This document shows positions 1 through 64,000 of a stretch of 64,000 nucleotides of DNA, one piece after another (position 1 is the stretch's first letter; each line of letters starts with the position of its first letter). The position numbers and the translations under genes were made by a program. The notes under the pieces are model-generated. The model saw nothing but the letters and a program-made list of their open reading frames with translations, was not told where the DNA came from and searched no databases. The stretch comes from Dehalococcoidia bacterium (lineage in GTDB: Bacteria > Chloroflexota > Dehalococcoidia > Bin125). Location: assembly GCA_022825855.1 (NCBI GenBank), contig JAJDWB010000008.1, positions 1-64,000 on the forward strand, read 5' to 3'.

Positions 1-10
1 GGATTGGACC

Positions 11-1570
11 ATGGGTGATGTCGACGACAGGCGGATCGATTGGCGGATCACGGGATTTCAGAACTATCGGGAGTTCGTCCCGACTGAGCGCCAGCGCCAG
101 CTCTACGACGCGCTGCTGAGCGGGCCTTGCCCGGCGGACGACGACGATGTGGGCGGGGACTCCCTCACGTTGTTGGGCTATGGCGGGGCGATGGGCGGGG
201 GCAAGACCCGGGCGATCGCCGAGTTGGCGATTGACGCGGCGCTCGCGTTTCCCGGCAACAACGTGCTCGTCGCCCGGCACCACCTCTCCGACCTCTCATC
301 GACCACGATGAAGGAGTTCTTCGCCGTCTGCCCGCCCGAGATGATCGAGCGCCGGCAGCAGGCGCCGACCACGCTGGTCCAACTGCGGCTGCCCGGCTGG
401 AAGTCAGGGCAGCACTCGACCGTCAACTTCCGCCATCTCTCCGACTGGCAGGGTCTGGGCTCGCAGCAATACGGCGCGGTGCTCATAGACGAGGCGGGGC
501 AGGTCGACGAAGACGCCGCCCTGATGCTGCTCACCCGGCTGCGCCACCCGGCCCAGCCCCAGCGCTGGTTTGTGGCCGCCTCCAACCCCTGGCCGGGCTG
601 GTTCCAGCGCTGGTTCGTTCGGCGAGAGTTGCCAGAGGACGCCCTCCGCGCCGCCAGCGGCCAGGTCGAGTTCATTCCGGCCAAAATCGCCGACAACCCG
701 CACCTGCCCGACAACTACGCCGAGATCAATCACGCGCTGATGCCGCCCTCCTGGCGCGAGCGCTTCATCGAGGGCCGCTTCGATTCCCTCATGAACCGCG
801 TCTACCCCGACTTCGACCCCGAGCGACACCTGTGGCATGCGCCCCTGCCCAGGTTCAAGTACTTCATCGGCGGCCTCGACTTCGGCGGACAGACCGAGAC
901 CGCCCACCACACCGCCGCCATCGTCGCCGGCCTCGCGCGCAACCCCCTTTCCGACCATCTTGTCGACCATCTTGTCGATCCATTTGCCGACCCGTATGCC
1001 GACCCGTTCTCCGACTTCCCTCGCTTCCCCGCTCGGGGGGGAAGCTCCCGCGCAGCGGGTGAAGGGGGGATCGGAACCGACCCCCGCCACCGGTTCACCC
1101 TGATCCGCCTGGCCGAGTTCGAGGACCGCGGGCCCGGCGTCATTCAACGCCTCGAACAGTGGCAACGAGCCTGCCAGAAGCGCTTCGGCCGCATCCGCTG
1201 GGCCGCCGACCGCTCGCAGTCGGCCTGGATCGACCACCAGAAGCGGCAGCGCATGAATGTCGTGCCCGCCTCCGGCGCGCCGGGCTCCGTGCTCTACAGC
1301 GTCAACCTGGTCTACGAGTACCTGGCCGCCGACCCGCCGCTCTCGTTCTACACGCCCGAGCTGACCCAGTTCCCCTTGCGCATGAGCGAGTACGTCTGGC
1401 AGACCGGCGACGACCCGGATCCGAAGCCCAGGAAGCGCCACGACGACCTGCTCGACGCCGACCGCTACATGCACGAACTGGTCCAGCAGCTCCCCCGCCC
1501 CTTCCGCCCCCGACGGATCAAGAACACCCCCCTCCAGTTCGGCCGCGCCGCCCTGATCACCGACCACTGA
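11..1570 (+). CDS. Phage-type terminase large subunit-like ATPase/nuclease
   Basis: This 519-residue protein resembles TerL, the motor and nuclease that packages phage DNA. A Walker A motif (GGAMGGGKT, residues 58-66) and a Walker B with the catalytic acid (AVLIDEAG, about 155-162) mark the ATPase half. The RNase H-like nuclease half keeps three acidic positions: Asp290 in GGLDFGG, Asp400 in WAADRS, and the RHDDLLDADRY segment near 477-486. Between the first and second nuclease strands sits an insertion of about 45 residues (313-357) made of repeated D-P/L-x units and a palindromic element. No portal, capsid or tail genes are nearby; the next gene is a crotonase. The upstream side is cut by the window edge, so a partner HTH gene may lie there. 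The ATG at 11 is the first available start and its ribosome site cannot be judged. Confidence 0.8.
   Translation: MGDVDDRRIDWRITGFQNYREFVPTERQRQLYDALLSGPCPADDDDVGGDSLTLLGYGGAMGGGKTRAIAELAIDAALAFPGNNVLVARHHLSDLSSTTMKEFFAVCPPEMIERRQQAPTTLVQLRLPGWKSGQHSTVNFRHLSDWQGLGSQQYGAVLIDEAGQVDEDAALMLLTRLRHPAQPQRWFVAASNPWPGWFQRWFVRRELPEDALRAASGQVEFIPAKIADNPHLPDNYAEINHALMPPSWRERFIEGRFDSLMNRVYPDFDPERHLWHAPLPRFKYFIGGLDFGGQTETAHHTAAIVAGLARNPLSDHLVDHLVDPFADPYADPFSDFPRFPARGGSSRAAGEGGIGTDPRHRFTLIRLAEFEDRGPGVIQRLEQWQRACQKRFGRIRWAADRSQSAWIDHQKRQRMNVVPASGAPGSVLYSVNLVYEYLAADPPLSFYTPELTQFPLRMSEYVWQTGDDPDPKPRKRHDDLLDADRYMHELVQQLPRPFRPRRIKNTPLQFGRAALITDH
947..1081 (+). repeat. In-frame repeat and palindromic insertion inside the terminase-like gene
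   Basis: About 953-1012 is a run of imperfect 12-base units (two near-identical copies of gaccatcttgtc, then gatccatttgcc, gacccgtatgcc, gacccgttctcc). It is followed at about 1019-1076 by a GC palindrome rich in C then G, ending in ggggatcgga, the same tail seen after the intergenic family A repeats at 9909 and 36330. The reading frame stays open, giving residues 313-357 that do not look like terminase core. Reading this as an element insertion is inference. Confidence 0.6.
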
Positions 1571-1623
1571 GGGGGGCGGTTGCAGATGTACACTCGGTTC
1601 GAGACCAACGACCTGGAGGACCC

Positions 1624-2433
1624 ATGACCACCCTGACCGCCCCGGCGACGGAGACGCTGCTCTACGAGGAGCGCGGACACGTCGCGATCATCACCCTGAA
1701 CCGCCCCGAGCGGCTCAACGCGATTTCCAACGACATGCTGGAAGCGCTCTCGGCCCAACTGATCGCCTGTCAGCGCGAACCCGATATTCGCGTCATCGTC
1801 CTGACCGGCGCGGGACGCGGCTTCTGCTCGGGGCTCGACCTCGTCGACCAGCAGCAGCGCATGTCGACCGGCGAGGGCCGGCCCGGCTACTCGCTCTTCG
1901 ACCTGCGCGACGCGCCGCCGGTCGTGCTGCAGAAGATGGACAAGCCGGTGATCTGCGCGCTCAACGGCGCGGCCGCCGGCTACGGCATGGACATGGCGCT
2001 GCTGGCCGACATCCGGATCGCCTCGGAGCAGGCCAAGATGGGCGCCGTCTTCGCCCGCCGCGGCGTGCTGCCCGAGTCCGGCGGGACCTGGATCCTGCCC
2101 CGCCTGCTGGGCTGGGCGCGGGCCGCCGAGGTCGCCTTCCGCGGCCGCGTGCTCGACGCGCAGGAGTCGCTCGAGGTCGGCCTGGTCAACGAGGTCGTGC
2201 CGCACGACGAGCTGATGACGCGCACGCTGGAACTGGCCGACGAGATCGCCGCCAACGCGCCGCTCTCGGTCCAGGCGACCAAGCGGATGATGCGCCTGGG
2301 CATGGACGAGCCGTTCGAGGCCGCCGTCGACCACATCTACCTGCAACTGCTGCCGCTCTTCGGCTCCGACGACTTCAAAGAGGGAGTCCGCTCCTTCATG
2401 GAAAAGCGCGAACCCAACTTCCAGGGGAGGTAG
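1624..2433 (+). CDS. Enoyl-CoA hydratase/isomerase (crotonase) family protein
   Basis: A 269-residue crotonase-fold protein expected to act on acyl-CoA thioesters in the cytoplasm. The N-terminus has the family signature (IITLNRPERLNAIS), then the oxyanion-hole segment GAGRGFCSGLDL near residue 65 and NGAAAGYGMDMALLAD near 115, and LPESGGTWILPRLLG. The two glutamates of classical enoyl-CoA hydratase are not obvious, so an isomerase or another crotonase reaction is equally possible. The frame is open far upstream, but ATG 1624 is preceded by GGAGGA at about 1615-1620 and begins the family-like sequence. A TACACT hexamer at about 1589 could be its -10 box. A second crotonase is at 49995-50780. 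Confidence 0.85.
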   Translation: MTTLTAPATETLLYEERGHVAIITLNRPERLNAISNDMLEALSAQLIACQREPDIRVIVLTGAGRGFCSGLDLVDQQQRMSTGEGRPGYSLFDLRDAPPVVLQKMDKPVICALNGAAAGYGMDMALLADIRIASEQAKMGAVFARRGVLPESGGTWILPRLLGWARAAEVAFRGRVLDAQESLEVGLVNEVVPHDELMTRTLELADEIAANAPLSVQATKRMMRLGMDEPFEAAVDHIYLQLLPLFGSDDFKEGVRSFMEKREPNFQGR

Positions 2434-2440
2434 ATCATCT

Positions 2441-2536
2441 TCGTCATTGCCGAACTTGCTTCGGCAATCTCGCCGCGCCCGGCACGTGGGTGGCGAATTC
2501 GACGAGATACCCCCGATCAAGTCGGGGGTATGACGA
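2441..2536. repeat. Family C palindromic repeat, paired copy
   Basis: Two inverted half-elements of the form TCGTCAT-stem-CTTG-type loop-stem-ATCTCG lie at 2441-2472 and, reversed, at 2503-2536. The stems are tgccga/tcggca in the left half and acccccga/tcgggggt in the right half, so the base-paired parts differ while the flanking heptamer and hexamer are conserved. It fills most of the gap between the crotonase and DinB genes. Similar elements are at 30909-31006 (paired) and 62980-63011 (single). The shape is REP-like; mobilisation by a RAYT-type transposase elsewhere in the genome is inference. Confidence 0.8.
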
Positions 2537-2557
2537 ACGAATCCAAGGAGTGATTCG

Positions 2558-3118
2558 ATGCCCCAACGACCGATCAGCGACAACGAGATCGACCGCGTCT
2601 CCGGCTACCTGCTCGCGCAGGGCGAGAAGTACCGCTGGATCGAACTCTGGCCCCGCGTCGTGGACGCGCGAATCGACTTCCTCGACACCCTCAACCGGGT
2701 CTCGCCGGAACAGGCCGCCTGGAAGCCGGGTCCCGAGGACTGGAGCATCGAAGAGGTCGCCCAGCACGTGCTGGACGGCTCGCGCCGCAACGCGGACATG
2801 ATCGCCAACCTGAGCTTCGGCCGCGAGCCCAACCTGGGGCCGCAGGGCATCGGCGCGATCGACCCGGCGCAGCGCGCGGCCGAACTGGCCTGGCCCGACT
2901 TGGTCGACGCCCTGCTCGACGATTCACGCATCTTCGGCAACGTGATCGACGGTCTGCCCGAGCCGCCGTCCTACGAGATCCGGCCCTCGCACCCGTACTT
3001 CGGTCCGCTGCACTCGCGCGCCTGGTTCATGTTCCAACGCGTCCACGATCTCGACCACGTCAACCAGGTCAACGAGATCAAGGAAACCGAGGGCTACCCG
3101 GGAGCACCCTCACCCTAA
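2558..3118 (+). CDS. DinB-like four-helix bundle protein
   Basis: A 186-residue protein of the DinB/YfiT-like superfamily, whose members are metal-binding four-helix bundles, often acting as thiol-dependent transferases or of unknown function. It shows the typical opening helix with histidine (EDWSIEEVAQHVLD, around residue 62-75) and a late metal-site helix (FQRVHDLDHVNQ, around 158-169). The start ATG has a clear AAGGAGTG site about 7 bases upstream. The last codons (GAPSP and the TAA stop) lie inside a family A repeat beginning at 3107, so the C-terminus is partly repeat-derived. Substrate unknown. Another DinB-type protein is at 53461-53970. Confidence 0.75.
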   Translation: MPQRPISDNEIDRVSGYLLAQGEKYRWIELWPRVVDARIDFLDTLNRVSPEQAAWKPGPEDWSIEEVAQHVLDGSRRNADMIANLSFGREPNLGPQGIGAIDPAQRAAELAWPDLVDALLDDSRIFGNVIDGLPEPPSYEIRPSHPYFGPLHSRAWFMFQRVHDLDHVNQVNEIKETEGYPGAPSP

Positions 3119-3141
3119 CCCTCTCCCAGAGGGAGAGGGGA
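3107..3141. repeat. Family A palindromic repeat, copy A1
   Basis: The element reads ccctcaccctaa followed by ccctctccc-aga-gggagagggg, forming a 9-base-pair hairpin. Its TAA is the stop codon of the DinB gene. It ends in gggatcagagag, a slight variant of the gggatcggagag tail at 36331. Confidence 0.85.
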
Positions 3142-3158
3142 TCAGAGAGGCATCGAGC

Positions 3159-4214
3159 ATGCGCGTTGCGATCGGGATGCACCGCGACGGGATCAACGAC
3201 TGGGACTCGGCCGTGCGTTACGCGCGGGAGGCGGAGCGGCTGGGCGTGTTCTCGTTCTGGTCGGCCGAGGCCTGGGGCCACGACGGGCTCACGCCGCTGG
3301 GCTATCTGGCGGGCAAGACCGAGACGATCAAGCTGGGCACTGGCATCATCCAGGGCGGCACCCGAACTCCGGCGCTGGTCGGTATGACCGCGATGACCCT
3401 GCAGTCGATGTCGGGCGGCCGCTTCATGCTGGGCCTGGGCACCTCGGGACCGCAGGTCGTGGAGGGCTGGCACGGCGTGCCCTTCGCCGGCGCGGTGACC
3501 CGGCTGCAAGAAACCGCCGAGATCGTGCGCATGGTCTGCAGCGGCGAGCGGGTGGTGTACGAGGGCAAACACTACACGCTGCCGCTGCCCGGCGGCGAAG
3601 GCCGGGCGCTGCGCGCCGGCGCGCCGCCGATGGCGGCGCCGCCGATCTACTTCGCCTCGCTGGGGCCGCGCAGCCTGCGCATGTGCGGCGCGGTCGGCGA
3701 CGGCTGGCTGGGCACCTCGTTCATTCCCGAGACCGCCGACGTGTTCATCGACGACATCCGCGCCGGCGCGGAATCGGCCGGGCGCAACCTGGACGAGATC
3801 GACCTCGAAGCCGCGGCCGGGATCGAGTTCACCGACGATCCCGAGGAAGCCGGCACGCGGCATGCGCGCGGGATGGCCTTCACGCTGGGCGCGATGGGCT
3901 CGGCCAAGACCAACTTCTACAACGACGCCTTCTGCCGCCAGGGCTGGGCCGATGTGGCCAAAGAGGTGCAACGACTCTGGGTCGAGGGCGAACGCGACCT
4001 GGCCCGCGAGCGGGTGCCGGTGGAGCTGGCCTTCAAGGTCAACATGATCGGCTCGGACGCCGATGTGCTGGAGCGGCTGCGCGTCTACCGCGACGCGGGG
4101 ATCGACACGATCCGCGCCGGGATCGCCGGCGAGACGGTCAACGATCGGATCGCCAACCTCGAGCGCTTCATGCACCTGGTTGACGAGGTGAACGAGGTCA
4201 ACGGCGAGGACTGA
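3159..4214 (+). CDS. LLM-class (luciferase-like) F420-dependent oxidoreductase
   Basis: A 351-residue TIM-barrel protein of the luciferase-like monooxygenase / methylene-tetrahydromethanopterin reductase family. Recognisable parts are the opening barrel strand (MRVAIGMHRDG), EAERLGVFSFWSAEAWGHDG near residue 27-46, the strand and loop around KLGTGIIQGGTRTPA, and GRFMLGLGTSGPQVVEGWHG near 88-107. Family members use F420 or FMN; F420 is favoured because cofE and npdG occur at 31.5-32.9 kb. The ATG at 3159 follows the family A1 repeat closely. The 3' end overlaps the convergent FG-GAP gene by 17 bases. Substrate not predictable. Confidence 0.8.
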   Translation: MRVAIGMHRDGINDWDSAVRYAREAERLGVFSFWSAEAWGHDGLTPLGYLAGKTETIKLGTGIIQGGTRTPALVGMTAMTLQSMSGGRFMLGLGTSGPQVVEGWHGVPFAGAVTRLQETAEIVRMVCSGERVVYEGKHYTLPLPGGEGRALRAGAPPMAAPPIYFASLGPRSLRMCGAVGDGWLGTSFIPETADVFIDDIRAGAESAGRNLDEIDLEAAAGIEFTDDPEEAGTRHARGMAFTLGAMGSAKTNFYNDAFCRQGWADVAKEVQRLWVEGERDLARERVPVELAFKVNMIGSDADVLERLRVYRDAGIDTIRAGIAGETVNDRIANLERFMHLVDEVNEVNGED

Positions 4215-5943
4215 TCATCTCGTAGCCGGCCCGGCCCTCGGTCACGCGGATCCAGGAGTTGGCCGGCACGTTGGTCAGGGTCGTGACCAGTCCGCTGGCC
4301 GGCCAGCGGATGACGAGGTCGGCCGCGGCGGCCCGGGCCAGGCCGAAGTGCAGCGCATCCTCGCTCTGGCCGAGGAAGTGGGTGGCAACGCCGGCCTCGC
4401 GGATCTGCTCGGCCAGTCCGTCGGCGAAGACCGAGACCCGGGCGCCGAGCCCCTGTCGATTGCTTGTCACTCCCTCGAGCGACACGCGCAACCAGCCCCC
4501 GGCGCCCTGAGATTGGTTACGATAGAACAACGGTGCTGAGGCGTTGTTGACAACGAACACGTCGAGGTCGCCGTCGTTGTCGGCGTCGAAGACGAGCAGG
4601 CCCTTGCCGTCCTCGATGTCGTTCAGGCCGACTTCGGCGCTGCGCCCCTGGAAGCGGCCGGAGCCGTCGTTCTCCCAATAGCGGGTCGCGTCGGCGTCGA
4701 AGCCGGGCATCATCTCCATCCCGTTGGTCATGGTCAGATCGAGGTCGCCGTCATTGTCCGCATCAAAAAACGCCGCGCCCCAACCCCAGGAGCCGTTGCG
4801 CACGCCGGCCCGGTCGGTGACGTCGGTGAAGCGCCGGTCGCCCTCGTTGCGGAACAGCCGGTTGCCGTCGCGCAGACCCTGCTCGCCGGAACCGGGACTG
4901 CCGCTGCGGAAGGAGAAGACCGAGGTGACGAACCAGTCGAGGTCGCCGTCGGCGTCGTAGTCGCCGAAGGTGGTGCCCATCGCGTTCTGGGCGGTGCCGA
5001 CGCGGGCGTTGAGCGTGCCGTCGGCGAAGGTGCCGTCACCCTGGTTCCAGAACAGGCGGCTGGTGCCGAAGTCGGAGGCGACGGCGAGGTCGGGCCAGCC
5101 GTCGTCGTCGAGGTCGACGAAGGTCGAGCCGAAGGCGAAGGTGCCCTCGGTGAGCTCGTCCTGGGTCTGCGAGACGACCTGCTCCATGCCGACGCCGGCG
5201 GCGTCGGTGACGTCCTCGAAGTGGCCGGGGCGCTCGGCTCCGAGGTTGCGCAGCAGTCGCACGCCGGCGACCGCCTCGCCGACGAGTTGCGAGGGCCGCC
5301 ACTCGGTGACGTGCAGGTCGAGGTAGCCGTCGAGGTCGTAGTCGCCGAAGGTGGCCGAGAAGCCGATCCGGCGGTCGCCGGTGTCGACGGCCGCGCCGCG
5401 CTCGACGCCCTCTTCGGAGAAGACGCCGTCCTCGTTGACGAAGAGGTAGTGGCGCGTGTCGCCGACGGTGGTGACGAAGAGGTCGAGGTCACCGTCGTTG
5501 TCGATGTCGCCCCAGGCGGCGCCGTTGGTGGCCAGTTCCCAGCGGCTCAGTCCGGTCGACTCGGAGACCTCGTCGAAGCGGCCGTCGCCGCGGTTGCGGA
5601 AGAGCAGGTCGTGGTCGTCCATGCGGGTGACGATCAGGTCGATCGCGCCGTCGCCGTCAAAGTCTCCGGCGGCCGCGCCTCCGGTCATGCGCTCGGCGTC
5701 GCAGAGCGTGCCGCGGCGCTCCTCTTCGGTGGGCCGCGAGATGTTGTCGAAGAGGCAGTCGCCGGGCTCGCGGGCCTGGAACTGGATGTAGGTCAGGCCG
5801 GCGGCGTCGGCCGACTCGCGGAACAGTGTGCCGAGCTGCGGCGCGGGCTCGATCGGCGCGTCGGTCTGCGAGGGGATGCCGTCGTCGCAGGCGGCGGTCC
5901 ACAATGCGACGAAGGCGACGAACGCGGTGAGGGACCTCGTCAT
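4198..5943 (-). CDS. CRTAC1-type FG-GAP/VCBS repeat lipoprotein with ASPIC/UnbV domain
   Basis: An exported protein of about 581 residues. The chosen start (ATG 5943) gives a short basic N-terminus, a hydrophobic stretch and a cysteine at TAAC, consistent with a signal peptide and probable lipoprotein site. The body contains at least seven Ca2+-binding FG-GAP loops of the D-x-D-x-D-G-x-x-D type (FDGDGAID, DIDNDGDLD, DYDLDGYLD, DLDDDGWPD, DYDADGDLD, DADNDGDLD twice), expected to fold as an integrin-like beta-propeller. The C-terminal 110 residues (GGWLRVSLEG to SWIRVTEG) match the ASPIC/UnbV module. An upstream in-frame start at 5982 exists but would bury the signal peptide. Role unknown; surface binding is likely. 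Confidence 0.85.
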   Translation of the reverse strand: MTRSLTAFVAFVALWTAACDDGIPSQTDAPIEPAPQLGTLFRESADAAGLTYIQFQAREPGDCLFDNISRPTEEERRGTLCDAERMTGGAAAGDFDGDGAIDLIVTRMDDHDLLFRNRGDGRFDEVSESTGLSRWELATNGAAWGDIDNDGDLDLFVTTVGDTRHYLFVNEDGVFSEEGVERGAAVDTGDRRIGFSATFGDYDLDGYLDLHVTEWRPSQLVGEAVAGVRLLRNLGAERPGHFEDVTDAAGVGMEQVVSQTQDELTEGTFAFGSTFVDLDDDGWPDLAVASDFGTSRLFWNQGDGTFADGTLNARVGTAQNAMGTTFGDYDADGDLDWFVTSVFSFRSGSPGSGEQGLRDGNRLFRNEGDRRFTDVTDRAGVRNGSWGWGAAFFDADNDGDLDLTMTNGMEMMPGFDADATRYWENDGSGRFQGRSAEVGLNDIEDGKGLLVFDADNDGDLDVFVVNNASAPLFYRNQSQGAGGWLRVSLEGVTSNRQGLGARVSVFADGLAEQIREAGVATHFLGQSEDALHFGLARAAAADLVIRWPASGLVTTLTNVPANSWIRVTEGRAGYEMISPRR

Positions 5944-6038
5944 GGTCACGCGTAATCCGGTCATGGCGGATACTGCCTGCATTGCAATCGCGCGCTACAG
6001 CGATCACTCATGCGCACGCGCTTGAAGGGTAAACGACC

Positions 6039-7337
6039 ATGACCACGACCCACGACGGCTCGCCGCATCGCGGTCCGCTGAGCGGCATCCGGGTGCTGGA
6101 GTTTTCGCAGATCATCGCCGGACCGTTCGGTTGCCAGAATCTGGCGGACATGGGCGCGGAGGTGATCAAGGTGGAGCCGCCGGAGGGCGAGGCCTGGCGG
6201 CAGTTCTCGCAGTTCATCCCGGACGAGTCGAAGTGGTTCCAGTCGCTGAACCGGGGCAAGCGCTCGCTGGTGCTAGCGCTACGCGAGCCCGAGGCGCAGG
6301 CGATCATTCACCGGCTGATCCCGGAGGTTGACGTGGTCGTGATCAACTACCGGCCCGATGTCGCCGCGCGGCTGGGGATCGACTACGGGACGCTGCGGGC
6401 GATCCGCGGCGACTTGATCTATGTGGACAACACGGCGTTCGGTCGGCAGGGTCCGTGGGCGCAGCGGCCGGGTTACGACATCATCGCGCAGGCGGTGTCG
6501 GGGTTGATGGCGCTGGACGGCAAGCTGGACGACAACGGGACGGCGCCGTCGCCGGTCTCGTCGCCTGTGGCCGACTACGGGACGGGGATCGTGATTGCGC
6601 TCGGCGTCTGCGCGGCGCTCTTCCATCGGCAGCAGACGGGCGAGGGTCAGATGATCGAGACGACGCTGTTGAATACGGCGCTGGCGATGCAGGGCAGCAA
6701 TGTGATGCAACTGCCGGCCGCCGACGCGGCGCCGCTGGCCAAGATGGCGCAGGTGACCGAGCTGCGCGAGGCGGGCGCGTCCTACGCCGAGATCCAGGAG
6801 GCGTACAAGGATCGGGGCGCGCAGGGGGCGTTGAACATCTACTACCGCTGCTACGAGACGCGCGACGGCGCAGTCGCGATCGGGGCGCTGTCGGCGTCGC
6901 TCTGGGCCAAGGTGCGGGAGGCCCTGGAGACCGACTTTCTCGGCTTCGCCGACCCCGAGCTGGACCCGACCGATCCGGATCAGTTCGCCGAAGCGACGCG
7001 GCGAGTGCGGGAGATCGAGGCGCACGTGCGGTCGTCCAGCACGGAGCACTGGCTGCAGCGCTTCGACGCGTGCGGCGTGCCCAGCGGCCCGATCAACTTC
7101 GCCGAGGAGCTGGCCGACGAACCGCAGGTCGTGGCCAACGGGATGGTCGTCGATCTGAACCACGACCTGTCGGGTCCGCAGCGGCAGGTCGGCCCGCTGT
7201 TCAAGATGAGTGCCACACCGACCGCGCCGCAGGGTTCGTCGCCGCCGCTGGGTCGCGACACGGACGAGATCGTGGGCAGCGCGGGTTACAGCGAAGAAGA
7301 GCTGGCGGACCTGCGGTCGCGGGGCATCATCGGCTAG
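6039..7337 (+). CDS. CaiB/BaiF family (type III) CoA-transferase
   Basis: A 432-residue family III CoA-transferase that moves CoA between carboxylic acids in the cytoplasm. The N-terminus (LSGIRVLEFSQIIAGPFGCQNLADMGAEVIKVEPP) and the FGRQGPWAQRPGYDIIAQAVSGLM segment are typical. The aspartate of SSPVADYGTG near residue 185 is the likely acyl-anhydride nucleophile, by family analogy. The C-terminal part (WLQRFDACGVPSGPI) is also conserved. The gene stands alone, with crotonase and acyl-CoA dehydrogenase genes elsewhere in the window. Its stop TAG overlaps the stop of the convergent carboxylesterase in the tetramer CTAG at 7334-7337. Confidence 0.9.
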   Translation: MTTTHDGSPHRGPLSGIRVLEFSQIIAGPFGCQNLADMGAEVIKVEPPEGEAWRQFSQFIPDESKWFQSLNRGKRSLVLALREPEAQAIIHRLIPEVDVVVINYRPDVAARLGIDYGTLRAIRGDLIYVDNTAFGRQGPWAQRPGYDIIAQAVSGLMALDGKLDDNGTAPSPVSSPVADYGTGIVIALGVCAALFHRQQTGEGQMIETTLLNTALAMQGSNVMQLPAADAAPLAKMAQVTELREAGASYAEIQEAYKDRGAQGALNIYYRCYETRDGAVAIGALSASLWAKVREALETDFLGFADPELDPTDPDQFAEATRRVREIEAHVRSSSTEHWLQRFDACGVPSGPINFAEELADEPQVVANGMVVDLNHDLSGPQRQVGPLFKMSATPTAPQGSSPPLGRDTDEIVGSAGYSEEELADLRSRGIIG

Positions 7338-8839
7338 AGGACGCCGTCCCAGGCGGCGACTTCTTCGGCTCGGTGGTTGTTTTCCTGTCGGGCGGATTGG
7401 CCGAGGACGATGGTGGGGCGGGTCTGGGGGTCCCAGGCGGGCCAGGGGAGGTTGTCGGTGGCGGGGTTGCCGGTGCGGGCGAAGGCGAGCCAGGTGTCCA
7501 TGGTGAGTTCGGCCAGGGCGTTGGCTGCGACGCCCTCGCCGGCGAAGGCGGACGCGACTTTGTGGGTGCCGAAGACGAAGGGGATGTCGAGCGCGTGGCA
7601 GGAGCCGAGCGCGCCGTCGAGCATGGGCGACTTCCAGTCGAAGAGGTAGCACCAGGTCTGGTCGCTGTGCTGGGCCTGGGCGTCGAGCAGGCGTTGGGCG
7701 GGGATGCGGAAGAGCTCGTCGCCGGAGGCGGCGGTCTGGATCTCGTAGGGCGTGGCTGGTTCGCCGCGGGCTTCGCGGGCGGCGCGGTAGATGTCGGAGA
7801 GGTGACGCCCGTCGCCATGCAGACCGTCCATCACCGCAATTGCGTCCTCTTCGTTCGGCGGCTCGGTGGGGACCATGGCCGCGAACAGCTTGCTCTCTTC
7901 GTCGAGGCAGCCGATCAGCGCCGCGACTCCGGACGCCTGGCCGGCGCGGACCGCGTCGATGGGCATCGAAGTCAGAAACTCGCCGTCGACGATCGGACGG
8001 AACGGCATCTCGGGCTGCTTGCCCGCTTCCATGGCGACGTAGAGCATCTGCTCTTCGAGCTTGGCCTGCGCCGCGATGATGTCCTCGACCGACGCGGATT
8101 GCAGAGCGGCAGCGTCATCCGGGTCGACGCCCAGCAGGTCGCAGAACAGGCGGCCGTGCTCGACCGCCTGCGGATCCTCGATCCCGTGATGGCCGGCGCC
8201 GGACTGGGGGATGGCCTTGTGGAAGAGGCCGGTCGCCTCGGGCGAGCCCATGAGCGAGGCGACGGACATGCCGCCGGCGGACTCGCCGAAGATGGTGATG
8301 TTGGCGGGGTCGCCGCCGAAGGCGGCGATGTTGTCGCGGACCCAGCGCAGCGCGGCAACCTGGTCGCGCATGCCGAAGTTGGACTCTTCGAAGGCGGGCA
8401 GGTGGAGGAAGCCGAGCGCGCCGAGCCGGTAGTTGATGGTGACGACGACGACATCGCCGCGCGAGGCGAGCATGTGGCCGTTGTAGAGGCCTTCGCTGCC
8501 GGAGCCGATGGTGAACGCGCCGCCGTGGATCCAGACCATGACCGGGCGGGCGGCGTCATCCGTGCCGGGGGTCCAGATGTTGAGGAAGAGGCAATCCTCG
8601 GACTGTTCCTGGGGGGCTGCGCCGATCATGGCGTCGAGCGCCTCGTTGGGGATCTGCGGGGCCATGGGGCGGAAGGACTCGCAATCGAGGACGTCGTCCC
8701 AGCCGGGATGCGGGCGGGCGACCCTGAAGCGCAGGTCGCCGACGGGCGGGGCGGCGTAGGGGATGCCTCGGTAGACGCTGAGGCCGTCTTCCGACGAACC
8801 GTGGATGCGGCCGGACTCGGTCTGGATGATTGCGGCCAT
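7334..8839 (-). CDS. Type B carboxylesterase
   Basis: A 501-residue alpha/beta hydrolase of the carboxylesterase/para-nitrobenzyl esterase family. Evidence includes YRGIPYAAPPVGDLRF near the N-terminus, SEDCLFLNIWTP, the oxyanion loop PVMVWIHGGAFTIGSGSE, and the nucleophile elbow TIFGESAGGMS. The C-terminal FDWKSPMLDGALGSCHALDIPFVFG holds the likely catalytic histidine. The reading frame is open to 9340, but family homology begins at the ATG at 8839, and the extension is proline-rich out-of-frame reading of the next gene. It is a clear paralogue of 60439-61968, with shared motifs along the whole length. No signal peptide is seen, so it is probably cytoplasmic. Confidence 0.9.
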   Translation of the reverse strand: MAAIIQTESGRIHGSSEDGLSVYRGIPYAAPPVGDLRFRVARPHPGWDDVLDCESFRPMAPQIPNEALDAMIGAAPQEQSEDCLFLNIWTPGTDDAARPVMVWIHGGAFTIGSGSEGLYNGHMLASRGDVVVVTINYRLGALGFLHLPAFEESNFGMRDQVAALRWVRDNIAAFGGDPANITIFGESAGGMSVASLMGSPEATGLFHKAIPQSGAGHHGIEDPQAVEHGRLFCDLLGVDPDDAAALQSASVEDIIAAQAKLEEQMLYVAMEAGKQPEMPFRPIVDGEFLTSMPIDAVRAGQASGVAALIGCLDEESKLFAAMVPTEPPNEEDAIAVMDGLHGDGRHLSDIYRAAREARGEPATPYEIQTAASGDELFRIPAQRLLDAQAQHSDQTWCYLFDWKSPMLDGALGSCHALDIPFVFGTHKVASAFAGEGVAANALAELTMDTWLAFARTGNPATDNLPWPAWDPQTRPTIVLGQSARQENNHRAEEVAAWDGVL

Positions 8840-8915
8840 GCTGACGCTCCCTGGCTGGCTGTACTGGCTGGTGGTGTTCGTGTTGCAGGCTAGCCGTTGA
8901 CCGGCGCCGGGCCGG

Positions 8916-9803
8916 TCAGCGTCGAGAGAAGAGCCTTGTGAGGCGATGGTCATGGGGATCGATGGGGCGGAGCTTGCGCAGGTCGAACGGCGGGTCGGGA
9001 ATCTCGTCGAAGATGGGCGTGGGCGTCGGGATGGGGATCCGGGGCTGCGGTTTCTTGCGTGTTGGGCGCGGCGGGGCCTGTACCGGTGGTCGCCTGGGCG
9101 CTTCCTGTTCGGTCTTGTTCGATTGTGTTCGATTGTGTACGGATTTGGGCGGTGTTTGTGCGGGTTTGGGCGGTTGTTGTGCGGAGGTGGGTTGCTGTTG
9201 TTCGGGTGTGGAGGTAGGTGGGCCGCCGCCTTCGCGGGGGCGACGGTCCTGGGAAAGGGGGTGAGGTTCAGAGGTGAGGGGGTGAGGTTGTTCGGCGGTG
9301 GTGGCGTGTGGGCCCTCGCCTTCGCGGGGGCGAGGTGCATCGGCGGGTGCGGCGTTGGGGCCGAAGACTGGTTCGAAGAGGCGATCGACGTCCTCTGTGA
9401 CGTCCCAGTGGCCGGTTTCGATCATGATCCGTGCGATCTCTTCGAGGTCTTTGACCTGCTTCTCGGCGTCGTGGACGTTGTTGTCGTGGACGCGACGTTC
9501 GCGGCGCTGGCGTCGGTCCTCAACCTGGTCGAGGGAGTTGAGCAGGAGACGGAGTTCGCGGGCGTTGGCGATGTGCCGGGCGTGGAGGTCGGGCTCGTCG
9601 CCCTGGAGTCCGGCGACGGAGTGGACCAGGATGTCGGCGGTCAGCGATTCGACGATCTCGGTGCGCCGGGCCTCGAACCGGCGGACGTACTGGGCGGCGG
9701 TGGAGGCGGCGCAGCCCATTCGCTCGGCGATCTGTCGGTAGGTGAGTCCCTGGCAGCGGAGATTGTGGGCCTGGAGGTGCCTGGCTCGTTGTGCGGGGTT
9801 CAT
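8916..9803 (-). CDS. Small-terminase-like HTH protein with proline-rich tail
   Basis: A 295-residue protein (start ATG 9803). Residues 8-45 form a helix-turn-helix of the Hin/terminase-small type (LRCQGLTYRQIAERMGCAAS), followed by helices ending in HIANARELRLLLNSL. The same HTH and ARELRLLL segment recur in the partial gene at 63618, so the two are paralogues. After residue about 145 the protein becomes low complexity, with PREGEGP (159-165) and PREGGGP (189-195) encoded by GC hairpins that resemble the intergenic repeats. No large terminase gene is adjacent. The start has no good ribosome site; a strong one (AAGGAG at 9839-9844) precedes ATG-TCC-TAG at 9823-9831, suggesting frameshift decay or re-initiation. 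Confidence 0.65.
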   Translation of the reverse strand: MNPAQRARHLQAHNLRCQGLTYRQIAERMGCAASTAAQYVRRFEARRTEIVESLTADILVHSVAGLQGDEPDLHARHIANARELRLLLNSLDQVEDRRQRRERRVHDNNVHDAEKQVKDLEEIARIMIETGHWDVTEDVDRLFEPVFGPNAAPADAPRPREGEGPHATTAEQPHPLTSEPHPLSQDRRPREGGGPPTSTPEQQQPTSAQQPPKPAQTPPKSVHNRTQSNKTEQEAPRRPPVQAPPRPTRKKPQPRIPIPTPTPIFDEIPDPPFDLRKLRPIDPHDHRLTRLFSRR

Positions 9804-9822
9804 GGATTGGGCCTGCTTTCTG

Positions 9823-9844
9823 CTAGGACATGTGTTCTCTCCTT
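9823..9844 (-). promoter_or_regulatory. Strong ribosome site followed by a two-codon ORF
   Basis: On the minus strand AAGGAG (9844-9839) is followed after 7 bases by ATG TCC TAG (9831-9823). Removing one T from this triplet run would join it in-frame to the HTH gene, giving an N-terminus beginning M-S like that of the paralogue at 63618. It is either a start lost by a one-base insertion or a minimal leader. Confidence 0.5.
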
Positions 9845-9874
9845 GATGGTAGCGCGTTTTCGTGGAGGTGGGGG

Positions 9875-9909
9875 CCCTCACCCTCACCCTCTCCCTCGGG
9901 GAGAGGGGA
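9875..9909. repeat. Family A palindromic repeat, copy A2
   Basis: The element is ccctcaccctca followed by the hairpin ccctctccc-tc-ggggagaggg, then the gatcggag tail. It is directly followed by the family B element, and a reversed family A-like end lies at about 9985-10010, so the whole 9874-10010 stretch is a composite repeat between two minus-strand genes. Confidence 0.85.
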
Positions 9910-9915
9910 TCGGAG

Positions 9916-9964
9916 CCCCCCTCTGTCACTCCGTGACATCTCCCCCCGCGGAGCGGGGGGAGAG
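9916..9964 (-). repeat. Family B two-hairpin repeat, copy B1
   Basis: Read on the minus strand, 49 bases contain a large hairpin (ctccccccgc-tcc-gcggggggag) and a small one (gtcac-gga-gtgac), ending in agagggggg. It matches copy B2 at 57511-57559 at all but two positions, and those two positions pair with each other. It sits just downstream of the DM13 gene in the same relative orientation that B2 has to its gene. Confidence 0.85.
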
Positions 9965-9994
9965 AGTAGGAACGGGAGAGGGGATCGGAAGGGA

Positions 9995-10624
9995 TCAGGG
10001 GGTGAGGGGGGCGGTGCTGAAGACGACTCGGAAGGGTTTGCAGTAGATGATGACGGAGTTGATGTCGTCGGGGTCGAGGTCGTCGGGGAGGATGTAGTTC
10101 TGGTTGCCGACGTTGCCCTTGAGGCGGGCGAGTTCGGTGTAGCCGGCGGCGGCGATGTCGCCGCGGCCCCGGGGGTCTGGGTGGGGGCTGACGAGGACGA
10201 AGAGAGCGGGACCGTTGGTGACGCGGAAGTCCTCGAAGCGGAGGACGTGGGAGCCGTCTTCGAGCTGGTAGATGGCGGCGGAGCCTTGGCCCTTGTGGAA
10301 GGCGTCGCCGTCGACGAAGGCGCCGGTCTTGAGATGGGCGGCGGCGCTCATCGCCTCGGTCATCGATTCCTCGACCTCGATTTCGAGCTTGGAGGCGGCG
10401 GACATCATGACGCGAGCCTCGTCGTCGGTGAGTTGTTCGGGGATGGTGGCGTCGGCGCCGAGCGGGAAGGCTTCGTCGACGACGGTGTCGACGAAGAGGG
10501 GACGGATGAGCCAGCCGGCGAGGAGCAGGAGGGGGATGGCGGCGGCGATCATGCCGGCGAGGGTGATGCGGCCGTTCCTGGTGGTCCAGAGCCAGGAGAG
10601 GATTCGTCGGATGAGTTGGATCAT
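9995..10624 (-). CDS. Membrane-anchored DM13 domain protein
   Basis: A 209-residue protein with one N-terminal transmembrane segment (about residues 21-42, ITLAGMIAAAIPLLLLAGWL) and an outward domain. The C-terminal 110 residues (LKTGAFVDGDAFHKGQGSAA to YCKPFRVVFSTAPL) match the DM13 domain, a predicted redox or electron-transfer-associated module. It includes a late cysteine (IIYCKPF) and the IYQLEDGSHVLRFEDFRVTNGPALFVLVS core. The last codons, including the TGA stop, read cccctcaccccctga and belong to the repeat complex at 9874-10010, a third case of a gene ending inside a repeat. No operon partner is evident. The physiological role is unknown. Confidence 0.75.
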   Translation of the reverse strand: MIQLIRRILSWLWTTRNGRITLAGMIAAAIPLLLLAGWLIRPLFVDTVVDEAFPLGADATIPEQLTDDEARVMMSAASKLEIEVEESMTEAMSAAAHLKTGAFVDGDAFHKGQGSAAIYQLEDGSHVLRFEDFRVTNGPALFVLVSPHPDPRGRGDIAAAGYTELARLKGNVGNQNYILPDDLDPDDINSVIIYCKPFRVVFSTAPLTP

Positions 10625-10703
10625 GGGGTTCTCCTTATCGGGGATGTGATTGAGGGGCGGAGATTCCTGGATACAAATGTATGCGGAGTGTGGCTTGAGA
10701 GGG

Positions 10704-10738
10704 CCCTCACCCTAACCCTCTCCCTCGGGGAGAGGGGA
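10704..10738. repeat. Family A palindromic repeat, copy A3
   Basis: The sequence is ccctcaccctaa followed by ccctctccctcggggagagggga, identical over its length to copy A5 at 10954-10988. Confidence 0.9.
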
Positions 10739-10810
10739 CCGGAAGGGGGAGGGGAACCCCGTATACATCGGGGACGGGGTTGGGGGAGACACTTCCGGTT
10801 TGCGTGGGGG

Positions 10811-10900
10811 CCCTCACCCCCCGCCTTCGCGGGGGCAGGCTCTAACCCCCCGTGTCCCCTGTTCAAGCCAGGGGCAGGCTTCTCCCTCGGGGAGAGGGGA
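10811..10900. repeat. Family A repeat (A4) interrupted by a family D-like palindrome
   Basis: The left end ccctcaccc is at 10811-10819 and the right end tctccctcggggagagggga at 10881-10900. Between them, 10820-10880 carries a cgccttcgcgggggc hairpin and, on the minus strand, the 24-base string agcctgcccctggc plus ttgaacaggg g that recurs at about 63458-63481. This is one palindrome inserted into another. Confidence 0.75.
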
Positions 10901-10953
10901 GCCCCGTATACATCTGGGACGGGGTTGGATGGCACGTCCAGTTGGCGTGGGCG

Positions 10954-10988
10954 CCCTCACCCTAACCCTCTCCCTCGGGGAGAGGGGA
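10954..10988. repeat. Family A palindromic repeat, copy A5
   Basis: This copy matches A3 base for base over 35 bases and borders the NYN remnant. Confidence 0.9.
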
Positions 10989-11001
10989 CCGGAGGCATCT
11001 C

Positions 11002-11175
11002 TCAGGCGCAGGTTCTTTCTCGTGAGGCTTGCGCGGATCGGTGCTGGGCAAGCAGGCGGTTGGCCAGTGTGCCCAGATCCAACCAGCGAAGATCAGTTCC
11101 GCGAAGCGCGCGGTAGTAGAGGTTGAAGCCGTCGACGTAGACGTTGGCGCGAATGGAAGGATCCTCAAGAAAAAG
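11002..11175 (-). pseudogene. Truncated NYN-domain (PIN-like nuclease) gene remnant
   Basis: On the minus strand from 11163 the frame reads DPSIRANVYVDGFNLYYRA and continues LRGTDLRWLDLGTLANRLLAQ, the characteristic first strand and helix of NYN-domain nucleases, with the catalytic aspartate of YVDGFNLYY. The frame then runs into a TGA at 11004-11002, beside repeat A5. Only about 50 of the usual 180-230 residues remain, with no good start codon or ribosome site. This is best read as a gene destroyed by repeat-associated deletion. Confidence 0.65.
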
Positions 11176-11355
11176 CTCAGGCTGCCTTGCGGCAGCCTGG
11201 CACCCTGCCGCCGAAGCGGACAGGGGGGGTACGTGTTCAGGTTAGGTATCGCCAGGCGCGACGTCAACGCCAAGCGCGATCCTGCGCGACCTCCGGTACC
11301 TTCAGTCCCAGACGAGTTCACACTGGCACGCGCGCCGGAGAAAGCGATCCAGATC

Positions 11356-12579
11356 ATGACCGCAACCGTTGGCAACACCGGGATCAGCATCGAGGCACTC
11401 TCCAAGCTGGATGGGCACCTGTTGAAGCGGTATGTGGAGCCGGAGAAGATTGCGGGGTGTTTGACGTTGGTTTCGCGGCGGGGGGAGGTTGCGCATCTGT
11501 CGGCGATGGGGTCGATGGATCGCGAGCGCGGGAAGCCGATGGCGACGGATACGATCTTCCGGTTCTACTCGATGACGAAGCCGATCACGTCGGTGGCGCT
11601 GATGCAGTTGCACGAGCGAGGGATGTTCCAGCTCACGGATCCGGTGAGCCGGTTCATCCCGCAGTGGCGGGATCTGCAAGTGATGTCCGATCCCGACGGA
11701 CCGGTGACGGACACATGCCCGCCAGGGCGGCCGATGTCGGTGCGCGATGTGCTGTCGCACCAGAGCGGGCTGACCTACGGGTTCATGGAGGGGTCGCTGG
11801 AGATGGCCTACAACCGGGCCGACGTGTACTCGGCCGGGACGATGCGGGGCCGCGATCTGCAGTCGATGATCGATCGTCTGGCGGAGATGCCGCTGAAGTT
11901 CTCGCCGGGGGAGCGGTGGAACTACGGGGTCTCGACCGACGTCTGCGGATACCTGGTGGAGACGATCTCGGGTCAGCGCTTCGACGAGTACTTGCAGGAG
12001 CACGTGTTCGATCCGCTGGGGATGGCCGATACGGGATTCGACGTGCCGGCGGAGAAGCTTGAGCGGTTCGCTGCGAACTATGAGCGCGGTCCGGACCGGC
12101 GGTTGCGGTTGCTGGACGATCCGGCGACCAGCCACTACGGCGAGCCGCAGACGTTTTTCTCGGGCGGCGGCGGACTGGTGTCGACGGCGGAGGACTATCA
12201 CCGCTTCTGCCAGATGCTGCTCAATGGCGGCGAGCTGGACGGGGCTCGGCTGCTGGGTCCGAAGACGATCGAGCTGATGACGATGAATCATCTGCCGGAC
12301 GGAGCGGACCTGTCGGAGCGGGCGCTGGGCTCGTTCTCGGAGACAGCCAACGATGGGGTCGGGTTCGGGCTGGGCTTTGCGATGATCGTGGACTTGCCGC
12401 GGACGCAGAACGTGGGATCGGTGGGCGAGTACTACTGGGGCGGGGCGGCGAGCACGATTTTCTGGATCGATCCGGCGGAGGAGATGATCGTGATCTTCCT
12501 GACGCAGTTCATGCCGTCGGGGACGTTCAACTTCCGGGGTCAGATCAAGCAGATCCTGTACCCGGGTCTGCTGGACTGA
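11356..12579 (+). CDS. Beta-lactamase-family serine hydrolase (esterase/class C-like)
   Basis: A 407-residue penicillin-binding-protein-fold hydrolase. The nucleophile motif S-x-x-K is SMTK at residues 72-75 in FRFYSMTKPITSVALMQL. RPMSVRDVLSHQSGLTYGF is the usual helix after the active site, and ERWNYGVSTDVCGYLVE carries the tyrosine of the second motif. Near the C-terminus GLGFAMIVDL to YYWGGAASTIFWIDP resembles the third-motif strand. There is no signal peptide, so a cytoplasmic esterase or amidase is likelier than a beta-lactamase. The frame is open upstream into repeat-derived sequence, but homology begins at ATG 11356. Substrate unknown. Confidence 0.85.
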   Translation: MTATVGNTGISIEALSKLDGHLLKRYVEPEKIAGCLTLVSRRGEVAHLSAMGSMDRERGKPMATDTIFRFYSMTKPITSVALMQLHERGMFQLTDPVSRFIPQWRDLQVMSDPDGPVTDTCPPGRPMSVRDVLSHQSGLTYGFMEGSLEMAYNRADVYSAGTMRGRDLQSMIDRLAEMPLKFSPGERWNYGVSTDVCGYLVETISGQRFDEYLQEHVFDPLGMADTGFDVPAEKLERFAANYERGPDRRLRLLDDPATSHYGEPQTFFSGGGGLVSTAEDYHRFCQMLLNGGELDGARLLGPKTIELMTMNHLPDGADLSERALGSFSETANDGVGFGLGFAMIVDLPRTQNVGSVGEYYWGGAASTIFWIDPAEEMIVIFLTQFMPSGTFNFRGQIKQILYPGLLD

Positions 12580-12640
12580 ACGGCCTTGATAAACATGATC
12601 GGCGCGAGACAGCACGGCGGCCTGCGGAGAGAGACACGAG

Positions 12641-15160
12641 ATGGACATTGACATCCGACAGCTCGCGAGAGAGTTCGACGATGAGTTCGGCAGCAACGCT
12701 CAGCGACACGAGAAAAAACTGGCTGCGATTCCGGAAGCCCTCAACGCCGACGAGGCTGTGACCTTGATCACGGATGTCCAGTTGGTTGGAGCCTTCCGAG
12801 CAGATGTCCTAGTTGCCACAGAAACGCGTCTCCTGATCGTCCGAAAAGACGGGAAACGGATCGACGAATACGACCTGTCCGAACTTCTGTCCCTGACTCT
12901 CAAAGAACCCGACGGTGTCGGCAGCCTGTTGACCGTTGTCACCACGTCCGACGAACTGCAGGGCCGGATCCACTCGGAACCCGCCGCGGTCGCTCTCCTG
13001 CAAGTGATCAACTATGCTTCCATCGCTTTACGAGCACTACACGACCTTCCGCCACCAACAATCACCATGCCGTCGACTCGAACGGTTGATCCCACCATTG
13101 CAAAGATCATCCGCGCGTCCGACCGAGACTACGGCACCTTCATCGCGCGGCATCGCTCCAAAATTGCAGCCATACCAAGTGCGCTACTACTTAAAGAGAG
13201 CGTTGTCAGCATCATCGACCTTACACTCGAAGGTGCCGTACGGACTGACATTGCAGTCTGTACGGACAAACGACTGCTCATCATCCGACGCGAAGGCGAC
13301 CAAGTCGACTCCATCCACCTCAACTCCATCCGCAGCGTAACGCTCGGTAAGGATACTGTCGGGGAACCCAAGCGGCTCACCATTAAGTACGACACTAACA
13401 AGACTTGGCAAGCGGCCATCGACTCGCCGAAAGCTGCGAAGCGCTTTGCTCGCACAGTTCGATTAGCCATAAAGAAGCAAGGCGTGACATCCACGAACTC
13501 TTCACAGGACAAGACCGATCAAGTTGACGCACATGCTCTAACACGTCAGAACACTCCCACTGATTCCGATTTACCTCCCTCTGCCTCCACGGCCCACTAC
13601 TCCCTGGAAGAGATTGACAACTTGCTGCGACAACCACTCCACTCCATACCTCACGAGGTGCGTGAACGGCTCTATGCTCACTTTGCAGACATGTTTGGCT
13701 TTCCTCTGCAGAAGTACAAGAAACCCCTTGCTGCCTTACTAAGCCTCGTCGCAGATGATGAACGCCTAATCCTCCTCCTTGAAATCAATCGCCACCGCAC
13801 TTCATCGCCAAAGCTGATTGCACTCACGAGCAAGAACATAATTGTTCAAGGCCCTCGAGCAGGTGGATTAGACATAATCGCCCTGCACACTATCGAGTCA
13901 GTCTCAACAACTGCAACAGGCGCTGCCGGGACCGTCCGGATTATACTCTTGGACGGTAAAGTGAGAACGCTTCGTTTTGTGCCCGAGAGTTGCATTGGAA
14001 CTCTAGTCGAGGCTGCAGAGGCAGCACGAATAGAAGAAGCGGACCGCGTCAGACAAGAAATGACACAACGGTTCAACCGACTCGAGGATTCGCTCACCGA
14101 CTCGATGCGCAACGAGATCATGCGGAACTATAGTCAGATCGCGGACCGAAACGGCATCATCCTAAACGAATTCAACCTGCGACAGTTCGCACTTGTTGAC
14201 CACCTCATACAAGAGAAAGGACCGGGCTTTGGTGAGAAATCGCAACTATGGCGTGAGGAATTCTTGTTGATAAGTTGCCCTGACTTGTTGGAGTTGGCCG
14301 CCTCTACAAGCGAGGAGCTGGACGAAGCAACCACTGATGAACTGCTTAATGTGGGGCAAAACTCACTCGCAAGGCTCCTCGCCTTCTTAGCGCTACGATT
14401 GGATGAGGTCGAGTCAGGTGATACCGATATGTTACGGATAGTCCTGACAGAGTCGCTAGGTATCGATGAAGGGGAGATGTCGCAAGGGATGTGGTTGGCT
14501 AAGCCCAATGACTTAAGCCCTTTCGTTGAATCGAGTCTGGACCTGAGCTACAGCGGGCAGTACTTGCCAACAGCAGTCCATTCCCTTTCAGAAGATCAAT
14601 TGACGCGAGTGTACGATCAGATCGCCAGAGAGACGGTGGACTTTGAGGCGTTGACCAAATGGCAACTCAGCCACTTGCCCGAAGTTATGTTGCCGGGCGA
14701 GTTGCTCATTTGGTTGGCCGAAGGGTACCTACAAGGCTCCTTCAAGGACCCCGGTGACTCCGGTGGCACGATGATCGCCGTCACCGACCGCCGTCTCCTT
14801 CTGCTCGTAGATCCGTGGCTGGCAACCAATCAGGTCAAAGCTTTCCGACTGACTGATATCACTGCGGTTCATCGAGACGGCGGATTCATTACTGGAGGGT
14901 TCCGCTTCCGAGAGTCAGGGGGAGGGCAGAGAAAGATCACCAAGATGAACCAATCTGCCGCCGATTCCATTGTCGCGAAACTCCAAGCAGCGATTGACGC
15001 GGTTCACTCGCCACAACCTCAGCGGCCCTTAGTCCAAGAGTCACGACCACCTGCCTCAGATGTCGCCGACCAACTGGAAAAGCTGGCCAACCTGGTCGAC
15101 AGAGGATTCCTCACGCCGGAGGAGTTCGCCGAACAGAAGGCCAAGCTGCTGAACGGCTAG
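12641..15160 (+). CDS. Large protein with repeated PH-like modules and C-terminal SHOCT motif
   Basis: I do not recognise this 839-residue protein as a whole. It contains repeated bacterial-PH-like modules, each with an E-x-V/L start, a strand of the form TxxRLLIVR and a following DL/IxSVTL strand. They lie near residues 25-120 (ATETRLLIVRKDGKRIDEYDL), 155-275 (CTDKRLLIIRREGDQVDSIHL), 335-465 (LTSKNIIVQ) and 680-785 (VTDRRLLLLVDP). The final 30 residues (QLEKLANLVDRGFLTPEEFA and on) are a SHOCT motif, a short helical hairpin usually at protein ends. No membrane segment is seen. Base composition is much lower in GC than the neighbours (30 of 60 at 13501-13560), so acquisition by transfer is likely. 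Function unknown. Confidence 0.7.
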   Translation: MDIDIRQLAREFDDEFGSNAQRHEKKLAAIPEALNADEAVTLITDVQLVGAFRADVLVATETRLLIVRKDGKRIDEYDLSELLSLTLKEPDGVGSLLTVVTTSDELQGRIHSEPAAVALLQVINYASIALRALHDLPPPTITMPSTRTVDPTIAKIIRASDRDYGTFIARHRSKIAAIPSALLLKESVVSIIDLTLEGAVRTDIAVCTDKRLLIIRREGDQVDSIHLNSIRSVTLGKDTVGEPKRLTIKYDTNKTWQAAIDSPKAAKRFARTVRLAIKKQGVTSTNSSQDKTDQVDAHALTRQNTPTDSDLPPSASTAHYSLEEIDNLLRQPLHSIPHEVRERLYAHFADMFGFPLQKYKKPLAALLSLVADDERLILLLEINRHRTSSPKLIALTSKNIIVQGPRAGGLDIIALHTIESVSTTATGAAGTVRIILLDGKVRTLRFVPESCIGTLVEAAEAARIEEADRVRQEMTQRFNRLEDSLTDSMRNEIMRNYSQIADRNGIILNEFNLRQFALVDHLIQEKGPGFGEKSQLWREEFLLISCPDLLELAASTSEELDEATTDELLNVGQNSLARLLAFLALRLDEVESGDTDMLRIVLTESLGIDEGEMSQGMWLAKPNDLSPFVESSLDLSYSGQYLPTAVHSLSEDQLTRVYDQIARETVDFEALTKWQLSHLPEVMLPGELLIWLAEGYLQGSFKDPGDSGGTMIAVTDRRLLLLVDPWLATNQVKAFRLTDITAVHRDGGFITGGFRFRESGGGQRKITKMNQSAADSIVAKLQAAIDAVHSPQPQRPLVQESRPPASDVADQLEKLANLVDRGFLTPEEFAEQKAKLLNG

Positions 15161-15199
15161 ACTTCGGGCAGTTTCGCTGCTAACGAACCTGGATTTGAG

Positions 15200-16180
15200 A
15201 TGTCCGACGTACCTGAGACCCTCCCGACCTATGACCAGCTTCCCTACAAGCCGGGCAATCCGGCGAAGACGGCATGGGGGCTGTTCGGCGACGACGACCA
15301 GGTGGGCATGTTCAACCTGCAGACGCCGGAACGGATTGTGCAGGCGGCGTCGCTGATTCGCAAGGGGTCGATGTTCCCGATGAATTGGGATCAGTCGATG
15401 CCGAGTCCGCCGCTGTACAACCGCGGGGCGGTGCGGCACACGGTGATGCGTCGGGCGGGGTTCGGGCATCACGGGGACGACGTGCTGGACAACTTCTACA
15501 CGCAGCAGTCGTCGCAGTGGGACGCGCTGACGCATGTGGGGGATTTCGAGCACGGGTTCTGGGGCGGGGTGACGAACGAGTGGCTGCTCGAGAATCGGGA
15601 TGCGCCGAGGCTGGGGATCGAGCACTGGGCGCAGCGCGGGATCGCGGGTCGGGCGGTGCTGCTGGATGTGGGGCGCTGGTTTGAATCGCAGGGCGAGCCA
15701 CTGGCGATGGACGAGTACCGGCCGATTACGGCGGACGAGCTGGAGGCCTGCCGGGCGGCTCAGGGGGTTGAGCTTCGGGACGGCGACGTGCTGCTGATCC
15801 GGATCGGCTGGATCGGCTGGTATGAGCAGACGGACTTCATGACGCGGCAGGCGCTGTCGCAGATGCCGAACCTGGCGTTTCCGGGTCTGGGCTGCTCGGA
15901 GGAGATGGCGGCGTACCTGTTCGACCACCATCCCTCGGCGGTGTGTTCGGACAATCCGGCGCTGGAGGCGTGGCCGCCGCCGAACTTCGCCGATCCGGAC
16001 GGGTTCCTGCACCACTGGATCATCGGGCGGTTCGGGATGGCGATCGGCGAGATGTTCACGCTGGACGCGCTGGCGGACGATTGCGCGGCGGACGGGGTGT
16101 ATGAGTCGTTCTTTGCCGCGGCGCCGCTGAACGTGACCGGGGGGACGGGCAGTCCACCGAACGGTCTGGCGATCAAGTAG
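15200..16180 (+). CDS. Cyclase-family (kynurenine formamidase-like) metal hydrolase
   Basis: A 326-residue protein of the putative cyclase / kynurenine formamidase-like family, whose members hydrolyse amides or lactones with a divalent metal. Family marks are the WGLFGDDDQVGMFNLQTPERI opening, QWDALTHVGDFEHGFW near residue 110-125 in place of the usual H-x-G-T-H metal motif, LLDVGRW, and LLIRIGWIGW. The C-terminal FAAAPLNVTGGTGSPPNGLAI is typical of the long subfamily. The ATG is used because homology starts there. A TAGACT hexamer overlaps the stop codon of the previous gene (15158-15163). It reads in the same direction as the macro-domain gene but with no sign of coupling. Confidence 0.8.
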   Translation: MSDVPETLPTYDQLPYKPGNPAKTAWGLFGDDDQVGMFNLQTPERIVQAASLIRKGSMFPMNWDQSMPSPPLYNRGAVRHTVMRRAGFGHHGDDVLDNFYTQQSSQWDALTHVGDFEHGFWGGVTNEWLLENRDAPRLGIEHWAQRGIAGRAVLLDVGRWFESQGEPLAMDEYRPITADELEACRAAQGVELRDGDVLLIRIGWIGWYEQTDFMTRQALSQMPNLAFPGLGCSEEMAAYLFDHHPSAVCSDNPALEAWPPPNFADPDGFLHHWIIGRFGMAIGEMFTLDALADDCAADGVYESFFAAAPLNVTGGTGSPPNGLAIK

Positions 16181-16221
16181 GAGTAGCCTAGGTTGGAGTG
16201 TCCTGGCAGGAGCCGCCGCAG

Positions 16222-16755
16222 ATGACCGATACGCAGATTGAGATCATCCAGGGCGACATCACGAAGCAGGATGTCGACGCGATCGTGAACGCCGCGAACA
16301 ACCATCTGTGGATGGGCGCGGGGACGGCGGGGGCGATCGTGCGGGCCGGGGGGCGCGAGATCGAGGACGAGGCGATCCGGCAGGGTCCGATCGAGGTGGG
16401 CGAGGCGGTGGTGACGGGTCCGGGGCACCTGGCCTGCAAGCATGTGATTCACGCGGCGGCGATGGGGCAGGATCTGCATACGTCGGCGGACAAGATCCGG
16501 GCGTCGACGGACAATGCGTTGCGTCGGGCGGAGGAGTTGGGACTCTCGTCGGTTGCGTTTCCGGCGCTGGGGACGGGCGTGGGCGGGTTTGACTACGCGC
16601 GGGCGGCGGAGATCATGCTGACGGTCTGCTACCAGCACTCGGGCGAGGACAAGAGCGTGCGCACGATCCGGTTTGTGCTGTTCGACCAGAGAGCGTTCGA
16701 GGCATTCGAGCAGGTGGCGCGCAATCTTGCGGCCGCCGACCAGGGTTACGAGTAG
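16222..16755 (+). CDS. Macro domain ADP-ribose-binding protein
   Basis: This 177-residue single macro domain should bind or hydrolyse ADP-ribose derivatives. It starts with IEIIQGDITKQDVDAIVNAANNHLWMGAGTAGAIVRAGG, the canonical first strand, the NAANN catalytic and binding segment, and the glycine-rich loop. GPIEVGEAVVTGPGHLACKHVIHA and FPALGTGVGGF complete the ligand pocket. ATG 16222 is chosen because AGGAG (16207-16211) precedes it and homology begins at residue 4; a GTG at 16198 in the same frame is a less likely start. The physiological substrate is unknown. Confidence 0.9.
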   Translation: MTDTQIEIIQGDITKQDVDAIVNAANNHLWMGAGTAGAIVRAGGREIEDEAIRQGPIEVGEAVVTGPGHLACKHVIHAAAMGQDLHTSADKIRASTDNALRRAEELGLSSVAFPALGTGVGGFDYARAAEIMLTVCYQHSGEDKSVRTIRFVLFDQRAFEAFEQVARNLAAADQGYE

Positions 16756-16786
16756 GCGCTGGGCGCCGAGCCGATTGGAGGCCGCC

Positions 16787-17143
16787 ATGTCCCGCCAGAT
16801 TGACCAGTGCGAACTGCAGGCGCGGGTGACTCCCGGCTCGGAGGCGTGGTCGACGGTGACCGGTCTGAGCGATGCGGAGTGGACCGGCTTTGCGCCGGCG
16901 GGCTGCGGCGTCGACCAGGGGCGGGTGATCGCGCTGCCGGCGGACGCGTCGGCGGAGCTGCTGGATGCGGACGCGCCGGACCGGATGTGGCGGCTGGTGG
17001 ACGGCGCGGGCGAGGCGCTGTTCGAGTTTCTTGGTTATGTCGACGATCGGCGGCCGCGGAAGCGGGGCTACATCATCCTGGGGATCAGCACGACGCCGGA
17101 GCTGCTGGGTTCGTGGAGCGAGCTGCAGCCGGCGGCGACGTAG
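16787..17143 (+). CDS. Small hypothetical protein
   Basis: A 118-residue soluble, acidic protein that I do not recognise. It begins MSRQIDQCELQARVTPGSEA, has the segment DRMWRLVDGAGEALFEFLGY in the middle and ends in a beta-rich RGYIILGISTTPELLGSWSE. The ATG at 16787 has TTGGAGG about 6 bases upstream, supporting this start over the longer open frame. It lies 31 bases after the macro-domain gene and 53 before the cobalamin adenosyltransferase. It could be a small regulatory or accessory protein, but nothing in the sequence shows which. Confidence 0.6.
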   Translation: MSRQIDQCELQARVTPGSEAWSTVTGLSDAEWTGFAPAGCGVDQGRVIALPADASAELLDADAPDRMWRLVDGAGEALFEFLGYVDDRRPRKRGYIILGISTTPELLGSWSELQPAAT

Positions 17144-17184
17144 GGTTGATTCGTCGCGGCGGTCTGATCGGACGCGCTCGCAGA

Positions 17185-17190
17185 TACACT
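17185..17190 (+). promoter_or_regulatory. Leaderless-type -10 box TACACT
   Basis: TACACT ends exactly six bases before ATG 17197, the spacing expected if transcription begins at the start codon. Confidence 0.55.
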
Positions 17191-17196
17191 CTGGGC

Positions 17197-17778
17197 ATGC
17201 CGCACTACACGCGTTCGGGGGACGACGGTTCGACGACCCTGTGGGGCGGCGGCCGGATTGGCAAGGACCATCCGCAGCCGGAGGCATACGGGGCGATCGA
17301 CGAGGCGTCGTCGGCGCTGGGTCTGGGTCGGGCGCTGTCGACGGATCCGCGCACGCGGGAGATTGCGATCGAGATGCAGCGGCGTCTGTATCTGATCATG
17401 GCGGAGCTGGCGGTGGCGCCGGACAAGCCGATCCCGGAGGACTTTGCGACGAGCGCCGAGCACGTGGACGAGCTTGAGGCGTGGGCGGCGGAGCTGGAAT
17501 CGCTGGCGCCACCGCCGCAGGAGTTCGTGCTGCCCGGGGGGTCGCCGGGATCTGCGGCGCTGGACCTGGCGCGGACGACGATCCGGCGGGCGGAGCGTGA
17601 GGCGGTGCGGCTGCGCGGTCATGGACATCCGGTCAACGAGGAGACGATCCGCTATCTGAACCGGGCGTCGTCGGTGCTGTTCGACCTGGCGCGGTACGAG
17701 GAGCAGCAGGCAGGGGTCGAGGCGATTCGCTCGCGCGACGCGGGCCCGTCGACGGCCGCCGGCGCGGCGGCGCAGTGA
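17197..17778 (+). CDS. pduO: ATP:cob(I)alamin adenosyltransferase, PduO type
   Basis: A 193-residue enzyme that transfers the adenosyl group of ATP to cob(I)alamin to make coenzyme B12. Family segments are TRSGDDGSTTLWGGGRIGKD near the N-terminus (ATP-binding loop), YGAIDEASSALGLGRAL, FVLPGGSPGSAALDLARTTIRRAERE (the conserved R-x-x-x-R-R-A-E helix) and NEETIRYLNRASSVLFDLAR. No ribosome site is present; a TACACT box six bases before the ATG suggests a leaderless message. Its stop overlaps the start of the beta-propeller gene, so the two are probably co-transcribed. Confidence 0.9.
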   Translation: MPHYTRSGDDGSTTLWGGGRIGKDHPQPEAYGAIDEASSALGLGRALSTDPRTREIAIEMQRRLYLIMAELAVAPDKPIPEDFATSAEHVDELEAWAAELESLAPPPQEFVLPGGSPGSAALDLARTTIRRAEREAVRLRGHGHPVNEETIRYLNRASSVLFDLARYEEQQAGVEAIRSRDAGPSTAAGAAAQ

Positions 17779-19013
17779 TGGCCATGAGCTCCACGCCGCT
17801 TGCGATGATCTCGGAGGACGCCTCGCTGAAGATTGCGCGGATTACGGGTGAGGGCGCGGACTGGCAGGCGCAGGTGGAGACGCGGCTGGAGATGCGGTCC
17901 GAGGGGATGGTGTTCATGTGGCCGTCGTGGTCGCCGGACGGCGAGCAGATCACGGTTTCGGCTTCGTCGCAGCGGCAGGACGATCCGCGGCTGGAACTGT
18001 GGAACGTGCCCAGCGGCGAGGGTCCGGCGGAGGTGGTGTTTCGCAATCCGCGCGACGGGCGGCAGGTGATCGCGCCGGGTCTGGCGCACTATGTGCACTG
18101 GGCGCCGTCGGGCCGAGCGCTGGCGGTGGTGGGCAATGTGGGCAGCGGGCTGGCGGTGAACCTGGTTGCGGCGAACCGGCCGGACGATCCGCAGCGGCTG
18201 GTCGACGGCGCGCCGCTGTATTTCTCCTGGGCGCCGGACGGGCGGGCGATCCTGGTGCACCGGGCGGCTCAACTGGTGCTGTTCGACCTGGCGGCGGGGT
18301 CGGAGGGTCCGCTGCAGATCCAGCGGGCGCGGCCCAGCTTCCGCTCGCCGGCCTGGTCGGCGGACGGTTCCTCGATCTACTTCGCCAAGCCGCGACCGGG
18401 CGGCGGGGCGATCCTGGTGCGGGCGCAGCGCGGCGAGGTGGGCGCGGCGGAGGAGCACGAGGAGCTGATGGAGTTGAGCGGACCGGCCTCGTTCGTGGCA
18501 TCGCGCAGCGACGAGCGGCTGGCGGTGCTGACGCTGGGTCCGGGCGACGCCGAGGGGCGCCAGCTGTCCATCCTCGATCCGGTCACGGGCGGGCAACTGC
18601 CGATCGTGGACCGGGCGATGAACGGGGTGTTCTGGGCGCCGGACGGTCGGGCGCTGTTTGCGTTTGAACCGCAGCCGTCGAGCACGATGATCGGTCTGAC
18701 GCGCTACGATCTCGACCGCAACGGAGAGTTCGCCGGGAGCATGCGGTTGGCCCGCTTTCAGCCCTCGGCCGAGTTCGCGACGATGCTCAACTTCTACGAC
18801 CAGTTTGCGCATTCGCATCAGATCGTCAGCCCCTGCGGGCAATGGATCACGTTCGCGGGGCTGGCGCTGGGCAACGGCGGATCGGGGCGGCGGGGTTTCG
18901 GTCCGCAGAACGGCTGCTACCTGGTACCGAGCGACGGCTCGGAGGCGGCTCGGCGGGTGGAGGCGGGCAGCATCGCGTTCTTCCCCAGGTCGGTTGCGGA
19001 CGAGGCAGGCTAG
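17778..19013 (+). CDS. TolB/WD40-like beta-propeller protein
   Basis: A 411-residue protein with repeated WSPDG-type blades (FMWPSWSPDGEQITV, YVHWAPSGRALAVVG, YFSWAPDGRAILV, SPAWSADGSSIYF, GVFWAPDGRALFAF), as in TolB and related six-bladed propellers. There is no signal peptide, so it appears to be cytoplasmic. Its ATG overlaps the TGA of the cobalamin adenosyltransferase gene (TGATG), which implies translational coupling. The last part (LNFYDQFAHSHQIVSPCGQW, ARRVEAGSIAFFPR) looks like the closing blade. The binding partner is unknown; no peptidase domain is attached. Confidence 0.75.
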   Translation: MAMSSTPLAMISEDASLKIARITGEGADWQAQVETRLEMRSEGMVFMWPSWSPDGEQITVSASSQRQDDPRLELWNVPSGEGPAEVVFRNPRDGRQVIAPGLAHYVHWAPSGRALAVVGNVGSGLAVNLVAANRPDDPQRLVDGAPLYFSWAPDGRAILVHRAAQLVLFDLAAGSEGPLQIQRARPSFRSPAWSADGSSIYFAKPRPGGGAILVRAQRGEVGAAEEHEELMELSGPASFVASRSDERLAVLTLGPGDAEGRQLSILDPVTGGQLPIVDRAMNGVFWAPDGRALFAFEPQPSSTMIGLTRYDLDRNGEFAGSMRLARFQPSAEFATMLNFYDQFAHSHQIVSPCGQWITFAGLALGNGGSGRRGFGPQNGCYLVPSDGSEAARRVEAGSIAFFPRSVADEAG

Positions 19014-19020
19014 ACAGCTC

Positions 19021-19458
19021 ATGGCGTGCACGACCGAGTCGGAACGTCTGCTGCGCAGCAACGATCTGCGGGTGACGCGGCAGCGGCTGGCAGTGTTGAA
19101 GGCGCTGCGGCATGCTGAGCAGCACATCACGGCGACCGACGTCTACGCGCGAGCCAGGGACGAAGCCGCGGATCTGAACGCGTCGACGGTCTACCGGACG
19201 CTGACCCAGCTTCGCGACCTGGGGCTGGTCTCGCAGACCGATCTGGGCGGCGGCGAACGGACCTATGCCTGGCGGACGGAGCGTCCGCATCATCACCTGG
19301 TCTGCACGTCGTGCGGGCGGATGACGGAGCTGGCGCACGATCTGCTGGCCGACTTTGCCGATCAGTTGCAGCGCGACTTCGCGTTCGAGGCGCATCCCGA
19401 TCACTGGGCGATCTACGGGCGATGCCAAGACTGCATTGCCGAGGAGGTCGGAAGATGA
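19021..19458 (+). CDS. Fur-family metalloregulator
   Basis: This 145-residue protein has a winged-helix DNA-binding domain (residues 10-80, LRVTRQRLAVLKALRHAEQH then LNASTVYRTLTQLRDLGLVS) and a dimerisation/metal domain. HHHLVCTSCGRMTEL and YGRCQDCIAEE supply the two CxxC pairs of the structural zinc site. Which subfamily (Fur, Zur, PerR) cannot be told. Its stop overlaps the ATG of the polyprenyl synthase (ATGA), so the regulator is translated together with the first gene of the hopanoid run and may control it; that link is inference. The hexamer TAGACA overlapping the previous stop codon could be its -10 box. Confidence 0.85.
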   Translation: MACTTESERLLRSNDLRVTRQRLAVLKALRHAEQHITATDVYARARDEAADLNASTVYRTLTQLRDLGLVSQTDLGGGERTYAWRTERPHHHLVCTSCGRMTELAHDLLADFADQLQRDFAFEAHPDHWAIYGRCQDCIAEEVGR

Positions 19459-20507
19459 GCGAGACTCCGGCGGCGCTGACGCGATACCACGAGGCGGTGC
19501 AGGCGGAGATGCGGGCGGCGGTACCCCAGGTTTCGCTGCCGATCTACGACATGGCGCGGTACGCGCTGGGCTGGCTGGACGAAGCCGGGCGGCCGGCGAG
19601 CGCTTCGGGCAAGGGCGCGCGAGCGGCGTTGACGATGCTGGGGGCGGAGGCGATCACGGACGAGCCGGAGGCGCTGGAGCGGGCCGCGGCCGGGGCGGCG
19701 GCGGTCGAGCTCGTACACAACTTTTCGCTGGTCCACGACGATGTGCAGGACGGCGACGTGGAGCGGCGGGGTCGTCCGACGGTGTGGACGATCTGGGGCG
19801 TGGCTCAGGCGATCAACACCGGCGACCTGATGCGCGAACTGGCGGACGCGGCCCTGCGGCGGGCGTTGCTGCACGGCGCCTCGGCGCAGTCGGTGCTGGA
19901 GGCGATCCGGCGGCTGAACCAGGCGACGATGCTGATGATCGAGGGTCAGTACCTGGACCTGACCTTCGAGCAGCGGCTGGATGTCGAGGTGGACGAGTAC
20001 CTGGCCATGGTGGAGCGCAAGACGGGGGCGATGATGGGCGTCTCGCTGGCGATTGGGGCGACGCTGGCGGGGGCGTCGCGGGAGCAGGCGGATGCGCTGG
20101 ACCGAGCCGGGCGGCGGCTGGGGCGCTGCTTCCAGATGCGGGACGACTGGCTGGGTATCTGGGCCGATCCGGACGCGCTGGGCAAGCCGACCGACGCCGA
20201 CATCCGGCGGCGGAAGAAGTCGTTCCCGATCCTGTTCGCGCTGAGCCAGGCGCCGGCGGAGGCGCGGCGCGAGCTGACCGAGATCTATCGCGGCGCGCTC
20301 GACGACGGGGGCGAGGATCTACCCGATCCGCAGGTGGACTGGGTGCACCATCTGCTGGGCGAGGTGGGCGCGGACGCGGCCACGGATCGGGCGGCGCGGG
20401 AAGAATACGAGGCGTTCCGGTCCGAGCTCGACGCCTGCCGGCCGAGGCCGCAGGCGGTGTCGGACCTGGAGGCGCTGGCGCTGTTTACGCTCGAGCGCGA
20501 CCGCTAG
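19455..20507 (+). CDS. Polyprenyl (farnesyl/geranylgeranyl-type) diphosphate synthase
   Basis: A 350-residue trans-prenyltransferase that condenses isopentenyl diphosphate with allylic diphosphates. The first aspartate-rich motif is HDDVQDGD (residues 94-101). The second is QMRDDWLGIWAD (from 227), which has DDxxG instead of the usual DDxxD, an oddity that might affect metal binding. GKGARAALTMLGAEA is the substrate-binding helix, shifted from the usual GKRIRP. With shc directly downstream and hpnC/D/E following, it probably supplies farnesyl diphosphate for squalene, although chain length cannot be fixed from sequence. It overlaps the Fur-like gene by four bases. Confidence 0.85.
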   Translation: MSETPAALTRYHEAVQAEMRAAVPQVSLPIYDMARYALGWLDEAGRPASASGKGARAALTMLGAEAITDEPEALERAAAGAAAVELVHNFSLVHDDVQDGDVERRGRPTVWTIWGVAQAINTGDLMRELADAALRRALLHGASAQSVLEAIRRLNQATMLMIEGQYLDLTFEQRLDVEVDEYLAMVERKTGAMMGVSLAIGATLAGASREQADALDRAGRRLGRCFQMRDDWLGIWADPDALGKPTDADIRRRKKSFPILFALSQAPAEARRELTEIYRGALDDGGEDLPDPQVDWVHHLLGEVGADAATDRAAREEYEAFRSELDACRPRPQAVSDLEALALFTLERDR

Positions 20508-20510
20508 CGT
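20505..20510 (+). promoter_or_regulatory. Leaderless-type -10 box TAGCGT overlapping a stop codon
   Basis: TAGCGT begins with the TAG stop codon of the polyprenyl synthase and ends six bases before ATG 20517 of shc, which has no ribosome site. Confidence 0.5.
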
Positions 20511-20516
20511 GCCTCC

Positions 20517-22448
20517 ATGCCGAGCCGTCCGACTCCGGTCGCCGACGCCAGACTCGCCCGCGCGCTGCGGCAGGCGACAGACTGGCTGATCGAGCAGCAG
20601 GACGAGTCCGGGTACTGGTGGGGCGAGCTGGAGTCGAATCCGTCGATCACGGCGGAGTATCTGCTGCTGACGCACCACCTGGGGATCGGCGATCGGAGCG
20701 AGTGGGACGGGATTGCGCGGTATCTGCGGGCGCAGCAGCGGCCGGAGGGGTTCTGGGCGCAGTACCTGGACGGTCCGGGAGACGTCTCGACATCGGTCGA
20801 GGCCTATTTTGCGCTGAAGCTGGCGGGGGACGATCCGGACGCGCCGCACATGAGCCGCGCGCGCGAGTGGATCCTGGAGCAGGGCGGGATCGTCGAGGCC
20901 CGGGTGTTCACCAAGATCTGGCTGGCGCTGTTCGGCGAGTTCGACTGGGACCGGCTGCCGGCGATGCCGCCCTGGATCAGCCTGCTGCCGTCGTGGCTGC
21001 CGATCAACCTGTACGAGTTCGCGAGCTGGGCGCGGGCGACGATCGTGGGGATCACGGTGATCATGACGCTGCGACCGACGGCGGCGTTGCCGGCCGGCGC
21101 GGGGGTGCCAGAGTTGTGGGTGCGATCCTCGGATCGACGCCGGTTCGCGGTGCGTCCGCCGAAGCGGCCGTTCTCGGCGCAGGGCGTGTTTTATGTCGTC
21201 GATGCGCTGCTTCGGTTGCTGGATCGGAACCGGATCCGGCCGTTCGAGCATCGGGCGCTGGCGTTTTCCGAGCGCTGGCTGCTGGACCGGCAGGAGGCGG
21301 ACGGCTGCTGGGGCGGGATCCAGCCGCCGTGGGTGTATGCGATCCTGGCGTTGCGAGCGATGGGCTATTCGCTCGATCATCCGGTGCTGAGGCGGGCGCT
21401 GGACGGCTTCGAGCGGTTTACCTGGAAGCGGGACGGCGGCGAGGGTCGGCAGATCTGGACGGAGAGCTGCCAGTCGCCGGTCTGGGACACCTGTCTGGCG
21501 GCGGTGGGATTGCTGGACGCGGGGCTCGATCCGCAGCATCCGGCGCTGCAGCAGGCGGCGCGCTGGATGCTGCGCGAGCAGGTGCTGGCCGGGGGCGACT
21601 GGCAGGTGAAGAATCCGGACACGCCGCCGGGGGGTTGGGCCTTCGAGTTCGACAACGACGTGTATCCCGACGTCGACGACACGGCGGTGGTGATGATGGC
21701 GTTGGAGCGGATCCCGCTGCCGGGGCTGGAGTCGGAGCGGCAACTGGCGCTGGACCGGGGGCTGCACTGGATGCTGTCGATGCAGTCGTCGGGCGGGGGC
21801 TGGGGCGCGTTTGACGTGGACAACGACAAGACCTACCTGGCGGCGATTCCGTTCGCCGACTTCGGCGAGCTGCTCGACCCGCCGACGGCGGACGTGACGG
21901 CGCACGCGCTGGAGTACATCGGCCAGCTCGGGTACCGCGGCGAGTATCCGCCGGCCAGCCGCGGGTTGCGCTTCCTCTACGACCTGCAGGAGCACGACGG
22001 TTCGTGGTGGGGGCGCTGGGGGGTGAACTACATCTACGGGCTAGGTGCGGCGCTGCCGGCGCTGGCGGCGCTGGGCGAGCCGATGTCGGCGCCGCCGGTG
22101 CGGCGGGCGGTGGAGTGGCTGTTCCGTCACCAGTTGGACGACGGCGGCTGGGGCGAGTCGTGCGACACCTATGCCGATCCCTCGCTGCGGGGGATGGGTC
22201 CGTCGACGCCGTCGCAGACGGCCTGGGCGTTGATGGCGCTGATTGCGGCCGGGGAGGCGGAGCACGAGTCAGTGGCGCGAGGGGTGCAGTACCTGATCGA
22301 TCGGCAGCGGGAGGACGGGACCTGGGACGAACCGGAGTTCACGGGTACGGGATTCCCGTCGGACTTCATGATCAACTACCACCTGTATCGGCATTACTTC
22401 CCGCTGATGGCGCTGGGTCGCTACGAGCGAGCGATGGCGCCCGGTTGA
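20517..22448 (+). CDS. shc: Squalene-hopene cyclase
   Basis: A 643-residue class II triterpene cyclase that converts squalene to hopene on the inner membrane. The catalytic acid motif DVDD is at residues 385-388 (YPDVDDTAVVMMALER). Several QW-type repeats are visible (DESGYWWGELESNP, QRPEGFWAQYLDG, QEADGCWGGIQPPWVY, SSGGGWGAFDVDNDKTY, HQLDDGGWGESCDTY, QREDGTWDEPEFTG). GTGFPSDFMINYHLYRHYFP at the end is also typical of the family, and the length fits. It lies between the polyprenyl synthase and hpnC/D/E, giving strong pathway context. Confidence 0.97.
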   Translation: MPSRPTPVADARLARALRQATDWLIEQQDESGYWWGELESNPSITAEYLLLTHHLGIGDRSEWDGIARYLRAQQRPEGFWAQYLDGPGDVSTSVEAYFALKLAGDDPDAPHMSRAREWILEQGGIVEARVFTKIWLALFGEFDWDRLPAMPPWISLLPSWLPINLYEFASWARATIVGITVIMTLRPTAALPAGAGVPELWVRSSDRRRFAVRPPKRPFSAQGVFYVVDALLRLLDRNRIRPFEHRALAFSERWLLDRQEADGCWGGIQPPWVYAILALRAMGYSLDHPVLRRALDGFERFTWKRDGGEGRQIWTESCQSPVWDTCLAAVGLLDAGLDPQHPALQQAARWMLREQVLAGGDWQVKNPDTPPGGWAFEFDNDVYPDVDDTAVVMMALERIPLPGLESERQLALDRGLHWMLSMQSSGGGWGAFDVDNDKTYLAAIPFADFGELLDPPTADVTAHALEYIGQLGYRGEYPPASRGLRFLYDLQEHDGSWWGRWGVNYIYGLGAALPALAALGEPMSAPPVRRAVEWLFRHQLDDGGWGESCDTYADPSLRGMGPSTPSQTAWALMALIAAGEAEHESVARGVQYLIDRQREDGTWDEPEFTGTGFPSDFMINYHLYRHYFPLMALGRYERAMAPG

Positions 22449-22515
22449 GGAGGCGGCTGCGCTAGCGGCTACCATGACAGCAGACCAGAGAGAGCGCACG
22501 CAGAGAGGGGGCAGC

Positions 22516-23199
22516 ATGACCAGCACGCAGAGTTCCGGCGCTGATATTGAGATGCATCAACTGCCACGCGATCTGCGCAGCGGCGAACGGACGATCCGGC
22601 TGCGCCACCTGGCGAGCGACGACGGCAACGCCTTGCTGGACTTCGGCCGGCGGCAACCGAACGAGGATCTGCTGTTCCAGGAACGGGATATCACCAACGT
22701 CGCCGACATCGGCGACTGGATTCACGAGACGGAAGCGGGGCGGATCCGTTCGGTGGTGGCGGAAGAGGGCGGCCGGATCATCGGCTACACGACGGTCGAG
22801 CGCGGGCGGCTGCGCTGGACCCGGCACGTGGCCGAGATCCGGGTGATGGTCGATGTCAGCGCCCGCCGGGTCGGCCTGGGTCACGTGCTGCTGGGTCTGG
22901 CCTTCGAGGGCGCGCTGGCGGACGATGTGTCCAAGATCATCGCGCAGATGACGCCGGACCAGGTGGGCGCGCGAAAGATCTTCGAGCGCCTGGGTTTCGT
23001 CGAGGACGCGGTACTGACGCGGCACGTCGCTTCGTCCGACGGCGAACTGCACGACCTGGTCGTGATGCGCTTCGACACCAAGCAGCGGCTGCTCTGCAAA
23101 GAGTGCGGTCAGTACGTGCTCACGCTGATTCCGCTGCAGGGCAAGCAGCTCTGTTGGTCGTGCTACGAAATCCTCGACCTTGAACTTGGAGCGGGATAA
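22516..23199 (+). CDS. GNAT acetyltransferase fused to a C-terminal zinc ribbon
   Basis: A 227-residue protein. Residues about 25-190 form a GCN5-related acetyltransferase domain: RTIRLRHLASDDGNALLDFG, IIGYTTVERG, the acetyl-CoA loop VSARRVGLGHVLLGLAFEGA, and ARKIFERLGFVED. The last 40 residues carry two CxxC pairs (LLCKECGQYV and QLCWSCYEI), a probable zinc ribbon, which is an unusual addition to a GNAT. ATG 22516 is chosen for its AGAGAGGGGG site; an in-frame ATG at 22474 would add 14 polar residues. It sits within the hopanoid run but has no evident role in it. The acetyl acceptor is unknown. Confidence 0.8.
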   Translation: MTSTQSSGADIEMHQLPRDLRSGERTIRLRHLASDDGNALLDFGRRQPNEDLLFQERDITNVADIGDWIHETEAGRIRSVVAEEGGRIIGYTTVERGRLRWTRHVAEIRVMVDVSARRVGLGHVLLGLAFEGALADDVSKIIAQMTPDQVGARKIFERLGFVEDAVLTRHVASSDGELHDLVVMRFDTKQRLLCKECGQYVLTLIPLQGKQLCWSCYEILDLELGAG

Positions 23200-23225
23200 G
23201 CGACACCCGGGAATCGGAGGACCGC

Positions 23226-23465
23226 ATGGCGGAGCATCGAGACCATACGTACAAGATCATCGAGTTGGTGGGGTCGTCCCCGGACGGGGTGGACCAGGCG
23301 ATTCGCAACGCGATTGAGCGCGCGGGCGAGACGCTGAAGAACCTGGACTGGTTCGAGGTGCGCGAGATTCGCGGGCCAATCCAGAACGGCGAGATCGGCT
23401 GGTTCCAGGTCAAGCTGGGGGTCGGCTTCCGGATCCTCGACCCGGCGGACCTCGAAAACGATTAG
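23226..23465 (+). CDS. Dodecin family flavin-binding protein
   Basis: This 79-residue protein matches dodecin, a dodecameric flavin/CoA storage protein. Matching features are the strand TYKIIELVGSSPDGVDQAIRNA, the helix and strand ERAGETLKNLDWFEVREIRG (with the tryptophan that stacks on flavin), and WFQVKLGVGFRILD. The size is typical. It has a GGAGG-like site just before the ATG. It lies between the GNAT gene and hpnC in the same direction. A flavin store could serve HpnE and the other flavoenzymes here, though that is speculation. Confidence 0.93.
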   Translation: MAEHRDHTYKIIELVGSSPDGVDQAIRNAIERAGETLKNLDWFEVREIRGPIQNGEIGWFQVKLGVGFRILDPADLEND

Positions 23466-23477
23466 CCGCGCCTGCCG

Positions 23478-24398
23478 ATGACGACTTCGAGCGCCGAAAC
23501 CGCCTTTGCCGGCGACGCCGCCGACGCCCTGGACTGGTGCCGGCGCTACACGCGCCGGCACGGCGAGAACTTCACCGTGGTGAGCTGGTTCCTGCCGCGC
23601 GAGCTGCGTGCGCCGATGTTCGCCGTCTATGCCTTCTGCCGGTTCACGGACAACATCGGCGACGATCCGGACGCGGCCCCGGCGGAGCGTCTGGAGCGGC
23701 TGGACGCGTGGCAGGCGGACCTTGAGCTGGCCTTCGGCGATTCGCGGCCGCAGCATCCGATCCATGTGGCGCTGCAGCACCTGGCCGAGCGCAAGCCGCT
23801 GCGGCCGGATCCGTTCCGGCGGTTGATCGAGGCCAACCGGCTGGATCAGCGGCAGCGGCGCTATGAGACGTTCCAGGACGTGCTCGCCTACTGCGATCTG
23901 TCGGCGAACCCGGTGGGCGAGATGGTGCTGCAACTGTGGGACATCGACACCGAGAGCGAGGAGGGCCGCTACCGGGTCGATCTCTCGGACGCGACCTGCA
24001 CCGCTTTGCAGATTGCCAATCACTGGCAGGACGTGCGGCGCGATTTTCTGGACGAGGACCGGGTGTATCTGCCGCTGGAGGAGCTGGAGGGGTTCGGTCT
24101 GAGCGAGGAGGACCTGGCCGAAGGTATTCGCTCGGGGCGCTGCCCCGACGCCTACCGCGAGCTGATGCGGTTCCAGGTGGATCGCGCGGAGGCCTACTTC
24201 CGCAAGGGCGAGCGGCTGATCGACGAGGTGCCGCGGGAGCTGGCGATCGACCTGCGCCTGTTCACGGACGGGGGTCGGGCGGTGCTCCAGGCGATCGAGC
24301 GGCAGGACTACGACACGCTGAGCCGGCGGCCGAGGGTGGGCAAGCACACGCGGGCCTGGCTGGCGCTGCGCGCCGCCGTGCAACTGAAACTAGCCTGA
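23478..24398 (+). CDS. hpnC: Hydroxysqualene synthase HpnC
   Basis: A 306-residue squalene/phytoene-synthase-like enzyme. In the HpnCDE route it converts presqualene diphosphate to hydroxysqualene. The two aspartate-rich motifs are FTDNIGDD and DVRRDFLDED, and DLSANPVGEMVLQLWD and FRRLIEANRLDQ are typical of the HpnC branch. The RVYLPLEELEGFGLSEEDL segment is shared with HpnD. ATG 23478 has no strong ribosome site. Order hpnC-hpnD-hpnE and close spacing support the assignment, which rests on subfamily features plus context. Confidence 0.88.
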   Translation: MTTSSAETAFAGDAADALDWCRRYTRRHGENFTVVSWFLPRELRAPMFAVYAFCRFTDNIGDDPDAAPAERLERLDAWQADLELAFGDSRPQHPIHVALQHLAERKPLRPDPFRRLIEANRLDQRQRRYETFQDVLAYCDLSANPVGEMVLQLWDIDTESEEGRYRVDLSDATCTALQIANHWQDVRRDFLDEDRVYLPLEELEGFGLSEEDLAEGIRSGRCPDAYRELMRFQVDRAEAYFRKGERLIDEVPRELAIDLRLFTDGGRAVLQAIERQDYDTLSRRPRVGKHTRAWLALRAAVQLKLA

Positions 24399-24405
24399 CG
24401 CCACC

Positions 24406-25311
24406 ATGCTGCGACGCATCGATCCCCAGATCGCCGACGCCTACCGCGAGTGCCAGGCGTTCACGCGGCGGCGGGCGACCAACTTCTACATCGCGTTTTC
24501 GGCCTTGCCGAGTCACAAGCGGCGGGCGATCTATGCGGCCTACGCCTACGCGGGCACGGTCGACGATGCGGTGGACGATGCGGGCACGCAGGAGGAGCGG
24601 GCGGCGGCGCTGACGCAGGCGCACGGGTTGCTGAACGCGGTCTACGACGGGGGCACGGCGGATCCGGCCTGGCTGTCGACCGGGCTGGGCGACGCGGTCT
24701 CGCGCTTCGACATCCCGCGTGAGCACTTCGAGGAGCTCGTGCTGGGCATGGAGCACGACCTGACGATTACGCGATATGAGACCTTTGCCGAATTGGAGCA
24801 GTATTGCTACCGGGCGGCGTCGGTGATCGGGCTGATCTGCATCTGCATCTTTGGCTACGACCGGACGCAGACGCAACTGGCGACGCAATCGGCGATCGCG
24901 ATGGGCCAGGCGCTGCAACTGACGAACATCATGCGCGACGTGAAGGAAGACGCCGAGCGCGGGCGGATTTACCTGGCGCTGGAGGACCTGGATCGGTACG
25001 GCGTGTCGGAGGAGGACATTCTCTCGGACCGCTACACGGAGCCGTTCCGGGAGTTGATGGCGGACTACGCGCAGCGCGCGTACGCGCGGTATCACGAGGG
25101 CGACCGGCTGATTGCGCTGCTGGACGGGCCGCGCAGCCGGGCCTGCTGTAACGGGCTGCAAGGGGTCTACCGGATGATCCTCGACGCGATTGTGGCGCGC
25201 GAGTACGACGTGTTCAGCCAGCGGGTGTCGCCGTCGCGCGGAGGGCGGGTGCTGCGCTTGCTGGAGCTGTGGCTGCTGGGTTCGCTGCCCAACCTGGCTC
25301 GCGTACGCTGA
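24406..25311 (+). CDS. hpnD: Presqualene diphosphate synthase HpnD
   Basis: A 301-residue enzyme expected to join two farnesyl diphosphates into presqualene diphosphate. It has the squalene/phytoene synthase signatures: FYIAFSALPSHKRRAIYAAYAY, the first aspartate motif TVDDAVDD, ELEQYCYRAASVIGLICICIFG, and the second, LTNIMRDVKEDAERGRIYLA. The gene starts 7 bases after hpnC and is followed within 4 bases by hpnE, a compact operon. Phytoene synthase is the main alternative, made unlikely by the neighbours. Confidence 0.88.
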   Translation: MLRRIDPQIADAYRECQAFTRRRATNFYIAFSALPSHKRRAIYAAYAYAGTVDDAVDDAGTQEERAAALTQAHGLLNAVYDGGTADPAWLSTGLGDAVSRFDIPREHFEELVLGMEHDLTITRYETFAELEQYCYRAASVIGLICICIFGYDRTQTQLATQSAIAMGQALQLTNIMRDVKEDAERGRIYLALEDLDRYGVSEEDILSDRYTEPFRELMADYAQRAYARYHEGDRLIALLDGPRSRACCNGLQGVYRMILDAIVAREYDVFSQRVSPSRGGRVLRLLELWLLGSLPNLARVR

Positions 25312-25315
25312 TCGC

Positions 25316-26725
25316 GTGGTGAGCGAGCAGCACTCCGACGCCCCGACCGCCGTGATCGGCGCGGGTCTAGCCGGCCTGGCGGCGGCGTTGGACCTGGCCG
25401 AGGCGGGCCGCGAGGTCGTGCTGTTCGAGCGGCGTCCCTATCCGGGCGGCAAGGCGTACTCGTTCAGCGATCCGCGGCACGAGGTCGTGCTGGACAACGG
25501 GCAGCACATCACGATGCGCTGCTGCACCGCGTTCCAGGACTGGATCGAACGGATCGGCTGCGCCGACATCGTGCGCTATCAGTCCGACCTGGAAGTGGCG
25601 GTGATCGATCCGGAGGCGCGTGGTCGGCGGGTGAGCGTGCTCTCGGGCGCGGCGGCGGGCGGGCTGCGGCGTCTGGGGCTGAGCCGGTTGCCGGCGCCAT
25701 TTCACCTGGCGCCGTCGTTGATTGGCTACGAGCACCTGAGCATCGGGGAGAAGGCTCGGCTGGGCCTCGCGCTGCAGCCGATCAGGCGGATGGGCGAAGC
25801 TGAGCGGCTAGCGCTGGACTCGCAGTCGTTTGCCGAGTGGCTGCGGGCGCATCATCAGTCGGAGCGGGCGATCGAGCGGTTCTGGGACCTGATCGTGCTG
25901 CCGACCTGCAACGACCGCAGCGCGGAGGTGTCGGCGGCGCAGGCGATCTTCGTCTTCCAGCGCGGGTTCAGCCGGGATGTGGACGACGCCAACATCGGCC
26001 TGTTCAGGCGCGGTCTGGGTGAGGTCGCGGAGACGGCGATGCGGCGGCTGTGCGAACGCGGGGTGCGAGTCGAGAGCCATACGACGGTGCGGGGGATCGA
26101 GATGCGAGACAGCCGGGCGGCGGCGGTCCGATACGGGCGCGAGGAGCGGATCGAGGTCGGCGCGGTCGTGTCGGCGTTGCCGCCGCAGGCGGCGCATGAT
26201 TTGATTCCTGCCGACTGGCGGAGTCGGGAGCCGTTCTGGCGGCTGGCGCAGCACGAGGTCAGCCCGATCGTCAACGTGCATATGCAGTGGGACCGATCGG
26301 TCATGAGCCGCGAGTTCGTGGCCGTGCTCGATGCCGACGCGCAGTTCGTCTTCAACCGTTCGCAGATTCACGGCTGGGCGACGCCGCCGCACTGGATCTC
26401 GGTCTCGCTGAGCGGGGCGCACGACCTGGTCGATCTGCCTCAGCCGGAGATCGTGGAGCGGGTCGAGCGGGCGCTGAGACGGTCGCTGCCGCGGACCGAC
26501 GGCGCCACGTTGCTGGCAGCCCGGGTAGTGAAGGAAGAGTCGGCGACGTTCCGGCCCAAGCCGGGCATGCACGCGCACCGGGTGGGTCCGCGGACGCCGA
26601 TCACGAATCTGGCGCTGGCCGGAGCGTGGACGGCGACGGACTGGCCCGCGACCATGGAATCGGCCGTGCGCAGCGGTCATGCGGCGGCGCAGGCGCTAAT
26701 CAACGGAGGGGAGTCCGAATCATGA
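25316..26725 (+). CDS. hpnE: Hydroxysqualene dehydroxylase HpnE
   Basis: A 469-residue FAD-dependent amine-oxidase-fold enzyme that reduces hydroxysqualene to squalene. The dinucleotide-binding motif AVIGAGLAGLAAALDLAEAG is near the N-terminus, followed by VVLFERRPYPGGKAYSF and VLDNGQHI, both typical of HpnE. The C-terminal FAD segment is LALAGAWTATDWPATMESAV. The start is one of two adjacent GTG codons (25316, 25319); the upstream open frame only overlaps hpnD. The stop overlaps the ATG of ridA. HpnC, HpnD and HpnE together feed squalene to Shc. Confidence 0.88.
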   Translation: MVSEQHSDAPTAVIGAGLAGLAAALDLAEAGREVVLFERRPYPGGKAYSFSDPRHEVVLDNGQHITMRCCTAFQDWIERIGCADIVRYQSDLEVAVIDPEARGRRVSVLSGAAAGGLRRLGLSRLPAPFHLAPSLIGYEHLSIGEKARLGLALQPIRRMGEAERLALDSQSFAEWLRAHHQSERAIERFWDLIVLPTCNDRSAEVSAAQAIFVFQRGFSRDVDDANIGLFRRGLGEVAETAMRRLCERGVRVESHTTVRGIEMRDSRAAAVRYGREERIEVGAVVSALPPQAAHDLIPADWRSREPFWRLAQHEVSPIVNVHMQWDRSVMSREFVAVLDADAQFVFNRSQIHGWATPPHWISVSLSGAHDLVDLPQPEIVERVERALRRSLPRTDGATLLAARVVKEESATFRPKPGMHAHRVGPRTPITNLALAGAWTATDWPATMESAVRSGHAAAQALINGGESES

Positions 26726-27129
26726 GCGAACGGCGGCGGGTGCATTCCAACCCAACCTTCGAGCAGCAGTTTGGCTATTGCCGCGCGATCCGGATCGGCA
26801 ACGCGATCGAGGTCAGCGGGACGGCGGCGGTCGAGCCGGACGGCAGCGTGACGGCGGGCGGCGTGGGGCCGCAGACGGCGCGCTGCCTGGCGATCATCGG
26901 GTCCGCGCTGGAGGAGCTGGGCGGTTCGCTGGCGGACGTGATCCGGGTGCGAATCTACATCACCGACATCAGCCAGTACGAGGCGACCGGCGAGCACCTG
27001 CGGGCGGCGTTCGGCGGCGCGCCGCCGACCTCGACGATGGTTGAGGTCAGCGGGCTGGTCGACCCGGAGATGATGGTCGAGATCGAGGCCGAGGCGATCA
27101 TCGACCCCGATCACGACGAAGCGGATTGA
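26722..27129 (+). CDS. RidA-family protein
   Basis: A 135-residue member of the RidA/YjgF/UK114 family, trimeric proteins that hydrolyse reactive enamines and imines. Conserved stretches are the strand [35 protein letters not shown], and [27 protein letters not shown] with the substrate-binding loop. The usual catalytic arginine position appears as VIRVRIYIT. The start overlaps the hpnE stop by four bases, so it is co-translated. The 3' end overlaps the convergent release-factor-like gene by 32 bases. Confidence 0.9.
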
Positions 27130-27655
27130 GGCCGCGCTGCTCGCGCAGCTCGTTCGCCGTGGCCCAGAGGTGGGGTTCTGAGGCGAGCAGCTTGGTCAAC
27201 TGGTTGGAAGAACAGCCCAACAACGCGGCGCAGTCGGCGACCGACGCGTCGACCGCCGCGAACAGATCGAGCAGCGGCGCGACGCCGGTCCAGAACTCGC
27301 GGTGGCGAGGCCCGACGCGTTCTTTGCGCGGGACCTCGGCGGCGACGGTGCGCGGGAGGATCCGCTGCAGTTCGAGCGGCGGATGGTAGCGGTCGAGGGC
27401 CAGCTCGGTCCTGACCTCCAGGGCGATACCGCGGCGCAGCCGGGCCAGGGCGGTTGCCCGATTCTGGTGTTGCGAGCGGCGTTCGGAGGCGTAGCCGACC
27501 ACACCGCTCGGCTCGTGGGTGAGGCGGACGGCGGAGTCGGTCTTGTTGCGGTGCTGTCCGCCGGGCCCGGAGACGCGGAAGCGCTCGAACGCGCACTGCG
27601 CGAGCAGTTCCTCGTCGGAGAGCGCCAGCCAGGTCACGTTGGTTTGCTCAGACAT
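27098..27655 (-). CDS. Release-factor-like peptidyl-tRNA hydrolase (GGQ domain) with C-terminal extension
   Basis: This 185-residue protein has the class I release-factor catalytic domain. GGQ is at residues 32-34 in [20 protein letters not shown], followed by the [18 protein letters not shown] helix. There are no codon-recognition domains, so it probably rescues stalled ribosomes or releases peptides rather than reading stop codons. Unlike ArfB, the C-terminus is not a short basic tail but about 70 residues with a predicted helical unit ([20 protein letters not shown]), ending in a basic RRDRGR. The gene overlaps the permease stop by 8 bases and ridA by 32. Related proteins are annotated simply as peptide chain release factor-like. 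Confidence 0.82.
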
Positions 27656-29405
27656 CGACGGTGGCGGGCGGCGGGGCGAGTTCGGACGACCTGGGGATCT
27701 CGAAGCTGATGTATTGCCAGTCGGAGATCGTGGTGTGGGTGACGTGCGAGGCCAACTGGTTGAGGAGCACCAAGCCCAGGTCGCGCAGGTCCTCGCTCTC
27801 CGCCTCGACCAGATCGGGCGGCAGGTCGGGCATCTCCACGTCGCGGGCCTCGGAGCGGTCGGTGACCATCACGTCGACGGTGCTGTCGTCGGGCGAGAGC
27901 TCGATCCGCAGGGTGCGATCCGGCTCGCCCTGAGAGGAGAGATGGGTGAAGACTTCCTCCAGGCACAGCTCGAGCTCGTTGGCGGCGCGCAGGGGCAGAC
28001 GCATCGACTCGGCCGACTGCTGCGCGAACTCGAGCACGGCGGGCAGTTCCTCGGCGTCGGCGCGGCCGCGCCAGCGGAAGCGCTTGCGCGGGGCGAGACG
28101 GAACAGCGCCGTCAGCGTCACGGCCAACACCGACGAGGCCGAGATCGAGTTGCCCGCGATCGGCTCCAGCGCGTCGGGGATCTTGTCCATGAAGAAGAGG
28201 CCGTTCTGCGCGGCGAAGCCGCCCCAGAAGGCGACGCCGATGATCAGCGTGGTGCGGCCGTTGATGCCGCCGGAGACGGCGAGCTGCAGGCCCATCACGA
28301 AGAGCAGCAGCATGGTGACGAAGGTGACCGCGCCGATCGCGGCCAACGGCAGGTCGAGGACGAAGCCGGTGAGCACGGGGAAGAAGGCCATCACGATCAT
28401 CAGTCCGCCGCCGTAGAGCGCGACGTAGCGCGAACCCACGCCGATCACGGGGATCATTCCCGTGGGCGACGAGTAGGTCGTGTTGGGCGTGGTGCACATG
28501 ATCCCGGCCAGGGCGTTGCCGACGGCGTCGGCGTTGAGCGCGCCGCGGACCGATTCGTAGTCGATCCGGTGGAACCGGCGCTGCGAGACCTTCTGCACGG
28601 CGATCGCGTCGCCGACGGTCTCGAAGGTGCCGGCCAGCGTGGCGATTACGAATGCGCCGAGCACGGCGAACGCCTCTCCGGTCAGGGGAAAGGTCGGCGT
28701 TTCCCACTCGCCGATCGGGAAGCCGACAATCGCCGCCTCGCTGGTCTGGGTGAAGTGCCAGTCGCCCGTGGCGAGGGCGGTCAGGGAACCGGCGGCGAGT
28801 CCGAGAATCGGCGACCAGAGGCGGAAGCGGGCCGGAGCCCAGACGATCATCGAGATCATCACGATCGCCGAGACCGCGCCGATCAGCAGGAACTCGGACG
28901 AGCCCTGCTTGCCTTCGACGAATGCGCCCTGCCACTGGTCGAGCGCGATCGGGACGACGAGCACGGCCACCGACATGACCACGACGCCGCCGACCGTGGG
29001 CGTGAAGATGGTGCGCAGCACGCGGAAGAAGTGGGCGATCAGCCACTCGGTGGGGGCGGCGATGAGCGCGAGCGCGGCGACGAAACCGATGCCGGCCAGT
29101 TCGATCGCGTCCATGGTGGCGGCGAAGAACGCGCCCGAGGTGCCCATGAAGAGCATGTAGCCGGAGCCGACGCGGCCCATGCGGATGGCCTGAACGGCGG
29201 TGGAGAGTCCGGCCGTGAGCAGGGTTGCGGAGACGAGGAAGGCGGCCTGGTCGAAGCTGACGATGCCCAGCGAGCGCATCAGGATGGGCAGGAAGATCGC
29301 GCCGGAGATCACGAACAGCGCGTTCTGCAGCCCGAGTCCGGCTGCGATCGCGAACGGCGGCCGCTCGTCGACCGCGTAGCGCAGGGGCGTTTCCCGTTCT
29401 CGCAT
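27648..29405 (-). CDS. NCS2-family permease fused to a HATPase (anti-sigma-kinase-like) domain
   Basis: A 585-residue fusion. Residues about 15-445 form a nucleobase:cation symporter-2-like transporter with roughly 14 hydrophobic segments, including the family region [12 protein letters not shown] and [20 protein letters not shown]. Residues about 455-575 look like a GHKL ATPase domain of the RsbW/SpoIIAB type. They show the N-box-like helix [14 protein letters not shown], a degenerate D-x-G box ([20 protein letters not shown]) and [17 protein letters not shown]. The expected asparagine and the glycine box are changed, so kinase activity is doubtful. A TAGACT box lies 9 bases before the start codon. 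Substrate (purine, pyrimidine or other) unknown. Confidence 0.8.
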
Positions 29406-29490
29406 GGCGCGCGTAGTCTAAGGCGAGCCCCGGCGTCCACCCCGCTCCAGCGGGTTCAAGTGCGTCCCAGTGAATCAAGTGAGGCTTGCC

Positions 29491-30324
29491 ATGAGATCCG
29501 GTCAGACCGCCCATGTGAACGGACTCGAGCTGCACTACCTCGATCACGGAGGCGACGCGCCTGTCGGCGCGGTGGCGCTGCATGGATTCGCGCTCAACTG
29601 CCACTCGTTCGACGAGGTCGCGCCGGCGCTGTCGGACCGGTTGCACTGGTACGCGCTGGACCAGCGCGGTCACGGACACTCGGACCGGGCGGCCGAGCTG
29701 TCCGACTACTCGCGCGATCACATGGCGGCCGACATCGGCGGGGTGATCGAGGCGCTGGGGCTGGAGCGGCCGGTCGTGCTGGGGCATTCGATGGGCGGGA
29801 TGAACGCGATGACCTTCGCCGCCAGGCATCCGGATCAGCTTCGGGCGCTGGTGCTGATTGACGTGGGACCGGGGGTGAGCGTCGACGGGGTGCAGCAGGT
29901 GCGGCAGTTCGTGCAAGGCCCGTACGAACTGGACTCGCTGGACGCCTGGGTGGAGATGACGCACCAGTACTATCCGTTCCGCTCGAAAGAGGGGATCCGC
30001 AAGCGGCTGGAGGTCTCGCTGCGGGAGACGCCCGAGGGCAAGATGGCGAAGATGTTCGACGAGCGCTTCCGCGAAGCGGAGTTCCGCGGCGTCGCCGACG
30101 GGCGCGAGGGCATCTGGGAAACGGCGGAGGCGCTGGCGGCGCCGACGCTGCTGCTGCACGGTGAGAACAGCCCGGTGCTCAAGCGGGAGCAGGCCGAGGA
30201 GTTCGCCGAGCGGGTTCCGGTGGTTCGATTGGTGACGATCGCCGAGGCAGGGCACTCGGTCGCGGGCGACCAACCGGAGGCGTTCAGCGAAGCCGTGCGG
30301 AACTTCCTCGACGATGTCCTCTAG
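29491..30324 (+). CDS. Alpha/beta hydrolase
   Basis: A 277-residue alpha/beta-hydrolase-fold enzyme. The oxyanion region is VALHGFALNCHSFDEVAPAL. The nucleophile elbow is GHSMGGMNAM with serine about residue 98. The acid is probably in LLLHGENSPVLK, and the catalytic histidine in IAEAGHSVAGDQPEAF. ATG 29491 is preferred because GTGAGG lies 7 bases upstream; an in-frame GTG at 29470 would add seven residues. The gene overlaps the next small protein by 11 bases. The substrate is not predictable from sequence; esterases, haloperoxidase-like and C-C hydrolases share these motifs. Confidence 0.85.
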   Translation: MRSGQTAHVNGLELHYLDHGGDAPVGAVALHGFALNCHSFDEVAPALSDRLHWYALDQRGHGHSDRAAELSDYSRDHMAADIGGVIEALGLERPVVLGHSMGGMNAMTFAARHPDQLRALVLIDVGPGVSVDGVQQVRQFVQGPYELDSLDAWVEMTHQYYPFRSKEGIRKRLEVSLRETPEGKMAKMFDERFREAEFRGVADGREGIWETAEALAAPTLLLHGENSPVLKREQAEEFAERVPVVRLVTIAEAGHSVAGDQPEAFSEAVRNFLDDVL

Positions 30325-30898
30325 CGGCTCAGCCTCAGCGTCCGGCGGCGGCGCGCGGCGGAGATCGTCGCTGCTGATCCCGATCGTCGGCGCGATCATC
30401 GGCTTCATCGCCGCGCTGTTCCTGCTGCGCGAGCTGGACATCTTCGAAGGCGATCCGGCGCCGATCGGGTTGCAGGTCAACGAGTCCTGCGACTATCCGC
30501 CGGGCAGCTACTTCGACCAGCTGTGCAACCTGGTGGCGCGGGCGACGGTCGAGATTCAGACGGCGATCGATCCGGAGGCGGCGACGGTCTGCGCGGAGCA
30601 GGATGTCGATTGCAATCTGCACCGCGAGAATCTGCGGCAGGGATTGCCGACCAGCGAGCGTTTCCGCGACGCGCTGTTCGATCTGGAACCGCCCGATCAG
30701 GCCGAGGACTGGCACCAGCGCTATCTGCGGGCGGTCGCGTTCCTGCACAGCGGATACAGCGCGCAGTTCGCGGCGCTGCAGGACGACGATCGCGACGCCT
30801 TCCTGCTGGCGCACGAACAGACGCTGGAGGCGGCGTCGGACGCGGCCTTGCTGTTCGAGGACTTCCAGATTGCGTTTACGGACCTGCGGGAACCCTAG
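30314..30898 (+). CDS. Single-pass membrane protein with outward domain, hypothetical
   Basis: A 194-residue protein with a serine/glycine/arginine-rich N-terminus, one transmembrane segment (LLIPIVGAIIGFIAALFLL, about residues 19-38) and an acidic exterior domain. This domain has four cysteines (NESCDYPPG, QLCNLVA, TVCAEQ, DCNLHRE) that could form two disulfides outside the cell. The remainder is helical (DALFDLEPPDQAEDWHQRYL). I do not recognise the family. It overlaps the hydrolase gene by 11 bases, so it is likely translated with it. Confidence 0.65.
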   Translation: MSSSGSASASGGGARRRSSLLIPIVGAIIGFIAALFLLRELDIFEGDPAPIGLQVNESCDYPPGSYFDQLCNLVARATVEIQTAIDPEAATVCAEQDVDCNLHRENLRQGLPTSERFRDALFDLEPPDQAEDWHQRYLRAVAFLHSGYSAQFAALQDDDRDAFLLAHEQTLEAASDAALLFEDFQIAFTDLREP

Positions 30899-30908
30899 GC
30901 CGCGATGA

Positions 30909-31006
30909 TCGTCATTGCCGCGCTTGCCGCGGCAATCTCGCTGACATCAACTCCGACGTCAGTATCCGAGGCGGCGAGATACCCGCGGCAAGCGCGGGTA
31001 TGACGA
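30909..31006. repeat. Family C palindromic repeat, paired copy
   Basis: The left half at 30909-30940 has stem tgccgcg/cgcggca and the right half, inverted at 30975-31006, has stem acccgcg/cgcgggt, both within the TCGTCAT...ATCTCG frame. It lies between two converging genes and could act as a bidirectional terminator. Confidence 0.85.
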
Positions 31007-31047
31007 AGACTCTCAGGGCTTCTGATTCGATCTGAACAGGCCCCGAC

Positions 31048-31503
31048 TCAGTTCGACTCGAGGATCGACTTGAGCTGGTTGAGCTCCTTGCGCAACTGGC
31101 GGGTGAACATCATCTTGGAGAGCGGGCGGAGCAGGGTGAACATGATCGAGGTGACGATGTGATCGCTAGCGGCGGTCATGGCGTTGGTGACGGTGGTGGC
31201 TGAGCCGGAGCGTTGCAGGGTCAACAGGCCGTTGAACGGGAACGGGCCGTCGGACGACTCGATGGCCAGCCTGCGGCCCTCGCGGAACTCGGTGATCGTG
31301 ATCGTCATCGGCGAGGAACGACCTTCGAAGGTGTAGGTGCCGCGAATCTCCGTGCCGCGGCCGATGGGGCCGTCGCCGACGATCTCCGAATCGGACATGC
31401 CGTCGACCCAGTGGTCCTGGTTCCTGACATCGGAGACGTAGGCCCAGACATCGGCGGGGTCTCGGTCGATGGTGACTGTGGCGGATGCCGTGAGGCTGAC
31501 CAT
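31048..31503 (-). CDS. SRPBCC/polyketide-cyclase-like domain protein
   Basis: A 151-residue START/Bet v1-fold protein that should hold a hydrophobic ligand. The opening TASATVTIDRDPADVWAYVSDVRNQDHW, the middle GRGTEIRGTYTFEGRSSPMTITITEF and the closing amphipathic helix LSKMMFTRQLRKELNQLKSI are typical. The start ATG 31503 is chosen from homology; the longer open frame upstream is antisense to cofE. The gene lies 14 bases after the end of cofE on the same strand and may be its operon partner. The ligand is unknown. Confidence 0.82.
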   Translation of the reverse strand: MVSLTASATVTIDRDPADVWAYVSDVRNQDHWVDGMSDSEIVGDGPIGRGTEIRGTYTFEGRSSPMTITITEFREGRRLAIESSDGPFPFNGLLTLQRSGSATTVTNAMTAASDHIVTSIMFTLLRPLSKMMFTRQLRKELNQLKSILESN

Positions 31504-31517
31504 TGGTCGAGCTCCCG

Positions 31518-32279
31518 CTAGCGGAACAGATCGGTCTCGGCCGGACGAACGAGGGCGGAGTGATCGAATTCCTCGACGGGGACGTTGAGGCCGCGCACGA
31601 CGGCGACCGGCACCTGGTCGAGCTTGTTCATCACCGGCTCGGCGGCCGAGGCGAGTTCGTCGACGATGGCCATCTCGGTCACGCGCAGGTCGTAGCCCTC
31701 CGCGTCGACCTCGCCGACGTAGGAGCGGATCGGATTCATACCGCTGACGCCGATGGCGACGTTGGTCAATCCGTTGCGCCAGGGCCGTCCGAAGGTGTCG
31801 GTGACGATGACCGGCACATCGACCTGGCCGCGGGCGACGAGACCGCGGCGGATTGTTGCGGCGGAGGCTGAGGAATCGACGGGTAGCAGCGTGACGGCGT
31901 CGCCGCCGCCGACGTTGGATTGGTCGACGCCGGCGTTGGCGCAGACCCAGCCCTCGCGGGTCTCGGAAACAATCAGGCCGCGAGTCATGCGCACGATCCG
32001 CTTCGACTCCTGCAGGACCAGCTCGACCGCGCGCGCGTCCTTCTCCCAGTCCTCGGCCCATTCCCGGGCGAACTGTCCGGCGGTGACATCGTCGAGGCGA
32101 ATCACGCGGCCTTCGGCCTTGGAGACGATCTTCTGCGTGACGACCAGCACATCGCCCGCTTCCAGCGGCGTTTGCTGGGACTGCAGGGCGGCATCGATCA
32201 GCTCGGCCAGGTCGTCGCCCTCGACGACCTCGGGGATGCCGCCGACGGCGAAGACGCGGTACTCGGAGGGAGGCGCCAT
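31518..32279 (-). CDS. cofE: Coenzyme F420-0:L-glutamate ligase
   Basis: A 253-residue enzyme that adds glutamates to F420-0 using GTP. Family segments include QTPLEAGDVLVVTQKIVSKAEGRVIRL, KRIVRMTRGLIVSETREGWVCANAGVDQSN and DTFGRPWRNGLTNVAIGVSG, which carry the GTP and metal-binding residues. The C-terminal FbiB nitroreductase extension of actinobacteria is absent. It overlaps the npdG stop (ATGA), so both F420 genes form an operon. This confirms F420 use in the organism and supports the LLM oxidoreductase assignment. Confidence 0.95.
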   Translation of the reverse strand: MAPPSEYRVFAVGGIPEVVEGDDLAELIDAALQSQQTPLEAGDVLVVTQKIVSKAEGRVIRLDDVTAGQFAREWAEDWEKDARAVELVLQESKRIVRMTRGLIVSETREGWVCANAGVDQSNVGGGDAVTLLPVDSSASAATIRRGLVARGQVDVPVIVTDTFGRPWRNGLTNVAIGVSGMNPIRSYVGEVDAEGYDLRVTEMAIVDELASAAEPVMNKLDQVPVAVVRGLNVPVEEFDHSALVRPAETDLFR

Positions 32280-32944
32280 CAGTCGATCCCCACCATGCGG
32301 ACGGCAGCCTGGGTCTTGTAACGCATGTTCATGCCGATGATCAGCGCGGTCAGGTCCTCGACGAACTTGGACATCGAGAGCGGTCCGGCGTCGATCGGGC
32401 GCAGGTCGGGCATCTTCTGGACGAGGTCGACGACTTCCTGCTTGGCGTCGGCGTCGTCGCCGGTGATCAGCACGTCGCCTTCCATGGGGTCGGAGAGTTT
32501 CTGCAGCTTGCGCGCGCTGAGGTTGTGGAACGCTCCGACGACCCGAGCCTCGGGCAGCAGCGCCTGCGCCTGCTCGGTGGCCGAGCCCTGGGGCACGTCG
32601 GAGATGCCGGGCACGCGGTTCTCCATGGTCAGCGGCACCGCGGCGTCGATCACCAGCTTGCTTCCGATGGCGTCGCGCAGATCGTTGAGGGTGGCCTCGT
32701 GTCCGTCGAAGGGCACCACGATGATCACAACGTCCGACTGCTCGACCACGTCGCGGTTGACGCCGCCGCCGGTGTCGGGCGCGCCGCCGGCCTCGCTGAC
32801 GGCGTCGCTGACGGTCTGGGCGGCGTCCTCGGCGCGTTCGATCCGGCGCGAGCCGATTAGAACTCGCTCGCCGGCCATGGCCAGCCGCATGGCCAGACCC
32901 AGGCCCTCGGGTCCGGTGCCTCCGATGAATCCAATCGTCGCCAT
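32279..32944 (-). CDS. npdG: F420H2:NADP+ oxidoreductase
   Basis: A 221-residue Rossmann protein that exchanges hydride between F420 and NADP. The N-terminal nucleotide site is ATIGFIGGTGPEGLGLAMRLAMAG, followed by LIGSRRIERAEDAA, which reads the NADP phosphate. VPFDGHEATLNDLRDAIGSK and ARVVGAFHNLSARKLQKLSDPMEGDVLITGDD are characteristic of NpdG/Fno. ATG 32944 has AGGAG five bases upstream; a GTG at 32950 is possible. It is translationally coupled to cofE and divergent from the ABC transporter genes. Confidence 0.93.
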   Translation of the reverse strand: MATIGFIGGTGPEGLGLAMRLAMAGERVLIGSRRIERAEDAAQTVSDAVSEAGGAPDTGGGVNRDVVEQSDVVIIVVPFDGHEATLNDLRDAIGSKLVIDAAVPLTMENRVPGISDVPQGSATEQAQALLPEARVVGAFHNLSARKLQKLSDPMEGDVLITGDDADAKQEVVDLVQKMPDLRPIDAGPLSMSKFVEDLTALIIGMNMRYKTQAAVRMVGID

Positions 32945-33038
32945 ACCCACTCCTGATCTACGCCTAAACTGAAAGCGGCCCGCGCCGCACGCACGAGATC
33001 AAGGCTAACGCCCCACCCCCTGAGACTCTCCCGACGCC

Positions 33039-33920
33039 GTGTCAACTCAGCACTCCGCCGCCACATCCCGCGCCCACCTGGTGATCAAGCATCCGATCGA
33101 GCCGGACGCCGAGCCGGCCGTGCGGCTGAACGAGGTGCGCCTGACCTACGAGACCAAGGAGGGCAAGCTGCTCGACGCGGTCGCGCCGACGACCCTGACG
33201 ATCCGCGCGGGGGAGATGACGGCGCTGGTTGGTCCCTCGGGCTGCGGCAAGACCTCGCTCTTGCGGATGATCGCCGGGCTGACGGCTCCGTCGGGGGGCG
33301 AGGTGACCGTCTTCGGCGATCCGCCCAGCCAGGCGCAGCGGCACAAGCGGCTCGGGCTCGTGTTCCAGGAGCCGGCGCTGCTGGCCTGGCGCAGCGTGGC
33401 CGACAACATCCGCCTGGGTCTGCAACTGAACCCGCGCCAAACGCATTCGCCGACCAACATCGACGAGCTGATCGAGAGCGTCGGCTTGCGCGGATTCGAA
33501 CGCTACCGTCCGACCGAGCTCTCGGGCGGGATGCAGCAACGGGTGGCGCTGGCCCGGGCGCTGGCCATCGATCCGCCGCTGCTGCTGCTGGACGAGCCGT
33601 TTGCCGCGCTGGACGAGATCACGCGCGAGCAGATGCGCTACGAGGTGCAGCGACTGTGGGGCATCTCGCACGATCCGGTCGAGCCGCCGCGCTCGGCGCT
33701 GTTCGTCACCCACTCCGTGCCCGAGGCGGTCGCGATTGCCGACCGGGTGCTGGTCATGTCGCCTCGGCCGGGACGGATCATCGCCGACATTCCGGTCTCG
33801 ACGCCGCGCCCGCGACGGCCGGAGCACGAGCATTCGGACCGCTTCATCAACGACACCGCGATCGTGCGCGCCGCCCTGCGTTCCCCGACCACGCCGGCCG
33901 TGCCGCTGGACGCGGCCTGA
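33039..33920 (+). CDS. NitT/TauT-type ABC transporter ATP-binding protein
   Basis: A 293-residue ABC ATPase. Walker A is VGPSGCGKTS (about 65-74), the Q-loop is LVFQEPALLAW, the signature is LSGGMQQRVALARALA, and Walker B with the D-loop is LLLLDEPFAALDE. The H-loop is FVTHSVPEAV. The RLNEVRLTYETKEGKLLDAV opening and MSPRPGRIIADIPV end are typical of importers for nitrate, sulfonate, taurine or pyrimidine precursors. The start is a GTG. The permease gene follows within 20 bases. Which ligand is carried cannot be told. Confidence 0.92.
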   Translation: MSTQHSAATSRAHLVIKHPIEPDAEPAVRLNEVRLTYETKEGKLLDAVAPTTLTIRAGEMTALVGPSGCGKTSLLRMIAGLTAPSGGEVTVFGDPPSQAQRHKRLGLVFQEPALLAWRSVADNIRLGLQLNPRQTHSPTNIDELIESVGLRGFERYRPTELSGGMQQRVALARALAIDPPLLLLDEPFAALDEITREQMRYEVQRLWGISHDPVEPPRSALFVTHSVPEAVAIADRVLVMSPRPGRIIADIPVSTPRPRRPEHEHSDRFINDTAIVRAALRSPTTPAVPLDAA

Positions 33921-33936
33921 CCCACACAGCAATGCC

Positions 33937-34785
33937 ATGATCTCCGAACCGATCCCCGAACTGGACAGTCTCGACCCAGCCGAATCGCGGCGCGGCAGGC
34001 TGTCGCGGCCCGATCTGCGTCCGGCGCTGGGCTGGGTGCTGCCGCCCTTGATTGCGCTGCTGCTGCTGGCCGTGGCGGTGGAGGTCTGGGTGCGGCTCGG
34101 CGATGTCTCGATCTGGCTGATGCCGCGACCGACGGCAGTGATCGAGAACTTCTTCGTCGATTTCGGCCGCTACTTCAACGAGGGTCTGAAGACGCTGGCC
34201 GTCTCGATGGGCGGCCTGGCGATCGGCACGGCGGCGGCGACGCTGCTGGCGGCCGGGGTAGCGCATTCCAACATCCTCGAGCGCGCCGTGCTGCCAATCG
34301 CGATCATGGTCAAGGTGACGCCGGTTGTCGCCCTGATTCCGCTGTTCATCATCTGGCTGGGTCACGGCTGGAACCCAAAGATCGCGATTGCCGCGCTGAT
34401 CACCTACTTCCCCGTGCTGATCAACGCGATCGCCGGCTTCCGCGACATTGACCCTCGGATGCACGACTTCTTCCGCTCGGTCGACGCATCGACCTGGGAG
34501 ATTTTCCAGCACCTGCGGTTGCCGGCGGCGATTCCCTACCTGTTCGCCTCGCTGAAGATCTCCGTCACGCTGTCGCTGATCGGCGCAGTCGTGGCCGAGT
34601 TCTTCCTCTCCGGACAGGGCGGGCTGGGCGCGGTGATCTGGATCGAACAGAACAACCTGCGGCTGGAGCAGGTCTTCGCGGCGGTCTTGATGCTGACCGT
34701 CCTGGGCGTCACGCTATCCACAGCCGTGGTCGTCGCCGAGCGACTCTTCTCCTGGCGTCTCGACCAACCCGTCACCGCCTCGTAA
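33937..34785 (+). CDS. NitT/TauT-type ABC transporter permease
   Basis: A 282-residue inner-membrane protein with about six transmembrane segments. It has a long N-terminal tail, WVLPPLIALLLLAVAVEVWV as the first, and the cytoplasmic EAA-type coupling loop in FRSVDASTWEIFQHLRLPAAIPYLF. The region VKVTPVVALIPLFIIWLGHGWNPKI matches SsuC/TauC-type permeases. ATG 33937 fits homology; the larger open frame is a shadow of the ATPase gene. Downstream are a 91-residue gene and the substrate-binding lipoprotein. Confidence 0.92.
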   Translation: MISEPIPELDSLDPAESRRGRLSRPDLRPALGWVLPPLIALLLLAVAVEVWVRLGDVSIWLMPRPTAVIENFFVDFGRYFNEGLKTLAVSMGGLAIGTAAATLLAAGVAHSNILERAVLPIAIMVKVTPVVALIPLFIIWLGHGWNPKIAIAALITYFPVLINAIAGFRDIDPRMHDFFRSVDASTWEIFQHLRLPAAIPYLFASLKISVTLSLIGAVVAEFFLSGQGGLGAVIWIEQNNLRLEQVFAAVLMLTVLGVTLSTAVVVAERLFSWRLDQPVTAS

Positions 34786-34805
34786 GCTCAACCAGTGGAG
34801 CAGCC

Positions 34806-35081
34806 ATGACCACGTCCGACCCGCCTGCCGACGACGCCGAGAACACCGACTACCGCCTGCCGCAACAGCAGGAAGCGCAGCAGGCGGACGCGGTCGTGAT
34901 CAAGTTCTCGGCCGACGGACTGGTGCTCGAGCTGGAAGGCGACGACGTCGACCTGGGCACCGACCTGAAGGTGCGCAACGAGCACCGGCTGATCGCGGAG
35001 TTTCGCCGCGACGCGGTGGACGGCTGGTGGTACAAGTCCTCCGTGATCGCCGAGCCGCGGCGGATTGAGCCGGAGTCCTGA
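34806..35081 (+). CDS. Small acidic hypothetical protein in the ABC operon
   Basis: A 91-residue acidic protein that I do not recognise. It has a polar Q/E-rich start (YRLPQQQEAQQADAVVIKFS), a strand pair (GLVLELEGDDVDLGTDLKV) and a closing AVDGWWYKSSVIAEPRRIE. A GTGGAGCAG site precedes the ATG. It lies between the permease and the binding-protein gene in the same direction, so it may be an accessory of the importer. Confidence 0.55.
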   Translation: MTTSDPPADDAENTDYRLPQQQEAQQADAVVIKFSADGLVLELEGDDVDLGTDLKVRNEHRLIAEFRRDAVDGWWYKSSVIAEPRRIEPES

Positions 35082-35234
35082 CCGCTCCGAATCGGCGAAC
35101 TTGCCCCAATTCTTCGCCATTCATAAGCTGTGGACGGTCGCTATCGCCGCGGCAACCCCGTGGAAGCGGCTCCGGCTAGCCGGCCCGGCCATATGAACTG
35201 CCCGGCATCCGACCAGCCCAGGAGCCCAGCGCCC

Positions 35235-36275
35235 ATGCCCACGTTCGCCGTTTCCATTCGCAAGCCACTCGCCCTCGCGTTTGCCGCCGTCGCCGCGGCC
35301 GCGATTGCCTTCAGCGTCGCCTGTTCCGGCGACGACTCCGACGAGCTGCTGTCGATGACCTACATGGGCGGCTTCGTGCCGCAGGCCAACCTGCCCTTCG
35401 TGGCGGTCTACGTCGCCGAGGAGCAGGGCTTCTTCGCCGACGAGGGCCTCGAGGTCGACATCCAGCACGCCGGCTTCACCGGCAGCCACAAGAGCCTGAT
35501 CCTGGCCGGCGAGATCGACATCACGACGTTGCCCGCCTCGGAGATGCTGCAAGTCCGAGCCAACTCCGGCGCTCCGTACGTCGCGGTGATGCTCTTCGGT
35601 CAGCGGGGCGACTTCGGCTACGCCGTGCTCAATTCCTCCGGGATTTCCTCGCCCGCCGACTTCGCCGGACGCAACGTCGGCTTCAAGGGCATCGTGCAGT
35701 CCGAGTTCCACGCGATGCTGGCCGCGCACGACCTGACGACCGACGACATGAACATGATCGACGTCGGCTTCAATCCGGTCGTGCTGGTCGAGCAGCAGGT
35801 CGATGTCTATCCCGTCTTCCTCTCCAACGAGCCCGACACTCTGTCCCGCAACCTGAACCAGGAGATTACGGTGTTCGAGGCCGCCGACTACGGCGTGCCC
35901 ACCCTCGGCGTGGTCTACCTGGTGACCGAGGAGTACCTCGAGGACGAGACGAACCGCGAGAAGCTGGAGCGCTTCCTGCGGGCGACGGTGCGCGCGTTCG
36001 AGTTCGCGATCGAAGATCCGGCGGCGGCGATCGAGTCAACCGAGGCGTTCCTCGCCGAAGACCCGCCGCCCGACCTGGTCCACGAGCGCTTCATCCTCGA
36101 CACCGAACTGGAGAACGCGCTGAGCGACCTGACCCGCGCCAACGGCGTCGGCTGGTTCACCCAGCAGCAGTTCCGGGCGCTGACCGACGTGCTGCTCGAG
36201 TACGGCGCGCTGGAGAACGACATCGACCTCGAGCAGGCGCTCGACCGGTCGTTCCTTGAGAGCATCCATCGCTAG
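35235..36275 (+). CDS. ABC transporter substrate-binding lipoprotein, NMT1/THI5-like
   Basis: A 346-residue exported protein. The signal peptide (KPLALAFAAVAAAAIAFSVAC) ends at a cysteine, indicating a lipoprotein. The mature part has the NMT1/THI5-like solute-binding fold: FVAVYVAEEQGFFADEGLEV, ILAGEIDITTLPASEMLQVR, and SPADFAGRNVGFKGI. ATG 35235 has AGGAG about ten bases upstream and gives a normal signal peptide; the frame opens further upstream at 35130. Relatives bind thiamine precursors, nitrate, sulfonates or riboflavin-like ligands, so the ligand stays open. The repeat A6 follows 21 bases after the stop. Confidence 0.9.
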   Translation: MPTFAVSIRKPLALAFAAVAAAAIAFSVACSGDDSDELLSMTYMGGFVPQANLPFVAVYVAEEQGFFADEGLEVDIQHAGFTGSHKSLILAGEIDITTLPASEMLQVRANSGAPYVAVMLFGQRGDFGYAVLNSSGISSPADFAGRNVGFKGIVQSEFHAMLAAHDLTTDDMNMIDVGFNPVVLVEQQVDVYPVFLSNEPDTLSRNLNQEITVFEAADYGVPTLGVVYLVTEEYLEDETNREKLERFLRATVRAFEFAIEDPAAAIESTEAFLAEDPPPDLVHERFILDTELENALSDLTRANGVGWFTQQQFRALTDVLLEYGALENDIDLEQALDRSFLESIHR

Positions 36276-36296
36276 GACGCTGGTCGGATGGGAAGG

Positions 36297-36331
36297 CCCT
36301 CACCCTAACCCTCTCCCTCAGGGAGAGGGGA
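36297..36331. repeat. Family A palindromic repeat, copy A6
   Basis: This single copy (ccctcaccctaa then ccctctccctcagggagagggg, tail atcggagag) lies between the binding-protein gene and the convergent ferredoxin gene. The loop-closing pair differs from A3/A5 (tcag instead of tcgg). It may act as a terminator for both. Confidence 0.85.
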
Positions 36332-36365
36332 TCGGAGAGCCGAAGGACTGGTTGTCCGTGTCTGG

Positions 36366-36863
36366 CTAGGCGCGGGTGCGCAGGAATTTTTCCTGGCCCG
36401 GGGTCGGCTTGTCGTCCGGGTAGTGCAGCTTCTTGAGTTCCGGTCGGCGCGGGTAGATGTGGACGGCGTCCCAGCCGCAGGACTGCTCGCAGAGCCGGCA
36501 GCCGGTGCAGTTCTTCTCGATCACCACGGCCTGGCCGAAGAAGTCCGAGGCGGCGTCGGTGAAGTCGAGCTCGAGCGCGTCGAAGGGGCAGACGTTGATG
36601 CAGATCTCGCAGCCCGAGCCGATGCACTTGTCGGCGTCAACCTCGGCCTTGGGCCACTCCTTCTTGGCGAACTTGCGGCAGATGTCGCCGTCGTCGTCGA
36701 GGATGCACTCGACAGGGCAGACCGCGCCGCAGGCGCCGCAATCGATGCAGAGCGCCGGGTCGATGTAGTGGATCGCGTTGCGCTCGCCCCAGATCGCATT
36801 GGTGGGGCAGCGGTTGGTGCAGGCCGTACAGCCGATGCAGGTTTCAACGATGTCGTAGGCCAC
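36366..36863 (-). CDS. Polyferredoxin with four [4Fe-4S] motifs
   Basis: A 165-residue iron-sulfur electron carrier. The cysteine motifs are CIGCTACTNRCP (residues 9-20), CIDCGACGAVCP, KCIGSGCEICINVCP with unusual C-x4-C spacing, and CTGCRLCEQSC, enough for up to four clusters. A start at GTG 36863 is preferred, with AGAGGAG 7 bases upstream and the typical AYDIVETCIG opening; the ORF extends upstream to 36899. A TATAAT hexamer about 36901-36906 would be its -10 box. Partner enzymes may include the GltD-like oxidoreductase at 38943-40436, but this is inference. Confidence 0.85.
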   Translation of the reverse strand: MAYDIVETCIGCTACTNRCPTNAIWGERNAIHYIDPALCIDCGACGAVCPVECILDDDGDICRKFAKKEWPKAEVDADKCIGSGCEICINVCPFDALELDFTDAASDFFGQAVVIEKNCTGCRLCEQSCGWDAVHIYPRRPELKKLHYPDDKPTPGQEKFLRTRA

Positions 36864-36900
36864 AACCGGCTCCTCTGCACTCCCGTTGCATACTCGCACG

Positions 36901-36906
36901 ATTATA
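36901..36906 (-). promoter_or_regulatory. Probable -10 box TATAAT of the ferredoxin gene
   Basis: On the minus strand TATAAT lies about 38 bases before the GTG start, with the AGAGGAG ribosome site between. It is one of the few consensus -10 hexamers in this GC-rich window. Confidence 0.5.
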
Positions 36907-37007
36907 TCCGCCGCGTGAAGCAGCGTTCAATCAACGCCGAAACCGATCATCCCCCCGCGCCGATTGCTCGTATAGTGAACGTGAGGCGGTTGGGATTGGT
37001 ATTCACT

Positions 37008-38366
37008 ATGCAACGCACGTTCCTGCGTGGCCCTCGGGCCGTCCTGGTCTTCGTCCTGGGATTGGCCCTTGTGTCCGCGATCGCCGTCGCCTGCAGCGAC
37101 GACGGCCCCGACACGGCCGATGTCGAGCAAGCCGAACAAACCCAGCAAGCCCAGCAGTCGGCCCAGCCCGAGCAGCAGGCGGAGCCGATCGACGCCGCCC
37201 AGCAGCAGGCTGCCGCACAACCGGAGCCGCAGGCGGCCGCCGAGCAGCAAGCGGTCCAGGAGCAGAGTCAACCCGCCGAACAGGCCGAGCCGGAGCAGGC
37301 CGCGGAGCAGCAGTCGGCGAGCGACACGCCGGTCAGCGATCCCGACCGCGACACGCTGATCGAGGGCGAACTGTTCGCCTCGTCGATCGGCCCGGAGGAG
37401 ACCGAGCGGCAGTTCCGCTTCGAGGCGGCGACCGGCGCCTGGCTGCGCATCTTCGTCGACGGCAAGGGCGGCATGGACCCGATCGTCACGTTGCTCGACC
37501 CCGAGGGGGTGGAAGTCGGCGTCAACGACGACCTCTCCTCGACTAACCGCGACTCGCTGCTGATCGCGCAGGTGCCGGCCGAGGGCCTGCAGTTCATCCG
37601 CGTGCAGCCGTTCGATTCCAACAGCCGCGGCGACTTCATCATCCAGGTCCAGACGCTGACCATCGGCGCGGACGACGACAACGCGATCATCTCGGTCGGC
37701 TCCAGCACCGACGGCCGGCTCAACACGCCCGGCGACATCGACGTGTTCGAGTTCCATGTGGACCTCGGTCAGCAGGTGTTTGTGTTGGTTGACGGCGACA
37801 CCGGCGTGGACGTGTTCGCGCAGGTCTTCCAACCGGGCGGCGACCTGCTGCAGATCGACGACGATGGCGGCCACGGTCTCGATTCCGAGATTTACTTCAC
37901 CGCCGAGACCGCCGGCCTCTGGCGGATCGAGGTCTGGCCGGCCTCGAACAAGGTCGGCCAACGCCAACTGATCGGCGCCTACCGGGTGACGGTGGAGGAA
38001 GGTCTGCCGACCAGCGCCGTCACCGAGGCGGTCGCGGGCGACCTGGCCGCTGCGGCGCTGACTTTCCTCGAGGCGCTGCGCAGCGGCGACCCGCTGACGA
38101 TCCTCGCGCTGGCCGGACCCGAAGCGCTGACGATCTGGGGCTGGGACGACGCCGAGGACGTGAGCCGCGACATCCAGAAGCTGCAATCGATCTCGCTGGG
38201 CGGCGAGATCCTGCAGACCGTGTCGTTCGGCGACGTCCTGCACACGTCCCGCAGCCGGGTCTACTTCCAGTTCAGCGAAGACGACTGGATGCGCTTCGAG
38301 CTGATCCAGCTCGGCGGCCGCTGGCTGGTCGACGACTGGGCGCACAGCATCGGCCCGCCGAGCTGA
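37008..38366 (+). CDS. Lipoprotein with Q/E-rich linker and PPC-like domains
   Basis: A 452-residue exported protein. The signal peptide (VLVFVLGLALVSAIAVAC) ends at a cysteine typical of lipoproteins. Residues about 38-110 are a low-complexity glutamine/glutamate/alanine/proline linker. Then come two beta-sandwich domains with PPC features: LFASSIGPEETERQFRFEAA to FIIQVQTL, and GRLNTPGDIDVFEFHVDLGQ to YRVTVEEG. The last 110 residues resemble a SnoaL/NTF2-like helper (ALTFLEALRSGDPLTILALA to WLVDDWAHS). No catalytic motif is seen. It is probably anchored at the cell surface with unknown binding role. Confidence 0.75.
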   Translation: MQRTFLRGPRAVLVFVLGLALVSAIAVACSDDGPDTADVEQAEQTQQAQQSAQPEQQAEPIDAAQQQAAAQPEPQAAAEQQAVQEQSQPAEQAEPEQAAEQQSASDTPVSDPDRDTLIEGELFASSIGPEETERQFRFEAATGAWLRIFVDGKGGMDPIVTLLDPEGVEVGVNDDLSSTNRDSLLIAQVPAEGLQFIRVQPFDSNSRGDFIIQVQTLTIGADDDNAIISVGSSTDGRLNTPGDIDVFEFHVDLGQQVFVLVDGDTGVDVFAQVFQPGGDLLQIDDDGGHGLDSEIYFTAETAGLWRIEVWPASNKVGQRQLIGAYRVTVEEGLPTSAVTEAVAGDLAAAALTFLEALRSGDPLTILALAGPEALTIWGWDDAEDVSRDIQKLQSISLGGEILQTVSFGDVLHTSRSRVYFQFSEDDWMRFELIQLGGRWLVDDWAHSIGPPS

Positions 38367-38456
38367 CGCATCCTGGACCGATTCCTCGCTCCACCTGCTG
38401 ATATCGTCACGGAGTATCTCGCACGCACCCGTCCCCCTGCAGGTGGAGCAGACGCC

Positions 38457-38903
38457 ATGACCGAACAGCCGCACGACGCCGAGGGCCCGCTCGACGAGGT
38501 CATCGTGATGACCAACGGCGCAGACGCCGACTGGTCCAACCATCGCTCCGGGATGTCGATCCAGTTCGGCGTCTCGGGCGACCTCTCCGGTTCCAGCCAG
38601 GTGTTCATGACACGGCAGAAGATTCCCCCCGGGATGTACTCGACGCCGCACTGGCACGTCAACTGCGAGACCGCGATCTATGTCCTGCAGGGTCCGGTCG
38701 AGATGACCTACGGCGAGCAACTGGAACACAAGCACCGCTGCGAGAGCGGCGACTTCCTCTTCGTGCCGCCGCGCTCGATCCACCAGCTCAGCAATCCGCT
38801 CAGCGACCGCGAGGCCGAGGTCGTGCTCTGCCGCAACGCCGCCGAGGAGATCGTGGCCGAGGTCGACATCCCCGGCGCGCCGGGCTGCTCGCCGGCCGAA
38901 TAG
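38457..38903 (+). CDS. Cupin-domain protein
   Basis: A 148-residue single cupin. The metal-binding motif HWHVNCETAIYVLQG supplies two histidines and a glutamate in motif 1, and FLFVPPRSIHQLSN supplies the motif 2 histidine. AGGTGGAG precedes the ATG. Small cupins of this type include dioxygenases, isomerases and sensors, and the sequence does not decide among them. The gene stands between the PPC lipoprotein and the convergent GltD-like gene. Confidence 0.85.
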   Translation: MTEQPHDAEGPLDEVIVMTNGADADWSNHRSGMSIQFGVSGDLSGSSQVFMTRQKIPPGMYSTPHWHVNCETAIYVLQGPVEMTYGEQLEHKHRCESGDFLFVPPRSIHQLSNPLSDREAEVVLCRNAAEEIVAEVDIPGAPGCSPAE

Positions 38904-38942
38904 CGCTGTTCAGATCCAGGGGTCCGAAGGACGACCGCTCAG

Positions 38943-40436
38943 TTAGCCGGCGGCCATCGCCAGCGCACGCTCCGACTGCAGGTCCGCCAGGTACTCGAGC
39001 ATGGCCGGGATCGCGGCGTGCGCCCCGGCAAGCGCCGTGACCACCAGGTCGGCTCCGATCACGTTGTCGCCGCCGGCAAAGACGCCCGGGCGGGACGTGC
39101 GGCCATGCTCATCGACCAGCACTTCGCCCCAGTCGTTGACATCGATGCCCGAATCCCCGTAGACCTCGCGCCCCACGTCGTAGCCGACGGCGACGACGAA
39201 GGCGTCGCAGTCGATCACGAACTCCGAGCCCGGCAGCGGCGTCGGGCGGCGGCGGCCGCTCTCGTCCGGTTCGCCCAGGCTCATGCGCACGCACTCGACG
39301 CCGACCACGGCGCCGTCGCGCTTGATCAGACCGACGGGCGTTGTCAGGTACTCGAAGATCACGCCCTCCTCGCGGGCGTGGCGGCGTTCCTCCTCGCGGC
39401 CCATCATCTCGTTCTCGGTCCGCCGGTAGAGCAGCGTGACCTGCTCCGCGCCCAGCCGCACCGCCGAGCGCACGCAGTCCATCGACGTATCGCCGCCGCC
39501 AACCACGACGACGTTGCGGCCGACATCGGGCGCCGACCACAGGGCCGACGGCAATTGGTCGTCGCTGAGATTGGCGCGGACCAGGAACTCGGTCGCGCTG
39601 TAGACCCGGGCCAACCGCTCGCCGTCCAGTCCGAGACGCTTGCCCACGCTCGCGCCGTGGCCGAGGAACACGGCGTCGTACTGGGACAGCGCGGTCCAGT
39701 CGACGTCGACGCCGACGCGGGTATCGAAGCGGAACTCGACCCCGGCCTGGCAGAGCGCCTCTGCCTTCTCGTCGACGATGTCCTTGGCGGTCTTGAAGTT
39801 GGGAATGCCGTAGCGCAGCACACCGCCGGCCGAGGGCCAGGCCTCGAACACGGTCACCGAGTGTCCGGCGGCGCGCATCTGCTCGGCCACGGCCAGACCC
39901 GCCGGTCCGGCGCCGACCACGGCCACTTGCTGTCCGCTCTCGTGCTCCGGCGCGGGCACGGGGAAACCGCCGCGCTGCTTGCGGTCCCAGTCGCCGAGGA
40001 AGGCTTCCAGCTTGCCGATCGCGACCGGTTTGGCGTTCTTGCCGATCACGCAGACGCCTTCGCAGAGCGCCTCCTGCGGACACAGGCGGCCGCAGAGCTC
40101 GGGCATCTCCGAGGTCTGGCGGAAGATGGCCGCGGCGTCGGCCAGCTTGCCCAGTTCGAGAAAGGCGAGCGCGCCGGGAATGTCGTTGTCGATCGGACAG
40201 GCCTGGGTACAGGGCGCAGCGGGACACTGGATGCAGCGCTGAGCCTCGAACATCGCCGGGCCGGCGGTGTAGCCGAAGTAGACCTCATCCCAGTTGTGGA
40301 TGCGGTCGTGCGGCGTCTGCTTGGTTACGTGGTGCGGGGGAATGCGCAATCGCTGACGGCGGTCAATGGGTTGACCGGCGCGGGTGAGTTGCTGCTTGCG
40401 GGCCCGTTTCGGCGGCTGTTCCGTCTCGTCGGACAT
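38943..40436 (-). CDS. GltD-like NAD(P)H-dependent FAD/Fe-S oxidoreductase
   Basis: A 497-residue enzyme like the small subunit of glutamate synthase and related electron-transfer subunits. The N-terminal part has cysteine motifs for [4Fe-4S] clusters (AQRCIQCPAAPCTQACPIDN and CGRLCPQEALCEGVCVIG). An FAD site VAVVGAGPAGLAVAEQMRAAG and an NAD(P)H site VVVVGGGDTSMDCVRSAVRLG follow. GGVLRYGIPNFKTAKDIVDE and the end RPGVFAGGDNVIGADLVVTA are characteristic. No glutamate synthase large subunit is present here, so it may serve another partner such as the polyferredoxin or a dihydropyrimidine-dehydrogenase-like system. Confidence 0.85.
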   Translation of the reverse strand: MSDETEQPPKRARKQQLTRAGQPIDRRQRLRIPPHHVTKQTPHDRIHNWDEVYFGYTAGPAMFEAQRCIQCPAAPCTQACPIDNDIPGALAFLELGKLADAAAIFRQTSEMPELCGRLCPQEALCEGVCVIGKNAKPVAIGKLEAFLGDWDRKQRGGFPVPAPEHESGQQVAVVGAGPAGLAVAEQMRAAGHSVTVFEAWPSAGGVLRYGIPNFKTAKDIVDEKAEALCQAGVEFRFDTRVGVDVDWTALSQYDAVFLGHGASVGKRLGLDGERLARVYSATEFLVRANLSDDQLPSALWSAPDVGRNVVVVGGGDTSMDCVRSAVRLGAEQVTLLYRRTENEMMGREEERRHAREEGVIFEYLTTPVGLIKRDGAVVGVECVRMSLGEPDESGRRRPTPLPGSEFVIDCDAFVVAVGYDVGREVYGDSGIDVNDWGEVLVDEHGRTSRPGVFAGGDNVIGADLVVTALAGAHAAIPAMLEYLADLQSERALAMAAG

Positions 40437-40512
40437 CTCAGCCCACACGCCTCTCGCTCTGAACCGTGCGACTCGCTTCCATACTACGCCCGAAGAGCCC
40501 TCCGTTGCCTGC

Positions 40513-40518
40513 TAGCCT
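40513..40518 (+). promoter_or_regulatory. Leaderless-type -10 box TAGCCT
   Basis: TAGCCT ends six bases before ATG 40525 of the SirB1-like gene, which lacks a ribosome site. Confidence 0.5.
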
Positions 40519-40524
40519 CGAAAC

Positions 40525-41397
40525 ATGGCCGAGGACCTGGAGCAACGTTTGGTAAAACCTGACGATCTTCGTCTGGCCAGGCAGTTCGGCGTGCTGGCCA
40601 GGGGCAATCCGCGCGCGATCCGGCTCGATCTCTGCTGCTTCCTGATCGGGCGGATCGTCGATCCCAGCTTCGACCAGTTCGCCGCCCAGGCCCGCCTCGA
40701 TCAACTCGCCGGCGAGGTCCGCGATCTTGACGCGTCGTCGGTGGCGGCGCGGGTGGAGAGTCTCTGCCGCGTGCTGTTCCAGGAGCACGAGTTCCGCGGC
40801 GATACGGACACCTACTACGAACCCGGGAATTGCTGCCTGCACTCGATCCTCGAGAGCGGGCAGGGCATGCCGATCACGCTGGCCGTGTTGATGATCGAAG
40901 TCGGCCGGCGCGCCGGACTGGAACTGCAGGGCGTGGGAGCGCCCTTCCACTTCCTGGTCAAGTACCACGACCCGGAGAGCGACTCCGAGCGATTCCTCGA
41001 TCCGTTTCACGGCGGCCGGGAGATCGACCGGCAGGCGCTGGTCGATCGCTGGCGCGCGGCCCACCGCGGCGCGGGTCCCGAGCCCGAATCGTTCCTCGCC
41101 GCAGTAACCAAGCGGCAGATCCTGCAGCGCATCCTGACCAACCTCAAGGGTGCCGGCGTGCGCAAGCGCGACTACGACGCCGCGATTGCCGCGACCGACT
41201 TCCTGCTCGCGCTCTCGCCCTGGTCGCTGGAGGAGCGCCGCGACCGCGGCCTGCTCTGCTTCCAGACCGGTCAATACATCGAGGCGCTCGACGACCTGCT
41301 GCAGTACCAGGAGCACGCCGGCGACGCGCCCGACACGGGCCGCGTCGCCGAAGTGATCGAGCGCGTCCGCAGCCGGATCGCGGAAGCGGGCCGCTGA
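40525..41397 (+). CDS. SirB1-like transglutaminase-fold protein with TPR-like tail
   Basis: A 290-residue protein of the SirB1/transglutaminase-like family. The core is FRGDTDTYYEPGNCCLHSILESGQGMPITLAVLMIEVGRRAG, with the cysteine at the papain-like position (usually N-x-x-L; here NCCL). GVGAPFHFLVKY has the histidine and FLDPFHGG the aspartate. The last 80 residues form TPR-like helices (YDAAIAATDFLLALSPWSLE, YIEALDDLLQYQEHA). The biochemical function of SirB1 proteins is not settled. The start fits a leaderless arrangement with TAGCCT upstream. Confidence 0.85.
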   Translation: MAEDLEQRLVKPDDLRLARQFGVLARGNPRAIRLDLCCFLIGRIVDPSFDQFAAQARLDQLAGEVRDLDASSVAARVESLCRVLFQEHEFRGDTDTYYEPGNCCLHSILESGQGMPITLAVLMIEVGRRAGLELQGVGAPFHFLVKYHDPESDSERFLDPFHGGREIDRQALVDRWRAAHRGAGPEPESFLAAVTKRQILQRILTNLKGAGVRKRDYDAAIAATDFLLALSPWSLEERRDRGLLCFQTGQYIEALDDLLQYQEHAGDAPDTGRVAEVIERVRSRIAEAGR

Positions 41398-41549
41398 GAC
41401 CGCTGCGGCCCTCCGACGGCTGTTCCGCACTCCACAACCGGCGGAACCGATCCGGTATATTCAGTCATAGTGTTCGCCGGGAATGCTGCAACCGGTGGCA
41501 TGCTCTCATTCTTCATCCGATCATCTCGCAGCCTGAGAAACCCAGGGGA

Positions 41550-42071
41550 ATGGCCAACGCAACAGCCTTGCGCAGCGTCAACGGCGCTGTGCCGAACACC
41601 AATGTGCCTGCCCATGCCTTCCGTCACGTCCACGACGAACTGCGCTACCGCACCGCAGACGGCCCGTCGTTCCGTGACATCACCGAAGCGGTGCGAGACA
41701 TCGTGCAGCGCTCCGGGATCGGCTTCGGACAGGTCTCGGTGTTCTCACAGCACACGACGGCTGCCATCATCTTGCAGGAGCACGAACCGCTGCTCCTCGA
41801 CGACCTGCGGGATCGTCTCATGGCGTGGGCGCCGCCCGGCGACTACTACCGCCATAACGACTTCGAGATCCGCACCGTCAACATGCACGAGAACGAGCCC
41901 GAGAACGGTCACTCGCATGTCCAGCACATGATGCTGGGCACGTCAGAGACGATTCCCGTGCTCGGCGGCGACATGCACATCGGCGAGTTTCAATCGATCT
42001 TCCTGGTCGAACTCGACGAATCGCGCGATCGCTGCGTGAGCGTGACGGTGCTCGGAGTCCCGGACGAGTAA
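41550..42071 (+). CDS. yjbQ: YjbQ family protein (secondary thiamine-phosphate synthase-like)
   Basis: A 173-residue UPF0047 protein. Family signatures are EAVRDIVQRSGIGFGQVSVFSQHTTAAIILQEHEPLLLDDL, then YRHNDFEIRT, GHSHVQHMMLGTSETIPV and GEFQSIFLVELDESRDR, with the conserved histidines and the WQ-type loop position. YjbQ has weak thiamine-phosphate synthase activity, but the physiological role is unclear. The ATG at 41550 matches where homology starts. The 152 bases before it contain no convincing riboswitch. A strong hairpin follows the stop. Confidence 0.9.
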   Translation: MANATALRSVNGAVPNTNVPAHAFRHVHDELRYRTADGPSFRDITEAVRDIVQRSGIGFGQVSVFSQHTTAAIILQEHEPLLLDDLRDRLMAWAPPGDYYRHNDFEIRTVNMHENEPENGHSHVQHMMLGTSETIPVLGGDMHIGEFQSIFLVELDESRDRCVSVTVLGVPDE

Positions 42072-42106
42072 TCCGGGGGCAACGCCCGCAACAGGACCCA
42101 ACCGCG

Positions 42107-42132
42107 ACCGCCCCGGCGTCTGCCGGGGCGGT
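42107..42132. terminator. Perfect 11-bp GC hairpin after yjbQ
   Basis: The stem accgccccggc (42107-42117) pairs with gccggggcggt (42122-42132) around a gtct loop, 36 bases after the yjbQ stop. There is no T tract. It overlaps the region where a -35 box of the next gene would be, so it may both terminate yjbQ transcripts and influence midA expression. Confidence 0.6.
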
Positions 42133-42138
42133 CGTTCG

Positions 42139-42144
42139 TATACT
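42139..42144 (+). promoter_or_regulatory. Leaderless-type -10 box TATACT
   Basis: TATACT ends six bases before ATG 42151, the best consensus match among the leaderless-type sites. Confidence 0.6.
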
Positions 42145-42150
42145 CGACCC

Positions 42151-43314
42151 ATGTCTGCACGCGGTCCCACCACGTTCAATCCGCTGGCCGCCGCCGGGAC
42201 CGCGCTCGACACGCCGCTCGCCCGCATCCTCGCCGAGCGCATCCAGGTCGAAGGACCGATGACGTTCCGCGACTGGATGGACGCCTGCCTCTATCACCCG
42301 GAGCACGGCTACTACCGCAGCGGCCGGCCGACCGTGGGACGAGACGGCGACTTTCTGACCAGCCCGGAGGTCCATCCGCTCTTCGGCGCCGCCGTCGGAC
42401 ACGTCGCGGCGTCGCTCTGGCGGTCGCTGGGGCGACCCAACCGCTTCCGCATCGCCGAAGTGGGGCCCGGCAGCGGCGCACTGGCCGAGTCGATCCTGCG
42501 TCACGTCAGCGCGGACGAACCAGAGCTGGCCGAGGTCATCGGCTACACCCTGGTCGAGCCCGACCAGCGGGCGGCCGAGTCGCCACAGCAGCGGCTGGCC
42601 TCGTTTCGCGGTGTCAAGACATCGTCGGATCTCTCCCGCCTGCAAGCGGAACATCAGCTCGTGGTCGCCAATGAGTTGCTCGACGCCATACCCGTCCATC
42701 TGCTGTGCTTCGGCAACGGTCGCTGGCGGGAGCGTTATGTCAACCAAACCCCGGAGCGAGGATTCCACTTCATCTCCGGGGAGCCAAGCAGCGAGCGACT
42801 GCTCGCCCCGCTGCGCGAGGTCACGCCGGCGGAGGGCCAGCTCGTCGAAGTCGCGCCGCAGCGCGGCGAGATCGTCTCCTCGCTGCGTGGGGCCCTGGCC
42901 GAACGCGGCCTCTTGCTGCTGTTCGATTACGGCTACACGCGCGACCGGCTCTACGCGCCCTGGCGGCGCGACGGCACACTGATGACCTTCCGCCGCCATG
43001 TCCCCGGCGACGACCCCCTGGCGCATCCCGGCGAGCAGGACATCACCGCCCACATCGACATCGACCAGGTGCACGATGCAGCCCGAACGGCCGGACTCTA
43101 CGCACTGCCGGTGTTGAATCAATCGGAGTGGCTGCACCGCCTGGGCGCGGCCGTGCTGCCGGCGGTCGCCGAGGCGCAGTCCGACACGTCCGCCTACCTG
43201 GCCGCGCGGCGCGCCGCCGAGACGCTTACCGATCCGGCCGGACTGGGCCGCGTCGCCGTGATCGGTCTCAGCCGCGGCGAGCTGCCGCCGCTGCCGGGCT
43301 GGGAGACGGCATGA
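42151..43314 (+). CDS. MidA/NDUFAF7-like SAM-dependent methyltransferase
   Basis: A 387-residue member of the DUF185/MidA family, whose mitochondrial homologue methylates an arginine of complex I. The N-terminus has MTFRDWMDACLYHPEHGYYR and DGDFLTSPEVHPLFGAAVGH. The SAM-binding loop is IAEVGPGSGALAESILRHV, and the acidic residue ending strand two is in YTLVEPDQRA. VVANELLDAIPVHLL and LLLFDYGYTRDRLY are strongly conserved. It overlaps the peroxiredoxin start (ATGA), so the two are coupled. A leaderless start with a TATACT box is likely. Confidence 0.92.
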   Translation: MSARGPTTFNPLAAAGTALDTPLARILAERIQVEGPMTFRDWMDACLYHPEHGYYRSGRPTVGRDGDFLTSPEVHPLFGAAVGHVAASLWRSLGRPNRFRIAEVGPGSGALAESILRHVSADEPELAEVIGYTLVEPDQRAAESPQQRLASFRGVKTSSDLSRLQAEHQLVVANELLDAIPVHLLCFGNGRWRERYVNQTPERGFHFISGEPSSERLLAPLREVTPAEGQLVEVAPQRGEIVSSLRGALAERGLLLLFDYGYTRDRLYAPWRRDGTLMTFRRHVPGDDPLAHPGEQDITAHIDIDQVHDAARTAGLYALPVLNQSEWLHRLGAAVLPAVAEAQSDTSAYLAARRAAETLTDPAGLGRVAVIGLSRGELPPLPGWETA

Positions 43315-43742
43315 TCGAACCCGGCGTCCAGCTCCCCGACACCCGGCTCAACCTGCGGACGTTCCTGTCCGACGGACCCCTGCTCGTGCTCTTCTACACC
43401 GAGGCGCAGACGCCGCTCTGCACGCAGCAACTCTGCGCCTTCCGCGACGACGAAGAGATGATCCTCGAACTCAACGCCTCGGTCGTCGCCGTCTCCAGCG
43501 ATCCGCCCGAGGTCCTGGAGGAGTTCAAAGCCAAACACCGCCTGCCGTTCCCGTTGCTCTCCGATCCCGAGCTTGAGGCGGCCGGGGCGTTCGGCGTCGA
43601 CGACCGGGAGACCAAACGCTCGCGCCGCGCCGCCTTCGTCGCCGATGCGCAGGGCGTGGTCACGCTGGCGATTCCCTTCTACCAACCGAACAACCTCGAC
43701 GACTATCAACGCATCTTCGAGGCGCTGGGACTGGACATCTAG
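43311..43742 (+). CDS. AhpC/TSA-type peroxiredoxin-like protein
   Basis: A 143-residue thioredoxin-fold protein. It opens with IEPGVQLPDTRLNLRTFLSDGPLLVLFYTEAQTPLCTQQLCAFRDD, where the first cysteine is at the peroxidatic position and the second, five residues later, suggests BCP/PrxQ-type chemistry. VVAVSSDPPEVLEEFKAKHRLPFPLLSDPE is the next conserved block. The arginine expected later appears in KRSRRAAFVADAQG. It is coupled by overlap both upstream (MidA) and downstream (M20 peptidase, TAGTG), making a three-gene unit. It probably reduces peroxides. Confidence 0.85.
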   Translation: MIEPGVQLPDTRLNLRTFLSDGPLLVLFYTEAQTPLCTQQLCAFRDDEEMILELNASVVAVSSDPPEVLEEFKAKHRLPFPLLSDPELEAAGAFGVDDRETKRSRRAAFVADAQGVVTLAIPFYQPNNLDDYQRIFEALGLDI

Positions 43743-44917
43743 TGTTCGCCGCCTTCGACGAGCATGCCGGAGCCATCCTCGACGAGCAGATCGCGATCTG
43801 CGAAATCCCCGCGCCGACGCATCAGGAACAGGCGCGCGCGGATTATGTCCACCGCCAACTGGCGGCGCTCGGGCTCCAGGTCCAACGGGACGAAGTCGGC
43901 AACGTCATCGCCCGGCATCCCGATCCGTCGCCCAATCCGATCGTGCTCAGCGCGCACCTCGACACGGTCTTCGGACCCGACCAGCCGGTCGGCGTGGCCC
44001 GTCCCGGACAGCCGAATCCCTACCGATCCGGCGAGATCGTTCCCGAGCGCGAGTACCACGCGCCGGGCATCTCCGACGCCGCCGCCGGGCTCGCCGCGAT
44101 GCTGGCCGTGGCGCGCGTACTCAGCGCCAGCGACGCGCAGAGTCACATGCTCTACCTGGCCACGGTGGGCGAAGAAGGGCGCGGCGATCTACGCGGGGCG
44201 CGACAGTTCTGCAATGCGCCGCTGGGACGATCCGCGCGCGCCTTCATCACCATCGACCACTCCGACCCTGCCGCGATCGTCCACAGCGGGATCGGCTCGC
44301 GCCGCTACAACGTCCGCTACCGCAGCAGCGGCGGGCATAGCTGGGCCCACTTCGGGCGCTACAACCCCGCCTTCGCCCTGGCCGCGGCATCCGACCGCCT
44401 GGCCGACATCCGCGTGCCTCGCAGTCCGCGCACGACCTACAACATCGGTGTCGTCCAGGGCGGCGAGACGGTCAACGCGATTCCCGAGCTGGCCCAGATG
44501 GACATCGATCTGCGCAGCGAATCCCCGGCCGAACTCGATCGCCTGGACGCCGACGTGCAGGAGATCATCCAACGCGGGCACGAGAAGGAGCTGCGCCGCC
44601 GCGGCGCGGGCGCGCTCGACCCGGTTGTGACTCAAATCGGCGATCGACCGGCCGGCACGACGCCGACCGACTCCGCACTGGTCCTGGCCGCCTGCGCCGC
44701 GGTCGAGGCTGAGGACCTGCGGCCCCGACTGATCGCCGCATCGACCGACGCCAACGCCGCGATCGCGGCCGGCATCCCCGCGATCGCCATGTGCTGGGGC
44801 GGCCGCTCCGACAACCAGCACAGCGTCCGCGAGTGGTTCGACCCCACCGATCGCAGCCGCTCGCTGCGCGTCATTGCCAGAACCCTGCTCGACCTCGCCG
44901 AGTCGGCGGCTGGATAG
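43742..44917 (+). CDS. M20-family metallopeptidase
   Basis: A 391-residue zinc-dependent exopeptidase or amidohydrolase. Metal site motifs are VLSAHLDTVF, HAPGISDAAAGLAAMLAVAR and TVGEEGRGDLRGARQF (the general base glutamate pair). The lid domain follows with YRSSGGHSWAHFGRYNPAFALA, and ASTDANAAIAAGIPAIAMCWGG completes the site. The start is GTG 43742, overlapping the peroxiredoxin stop. Its own TAG stop forms part of the -10-like TAGACT of the SufU gene. The substrate (peptide or acyl amino acid) is unknown. Confidence 0.9.
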   Translation: MFAAFDEHAGAILDEQIAICEIPAPTHQEQARADYVHRQLAALGLQVQRDEVGNVIARHPDPSPNPIVLSAHLDTVFGPDQPVGVARPGQPNPYRSGEIVPEREYHAPGISDAAAGLAAMLAVARVLSASDAQSHMLYLATVGEEGRGDLRGARQFCNAPLGRSARAFITIDHSDPAAIVHSGIGSRRYNVRYRSSGGHSWAHFGRYNPAFALAAASDRLADIRVPRSPRTTYNIGVVQGGETVNAIPELAQMDIDLRSESPAELDRLDADVQEIIQRGHEKELRRRGAGALDPVVTQIGDRPAGTTPTDSALVLAACAAVEAEDLRPRLIAASTDANAAIAAGIPAIAMCWGGRSDNQHSVREWFDPTDRSRSLRVIARTLLDLAESAAG

Positions 44918-44920
44918 ACT
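44915..44920 (+). promoter_or_regulatory. Leaderless-type -10 box TAGACT overlapping a stop codon
   Basis: TAGACT contains the TAG stop of the M20 peptidase (44915-44917) and ends six bases before ATG 44927. Confidence 0.55.
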
Positions 44921-44926
44921 GGACCC

Positions 44927-45331
44927 ATGCCCGACGAAGACCTGCGCGCCTACAGCGAGATCGTGATCGACCACTTCCGGCATCCCAGAAACGCCGGGGT
45001 GCTGGTCGACGCCAACGCCGTCGGCGAGGACCGCAACCCCGTCTGCGGCGATCACATGAGACTGATGCTGCGGATCGACGGCGGCGCGATCGCCGAGGCG
45101 CGCTTCCAGACCCGAGGCTGCCCCGCCGCAATCGCGACCAGCAGCATGGCGACGGTCGTGCTCACGGGCATGACCATCGATGACGCGGCTCAGCTCAAGC
45201 GGCAAGATTTCGTCGACGCCGTCGGCGGCCTGCCCAAAGCCAAGATCCACTGTTCGGTGCTGGCCGCCGCCGCCTTGAAGAAGGCGCTCGCCCACTACCG
45301 AGCCCAGACTCCGGCCAGCCAGTCCGCGTGA
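44927..45331 (+). CDS. sufU: SufU/IscU-like iron-sulfur scaffold protein
   Basis: A 134-residue NifU-N-type scaffold on which Fe-S clusters are built or sulfur is transferred. The three conserved cysteines are in NPVCGDHMRL, RGCPAAIATSSM and AKIHCSVLA, and the opening YSEIVIDHFRHPRNAGVL is typical. The aspartate after the first cysteine (CGD) is present. No cysteine desulfurase is adjacent. It overlaps the next gene by four bases (GTGA), coupling it to a flavoprotein fragment and then to mocA, which suggests a unit connected with molybdo-flavo-iron-sulfur enzymes. Confidence 0.9.
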   Translation: MPDEDLRAYSEIVIDHFRHPRNAGVLVDANAVGEDRNPVCGDHMRLMLRIDGGAIAEARFQTRGCPAAIATSSMATVVLTGMTIDDAAQLKRQDFVDAVGGLPKAKIHCSVLAAAALKKALAHYRAQTPASQSA

Positions 45332-45978
45332 ACGAGCAGCGCATTCCGCTCAATCGATCCGTGCTCGACCTGCAGAGCCAGGGCGACAACGCGATCAACG
45401 ACTGGTTTGCCTTCGGCGACTCGGTCTCGACGATCCGCATCTGCCTGGAAGATCCGCAGCACCACGCGCTGGCGGCCGCATTGATCGTGCTCGACGCGCA
45501 ACTCAAGCTCGCCGACGGCGACACGGCGCATCTCGACGCCCGCCTGCTGCACGAGGGCGGCGTCGATATCGACGGCCGCGAGGGCGCGGCGAGCGCCGAA
45601 GAGCTGCGCATTCCCCGCCTGCCGCGCGGTGCCCAGACCGCGTCGGCCGTCGCGCGGGCCGACGCCAGCGTCAGCGCCTCGGCCCGGCTCTCGCTCAACG
45701 GCGACGCCGCCGTCATGCTCGTCGGCGTCGCGCCCCATCCGATCCGCGCGCGCCAGATCGAGTCGGTCGTGCGCGGACGCCAGCTCAACGACCGGATCAT
45801 CGATCTCGCCGCGCAGACCGCGCGCAGCGAGGCGCAACCCTACGGCGTCGGCGACCTGACCGACGCCGTCGCCGTCGACCACGTGGAAGACGCCGTGCGC
45901 CGCCTCTTCCGACGGTTGCGCGACCGGTTTGACGAGGCAGAACCTTATGATCGCCGCCATCCTCCTCGCCGCCGGTGA
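45328..45978 (+). CDS. CO-dehydrogenase-flavoprotein-like protein lacking the FAD-binding half
   Basis: A 216-residue protein resembling the second half of the medium (FAD) subunit of xanthine/CO dehydrogenases. The stretch LRIPRLPRGAQTASAVARAD and VGVAPHPIRARQIESVVRGRQLND followed by IIDLAAQTARSEAQPYGVGDLTDA matches the C-terminal domain (the usual GGVAPTPVRAR segment). The N-terminal part ALIVLDAQLKLADGDTAHLD matches the end of the FAD-binding domain, but the dinucleotide-binding region itself is missing. The start is GTG 45328, overlapping sufU, and the end overlaps mocA by 32 bases. It is probably a degenerate or repurposed subunit. Confidence 0.65.
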   Translation: MNEQRIPLNRSVLDLQSQGDNAINDWFAFGDSVSTIRICLEDPQHHALAAALIVLDAQLKLADGDTAHLDARLLHEGGVDIDGREGAASAEELRIPRLPRGAQTASAVARADASVSASARLSLNGDAAVMLVGVAPHPIRARQIESVVRGRQLNDRIIDLAAQTARSEAQPYGVGDLTDAVAVDHVEDAVRRLFRRLRDRFDEAEPYDRRHPPRRR

Positions 45979-46537
45979 GTCCAGCCGCATGGGCCGGCCC
46001 AAGCAGTTGCTGGACTGGCGCGGTCAAGCGTTGATCGCCGCCCAGGTCGAGGCGCTGCTCGCGGCGCGATGCCGGCCGGTCGTGGTCGTCCTCGGCGCGC
46101 ACGACCGCGAGGTCCGCGCCGCCATTCCGTCGCGGCCCGACGTGCAGATCGCCACCAACCGCAACTGGCGGGAGGGCCGCGCGTCGTCGATCCGAACCGG
46201 AGCCCGGGCGGTGCCTCCGACCATTGACGCCGTGGTCGTCGTCTCGGTCGATCAACCGACCGACGCTGCGGTCATCGAGACACTGGAATCGGCATTCGAT
46301 CGCTCGCCCGATGCGCGGATCGCCGTGCCTCGGCACGACGGGCGCAACGGTCACCCGCCCATCTTTCGCGCCGAGCTGCTGCCCCAACTGCAGAGCGTGA
46401 CGGAGCGACAGGAAGGTCTGCGAGCGCTCCGACGGCGTCACGCCGAGCGCACTATCTTCGTGGAGATGGACAATCCAATCGTGACGCTCAACCTGAACAC
46501 GCCCGACGCCTACCGCCGCGCGCGTGCGCTCCTCTAA
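45947..46537 (+). CDS. mocA: MocA-type molybdenum cofactor cytidylyltransferase
   Basis: A 196-residue nucleotidyltransferase that attaches CMP (or GMP) to molybdopterin. The N-terminal loop is ILLAAGESSRMGRPKQLLDW, followed by VVVVLGAHDREVRAAI and NRNWREGRASSIRTGARAV. VSVDQPTDAAVIE and NGHPPIFRAELLPQL are characteristic. ATG 45947 has a GAGGCAG site about 7 bases upstream. Its position behind the flavoprotein-like fragment indicates molybdenum hydroxylase maturation, although no hydroxylase subunits are found in the window. Confidence 0.88.
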   Translation: MIAAILLAAGESSRMGRPKQLLDWRGQALIAAQVEALLAARCRPVVVVLGAHDREVRAAIPSRPDVQIATNRNWREGRASSIRTGARAVPPTIDAVVVVSVDQPTDAAVIETLESAFDRSPDARIAVPRHDGRNGHPPIFRAELLPQLQSVTERQEGLRALRRRHAERTIFVEMDNPIVTLNLNTPDAYRRARALL

Positions 46538-46621
46538 ACTGCATCAGGTGCAAGAAACCGCGTTCGACCCCCGATACCGCGCATCGGCCCACCCAGGCGC
46601 GGCGGATAGAGTGGATGACTG

Positions 46622-47629
46622 ATGGCCACGCCGCTCAGACAGACGATCAAAGTCGGCAAGTACGTCGTCGGACAGCGCCTCCGAGGAACGGAACGCTACC
46701 CGCTCGTGCTGATGCTCGAGCCGCTGCTGCAATGCAACCTTGAGTGCGCCGGCTGCGGCAAGATTCAACACCCGACCGACATCCTGCGCCGGCGCCTGAC
46801 GCCGCAACAGTGCTGGGACGCGGTCGAGGAGTGCGGCGCGCCGGTCGTCGCCATCGCCGGCGGCGAGCCGCTGATCCACCAGGACATCGTCGAGATCGCC
46901 AACGGCTTCACCGATCGGCAGAAGTTCGTCTACCTCTGCACCAACGCGATCCTGCTCGAACGCAAGCTGCAGGATTTCGAGCCCAATCCCTATCTCACCT
47001 TCTCCGTCCACGTCGACGGCTTTGAGCAGGACCACGACGACTCGGTCTGCCGCGACGGCGTCTGGGATGTGGCGATCCGCGCGATCGAGGCGGCCAAGGC
47101 GCGCGGCTTCCGCGTCACGACCAACAGCACGTTCTTCCTCGGCGCCCAGCCCGACCGGATCCGGATGATGTTCGACAAGCTGATGGAGATCGGCGTCGAC
47201 GGCCTCATGATCTCGCCCGGCTACCCCTACGAGAAGGCGCCCGACCAGGAGCATTTCCTCGCTCGAAACCAAACCAAGGAACTCTTCCGCGACATCCTCA
47301 ACGATCCGCCCAGGCACTGGAAGTTCAACCACTCCGAACTCTTCCTCGACTTCCTCAAGGGCGAGATCGAGTACGACTGCACGCCCTGGGGCAATCCGAC
47401 CTACACGGTCTTCGGCTGGCAGCGGCCCTGCTACCTGATGGACGAGGGCTATGCCGAGAGCTGGCAGGAACTGATCGAGGAAACCGAGTGGGAGAACTAC
47501 GGCGTCGCCTCGGGCAACCCCAAGTGCGTCGACTGCATGGTCCACTCGGGCTACGAGGCGTCAGCCGTGATCGACGCCACGACCAACCTCAAGGCCGGCC
47601 TGCGCAGCTTCGTCGGCTCGATTCGCTAA
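46622..47629 (+). CDS. hpnH: Hopanoid radical SAM enzyme HpnH (adenosylhopane synthase)
   Basis: A 335-residue radical SAM enzyme that adds 5'-deoxyadenosine to diploptene, the first step toward extended hopanoids. The cluster motif is QCNLECAGC (Cys38, Cys42, Cys45), with KIQHPTDILRRRLTPQQCWDAVEECGAPVVAIAGGEPLIH following. SVHVDGFEQDHD and NSTFFLGAQPDRIRMMFDKL are characteristic of HpnH, and the C-terminus has PCYLMDEGY and CVDCMVHSGYEASAV with extra cysteines. It is unlinked to shc by about 24 kb, but hpnG- and hpnA-like genes are 4-5 kb downstream. Confidence 0.95.
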   Translation: MATPLRQTIKVGKYVVGQRLRGTERYPLVLMLEPLLQCNLECAGCGKIQHPTDILRRRLTPQQCWDAVEECGAPVVAIAGGEPLIHQDIVEIANGFTDRQKFVYLCTNAILLERKLQDFEPNPYLTFSVHVDGFEQDHDDSVCRDGVWDVAIRAIEAAKARGFRVTTNSTFFLGAQPDRIRMMFDKLMEIGVDGLMISPGYPYEKAPDQEHFLARNQTKELFRDILNDPPRHWKFNHSELFLDFLKGEIEYDCTPWGNPTYTVFGWQRPCYLMDEGYAESWQELIEETEWENYGVASGNPKCVDCMVHSGYEASAVIDATTNLKAGLRSFVGSIR

Positions 47630-47755
47630 CGACATTCGTCTGATCGGGCCACATCCCCGCCTCGGCAGGGATCGAGCGTCTCCTGCTTCTGCAAGAATTC
47701 CAATCGACCGCAGCCCTGGCCGCAGCGGCGCGTCCGCGTGCAAGGAGATCTCACG

Positions 47756-49168
47756 GTGTCAAGACAAGAACCAGGCCCTGCGCCGACCATGGAGAGCCAA
47801 CCGCCGACCCAGCTCGCCCCGGCGATTCCGTTGGAGGAAGTTGGCCGGATCGCCGAGCGGGTGCAGGAGCTGATCGCCGCCGGCAACGAAGCCGCGGCCT
47901 GGCAACGACTGCGCCAGTTGCATCCCGCCGATGTCGGCCTGATCCTCGCCGGACTGCCGCGTGCCAGCAGCGAAGCGCTGTTGGAGATCATGTCGCCGCA
48001 GACCGTCACCTGGGTGCTCCGTCATATGAATCCCGTCGAGGCCAGCCGACTTGGCGCGCGACTGAGCATTCAGACGCTCTCCTTCGTCCTCGATCAGGTC
48101 AATCCCCGCCACGCCCTCACGGCCCTGCAGAAACTCCCGATTCGCCGGGCGCGGGAAGTGGCCGAACAGTTGGATCAACCGATTGCCGAAAGCGAACTGC
48201 TCAGTCAAGACCCCAACACGGCTGGCTCGCTGATGACCAACCGCTTCGTCGCGGTTGACGCCGACGCCGCCGTCGCCGAGTTGCGGACCGCGCTCGAGGC
48301 GCTGCAAGAGGACCGCAACCGCCTGACCTACCTCTATGTCCGCAACGCCGAGGGCATGCCCGAGGGCCAGATCTCCATGGTCAACTTGGCATTGGCATCC
48401 GCCGACGACGACGCCTCATCGATCGCAACTCCCCTGACCGCGGTCGTATCCGTCGACACCCCGGCCCAGGAGTGCGCCCGGTTGCGCCGCCACTACAACC
48501 TGACCCAGCTACCCGTGATCGAAGGCAATCAGCTGATCGGCGTGATTTTGCCCGACGAACTGCTTGGCGTCACCGTCGAAGAGGACACGCGGCAAATGCT
48601 CCAGGTCGCCAACGTTCCGGGTGAACGAGCCGACGGCCCGATGGCCGCCTCGATTCGCACGCGGCTGCCCTGGCTGACGATCAATCTGGCCACAACCTTC
48701 CTCGCCGCCGCGACCATCTCGCTGTTCGAGTCGACCCTGGCTCAACTGGTCGTGCTGGCGGCGTTTCTGCCGGTCGTCGCCGGACAGGGCGGGATCGGCG
48801 GCACGCAAACGCTCACGCTGATCGTCCGCGCCATCGCCCTGGGCGAACTCGTCGGCGTGCGGGCGAAGCGGCTGCTGGTCCGCGAGGCCATCCTCGGCCT
48901 GCTGCACGGAATCTGGCTCGGTCTGCTGGTCGCCGCCATCGCCGTGATCTGGCAGGACAACCTCGGGCTCGCGCTGGTGCTGGGATTCGCCATGCTCGGC
49001 AACATGGTGATAGCCGGCACGGTCGGCGCGGGCGTGCCATTACTCATGCGACGCGTCGGCATCGATCCCGCCGTGGCCTCGGCCGTCGTCGTCACCACCT
49101 TCACCGACGTGTTCGGCTTCCTGCTCTTCCTCGGCATCGCCCAGGCCGCGATCAGCCTGCTCGTCTGA
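47756..49168 (+). CDS. mgtE: MgtE-type magnesium transporter
   Basis: A 470-residue Mg2+ channel-like transporter. Residues about 20-130 form the superhelical N domain (QLHPADVGLILAGLPRASSE). Residues 140-290 form the CBS pair (LLSQDPNTAGSLMTNRFVAV, VVSVDTPAQECARLRRHYNL, QLPVIEGNQLIGVILPDEL). The membrane domain has five segments starting RLPWLTINLATTFLAAATI and containing the pore region VVAGQGGIGGTQTLTLIVRA and GNMVIAGTVGAGVPLLM. GTG 47756 is chosen for the AAGGAG at 47742-47747. Regulation by Mg2+ binding to the cytosolic part is known for the family; no M-box was recognised. Confidence 0.93.
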   Translation: MSRQEPGPAPTMESQPPTQLAPAIPLEEVGRIAERVQELIAAGNEAAAWQRLRQLHPADVGLILAGLPRASSEALLEIMSPQTVTWVLRHMNPVEASRLGARLSIQTLSFVLDQVNPRHALTALQKLPIRRAREVAEQLDQPIAESELLSQDPNTAGSLMTNRFVAVDADAAVAELRTALEALQEDRNRLTYLYVRNAEGMPEGQISMVNLALASADDDASSIATPLTAVVSVDTPAQECARLRRHYNLTQLPVIEGNQLIGVILPDELLGVTVEEDTRQMLQVANVPGERADGPMAASIRTRLPWLTINLATTFLAAATISLFESTLAQLVVLAAFLPVVAGQGGIGGTQTLTLIVRAIALGELVGVRAKRLLVREAILGLLHGIWLGLLVAAIAVIWQDNLGLALVLGFAMLGNMVIAGTVGAGVPLLMRRVGIDPAVASAVVVTTFTDVFGFLLFLGIAQAAISLLV

Positions 49169-49183
49169 CCACTCGCGCGATAC

Positions 49184-49948
49184 CTAGACCAGCCGGAAGC
49201 GCACGCCGCCCAGCATCACCGTCGACTCGTCCTCGGACACGTCCAGATCGTGGTGCCGCGCCGTCGTGACCACATGCCCGCGATCGACCGTCGCCACATC
49301 CAGCCCGCCCAGGCCGTCGCCGCGGCCGTCTGCGGCCTCGACGAAGCGCAACTCGGCGTCGTCCAGGGCAATCGTCGGGTGACCGTCGGCGTCCGATCCG
49401 CAGGGAATCTCCAGTACCTCCGACCAGCGGGCCGCCATGCCCGGCGGGTCGCCGCTCTGCAGCTCGGCCGCCGCCATCTTCGTGATCACGTGCTCTCTCC
49501 GCGCCGGTACCCAGTGGTCGCCGGCCGGATTCCAGGGACCGCCCGGCTGCTCGCCGGTGTTCCAGCGCAGCTCGGCGATCGCTCCGGGCACGTCCTTGGG
49601 ATGGAGTTGGATACCGTCGGTCTGGTCGTTGCCGGCGTCGATGATCGAGCGAATGCCCAGTTCCGAGACCCGGGCGCGCCGGGCGGCCATGTCGTCGCAC
49701 TGCATGATCACCATGTAGCCGCCGTCGCCGCCTCGGCGGCGCAGATAGCGCCCGCCGGCCGTGCCGGGAGTGATCGGCGAGACGACTTCGATGAAGGAGT
49801 CCCCGATTGGCATGAGGAAGTTGTGCAGCCCGAATCGGCCCACGCCGGGATCTCGGTGACAGACTTCCAGCCCGAAAACGCCGCGCAGGTGCGACTCGAT
49901 CATGTCCAGATCTTCAGCCACCAGGCAGATCTGCCGCATTCTCAGCAT
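49184..49948 (-). CDS. VOC-superfamily (glyoxalase/dioxygenase-like) protein
   Basis: A 254-residue protein with two vicinal-oxygen-chelate half-domains. The first is MRQICLVAEDLDMIESHLRGVFGLEVCHRD to GYMVIMQCDD. The second begins ITKMAAAELQSGDPPGMAAR and runs to HPTIALDDAELRFVEA. The length and FIEVVSPITPGTAGGRYL segment match glyoxalase-like domain proteins of unknown substrate. ATG 49948 is preceded by GAGAGG; an in-frame ATG nine bases later is also possible. It is on the same strand as, and downstream of, a crotonase gene (46 bases apart), possibly an operon. Confidence 0.78.
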   Translation of the reverse strand: MLRMRQICLVAEDLDMIESHLRGVFGLEVCHRDPGVGRFGLHNFLMPIGDSFIEVVSPITPGTAGGRYLRRRGGDGGYMVIMQCDDMAARRARVSELGIRSIIDAGNDQTDGIQLHPKDVPGAIAELRWNTGEQPGGPWNPAGDHWVPARREHVITKMAAAELQSGDPPGMAARWSEVLEIPCGSDADGHPTIALDDAELRFVEAADGRGDGLGGLDVATVDRGHVVTTARHHDLDVSEDESTVMLGGVRFRLV

Positions 49949-49994
49949 GGCGCACCTCTCAACCCACCTGTTGGACCGCCCTCGGCCCGTTGAC

Positions 49995-50780
49995 TCACCT
50001 GCCTGTGAACACCGGACGCCGCTTCTCGACGAACGCCCGGCGTGCTTCGATCGAATCCTCGCTCTCGCCCACGCGGCGCATTCGATCCGCCTCGCGCCGG
50101 ACGGCCTCCGACAGCGGAATCGTGAACGCGTCGTTGAGGTTGTTCTTGATCTCCGCGATCGCGCCGGGATGCGAGTCCCGCAACTGCGCGGCGACCTGCA
50201 AGACATTGGGCATCAGCTCCTCGGGGTCGAACGAGCCGTTGGCGAGTCCGAGCGACATCGCCTCCTCCGCGTTGACGCGGTCGGGCAGCAGGTACATCTC
50301 CCGCGCCTTGCCCATGCCCACCAGCCGCGGCAGCAGCCAGGTGCCGCCGAAGTCGCCCGAGAAGCCCACCTTGAGGAACGCCGTGTAGAGGTACGCCGTC
50401 GTCGACATGTAGCGCAGGTCGCAGGCCAGCGTGATCGAACAGCCGGCCCCGGCCGCGCCGCCGTTGATCGCGGCGATCGTCGGCTTCGGCATCTGGTGCA
50501 GCAGGATCGACGTGCGCTCCTGGTTGGTCAGCGAATAGATACTCTGCTCGAGGTTGCGGATATCGCCGCGTCCGGTGTCTTTGAGGTCCCCGCCGGCGCA
50601 GAACAAGCGCCCCGCGCCGGTCAGGATTACAACGCGCACGTCGTTGTCCGCCGCCGCCTGCTCGCAGGCCAGCGGTAGCTCGTTCAGCATCGTGCCGTTC
50701 AGCGCATTCAGCGACTCAGGCCGGTTCAGCGTGATCGTGCAGATCCCGTCCTCAACGTCATAGAGCAGGGTTTCGTACAT
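49995..50780 (-). CDS. Enoyl-CoA hydratase/isomerase (crotonase) family protein
   Basis: A 261-residue crotonase-fold protein. Markers are CTITLNRPESLNALNGTML, VVILTGAGRLFCAGGDLKD, the oxyanion segment INGGAAGAGCSITLACDLRY and VGFSGDFGGTWLLPRLVG. As in the crotonase at 1624, the classical hydratase glutamates are not evident, and the sequence is closer to PaaG-type isomerases by eye. The C-terminal RRAFVEKRRPVFTGR is the usual ending. ATG 50780 is used; the codon before it is TTG. It is followed by the VOC gene on the same strand. Confidence 0.85.
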   Translation of the reverse strand: MYETLLYDVEDGICTITLNRPESLNALNGTMLNELPLACEQAAADNDVRVVILTGAGRLFCAGGDLKDTGRGDIRNLEQSIYSLTNQERTSILLHQMPKPTIAAINGGAAGAGCSITLACDLRYMSTTAYLYTAFLKVGFSGDFGGTWLLPRLVGMGKAREMYLLPDRVNAEEAMSLGLANGSFDPEELMPNVLQVAAQLRDSHPGAIAEIKNNLNDAFTIPLSEAVRREADRMRRVGESEDSIEARRAFVEKRRPVFTGR

Positions 50781-50861
50781 CAAGCGTTCCTTCAGCTCGG
50801 TTCGGTCGGTTCGATTGGGCTCAGTCTACCCGCCGCGTGCCGCCGTGCCGCGGCGCTGGCG

Positions 50862-50867
50862 TAGACT
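50862..50867 (+). promoter_or_regulatory. Near-leaderless -10 box TAGACT
   Basis: TAGACT ends seven bases before ATG 50875, the start of the hpnG-like/hpnA operon. The bases between read gacgagg, which cannot be distinguished from a very short ribosome site. Confidence 0.45.
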
Positions 50868-50874
50868 GACGAGG

Positions 50875-51582
50875 ATGCTCACAGTCACCGCCGCCTTGCC
50901 CTGGGAAGCCAAAGCCGCGAGAGCCGGACAGGCGATCGCCGGCCGCGGACGGGTGCGGCTCGTCACCTCGGGCGTCGGCCCGGACCGGGCGCGCGACGCC
51001 GCCGAAGTCGCCATCGAACAGCACGAACCATCCGCCGTGATCAGCATCGGCGTGGCCGGAGGCCTAACCAACAACCTGCGCCGGCCGTCGATCACGATCC
51101 CGACCAGGATCCTCCGCCGGCGCGACGGGGCCGAGTTCCAGCCCGACGACGAACTGCGCAAGCAGATCGTACGGTTGCTGAACCAGGCCGACATCTTCTG
51201 GCAATCGGTGACCAGCATCACCACGCCCGAGATTCTCTTCACGCGGCCGGAGAAACGGGAAGCCGCCGAGACCGGCGCCGAAATCGTGCAGATGGAAGAC
51301 GCCGAGTGGGCCGACCTGTGCGACGCGGCCGGGATCCCGTTCGCCTCGATCCGCGTGGTCATGGACGCGCTCGACGACGACATTCCCAACGAGGTCGTCC
51401 AGTGGCGGGGCAAACCCTCCGCCCTCGACATCGCCGTCGGCGCGATTCGGCGTCCGGGACTGCTGCCCGAGCTGCTCTCGCTCGGCATCCAGCGCCAGTC
51501 GGCGATCCAGGAGCTTGAACGCGCGATGACGCTGATCATCCCCGCGATGACGCCCGAGCTGATCAGCGCTGACGTCGACTAG
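50875..51582 (+). CDS. hpnG: Nucleoside phosphorylase family protein, HpnG-like
   Basis: A 235-residue member of the purine nucleoside phosphorylase/MTA-SAH nucleosidase superfamily. It opens with TVTAALPWEAKAARAG and has RLVTSGVGPDRARDAAEVAI and AVISIGVAGGLTNNL. EIVQMEDAEWADLCDAAGIPFASIRVVMDALDDD is the nucleoside-binding region with the catalytic acid. In hopanoid producers HpnG removes adenine from adenosylhopane. That role is favoured here because hpnA follows within 17 bases and hpnH is 3.2 kb away; a futalosine-hydrolase-like role is the alternative. Confidence 0.8.
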   Translation: MLTVTAALPWEAKAARAGQAIAGRGRVRLVTSGVGPDRARDAAEVAIEQHEPSAVISIGVAGGLTNNLRRPSITIPTRILRRRDGAEFQPDDELRKQIVRLLNQADIFWQSVTSITTPEILFTRPEKREAAETGAEIVQMEDAEWADLCDAAGIPFASIRVVMDALDDDIPNEVVQWRGKPSALDIAVGAIRRPGLLPELLSLGIQRQSAIQELERAMTLIIPAMTPELISADVD

Positions 51583-51599
51583 CCCGCGAACTGAGCAAC

Positions 51600-52601
51600 G
51601 TGACACGCGCGCTCGTCACCGGCGCGAACGGATTCATCGGCGCGCACGTCGTCCGCGCCGCGCTTGAGGCCGGCGCGGAAGTCCGGGCCATGGTTCGCGG
51701 GGGCAGCGATCAGCGCAGCCTCAATGGGCTGCCGATCGAGATCGTCCACGGAAACCTTACCGACCCGGCGTCGCTGGCCGGCGCAATGGCAGGCGTCGAC
51801 ACGCTCTTCAACGTCGCCGCCCGCTACGACCTCAGCCGCCGCGCCCGCGCCGACGCCTATCGAGCCAACGTCGATGGCACGCGCAACCTGATGCTCGCCG
51901 CGCTCAGGGCGCACGTTGACCGCGTCGTGCACACATCGTCGGTCGCCGCAGTCGGACCGCCGCGTGACCCCGCTCGTCCCGCCGACGAAACACAGTGGGC
52001 GCCAGTCGAAGATGCGCCAGGTCCGTACGAGGAGACCAAGATTCTCAGCGAGCGCCTGGTCCACGAACTGGTCCGATCCGAGTCCCTGCCCGCCGTCTGC
52101 GTGCTGCCCACCGCGCCCATCGGTCCCCTGGACCTGAAGCCCACGCCCACCGGCCGGCTGATCCGCGACGCAGCCAGCGGCGACATGCCGGCCTACATGA
52201 AGCCCGCAGGCCTGAACATCGTGCACGTCTCCGACGTCGCCGCCGGACACCTCGCGGCCGCCCAGCGCGGACGCATCGGCGAGCGCTACATCCTCGGCCA
52301 CCGGGACGGCAACCTGACCCTCCGCCAGATCATCGAGCGCGCCGCAGCGGCCGGAGGCGCGAACCCGCCTCGCCTGGCGATGCCCTCGTCGCTGGCCTAC
52401 GCTGCCGCCCTCGTGGACGAGTTCCTGATCAGCGCGCTCACCCGGCAGCAGCCCGGGGCGACCATCGCCGGCGTCCGACTGGCGCGACATCGACAGTTCT
52501 TCAATCCAGGCAAGGCAATCGAACAGCTCAACCTGCCCCAAACCGATCTCGACACCACCTTCACCGAAGCAGTCAACTCGTTTCGTACACTCAAGCAATG
52601 A
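51600..52601 (+). CDS. hpnA: Hopanoid-associated sugar epimerase HpnA
   Basis: A 333-residue extended SDR (NAD-dependent epimerase). The nucleotide-binding motif is ALVTGANGFIGAHVVRAALEAG. EVRAMVRGGSDQRSLNGLPIEIVHGNLTDPASLAGAM is typical, followed by HTSSVAAVGPP, the active-site YEETKILSE (Y-x-x-x-K) and PTAPIGPLDLKPTPTGRLIRDAASGDMPAYM, the last being a hallmark of HpnA. GLNIVHVSDVAAGHLAAAQRGRIGERYILG is also diagnostic. The start is GTG 51600. The stop overlaps the next SDR gene (ATGA). Its exact reaction is not established for the family. Confidence 0.88.
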   Translation: MTRALVTGANGFIGAHVVRAALEAGAEVRAMVRGGSDQRSLNGLPIEIVHGNLTDPASLAGAMAGVDTLFNVAARYDLSRRARADAYRANVDGTRNLMLAALRAHVDRVVHTSSVAAVGPPRDPARPADETQWAPVEDAPGPYEETKILSERLVHELVRSESLPAVCVLPTAPIGPLDLKPTPTGRLIRDAASGDMPAYMKPAGLNIVHVSDVAAGHLAAAQRGRIGERYILGHRDGNLTLRQIIERAAAAGGANPPRLAMPSSLAYAAALVDEFLISALTRQQPGATIAGVRLARHRQFFNPGKAIEQLNLPQTDLDTTFTEAVNSFRTLKQ

Positions 52602-53464
52602 ACACGCACACCCAACCTTCCACCGCCCTGATCACCGGAGCCAACAGCGGCATCGGACTGGCCGCCGCCACCGAACTGGCGCGCCGCGGCTGGCACGTCT
52701 TCGCCGCCGCCCGCTCGCCCGAGCGCGGGCAGGCCGCCGTTTCGCAGATCCAGAAGGACAGCGGCTCGATCGCCGTCGAACTGCTGGAGATGGACCTGGC
52801 GTCCTTCGCCTCCGTCCGACGCGCCGCCGGCGAGCTGCTGGAACGCACGGAGCGGCTCGATGTCCTGGTCAACAACGCCGGCCTCACCCTCGACCAACGA
52901 CAGCTCACCGCCGACGGCAACGAGACGATGATGCAGACGAATCATCTCTCCCCGGCCCTGTTCACCTCGCTGCTGCTGCCGAAGCTGCTCGAGTCGGACG
53001 ACGCCCGGGTCGTCAACGTCAGCTCGCGCGTCTACGAACGCGTTGACGCGATGCCGCTCGACGACCTCAACTTCGAGCACTATTGGGGCGGAATCCGGCC
53101 CTACTGCGCGACCAAGCTGGCCAACATCCTCTTCACCAACGAACTGCATCGCCGCACGCACGAACAAGGACTGGCCGCCTTTTCCGTCCACCCCGGCGTC
53201 GTGGCGACCAACTTCGTGCAGAACTTCCCCACGCCCTTGCGGATGGTGTTGCGCATCGCGCGACCGTTGCTGCGCAGTCCAGAGCAAGGCGCGGCGCCGG
53301 TCGTCGAGCTCGTGGCCGATCAGGCCCGGCGCGCCGACGCCGGCGCGTACTTCGATCGCCACACCCTCACCGAACCGATGCCGCACGCTACCGATCGGCA
53401 AGCGGCGGAACGCCTCTGGGAGGCCACCAACGAGATCACCGGAGCGGAGTGGCCGGGAACATGA
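52598..53464 (+). CDS. Short-chain dehydrogenase/reductase
   Basis: A 288-residue classical SDR of the retinol-dehydrogenase-like type. The cofactor motif is ALITGANSGIGLAAATELARRG, followed by AAARSPERGQAAVSQI, LDVLVNNAGLT, VVNVSSRVYERVDA, and the catalytic YCATKLANILFTNEL (Y-x-x-x-K). PGVVATNFVQNF follows. The arginine after the first motif suggests NADP preference. It is coupled by four-base overlaps to hpnA upstream and DinB downstream, so a function in hopanoid side-chain processing is possible but unproven. Confidence 0.88.
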   Translation: MNTHTQPSTALITGANSGIGLAAATELARRGWHVFAAARSPERGQAAVSQIQKDSGSIAVELLEMDLASFASVRRAAGELLERTERLDVLVNNAGLTLDQRQLTADGNETMMQTNHLSPALFTSLLLPKLLESDDARVVNVSSRVYERVDAMPLDDLNFEHYWGGIRPYCATKLANILFTNELHRRTHEQGLAAFSVHPGVVATNFVQNFPTPLRMVLRIARPLLRSPEQGAAPVVELVADQARRADAGAYFDRHTLTEPMPHATDRQAAERLWEATNEITGAEWPGT

Positions 53465-53970
53465 GCATCACGACCCGCGACGAGCTGATCTCAGCACTGC
53501 AGCAGGACAGCGAAGAGTTCCAGCAGGCGGTCGCCCAACTACCCGACGAGGCCTTCGAGCGCGGCGTCTACGAGCAGGGCTGGAACGCGCGACAACTGCT
53601 CGCACACATCGCCGCGATCGAGTGGACCTACCCCCGCCTGATCGAGCGAGCCGAGCAGCGAGCCGCCGGAGACGACGTGCCCCAGGGCGGCGGCGCCGGC
53701 TTCGACATGGACGCCTACAACGCCAGACAGGTTGCCCGCCGCGACGACCAGCCGGTCGAACAACTGCTCACCGAGTTCCGCCGCAACCGGGCCGAAACGA
53801 TCGACGCCATCCGCGCCGCCGACGAGGACCTGCTCACGCAGCCCACCCGCTCAGCCGGAGGCGTCGAAGGCACCCTCCTCGACGTCCTCGAAGGCGTCGC
53901 CGTCGGCCACGTCCGCGAGCACGTCGACGACCTGCTCAGGGGCGCACGCTCAGACTTCGATGAACACTAG
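53461..53970 (+). CDS. DinB/maleylpyruvate-isomerase-like protein
   Basis: A 169-residue four-helix bundle protein. The first metal-binding histidine is in WNARQLLAHIAAIEWTYPRL and a later pair in AVGHVREHVDDLLRG, the H-x-x-x-H arrangement of the DinB superfamily. The middle is acidic and helical. The start ATG overlaps the TGA of the SDR gene, so it belongs to the four-gene run from the hpnG-like gene onward. Such proteins often use bacillithiol, mycothiol or similar thiols; the substrate is unknown. Confidence 0.75.
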   Translation: MSITTRDELISALQQDSEEFQQAVAQLPDEAFERGVYEQGWNARQLLAHIAAIEWTYPRLIERAEQRAAGDDVPQGGGAGFDMDAYNARQVARRDDQPVEQLLTEFRRNRAETIDAIRAADEDLLTQPTRSAGGVEGTLLDVLEGVAVGHVREHVDDLLRGARSDFDEH

Positions 53971-53983
53971 CAACGGCGACCAG

Positions 53984-54859
53984 CTAGATCGCAGAGGCCG
54001 CAGTAAAGATCTGTGACGCTCGCTCACCCTCGTACACACTTACTGGTCCCATATTGAAGTAGCGGATCCACAGTTGCCAGATCATTCTCCACTGATCGCT
54101 CTGTGGATCGAGCTTTACGACTGGCAACTTCAGTGAAATGGCATGGTCTGCTGAGATCGTGGCAGCATGGTCATTCGGTTCTCCGATCAACGCCTCCGAA
54201 AGCAAATCTCTGACGGAATCGATCTCTACGCCGTCGCGATCTGGGTTACCTGACAATGCCTCGACCAGCTGAATCTCTGCATGACTAAGTGCATTTCGTG
54301 CCTCTTGAATGTCAATCGCAGTGGTGTCTGCCAGCAAGGCAGCGTGCAAGGGCAATGTCTCCGGTCTCGATTCGATCTCACTGAACGCATGATCAGCCGC
54401 CGCGATGATGGTCTTGGCCGCAACAAGTCGACCGTCTGATCCCCTGAACTGTGGGTCAATCGGACCAAGATCACTGGTTGGACCCATCAGGATGTGGTGC
54501 GCTCCAAGGGTGAGAAGTGTCCCCGCGCTTTTGGCCTTGTCAGGAACGACAACGGTTAGCTCCTGACAGCGGGCCTGAGCCTGCTGCGCGAGTTGCAGGG
54601 CCGTTTCTCCGTCACCTCCTAGAGTCCGAAGCATCACGTGGAGATTCAGGCTCGGGTCGGCGTCAAAAAGCATCTCTTCGAACAGCGGAATGCCATATGG
54701 CATCAACTGGTCTATGAGCACGACCAATCGGCAATTGAAGCGATCCTGATATGCCTTGATCAACTGCTGGCGCTCATAGCGTTCCGAGTGCTGGGCCTCA
54801 AACAAAGGGGTCCGCAGAGGGACCCCTTCGAAGGAAGGTCCGGTGTCGTCCTCGTTCAT
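53984..54859 (-). CDS. ClpP-fold serine protease-like protein (SDH_sah type)
   Basis: A 291-residue protein like the serine dehydrogenase proteinase (SppA/ClpP superfamily) group. The oxyanion segment is LRTLGGDGETALQLAQQAQA. The likely nucleophile is Ser111 in DKAKSAGTLLTLGAHHILMG, and SDLGPIDPQ (about 129-137) carries the aspartate and proline typical of the fold. There is no signal peptide or membrane segment. GC is lower than in neighbours (33 of 60 at 54301-54360), pointing to transfer. Its start overlaps the stop of a 57-residue gene (ATGA), so the pair forms a unit. Substrates are unknown. Confidence 0.75.
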   Translation of the reverse strand: MNEDDTGPSFEGVPLRTPLFEAQHSERYERQQLIKAYQDRFNCRLVVLIDQLMPYGIPLFEEMLFDADPSLNLHVMLRTLGGDGETALQLAQQAQARCQELTVVVPDKAKSAGTLLTLGAHHILMGPTSDLGPIDPQFRGSDGRLVAAKTIIAAADHAFSEIESRPETLPLHAALLADTTAIDIQEARNALSHAEIQLVEALSGNPDRDGVEIDSVRDLLSEALIGEPNDHAATISADHAISLKLPVVKLDPQSDQWRMIWQLWIRYFNMGPVSVYEGERASQIFTAASAI

Positions 54860-55029
54860 CGATGCACCCGCTCAGAAGGAATCGTGTCTCGGAATGGGAC
54901 GATCAAGCGCCGGCCGCCGCGTACCTTGATTGTCTGCTCACGCGCAATACGCGCTTTCTCGATCTGCTCGAACAGAGTTTCCTCTGTTTCTTCCTCTGTG
55001 ACCGAGGTCCCTTGTTTCTCGTCGGACAT
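54856..55029 (-). CDS. 57-residue partner protein of the ClpP-fold gene
   Basis: This small gene runs from ATG 55029 to TGA 54856. It encodes an acidic N-terminal half (MSDEKQGTSVTEEETEETLF) and a basic C-terminal half (IKVRGGRRLIVPFRDTIPSE). AGGGGGAT lies about 5 bases before the ATG, and a TATAGG hexamer is just upstream. Its stop overlaps the start of the protease-like gene, which indicates translational coupling. I do not recognise it. A substrate adaptor, inhibitor or antitoxin-like partner is possible but not shown. Confidence 0.65.
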   Translation of the reverse strand: MSDEKQGTSVTEEETEETLFEQIEKARIAREQTIKVRGGRRLIVPFRDTIPSERVHR

Positions 55030-55110
55030 CCGATCCCCCTATACCTTGACTCTCTTCTCTTCACCTTGCCACTTTGGGACGCAAGATGTGAAGCGAGAAA
55101 GTAAGGTCGT

Positions 55111-56292
55111 CTACTGCCGCGGCAACTGCAACCCTCGCGTCGCGATGATGTTCCGCTGAATCTCCGACGTGCCCGCCGCGATTGTGCTCGGCACCGTCGA
55201 CATGTACGCCCGACCGATCCGCGCCGCCAACGGCGCGTCCGGGTCCTCCGGGTCGATCCGCTGCGAGTGCAGACCCATCATGTTCACCCCAAAACGCGCG
55301 ACCCGCTGGCCCAGCTCCGAGCCGAACATCTTCGACATCGACGCCTCGTGGTTGGGCACCAACTCCTGCGACTGCATCCAGACCACGCGGTAAGAGATCA
55401 GCTTGGCGATCTCCGACTCGATCATCAGGTTGGCCAGCCCGTTGCGCACGCCCGGGTCGTTGATCAGCTTGTCCCCGCCCCGCCGGCCGGGGCGCTCCGA
55501 GGCGTACTCGGACATCAGCTCGACGCTCTTGCGCGACGTAGCCGACCAGGCCACCCCCGAACGCTCGAAGTCGAGCAGTGTCGCCGCGACGTACCAGCCG
55601 CGGTTGTACTCGCCCATCATGTTCGAAGCCGGCACGCGCACGTCGGTGAAGTAGACCTCGTTGAAGCCGTGTTCGCCGAGCATGTTGATCAGCGGCCGCA
55701 CCTCAATCCCGGGCGACTTCATGTCGAGCAGGAAGTAGGAGATGCCGCGGTGCTTGGGCGCTTCCGGATCGGTGCGCGTCAGCACGTGGATCCAGTCCGC
55801 GTGGTGCGCGCCCGAGGTCCAGATCTTCTGCCCATTGATCACAAAATCGTCGCCGTCGCGCACCGCGCGGGTCTGCAGACCGGCCAGGTCCGAGCCGTTG
55901 CCCGGCTCCGAGAATCCCTGCGCCCAGTACGACTCGGCGTTGGCAATCCGCGGCAGATGCTCCCGCCGCTGCTCCTCGGTGCCGTGCAGCATCAGGCAGG
56001 GCCCGACCATCGAGATGCCCTGGCCGCCCGAGCCGGGCGCGCCGCGGTAGGCCGCTTCCTCGCGGTAGATCATCTGCTGGATGTGGCTCGCCCCGCGGCC
56101 GCCGTACTCCTCCGGCCAGGCCATCGTCAGCCAGCCCTTCGACGCCGCCCGCTTCTCAAACGCGCGCTCGGCCTCGTAGAAGGAGTCGTCGCCCGGCTCG
56201 TTCGATCCCTCGGGCGGCACCCAGTTGTTGTCGATGAAGTCCACCACCTCTGAACGGAAGGCGTTGTCGGATTCGTTGAATTGATAGTCCAT
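55111..56292 (-). CDS. Acyl-CoA dehydrogenase
   Basis: A 393-residue FAD enzyme that introduces a double bond into acyl-CoA. The middle domain has YWAQGFSEPGNGSDLAGLQTRAVRDGDDFVINGQKIWTSGAHHADW, typical for flavin and substrate binding. The C-terminal helices contain LNDP-like GDKLINDPGVRNGLANLMIE and TIAAGTSEIQRNIIATRGLQLPR. The usual catalytic glutamate at the end helix is not obvious, so a variant subfamily is likely. ATG 56292 is chosen with GGAGGAGT upstream. The gene is divergent from the geranylgeranyl-reductase-type gene. Confidence 0.9.
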   Translation of the reverse strand: MDYQFNESDNAFRSEVVDFIDNNWVPPEGSNEPGDDSFYEAERAFEKRAASKGWLTMAWPEEYGGRGASHIQQMIYREEAAYRGAPGSGGQGISMVGPCLMLHGTEEQRREHLPRIANAESYWAQGFSEPGNGSDLAGLQTRAVRDGDDFVINGQKIWTSGAHHADWIHVLTRTDPEAPKHRGISYFLLDMKSPGIEVRPLINMLGEHGFNEVYFTDVRVPASNMMGEYNRGWYVAATLLDFERSGVAWSATSRKSVELMSEYASERPGRRGGDKLINDPGVRNGLANLMIESEIAKLISYRVVWMQSQELVPNHEASMSKMFGSELGQRVARFGVNMMGLHSQRIDPEDPDAPLAARIGRAYMSTVPSTIAAGTSEIQRNIIATRGLQLPRQ

Positions 56293-56386
56293 GCGTGACT
56301 CCTCCGGCTCATGCAGACGTTCGCAACCTGCGATCAGGCGGGAGCAGTATAGGCCCAATCTCGCGGAGAGCGGGCGTGTGGAGCCC

Positions 56387-56392
56387 TACGCT
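56387..56392 (+). promoter_or_regulatory. Leaderless-type -10 box TACGCT
   Basis: TACGCT ends six bases before ATG 56399, which has no ribosome site. Confidence 0.5.
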
Positions 56393-56398
56393 GAACCC

Positions 56399-57577
56399 AT
56401 GTGGGACGCAATCGTGATCGGCGCCGGACCGGCCGGCGCAACCGCCGCCCGTCGGCTCAGCGACGCTGGCGCCTCGACCCTGATCCTGGAGAAGCAGCCG
56501 CTGCCGCGCTACAAGGCCTGCGGCGGCGGGGTGCCCGCCCGCACGCTGGAGTTGCTGGACGGACTCGACATCTCACCGGTCAGCGAGGGCTATGTCGAAA
56601 CGATCGACGTCTCGCGCTTCGGCCGCCACCAGTTCCGCAAGACGTCCGAACGTCCGCTGGCCTGGATGGTGATGCGCGACCGCTTCGATCAGTTCCTGAC
56701 TGAATTGGCCGTCGAATCGGGAGCGAACCTGCGCGACGCGACACCGGTGCAATCGATCGCCGAGCAGGACGGCTGCTACGAGGTCGAGACGCCGACGGGA
56801 TCGGTCGGCGCCCGTCACCTGCTCGCCGCCGACGGCGCGACCGGCCCGACCGCGCGCTGGCTCAACATTGCGTCCGCCCCGACCCGCAGCGCCGCCTATG
56901 AGGTCGAGGTCGCCGCGCCCTCTGCCGCCCTCGAGCACTGGCACGGCGCCGCCAACGTCGATGTCGGCTACCGACCCTGGGGCTACGGCTGGGTCTTCCC
57001 CAAGGCCGGCAAGCTCTCGGTCGGCGTCGTGACCTCGCCCGGGCGCGGCCGCTCGATCCGCAAGCAGACCGACCGATATCTCTCCCGCCTCGGTCTCGCC
57101 GACGCCGACGTGCTCAAGGTCCAGGGCCACCCGATCCGCTACCGCCGCTCATCCGGCGAGCCGGTCGCCAGCGAGCGCGCCCTCCTGCTCGGCGACGCCG
57201 CCGGCCTGGCCGACGAGTTCACCGCCGAGGGCATCGCCTACGCCGTCCACTCGGCCAACCTCGCCGCCGAGGCCGTGCTCACGTCCGACAATCCCGCGTC
57301 CGCCTACACGCAGTCGGTCAACCGGCAAATCCAGCCCGAGCTCGACGCCGCCCGCACCATCTCCCGCCTCTACTACTGGTGCGTCACAACCTGGCCCTGG
57401 CTCGCGCTCAAGACATCGAAGCACGTCAACTACCTCTGGCGAGCCTTCTTCCGCGTCATGCGCGGCGACTCCACCTACGCCGACGAGCTGGCACGAGTCC
57501 CCGTGATCCTCTCTCCCCCCGCTCCGCGGGGGGAGATGTCGCGGAGCGACAGAGGGGGGCCGCCCGCAGCGGACTAG
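56399..57577 (+). CDS. Geranylgeranyl-reductase-family flavoprotein
   Basis: A 392-residue FAD protein that reduces isoprenoid chains in known relatives. The FAD motif AIVIGAGPAGATAARRLSDAG is at the N-terminus, followed by LEKQPLPRYKACGGGVPART, the hallmark of the family. YGWVFPKAGKLSVGV and ALLLGDAAGLADEFTAEGIAYAV complete the cofactor pocket. The final about 20 residues (LSPPAPRGEMSRSDRGGPPA) are encoded by the family B repeat B2, so the true C-terminus was probably replaced by the element. A role in saturating polyprenyl chains (menaquinone or others) is likely. Confidence 0.88.
   Translation: MWDAIVIGAGPAGATAARRLSDAGASTLILEKQPLPRYKACGGGVPARTLELLDGLDISPVSEGYVETIDVSRFGRHQFRKTSERPLAWMVMRDRFDQFLTELAVESGANLRDATPVQSIAEQDGCYEVETPTGSVGARHLLAADGATGPTARWLNIASAPTRSAAYEVEVAAPSAALEHWHGAANVDVGYRPWGYGWVFPKAGKLSVGVVTSPGRGRSIRKQTDRYLSRLGLADADVLKVQGHPIRYRRSSGEPVASERALLLGDAAGLADEFTAEGIAYAVHSANLAAEAVLTSDNPASAYTQSVNRQIQPELDAARTISRLYYWCVTTWPWLALKTSKHVNYLWRAFFRVMRGDSTYADELARVPVILSPPAPRGEMSRSDRGGPPAAD
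57511..57559 (+). repeat. Family B two-hairpin repeat, copy B2
   Basis: This copy lies inside the 3' end of the flavoprotein gene. It matches B1 (9916-9964, minus strand) over 49 bases except for two changes, a-to-g and t-to-c, that pair with each other in the small hairpin (gtcac/gtgac versus gtcgc/gcgac). Confidence 0.9.
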
Positions 57578-57580
57578 GCT
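57575..57580 (+). promoter_or_regulatory. Leaderless-type -10 box TAGGCT overlapping a stop codon
   Basis: TAGGCT includes the TAG stop of the flavoprotein (57575-57577) and ends seven bases before ATG 57588. Confidence 0.45.
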
Positions 57581-57587
57581 GAGTGCC

Positions 57588-57947
57588 ATGCCGTGGCTAG
57601 TGCTGGATCACCTTGGAGTCGGTCTCTTTGAGTTCTTTGGGATCTTGTTCCTCTTCTTCGTGGCCCCGTCACTCGTTGGCGCCGTCGCCGGCACTTGGAT
57701 CATGTGGGGGAAGGATCGCAGCCTCTTCCTCGGCTTTCTGATGGGCTTCGCCATCGGGGCGGGAGGCACGGCGATATCGGTTGCGCTAGCGTCGCAGACC
57801 GATCTTCTTGAAACGTACGCCGTGGGAATGGCGCTGGCGGTTGCCGTGCTCATCGTGATCGCGAGATATCTGCCCAAGGGCAAGCTGTACCAGCTACCCA
57901 GACCAACCGCCCCGCACAAACCAGACCGATCAAGCCCTCACCAGTGA
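57588..57947 (+). CDS. Small multi-pass membrane protein
   Basis: A 119-residue protein with three hydrophobic segments (FEFFGILFLFFVAPSLVGAV, LFLGFLMGFAIGAGGTAISV, and YAVGMALAVAVLIVIARYLP) and a proline-rich polar tail. I do not recognise a family. Its opening PWLVLDHLGVG resembles AAWLVLDHPSLG in the small membrane gene at 59378, so it may be a distant member of the array downstream. It lies 10 bases after the flavoprotein gene. Confidence 0.65.
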   Translation: MPWLVLDHLGVGLFEFFGILFLFFVAPSLVGAVAGTWIMWGKDRSLFLGFLMGFAIGAGGTAISVALASQTDLLETYAVGMALAVAVLIVIARYLPKGKLYQLPRPTAPHKPDRSSPHQ

Positions 57948-57997
57948 CCCGCCACCCGAGCAACCGCAACTACACTAAACACACCAATCGGAGCGAC

Positions 57998-58726
57998 ATG
58001 TCCAACCGCGATGCCCACACCTCGACTCAGACCCTGGTCCGCTTCCGCCTGCCGGACCCGCCTGAACGGCATCCCGACGAAGTGACCTCCTACGACTACG
58101 TCCACCTCGTTGGCAATCCGCACTTCCTGGCGCGGCACTTTGGCCGACCCGAGTCCACGCTCGTCACCGCCGAGAAATTCCTCACCGCCCAACTTCGCTC
58201 GCGGCCGGTGCGCGTGCCCGACCTGCTGATCGCCTTCGATGTCAATCCAGACTTGTACTACGAGCAGAACGGCTATGTGATCTCCGATCAGGGCAAGCCG
58301 CCCGACTTCATCCTCGAAGTGGCGTCGCCGAGCACGGCGCGGGTCGACACCGTCGACAAGCGCGACGACTACGCCGCATTCGGAGTCAGGGAATACTGGC
58401 GCTTCGACCACACTGGCGAGTCGCACGGCACGCGACTGGCCGGCGACCGCCTGGCCGGCGACCGCTACGAGCCCATCGACATCGTCGAGATCGCGCCCGG
58501 CGTCCTGCAGGGCGAGAGCCAAGCCCTCAACCTCTGGCTCCGCTGGGAGGACGGAGAACTCGGCTGGTACGACCCGGCGACGGGTGAGCACATTCCAACG
58601 TTTGACAGCACGCAGGCCGAGTTAGCCGCCGAGCGCGCAGCCATCGATGCCGAACGCGAAGCCCGCCAAGCTGCGGAGCAACGAGTCCGCGAGCTGGAAG
58701 CCGAACTCCGCCGCCTGCGGGAGTGA
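57998..58726 (+). CDS. Uma2-family (PD-(D/E)xK fold) protein
   Basis: A 242-residue protein of the Uma2/DUF820 group, which has a restriction-endonuclease-like fold and unknown role. The fold motif is visible as RVPDLLIAFDVN followed by PDFILEVASPSTARVDTVDKRDDYA, with catalytic-type D and E-x-A residues, and FGVREYWRFD. A perfect 15-base tandem duplication (58436-58450 and 58451-58465) gives LAGDRLAGDR. The last 60 residues are a coiled coil (ELAAERAAIDAEREARQAAE). ATG 57998 is preferred; the ORF opens at 57944. Confidence 0.8.
   Translation: MSNRDAHTSTQTLVRFRLPDPPERHPDEVTSYDYVHLVGNPHFLARHFGRPESTLVTAEKFLTAQLRSRPVRVPDLLIAFDVNPDLYYEQNGYVISDQGKPPDFILEVASPSTARVDTVDKRDDYAAFGVREYWRFDHTGESHGTRLAGDRLAGDRYEPIDIVEIAPGVLQGESQALNLWLRWEDGELGWYDPATGEHIPTFDSTQAELAAERAAIDAEREARQAAEQRVRELEAELRRLRE
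58436..58465 (+). repeat. 15-base perfect tandem duplication in the Uma2 gene
   Basis: The unit ctggccggcgaccgc occurs twice back to back and adds five residues (LAGDR) without shifting the frame. Confidence 0.9.
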
Positions 58727-58769
58727 GCTTCCCAGCTCGACGCCTTCCCGCCTCACGAGGATGCCCCGC

Positions 58770-58997
58770 GTGGAAGTGTTTGACCCGGACTGGGTTCGAC
58801 TCGTTCTGAACGGCACGCCCCTCGGAGCGCGCTTGTTCCTCTTGGCGTTGGTCTTGTTCCCTGTCGCGCTTGTCCTCGGAGTCATCGGAATACCGGTCGT
58901 GTGGCTCTTCGAGTGGGGCTGGAAGGGGTTTGTGCTCACGACATTGGCGGCGTGGGTACTCATCTTCCTCTTCTTGTCCCTTCTCAGTTATGCATGA
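58770..58997 (+). CDS. Tiny membrane protein, array member 1
   Basis: A 75-residue protein with two hydrophobic segments (LFLLALVLFPVALVLGVIGI and FVLTTLAAWVLIFLFLSLL). It starts MEVFDPDWVRLVLNG, closely matching MELFDLDWFRLVLDG of the next gene. GTG 58770 is chosen because an aggat-type site and this GTG align in all three array members; an ATG at 58761 is also possible here. Function unknown. Confidence 0.6.
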   Translation: MEVFDPDWVRLVLNGTPLGARLFLLALVLFPVALVLGVIGIPVVWLFEWGWKGFVLTTLAAWVLIFLFLSLLSYA

Positions 58998-59378
58998 TGA
59001 CTCGCCGACGCCACACACTCGTTCATCCCGTCCTCCGCATGACGCCGCCAACCGTCCACTAGGATTACCCGCGTGGAACTGTTCGACCTGGACTGGTTCC
59101 GGCTCGTTCTGGACGGCCCGGGCGCCGAGTACGTCTTGGCCGTGCTTGCCTTGCCTGTCCTGGGCATCCCAATTCTCCTCGCCACGGTCTTCGCCGTAGT
59201 TATGCGCTACTTGTCCGCCTGGCAGGGCGTTGCGATCATTGCTGCGGCGCTGGTGTTGTGGTTCATTACTGTTGTCATCACTGCAGGTAACTGACTGAAC
59301 CATGCCTCGCCGACCCCGCACGCCCCCACATCCCGCCCTCCGCATGACGCCGCCAACCGTCCAATAGGATGCCCAGCG
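58997..59378 (+). repeat. Repeated intergenic segments of about 305-base period before the small membrane genes
   Basis: The segments starting at about 58997 and 59301 both read atg(a/c)ctcgccga...catcccg(t/c)cctccgcatgacgccg and ccaaccgtccaaTaggat. The third start of the series, at 59612, is the real beginning of nth (atgcctcgccgacg). The unit therefore seems to be one small membrane gene plus a copy of the nth 5' end, duplicated in tandem. Confidence 0.65.
59073..59294 (+). CDS. Tiny membrane protein, array member 2
   Basis: A 73-residue protein with two hydrophobic segments (YVLAVLALPVLGIPILLATV and WQGVAIIAAALVLWFITVVI). Its start and upstream sequence align with members 1 and 3; only GTG is available as a start here, which fixes the choice for the others. 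Function unknown. Confidence 0.6.
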   Translation: MELFDLDWFRLVLDGPGAEYVLAVLALPVLGIPILLATVFAVVMRYLSAWQGVAIIAAALVLWFITVVITAGN

Positions 59379-59605
59379 TGGAACTCCCGACCATCGCCGC
59401 CGCCTGGCTCGTGTTGGACCATCCGTCCCTCGGGGAAGTTCTACCCGTCTTCGTCGTGGTGTTTCTCGGTATCTCGCTTCTCGTCGGAGCGGCCGGAGCT
59501 GCGGTCGTACACTTCCTCGAAGGATCTATCCGGAAGGGCTTCTTGATCACGGCCATCGCGACATTCCTGATACTGCTCGTCGGCTTGATCGTTATCTGGC
59601 GCTGA
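59378..59605 (+). CDS. Tiny membrane protein, array member 3
   Basis: A 75-residue protein with two hydrophobic segments (VLPVFVVVFLGISLLVGAAG and GFLITAIATFLILLVGLIVI). It shares the aggat...gtggaact start region with member 2, and the 65 bases before it are nearly identical to those before member 2. Function unknown. Confidence 0.6.
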   Translation: MELPTIAAAWLVLDHPSLGEVLPVFVVVFLGISLLVGAAGAAVVHFLEGSIRKGFLITAIATFLILLVGLIVIWR

Positions 59606-59611
59606 CAGATT

Positions 59612-60301
59612 ATGCCTCGCCGACGACGCACACCCCCACCCCTCCGACCCACCGCGATCATCAACCGTCTGATCCGCGAAGCACCCCTCACGCCCTGGCG
59701 CGCCACCAACGATCCCGTCACCGAACTCGTCCTCACCCTCCTCTCCCAGAACACCTCCGACACCAACTCCGGCCGCGCCTTCCAGCAGCTCCTCAAGCGC
59801 TACCCCGATTGGGACGCCGTACTCGACGCGCCGGTCGAGGAGTTGGAGCAGACGATCCGCCCCGGCGGTCTGGCCCGCACCAAGGCCCCGCGCATGCAGG
59901 CGCTGCTCGCCCAGCTCCGCGAGCGGCTCGGCCCCGATTGGGACGCCTCACGCCTCGCCGACATGCCCATCGACGAGGCCAAGCAATGGCTCACCGAGCT
60001 GCCCGGCGTCGGACCCAAGACCGCCGCCTGCGTCCTGCTCTTCTCGCTCGGCCGGCCCGCCCTGCCCGTCGACACCCACGTTCACCGCGTCGCCCAACGC
60101 CTCGGCCTGATCGGCTCGAAGGTCGCCGCCGTCCCCGCCCACGACATGCTCGAAGCCCAGCTCCCGCCCGACCGGTACTACGACTTCCACGTCACCCTGA
60201 TCCGCCACGGACGCCGCGTCTGCCACAAGCAGCGCCCAAACTGCGCCGAGTGCGTCCTGCTCGACCGCTGCCCCGCCGCCGACGACTTCCGCTACGCCTG
60301 A
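59612..60301 (+). CDS. nth: Endonuclease III
   Basis: A 229-residue base-excision repair glycosylase/AP lyase. The helix-hairpin-helix is ELPGVGPKTAACVLLF with the catalytic lysine, and VDTHVHRVAQRLGLI carries the catalytic aspartate. The C-terminal iron-sulfur loop is CHKQRPNCAECVLLDRC (C-x6-C-x2-C-x5-C). The N-terminus (MPRRRRTPPPLRPT) is basic and proline-rich, and its coding sequence is partly copied upstream of the small membrane genes. It removes oxidised pyrimidines. Confidence 0.93.
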   Translation: MPRRRRTPPPLRPTAIINRLIREAPLTPWRATNDPVTELVLTLLSQNTSDTNSGRAFQQLLKRYPDWDAVLDAPVEELEQTIRPGGLARTKAPRMQALLAQLRERLGPDWDASRLADMPIDEAKQWLTELPGVGPKTAACVLLFSLGRPALPVDTHVHRVAQRLGLIGSKVAAVPAHDMLEAQLPPDRYYDFHVTLIRHGRRVCHKQRPNCAECVLLDRCPAADDFRYA

Positions 60302-60315
60302 CCCACTCGTCCGTC

Positions 60316-60337
60316 GCCCCGCGCCCCGACGCGGGGC
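60316..60337. terminator. GC hairpin after nth
   Basis: gccccgc (60316-60322) pairs with gcggggc (60331-60337) 15 bases after the nth stop. There is no T tract, so factor-independent termination is only possible. Confidence 0.4.
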
Positions 60338-60438
60338 CCAGACCTCGACGATCGAGCGCAGCGCAACCGTCATCCTCAACGCCTGACCCCGAAGCTGTAG
60401 CCTCATCTCCGTCTGAAGCCTGCACCAGGAGTCGAATC

Positions 60439-61968
60439 ATGAGCGCCATCGCACAAACCACCGCCGGAACCGTCCAGGGCACGGAAGAGAACGGCCTCTG
60501 CGTCTTCCGCGGCCTGCCCTTCGCCGCGCCGCCCGTCGGCGACCTGCGATTCAAAGCGCCCCAACCCGTCGAGCCCTGGGACGGCGTCCGCGACGCCTCG
60601 TCCTTCGGCCCGATCTCGCTGCAAGCCCCCAACGAGATGCTGGAAGGCCTGCTGCCCCCGGCCGACCCGCCCCAGCCGCAAAGCGAGGACTGCCTCTACC
60701 TCAACGTCTGGACGCCCGGTCTCGACGACGCGGCGCGCCCCGTCATGGTCTGGATTCACGGCGGCGCCTTCACGATCGGCTCCGGCAGCGAGGTCTACTA
60801 CGACGGCTCAAATCTCGCCGCCCGCGGCGACGTCGTGATCGTGACGATCAACTACCGGCTCGGCGCGCTCGGCTTCCTCAACCTGCCCGCGCTGGGCGAG
60901 ACCAACTTCGGCATGCGCGACCAGGTCGCCGCGCTGCAGTGGGTCCAGGCCAACATCGCCAGCTTCGGCGGCGACCCCGCCAACGTGACCATCTTCGGCG
61001 AGTCCGCCGGCGGCATGAGCGTCGCCTCGCTGATGGCCTCGCCCGAGGCGGCCGGACTCTTCCACAAGGCGATCCCCCAGAGCGGCGCCGGACACAACGC
61101 GCTCAGCGTCGAGGAAACCAACGCCACCGCGCTCAAGTTCTGCGCCGCGCTCGGCGTCGATCCCGACGACGTCGACGCGCTGATGGCCGCCGACCCCGCC
61201 GACATCCTCGCCGCCTCGGTCGCCGTCGACCCGATCGCCAGCGCCGAATCCGCCTCCGACATGGCCGACGCCGGCGCATCGCCGACCCCGCAGATGCCCT
61301 TCCAGCCCGTCATCGACGGCGCGTTCCTCTCCGTCCTGCCCATCGACCACATCCGCATGGGCTCGGCCGACGGCATCGCCACCCTGGTCGGATCGCTCGA
61401 CGAGGAGCTCAAGCTGCTGGCCGCCGCCGGTCCCGCCGAGCCGATGACCGAGGAAGCCGCGATCGCCGTCTTCGGCATGATGCATCCCGACGGCGAGTCC
61501 GCCTACGCCACCTACCGCGCCGCCCGCCGCGAGCGCGGCGAGGACGACTCGCCCAGCGAGATCTTCGTCGCCGCCATCGGCGACGTGATGCTGCGCGTCC
61601 CCGGCCTGCGCCTGGCCGACGCCCAGACCATGCGCGCCCCGACCTACACCTACCTGTTCGACTGGAAATCGCCCGGCATGGACGGCGCGCTCGGCTCCTG
61701 CCACGCGCTCGAGTTGCCCTTCGTCTTCGGCACTCACGCCGCAGTGCCTTTGTTCGCCGGCTCGGGACCCGAGGCCGACGCCTTCGCCGAAGCCACCATG
61801 GACACCTGGCTCGCCTTCGCCCGCACCGGCAATCCCGATAACGACGCCGCCGAAGCGCCCCCCTGGGACACGCAGAGCAAGCCGCTCATGGTCCTCGGAC
61901 CCAACATCCGCGTCGAGCACGACTGGCGAGGCCCCGAACTCAGCGTCTGGGACGCTGTGATCTCCTAG
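60439..61968 (+). CDS. Type B carboxylesterase
   Basis: A 509-residue carboxylesterase paralogous to 7334-8839. It has FRGLPFAAPPVGDLRFKAPQ, SEDCLYLNVWTP, PVMVWIHGGAFTIGSGSE, the nucleophile elbow TIFGESAGGMSVASLM, and TYLFDWKSPGMDGALGSCHA with the catalytic histidine near ELPFVFGTH. A unique acidic insertion (IASAESASDMADAGASPTPQ) separates it from its paralogue. ATG 60439 follows an AGGAG about 9 bases upstream. The open frame to 59809 is antiparallel noise within nth. An SMP-30 gene follows, suggesting ester or lactone catabolism. Confidence 0.9.
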   Translation: MSAIAQTTAGTVQGTEENGLCVFRGLPFAAPPVGDLRFKAPQPVEPWDGVRDASSFGPISLQAPNEMLEGLLPPADPPQPQSEDCLYLNVWTPGLDDAARPVMVWIHGGAFTIGSGSEVYYDGSNLAARGDVVIVTINYRLGALGFLNLPALGETNFGMRDQVAALQWVQANIASFGGDPANVTIFGESAGGMSVASLMASPEAAGLFHKAIPQSGAGHNALSVEETNATALKFCAALGVDPDDVDALMAADPADILAASVAVDPIASAESASDMADAGASPTPQMPFQPVIDGAFLSVLPIDHIRMGSADGIATLVGSLDEELKLLAAAGPAEPMTEEAAIAVFGMMHPDGESAYATYRAARRERGEDDSPSEIFVAAIGDVMLRVPGLRLADAQTMRAPTYTYLFDWKSPGMDGALGSCHALELPFVFGTHAAVPLFAGSGPEADAFAEATMDTWLAFARTGNPDNDAAEAPPWDTQSKPLMVLGPNIRVEHDWRGPELSVWDAVIS

Positions 61969-62007
61969 CAACTCATCCCAACGAGCAACACAGCAGAGGA
62001 ACAGCCC

Positions 62008-62970
62008 ATGCCCCTCACCCCCATTAGCAAGGACCAGCTCAGCAAAGTCGGCGTCGGCGTCCAGCGGCCGGAGGATGTGGTCGTCTCCCGCGACGGCCGC
62101 GTCTGGATGTCCGACCAGGCCTCGGCTGCCGCTGAAGCGCTGCCCGACGGCACGCTCAACCGCGTCGGTAACGCCGGCGGCGCGCCCAACGGCAACAACA
62201 TGGACACCGAGGGCCGGATCATCATCGCCAACGTCGGCGGACTCGATGGCCAGGGATCGGACGATTCCGGCTCCGGACCCGTCCAGCGCCTTGATGTCGA
62301 CACGGGCGAGATCGAGGTCCTGGCCGATCAGATCGACGGCATCCCGCTCGTCGCATCCAACTATCCGCACGTCGACTCCCAGGGCCGCATCTGGGTCACG
62401 CACTCGACCTCGCGCTCGGGCGGCGACGCCTTTTCCGGCGATCCCGACGGGTTCCTCTTCCGCATCGAAATCGACGGCTCGCTGACCATGCTCGCCACCG
62501 AGATCGAATTTGCCAACGGGATCACGCTCGACCCCCAGGAAGAAAACGCCTACGTCTGCTCGACGACCGGCTGCCACGTGCTGCGCTACCCGATCCACGA
62601 CGACGGCTCGCTGGGCGCTCCCGAGGTCTACGGACCGCAACTGGGCAAGACCGTCGCCGACCTGGCCGCCATGCGTCCGCTGACGGCCGAGCAACGCGGC
62701 GAACTCGGCCTGACCGACGGCTGCGGCTTCGACCAGGAGGGCAACCTCTGGGTCACGCTGCCGATGTCCAACAAGGTCGTCGCGATCACGCCGCAGCACG
62801 AGGTCGTCACCATGATCGAGGATCTCGACGGCGAGATCATGCAGGCCCCCACCAACGTGAGCTGGGGCGGCGACGACATGTGCGACCTCTACATCGGCTC
62901 AATCCGCAGCAACTACGTCGTCCACGCCCGCTCCCCCATCCCCGGCGAGCCCCTCGTCCACCAGCGCTAG
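62008..62970 (+). CDS. SMP-30/gluconolactonase-like beta-propeller hydrolase
   Basis: A 320-residue six-bladed propeller of the SMP-30/gluconolactonase/LRE-like family. Metal site segments include QRPEDVVVSRDGRVWMSD, NNMDTEGRIIIAN, YPHVDSQGRIWVTHSTS, IEFANGITLDPQEENAYVCS and GLTDGCGFDQEGNLWVTLPM, with the usual calcium-binding E, N and D. There is no signal peptide. It reads in the same direction as the carboxylesterase, 39 bases downstream, and may hydrolyse lactones from the same pathway. Confidence 0.85.
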   Translation: MPLTPISKDQLSKVGVGVQRPEDVVVSRDGRVWMSDQASAAAEALPDGTLNRVGNAGGAPNGNNMDTEGRIIIANVGGLDGQGSDDSGSGPVQRLDVDTGEIEVLADQIDGIPLVASNYPHVDSQGRIWVTHSTSRSGGDAFSGDPDGFLFRIEIDGSLTMLATEIEFANGITLDPQEENAYVCSTTGCHVLRYPIHDDGSLGAPEVYGPQLGKTVADLAAMRPLTAEQRGELGLTDGCGFDQEGNLWVTLPMSNKVVAITPQHEVVTMIEDLDGEIMQAPTNVSWGGDDMCDLYIGSIRSNYVVHARSPIPGEPLVHQR

Positions 62971-62979
62971 CCCGCATAA

Positions 62980-63011
62980 TCGTCATACCCACGCTTGCCG
63001 TGGGTATCTCG
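62980..63011. repeat. Family C palindromic repeat, single copy
   Basis: One half-element with stem acccacg/cgtgggt in the TCGTCAT...ATCTCG frame, 10 bases after the SMP-30 stop. The stem differs from those at 2441-2536 and 30909-31006 while the ends are the same. Confidence 0.85.
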
Positions 63012-63050
63012 TTGCGTCCAGCACGTCGTTCGCAGTCAGGAAGCCACAGC

Positions 63051-63380
63051 ATGCGCCAACGCCTTTGGCCCCGCGACCGCCTCCTGATCGCCCTCCTGCT
63101 CTACGCCATCTGGATCCCCTTCATCGTCGTCCTCGTCATGTACGTCGACGACAACAACGACGAACAGACCGCGAGCGAAGTCCGGGTCGAGGAGGAGGAG
63201 CCGGACGACTTCGCCGAGACCGTCGGCTGGACCTGGGGCGTGCTCTGGATCGGCTACGCCGCCCTCGCCGCCTGGCTCGCCAAAATCAAGGGACGCGACC
63301 CCGTCCGCTGGGGCCTCGCCAGCCTGCTCACCTTCATCGCCCTCTTCCCCTTCCTCGCCGTCGCCCCCGAACAAAACTAA
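63051..63380 (+). CDS. Small membrane protein
   Basis: A 109-residue protein with three hydrophobic segments (LLIALLLYAIWIPFIVVLVM, WTWGVLWIGYAALAAWL, and GLASLLTFIALFPFLAV) and an acidic loop (RVEEEEPDDFAET) between the first two. It has an AGGA site about ten bases before ATG 63051. I do not recognise it. It is followed by the tandem palindromic repeats. Confidence 0.6.
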   Translation: MRQRLWPRDRLLIALLLYAIWIPFIVVLVMYVDDNNDEQTASEVRVEEEEPDDFAETVGWTWGVLWIGYAALAAWLAKIKGRDPVRWGLASLLTFIALFPFLAVAPEQN

Positions 63381-63386
63381 GAAGTC

Positions 63387-63490
63387 GCCCCCGCGTAGGC
63401 GGGGGTCGCCCCCGCGCAGCCTGCCCCTGGCGTGAACAGGGGGCGGGGGCCCCGCGCAGCCTGCCCCTGGCTTGAACAGGGGGCGGGGGC
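63387..63490. repeat. Family D: hairpin plus two 40-base tandem repeats
   Basis: A hairpin cccccgcg-tag-gcggggg type (about 63389-63406) is followed by two 40-base units, 63411-63450 and 63451-63490, differing at one base (cgtgaac versus cttgaac). Each unit is itself a palindrome (gcctgcccctg...cagggggcggg). The second unit shares a 24-base string with the minus strand of 10857-10880. Confidence 0.85.
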
Positions 63491-63617
63491 CGCACGCGCT
63501 AGACGCGAGTAACCCACAACTGAAACCTGCTCAACAGTTCTACCCAATCTCTGTTTGACATCTCGCCGCCATCACCGCAACATCAGAACACATGTAACAC
63601 AACGCGAGGAGCCGCCC

Positions 63618-64000
63618 CATGTCCTGCCACCCCAAGCACATCGAACTCGAACCGCTCGAACTCCCACCGCTCGAACGACGCCAACGACTCCTCCAGGCCG
63701 CCCGCCTCCGCGCCCAGGGACTCAGCCTGCGCAAAATCGGTGCGCAAATGGACTGTGCCCACGGAACCGTGGCCAACTACCTCGAGGAATTCGAGAAGCA
63801 TCGCTTTCACCTCGTCCAGTCCGTCGCCGTCGACCAGCTCCTCGACAGCATCCTCGAAGTCGTCGCTCCCAACGAAGAACTCAACATCGAGGTCCGCGAT
63901 CGCCTCCACGCCGCCCGCGAACTCCGGCTCCTCCTCTCATCCATCCCCCAACTCGCCGATCACGATGAACAGCAGCGCCAGGGCCTCGCCCAGTACGAGG
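63618..64000 (+). CDS. Small-terminase-like HTH protein, 3' end outside window
   Basis: The first 127 residues of a gene cut by the window edge. ATG 63618 has GAGGAG eight bases upstream. It encodes MSCHPKHIELEPLELPPLER, then a helix-turn-helix (LRAQGLSLRKIGAQMDCAHG) and a helical stretch ending RDRLHAARELRLLLSSIPQL. HTH and tail match the gene at 8916-9803 closely. A large terminase-like gene such as that at position 11 may lie beyond the window. TTGACA at 63555-63560 could be part of its promoter, but no good -10 is evident. Confidence 0.7.

Follow-up and report, generated by a model that had tools for sequence, protein, structure and literature searches.

PH-like proteins with a SHOCT motif normally carry a single PH-like module. 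A gene in a Dehalococcoidia genome strings several such modules together in one chain, which raises the question of what kind of protein it encodes, how the array arose and what it may do. We examined this gene within a 64,000-nucleotide stretch of genomic DNA (the window), and positions given below are those of the window.

A four-module protein with a C-terminal SHOCT motif

The gene is a single uninterrupted open reading frame of 839 codons on the forward strand (12641-15160), with an ATG start. A plausible Shine-Dalgarno-like sequence (GGAGAGAG, 12626-12633, forward strand) ends 7 nt ahead of the ATG. The open reading frame, Pfam, a module profile and structure models describe its 839-residue product as a tandem bPH_3 array with a C-terminal SHOCT motif. 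Pfam recognizes bPH_3 (Pfam accession PF14470) in three stretches (E 5.7e-19, 68.8 bits against a cut-off of 23 bits). SHOCT, taken here as a 28-residue motif at the C-terminus that reaches the 27-bit cut-off of Pfam accession PF09851, covers residues 810-837 of 839 (15068-15151, forward strand; E 9.1e-9, 35.2 bits). A profile made solely from modules in other genomes recovered all four modules in the window protein, at residues 13-97, 149-280, 344-466 and 650-791. An earlier note, made from the sequence alone, had proposed four PH-like modules and a SHOCT motif in one soluble protein, and Pfam, this profile and AlphaFold agree with it.

Module 1 (residues 5-135; 12653-13045, forward strand) consists of two helices, a PH-like barrel and a C-terminal helix (profile 31.7 bits; model pLDDT about 80 over the barrel). 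Module 2 (residues 149-281; 13085-13483, forward strand; profile 33.0 bits), also seen in the structure models, is nearest to module 1, at 36% identity. Module 3 (residues 338-466; 13652-14038, forward strand) is divergent, with a profile score of 20-25 bits and strands and a helix in the model. Chance or composition is ruled out as its source, as it scores 25 bits against at most 4.4 in its 50 shuffles. It is followed by an orphan, mostly helical segment (residues 467-645; 14039-14575, forward strand), modeled as helices at low pLDDT (mostly below 50), which matches neither the module profile nor Pfam and takes no confident fold. Module 4 (residues 650-791; 14588-15013, forward strand) scores 63.8 bits and is of the type common to single-module relatives. 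The strand of xTDxRLLIVR type that the earlier note had placed in every module is present in modules 1 (ATETRLLIVR), 2 (CTDKRLLIIR) and 4 (AVTDRRLLLL) and degenerate in module 3 (ALTSKNIIVQ).

Residues 22-103 (12704-12949) have a weak similarity to the beginning of NCBIfam NF052233 (30.5 bits, where the cut-off is 880), which suggests from sequence that this cyanophycin metabolism-associated ABC transporter family also carries a PH-like N-terminal domain.

Predicted fold

AlphaFold modeled the entire protein at low overall confidence (pLDDT 58, pTM 0.27). In all four regions, the model has a helical lead-in, strands in PH order and a closing C-terminal helix, so the segments are not unrelated folds. 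Modules 1 and 2 alone, modeled with an alignment of two-module fragments, reached pLDDT 76.5 and pTM 0.49. VIA-align matched the models to Vps36, MTMR, FERM F3 and similar domains over 85-125 residues (Z 11.6-12.9). The top Foldseek matches were tandem PH proteins, namely Rtt106, FACT subunits and BBS5. Eukaryotic Rtt106, Spt16/Pob3 and BBS5 likewise have two PH-like domains in a row, but their arrangement and sequence differ from those of the window protein, and superposition on both domains together is poor (rmsd 13-21). Judging by the models, the likeness to these eukaryotic proteins is one of fold only. The modules are thus predicted to be PH-like, whereas their arrangement relative to one another is not predicted, because pTM is low in both models and the two-domain fit is poor. 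A sequence search for solved relatives returned none that covers the whole window protein.

The bacterial PHb1 and PHb2 domains (Pfam accession PF08000; Xu et al., 2010, PMC2817789) share the PH-like fold. They differ from the window protein in Pfam family, in having one domain per chain and in their ring assembly, and the window protein has no match to PF08000 at E 10. In PHb crystal structures, separate PHb1 and PHb2 chains form rings through the strand-5 edge (C5 and C12; PMC2817789). The four modules might by analogy be a covalently linked ring or arch, packing pseudo-symmetrically against each other instead of binding partners independently. We regard this as very unlikely, given that module number varies among arrays (2, 3, 4 or 6), that linker lengths differ and that the two-module model has no firm interface.

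Single-module relatives on phages and plasmids

The nearest single-module relatives of the window protein are encoded on phages and plasmids. The protein matches phrog_2700 at E 2.5e-29, with the best stretch at residues 657-838. Proteins of this type (PF14470 with PF09851) have a helical lead-in, a barrel, a linker and a SHOCT motif at the extreme end, as the window protein does. They differ from it in having one module and mostly about 170-330 residues, as opposed to four modules, 839 residues and an orphan helical segment. Each relative on a phage or viral contig whose open reading frames were read has one module, and plasmid matches span one module and SHOCT. The expectation that PH-like/SHOCT proteins are normally single-module proteins is thus borne out among the relatives read here.

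Several of these genes lie in lysogeny-type surroundings, with an integrase or repressor gene adjacent. The single-module gene adjoins an integrase gene in both Lactobacillus phage JNU_P11 and contig L111. A Staphylococcus plasmid record that includes phage genes has it flanked by an ImmA/IrrE-type gene on one side and a PemK/MazF and integrase pair on the other. Moraxella phage Mcat13 differs in having the gene among tail genes. On two prophage-like contigs (L088:2523-4707 and L089:4977-7161), a single-module bPH_3-SHOCT gene is next to genes for a HipA-like kinase and a DUF3037 protein, and the three possibly form a unit.

Two further layouts were observed. A 406-residue viral-contig protein (L112:4953-6170) has hydrophobic segments after SHOCT, which is therefore internal. 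In L102:2132-4867 and L103:2453-5188, a bPH_3 match is in frame with a region that is ABC transporter-like by translation, with a cysteine-rich segment between them.

Composition and surroundings of the array gene

The earlier note had remarked that the GC content of the gene is far below that of its neighbors, and this is the case. The gene has a GC content of 0.543, compared with 0.678 +/- 0.018 in other 2520-nt segments (minimum 0.617; z -7.6). Its GC3 is 0.61, against 0.87-0.88 in three adjoining genes. Relatives with matched composition, which would have spoken for vertical inheritance, were not seen. An array gene in another genus of the same family (G017) has GC3 0.68 against 0.85-0.87 for the genes that flank it; GC3 is 0.64 in the G004 homologue and 0.72 in the G263 homologue. 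The G017 and G263 arrays are thus low-GC, like the window gene. A promoter and terminator scan over the array gene gave results at chance level.

A nearby repeat hotspot had also been noted. The repeats are real: a 48-nt family with a palindromic core (CCCTCACCCTAACCCTCTCCCTCGGGGAGAGGGG) occurs at 9868-9915, 10697-10744 and 10947-10994. By sequence, they resemble dispersed REP-type elements and are unrelated to the array. They lie 1.6 kb upstream, beyond a conserved beta-lactamase gene, and no link to the array gene was seen.

A probably turnover-prone chromosomal slot

The array gene occupies a slot between a beta-lactamase-family gene (Pfam accession PF00144; 11356-12579, forward strand) and a putative cyclase gene (Pfam accession PF04199; 15200-16180, forward strand), both of which are kept across the genus. 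In several congeners, the beta-lactamase gene adjoins a tandem paralogue (63-73% identical) that is absent from the window genome. We could read across the slot in 13 of 14 congeners, the exception being G008, which has the two flanking genes on separate contigs. The slot is empty in 12 of the 13, with 46-50 bp between the flanking genes. The thirteenth, G012, has 637 bp of different DNA, at the end of which a 31-nt stretch matches the final 31 nt of the array gene with 84% identity and in the same place (score 37; 300 shuffles gave a mean of 23.3 and a best of 36). From this sequence match, it is a probable remnant of the 3' end of an array gene. The G012 slot also contains a different low-GC open reading frame (L065:2677-3180, reverse strand; 167 residues, coiled-coil-like), showing that the slot takes varied cargo.

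The same slot holds 4.2 kb in G017, with an array protein gene followed by two small open reading frames (L064:6857-7722, forward strand). The product of one has about 100 residues and weakly matches DpdD (PADLOC E 0.002), and that of the other has 188 residues and a sub-threshold DUF4406 match (E 0.12).

A 9-bp direct repeat (CTGAACGGC) lies exactly at the edges of the DNA that fills the slot, with its left copy at 12576-12584 and its right copy at 15149-15157. Joining over both copies yields the empty-site sequence of the congeners. The array gene could then be a recent insertion of a discrete cassette with the repeat as its target-site duplication, as opposed to an old resident deleted in most congeners. 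Its low GC3 fits a cassette, as does the flanking-gene tree, in which the window genome (nearest G007) is nested among genomes that lack the array gene. We nonetheless consider this origin unlikely. Neither a transposase nor a terminal inverted repeat was found in the open reading frame list or the sequence, and the right repeat copy reads as normal coding sequence where a SHOCT protein ends. The array in the same slot of a sister genus and the 31-nt match in G012 also weaken a plain one-time horizontal insertion; because of them, the array gene appears to be not simply a recent stray. We read the slot as old and turnover-prone, with losses via the short repeat and, possibly, gene exchange through its flanks; independent insertions are also conceivable.

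The hexamer TAGACT (15158-15163, forward strand) is found ahead of the cyclase gene in every relative examined, and in the window its TAG serves as the array gene's stop codon. It is kept even in G017, where it lies ahead of the cyclase gene about 1.1 kb from the end of the array, and it is therefore probably a promoter or leader element of the cyclase gene. The same observation weakens the idea that the conserved CTAGACT by the empty site is a mere scar of a deleted gene.

Arrays of differing module number in other genomes

The earlier note had called the architecture unfamiliar. It is not unique: other genomes of the phylum also encode tandem bPH_3-SHOCT arrays, with 2, 3, 4 and 6 modules. 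The G017 array (1019 residues) has six bPH_3 stretches and SHOCT, and four of its six modules are 75-84% identical to one another. It shares 41% identity with the window protein over residues 641-839, in addition to the chromosomal slot. G263, from the same class as the window genome, encodes three modules and SHOCT in 460 residues. This array adjoins an Nmad3 gene (Pfam accession PF18754, E 3e-57), and L104:2483-5775 beside it includes the Nmad3 gene and a gene for a HerA-type ATPase. G626 and G475, which belong to a single genus in another class of the phylum, have arrays of four modules (615 residues) and two modules (315 residues) at one syntenic site. In our reading of the open reading frames, that site has a Rieske-type gene upstream and an amine-oxidase-like gene downstream. 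These four arrays resemble the window protein in layout, module type and SHOCT end. They differ from it in module number and in N-terminal modules that would have been amplified separately, and no counterpart of the orphan segment was found in them.

The search for multi-module arrays covered this phylum and phage, plasmid and viral collections. A bPH_3 match was present in 73 of 400 sampled genomes of the phylum, and more than one match per open reading frame in only G000, G626 and G475; this sample did not contain G017, and the first two G263 modules are below the reach of Pfam.

In module trees, copies cluster mostly by protein or genus. Support was 100/99 for F/T (79/99 once the G263 modules were added), 100/99 for S2-S5, 100/100 for K1-K2 and 99/99 for P1-P2. 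The first modules of G626 and G475 are 67% identical and the last modules 56%, as corresponding pairs, and the two internal G626 modules are each other's nearest. The single module of G004 clusters with the last modules of G017 and the window protein (84/89). A single clade of this family's last modules and one set of phage modules gave p-AU 0.21. From these trees, in which the deep branches are weak, we infer that the array ends are old and that the N-terminal modules were amplified separately, and hence that arrays arose at least twice.

Orthologous modules of G626 and G475 have dN/dS of 0.31-0.37 and are under purifying selection. Among the young G017 copies S2-S5, dN/dS is 0.90-1.64, which is only suggestive of near-neutral to fast change because synonymous distances among these copies are small. 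Values near 1 may reflect relaxed constraint instead of an arms race. Such values among the youngest copies, together with the empty slots and the probable G012 remnant, are what one would expect of neutral or decaying cargo that is kept for a while after acquisition, expands by unequal recombination and is lost, with little benefit to the host. The purifying selection on G626 and G475 modules argues against this, as do the 2520 nt that remain open in the window and the recurrence of the same SHOCT-ended layout in several lineages, and we judge it a rather improbable explanation.

Proposed function

The window protein lacks a transmembrane segment (the highest mean hydropathy over 19 residues is 1.57, at residue 115), and no enzyme motif is evident in it; we therefore propose that it is a soluble binding scaffold. 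Our preferred reading, which we hold tentatively, is a multivalent scaffold amplified from a phage/plasmid-type protein and most likely used in conflict with phages. The starting point would have been a phage/plasmid-type bPH_3-SHOCT protein, whose one bPH_3 module was duplicated in tandem in the N-terminal part while the last module and SHOCT tail were retained as a conserved end. Through avidity, the modules would probably engage membrane or a protein partner that is repeated or oligomeric, and the SHOCT tail may dock a second partner. The array gene is accessory, its slot standing empty in most congeners, and its product might act by blocking or titrating some component of the infecting phage, in the way suggested for prophage exclusion (Sie) proteins.

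Phage exclusion is the leading guess, drawn by analogy, because the single-module relatives have a phage/plasmid setting, the slot is accessory and there are precedents in PHb domains, sie285 and SNIPE. PHb domains, PHb1 among them, occur in phage lysogeny modules (PMC2817789). The prophage sie gene sie285 encodes a product with a PHb domain (PMC6127208), and PH-like domains are present on some SNIPE defence homologues (PMC13190303). Lactococcal prophage Sie proteins (PMC6127208) thus offer a PH-like module, in sie285, and a lysogeny-region setting like that of the window protein's relatives. A block of DNA injection is described there for sie309 and sie312 but not for sie285 with its PHb domain (PMC6127208). 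Sie proteins also have a membrane-spanning or hydrophobic N-terminus that the window protein lacks, and they belong to a phage lysogeny module, whereas the window gene lies between genes kept in the genus.

The earlier note had suggested looking for defence or stress genes near homologues; one homologue, the G263 array, lies beside an Nmad3 gene. In the window itself, neither defence nor stress genes were found as neighbors. No defence, phage or mobile-element gene was recognized beside the array gene, and no PADLOC family matches the protein at E 1, both of which count against a phage role. A further point against the preferred reading is that oligomerization of SHOCT was unsupported when tested (PMC3581485). 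The missing phage neighbors would fit the main rival by analogy, a host envelope or stress scaffold in which the array organizes a membrane-stress complex unrelated to phages and its accessory distribution reflects niche. In Bacillus subtilis, antibiotics, heat and alkaline shock all induce the PHb protein YozO, which is under sigma-W control (PMC2817789). SHOCT is frequently found together with band-7/SPFH and other oligomeric membrane proteins (PMC3581485). Such a role is conceivable, if on the unlikely side: few genomes of the family and class have the gene, its composition is foreign, its nearest single-module relatives are on phages and plasmids, and module number changes.

Significance

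The PH-like module and the SHOCT tag are already known; with the tools used and in openly licensed papers, we did not find the expandable array itself described. A speculative extension of the preferred phage-related reading, to which we attach little probability, is that tandem bPH_3-SHOCT arrays form a class of phage-recognition proteins that evolves rapidly and has so far gone undescribed. Module number and sequence would set the target, and the last module and SHOCT would couple binding to an effector or host machinery.

Phages and plasmids widely encode bPH_3-SHOCT proteins, which have no assigned function. Sister species have different module numbers at one site, and the arrays seem to have originated more than once, which together suggest that multivalency is selected. 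These natural arrays offer a handle on the binding partners of single modules and on the role of SHOCT.

Follow-up and report, generated by a model that had tools for sequence, protein, structure and literature searches.

Arrays of small membrane-protein genes and remnants of the nth start at a variable reductase-nth junction in a genus of Dehalococcoidia

Integron gene-cassette arrays are rows of small single-gene units with related short separators and varying content. At the start of a housekeeping gene, larger insertions have been described. Tn5253 of Streptococcus pneumoniae is described as a 64.5-kb conjugative element at rbgA, with an 83-bp attB (shorter variants exist), 20 bases of which lie in the coding sequence; this site is duplicated and the coding sequence is left whole (PMC8571831). 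The dusA-specific integrative elements and SXT at prfC, as described in PMC8409611, are integrase-bearing elements in the 5' end of a gene and supply it with a new N-terminal coding sequence. Here, we analyzed an array of much smaller units in front of an nth-like gene of a Dehalococcoidia genome. A literature search found no paper on this array, and the word "tandem" occurs 0 times in the main text of a paper on sponge Chloroflexi (PMC6306507).

The window, i.e., the whole stretch of 64,000 nucleotides that was analyzed, belongs to genome G000. Its variable interval extends from 57577 to 59612, bounded by a gene for a geranylgeranyl-reductase-like protein and one for an nth-like HhH-GPD glycosylase (Table 1). 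The reductase gene is the left border of the variable site, and it is the upstream neighbor of nth in relatives too. We use "nth" as a label for the HhH-GPD gene, whose match to the NCBIfam equivalog nth (TIGR01083, 3.3e-32) reached 111.7 bits against a cut-off of 211.7; its match to MonDNAglycDR2438 (2.4e-54) was likewise below the cut-off, with 184.2 bits against 400. The first-pass annotation had described three ORFs for two-segment membrane proteins starting at 58770, 59073, and 59378, and the ORF coordinates confirmed these starts and their spacing of 303 and 305 bases. We named these genes X1, X2, and X3. Alternative in-frame ATG codons are found at 58761 for X1 and at 59369 for X3. The X2 leader contains AGGA, judged by eye to be a Shine-Dalgarno-like site.

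Table 1. Features of the reductase-nth interval and its borders in the window
Feature	Position	Strand	Evidence
FAD-dependent reductase, geranylgeranyl-reductase family (GGR)	56399..57577	+	NCBIfam TIGR02032 3.2e-61, above cut-off
M, 119-aa membrane protein	57588..57947	+	three hydrophobic segments
Uma2-family protein	57998..58726	+	Pfam Uma2 2.7e-13; PADLOC PDC-S03 8.8e-14
X1, 75-aa two-segment membrane protein	58770..58997	+	X-profile 2.4e-23 (X1 itself a profile member)
nth' remnant a, 21-codon mini-ORF	58997..59062	+	21/28 bases as in nth start; BLAST weak, E 0.04-0.13
Leader before X2, overlapping mini-ORF a	59026..59072	+	42/47 identical to X3 leader
X2, 73-aa two-segment membrane protein	59073..59294	+	relatives in G005 (E 1.1e-16) and G010 (E 1.1e-14)
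nth' remnant b, 21-codon mini-ORF	59302..59367	+	25/28 bases as in nth start, E 7e-5
Leader before X3, overlapping mini-ORF b	59331..59377	+	42/47 identical to X2 leader
X3, 75-aa two-segment membrane protein	59378..59605	+	44% aa identity over 63 residues with G009 protein
Intact nth-like DNA glycosylase of the HhH-GPD type, endonuclease III superfamily; right border	59612..60301	+	Pfam HhH-GPD PF00730 8.2e-15

Two further genes lie between the reductase gene and X1. M shares 61 of 98 residues with a protein at the equivalent place in G005. The X-family profile (see below) matched it weakly, with an E value of 0.0015 in the window genome and 0.013 in G010, and M is possibly a distant relative of X. 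The Uma2-family (PF05685) gene is an inserted gene at the reductase-nth site, with an equivalent position in G011, G014, G006, and G013; it showed no sign of relation to X. Its PADLOC model is a phage-defence candidate. The Uma2 gene of the window is 88% identical to that of G014 at the DNA level, the reductase genes being 81% identical, and it contains a perfect 15-base internal duplication at 58436-58465. Farther downstream, two copies of a 40-base GC-rich repeat with 97% matches are found at 63410-63491.

We then compared the linkers between the X genes with the start of nth. The first 28 bases of nth matched the linker at 59302 in 25 positions and that at 58997 in 21. Both linkers begin with an nth remnant (nth'), as had been noted, but the exact string atgcctcgccgac is present only in the second, the first having atgactcgccgac. 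The number of remnants is two and not three: none precedes X1, and the Uma2-like gene ends there. The ATG of remnant a overlaps the stop codon of X1 (TGATG). The two linkers form a repeat (58997-59080 and 59302-59385) identical in 71 of 84 bases; a shared stretch corresponding to its last 60 bases, first called nearly identical, does exist, but its identity is 52/60. A second repeat (58754-58817 and 59057-59120) is 83% identical. For X2 and X3, the 71/84 identical linker bases stand against 25/57 identical third positions in the gene bodies (Fisher p 5e-7), which upholds the earlier observation that the linkers are much more alike than the genes.

From the window, 47 ORFs of ≥150 aa that do not overlap were taken, and for 46 of them the 1.2 kb upstream could be scored for a copy of the ORF's first 28 bases. 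Among these 46, nth had the best copy (25/28), and in a random control, 3 of 1,500 positions reached at least 24/28. The runner-up, with 22/28 upstream of the ORF at 17068-17628, was considered as a second gene with a 5' copy and dropped, because its translation indicated a probable false ORF. When the 5' part of nth was searched against its own genome, it matched at 59302 (E 0.0016) and otherwise only over 16 to 38 bases with E values of at least 0.02; no second copy of the array was found in this genome at an E value of ≤0.001. Remnants also occur in other species (see below), and the claim that the duplicated unit includes the nth start is supported.

Nine X proteins were collected from the window and its relatives. 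They are 70 to 82 aa long, depending on the start codon. They have two hydrophobic segments and, with exceptions, a head resembling W-x-LVLD[G/H]. In the structure model of X2 (mean pLDDT 77.8, pTM 0.48), a hairpin of two helices is accompanied by a short helix, and a PDB fold search with this model gave 0 matches. X is thus predicted to be a two-helix membrane hairpin. For X1 to X3, no match exceeded a curated Pfam or NCBIfam cut-off, PADLOC gave none below an E value of 0.13, and the best E value anywhere was 0.056; four X proteins of relatives had no Pfam match at an E value of ≤0.1. In a drawn sample of 294 genomes of the class, the X profile reached an E value of <1e-20 in only six members of the genus. 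Since the profile was built from the nine X genes themselves, these matches exist by construction, and it is the absence elsewhere that is informative. The sole additional match among the 294 genomes was a weak one in G024 (E 8e-4), restricted to profile positions 22-61.

In the genomes searched, X was found only at the reductase-nth junction and in only one genus. Such a distribution would suit a birth of X in place, from a duplicated 3' end of the reductase gene or from nth read in another frame. However, in 18 tests comparing the nine X units with their own reductase and nth genes, none stood clear of shuffled sequences, and the lowest was matched by 17 of 200 shuffles. We consider a de novo birth very unlikely.

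The relationships among the X proteins bear on how the array was formed. A recent tandem triplication in the window genome alone, of a unit made of X and the nth 5' end and followed by rapid protein divergence, would account for the even spacing of the genes, for the alike linkers, and for the missing nth' before X1, as expected for the oldest copy. However, X2 is nearer to the X proteins of G005 (51% aa identity) and G010 (47%) than to X1 or X3 (34% each), and X2, G005, and G010 formed one group with a support of 96/96. In addition, the dS values of 0.81 for X1-X2 and 1.11 for X2-X3 are too old for a recent event, and nth' is also found in G009, G010, and G002. A recent local triplication, which we regard as improbable, is largely refuted by the cross-species relationships of X, and a simple tandem array private to this genome was not supported. 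The array is not a recent local triplication; it is older and wider than first described.

Among X2, G005, and G010, dS was 0.69 to 1.29, in the range of the seven nth pairs tested (0.54 to 1.26); thus, X2 is about as old as the species. The corresponding dN/dS values were 0.33, 0.48, and 0.68, a protein-coding signal; X2 evolves fast, with some constraint on the protein. Older paralogues are what X1 and X3 look like, although the tree did not settle their placement. In the explanation that we prefer (see below), the X genes are real, fast-evolving genes for predicted two-helix membrane hairpins. The first X unit of G002 upstream of nth (G002a, L058) would start at ACG rather than ATG or GTG, so it may be losing function or using a rare start.

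To see how the site varies, the reductase-nth junction was compared in 15 genomes of the genus. It was plain in four, carried one to three X genes in six, carried other genes in four (G006, G008, G013, and G014), and was cut by a contig end in one (G007, the reductase side of which lies beyond that end and which was hence counted apart). G018 was dropped since it gave no orthologous nth match. At the plain junction, found in G001, G003, G004, and G012, the reductase stop overlaps the nth start as TGATG or TAATG. The X-bearing layouts were reductase-nth'-X-nth in G009, reductase-nth'-X-nth'-X-nth in G002, reductase-M-like-nth'-X-nth in G010, reductase-M-like-X-nth in G005 (the same order as in G010, with no recognizable nth'), reductase-Uma2-X-nth in G011, and reductase-M-Uma2-X1-nth'-X2-nth'-X3-nth in the window genome. 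The four family outgroups with this nth gene also have the reductase gene directly upstream; from its stop to the aligned nth start there are 47 nt in G015, 59 nt in G016, and 164 nt in G019, and in G017 the stop overlaps the nth start. The plain junction is probably ancestral. Sister species differ in content, with X present in G005 and absent in G001, and present in G010 and absent in G012 (each pair supported by 100/100 in the tree). Support in the deep forks of the species tree is weak, and the tree of reductase plus nth is poorly resolved.

The G009 layout was read again in the named record MPNM01000001 ("Chloroflexi bacterium bin125"). The genus has 12 further named records, all of Chloroflexota or Dehalococcoidia assembled from metagenomes. 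Isolate names, together with a sponge paper that mentions bin125 (PMC5649159), suggest that many of these genomes are sponge derived. Just upstream of nth, G014 and G006 (L053 and L054) have other small genes, the products of which have zinc-ribbon-like parts with paired cysteines after one or two membrane segments; these had no Pfam match above the cut-off. The reductase gene of the window ends in a C-/G-rich palindromic stretch (57510-57575) that alters the C terminus, and CCCTCTCCCCGCGGGAGAGGG hairpins are found at the insert border in G009 and G005. The two observations suggest that a small repeat is dispersed close to the points of insertion.

Remnants of the nth start accompany X in several species. 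Four were clear by BLAST (E ≤1e-3): those of G009, G010 (7.5e-11 with G004 nth as the query), G002a (2e-5), and G000b, i.e., remnant b of the window. Two more, G000a (best E 0.036) and G002b (best E 0.010), were weak but correctly placed, and in G005, BLAST recognized no nth' at the junction. Among the eight genomes without X and with a readable interval, no nth-start match was found between reductase and nth at an E value of ≤1e-3. In total, nth' is present for six of the nine X genes and absent for X1 and those of G011 and G005, so it is not universal. In G009, nth bases 1-74 recur at position -436 with 90.5% identity (E 2e-24), followed by X and then the whole nth. In G009 and G002, 42 nt separate the last aligned reductase codon from the ATG that follows, as in the plain junctions of G012, G001, and G004. 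The overlap between the reductase gene and an ATG is kept in G009 and G002, but this ATG is the start of nth', and X and the intact nth follow. Therefore, the remnant occupies the place of the nth start of plain-junction species.

This arrangement raises the possibility of a site-specific integration, in which the nth start would be the attachment site and leader, X, and nth start would form a tiny cassette moved by a recombinase encoded elsewhere, as for the elements at prfC, dusA, and rbgA. The insert of G009 is flanked by two copies of about 75 nt of nth 5' sequence, with the nth reading frame left whole, and presence or absence varies between sister species. Tn5253 at rbgA is likewise described as duplicating the gene start and restoring the coding sequence (PMC8571831). 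Against such an integration, no recombinase was recognized among the translated ORFs of the reductase-nth interval in 13 genomes. A Pfam scan of the window's own genes showed none either, and 10 proteins inserted at the junction in eight relatives, other than Uma2 and two of the X proteins, had no Pfam match above the cut-off. Remnant length is also variable (about 28 to 76 nt), with no fixed core, although decay may blur the ends; the remnant ends near base 43 in G010 and G002 and near base 76 in G009, and its end is indistinct in G000. Site-specific integration is, in our judgment, quite unlikely.

Each ORF at the nth' position was then examined for translation and decay. All seven, including the degenerate one of G005, are open over 17 to 36 codons. 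The mini-ORF stop overlaps or falls inside the X start region in G002b and G002a, lies 10 nt before X in G000a and G000b, and lies 32, 38, and 102 nt before X in G005, G010, and G009, respectively. Four of these mini-ORFs could thus be coupled to X in translation, which is doubtful for the remaining three. Differences between nth' and nth (synonymous/other) were 7/1 in G009, 9/2 in G010, 6/7 in G002a, 12/6 in G002b, 2/5 in G000a, and 2/1 in G000b. The pattern in G009 and G010 resembles that between the nth genes of different species, for which all pairs of 13 species summed to 742 synonymous and 217 other codon differences. With differences that are mostly synonymous, the remnants of G009 and G010 have not been decaying freely, as neutral debris of a duplication in place would. 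Either their starts diverged as working nth starts before joining, or the remnant was kept as a mini-ORF; as far as the substitutions indicate, selection on the remnant or a foreign origin would be needed.

The first-pass annotation had viewed alike linkers with diverged genes as the reverse of normal constraint. Alike linkers and diverged bodies were indeed found, but the pattern, which also occurs in other species, is better described as a conserved head (the leader and the first ~16 codons) and a diverged tail. For X2-X3, the leader (47 bases) is 89% identical and the rest 49%; for X1-X2, the first 16 codons are 83% identical and the rest 46%; for G002b-G005, the leader is identical in 41/46 bases, the rest is 46% identical, and third positions agree in 13/52. 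Where two proteins have the same residue, the codon was identical in 8/10 cases in the head vs. 6/13 in the tail for X1-X2 and in 10/12 vs. 9/19 for G005-G010. Of the 18 pairs listed, 16 had the higher share in the head (98/162 vs. 96/274 when summed by hand), the exceptions being X1-G005 and X2-G009; these pairs are not independent and are those, out of 36, with at least 8 equal head residues. Shuffle tests between the group of G000 and G009 and the group of G002, G005, and G010 were mostly negative, with the exceptions of G009-G002b (0/300), G000_1-G002b (3/300), and G009-G005 (12/300).

The head-tail pattern can be explained by shared descent with recombination or by constraint on the leader, and as a pattern of sequence it would fit the two alike. 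Under constraint rather than recombination, nth' and the leader would be a translation-coupling or regulatory element kept alike by selection. The open frames, the four stops at or within 10 nt of the X start, and the mostly synonymous differences in G009 and G010 are consistent with such an element, and so is a 24-base leader core in which G005 differs from either G002 leader at one position. However, the other three mini-ORFs end farther away, the nth' peptides of G000 and G002 have decayed, and open frames of this length would be expected in GC-rich DNA. The X2 leader is only 44 to 50% identical to those of G005 and G010, which also counts against a single shared leader, and an Rfam scan of 57400-60400 gave no match above the gathering score. 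We consider such constraint unlikely to be the explanation. The leader was also considered as a dispersed promoter or repeat; this was rejected, as the 24-base core (≤3 mismatches) occurs at three places in 15 genomes, all at this junction.

The explanation that we prefer, with moderate confidence, is that the reductase-nth junction is a recurrent site of insertion and duplication, where units composed of an nth 5' remnant, a leader, and X are reshuffled by recombination between short repeats. In an early event, a small membrane gene X with its leader would have been placed behind the first bases of nth, and an intact nth start would have been kept or re-created on the far side of X, giving reductase-nth'-leader-X-nth. 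Recombination between short direct repeats, namely the nth' and nth starts and the leaders, could then multiply, exchange, and remove units. The outcome would be one to three X genes or none, with leaders alike and gene bodies unlike. Homologous recombination would be the probable motor. In layouts like those of G009 and G002, X would be lost by recombination between nth' and nth, and the plain junction would come back. In G005 and G010, another gene adjoins the reductase gene, and such recombination could not restore a plain junction; the differences between sisters (G005/G001 and G010/G012) thus need separate gains or a replacement of the region through recombination between species. X would probably be translated from its own Shine-Dalgarno-like sites, the mini-ORF stop being near enough to help in some copies, and X proteins are presumably made.

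A bolder version, which we put forward as a speculation with a low chance of being right, is that the first 40 to 75 bases of nth serve as the docking site of a miniature cassette system. Units of ~300 bp, each with one hypervariable membrane-hairpin gene, would enter, leave, and recombine at this site, the nth start being re-created with every insertion, and would give each lineage its own small membrane-protein repertoire at one address. Should the preferred explanation hold, the start of a housekeeping gene could be a reusable home for single small genes with no need for a large mobile element. The plain site and the sites with one, two, and three units would form a clear series for the gain, multiplication, and loss of genus-specific microproteins. 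Short gene-start remnants in arrays also carry a risk of being misannotated as start sites.

Compared with the known systems, the junction resembles Tn5253 at rbgA in that an insert near the start of a housekeeping gene duplicates tens of bases and the coding sequence stays whole. Unlike Tn5253, the insert measures ~300 bp per unit, lies in tandem, and has no recombinase seen. The dusA and SXT elements put in a divergent N terminus, whereas nth' and nth here both resemble the nth of the genus. Among the features of 5'-end integrative elements, duplication of the target 5' end with a whole coding sequence was found in G009; a site-specific recombinase of its own and a fixed crossover core were not. 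By analogy, the array may work somewhat like 5'-end integrators, yet with two features failing, it is not classed among them. As in integron arrays, small single-gene units stand in a row with related short separators, and their content varies. Unlike in integron arrays, no intI was recognized among the interval ORFs, and the separators derive from the downstream gene, nth.
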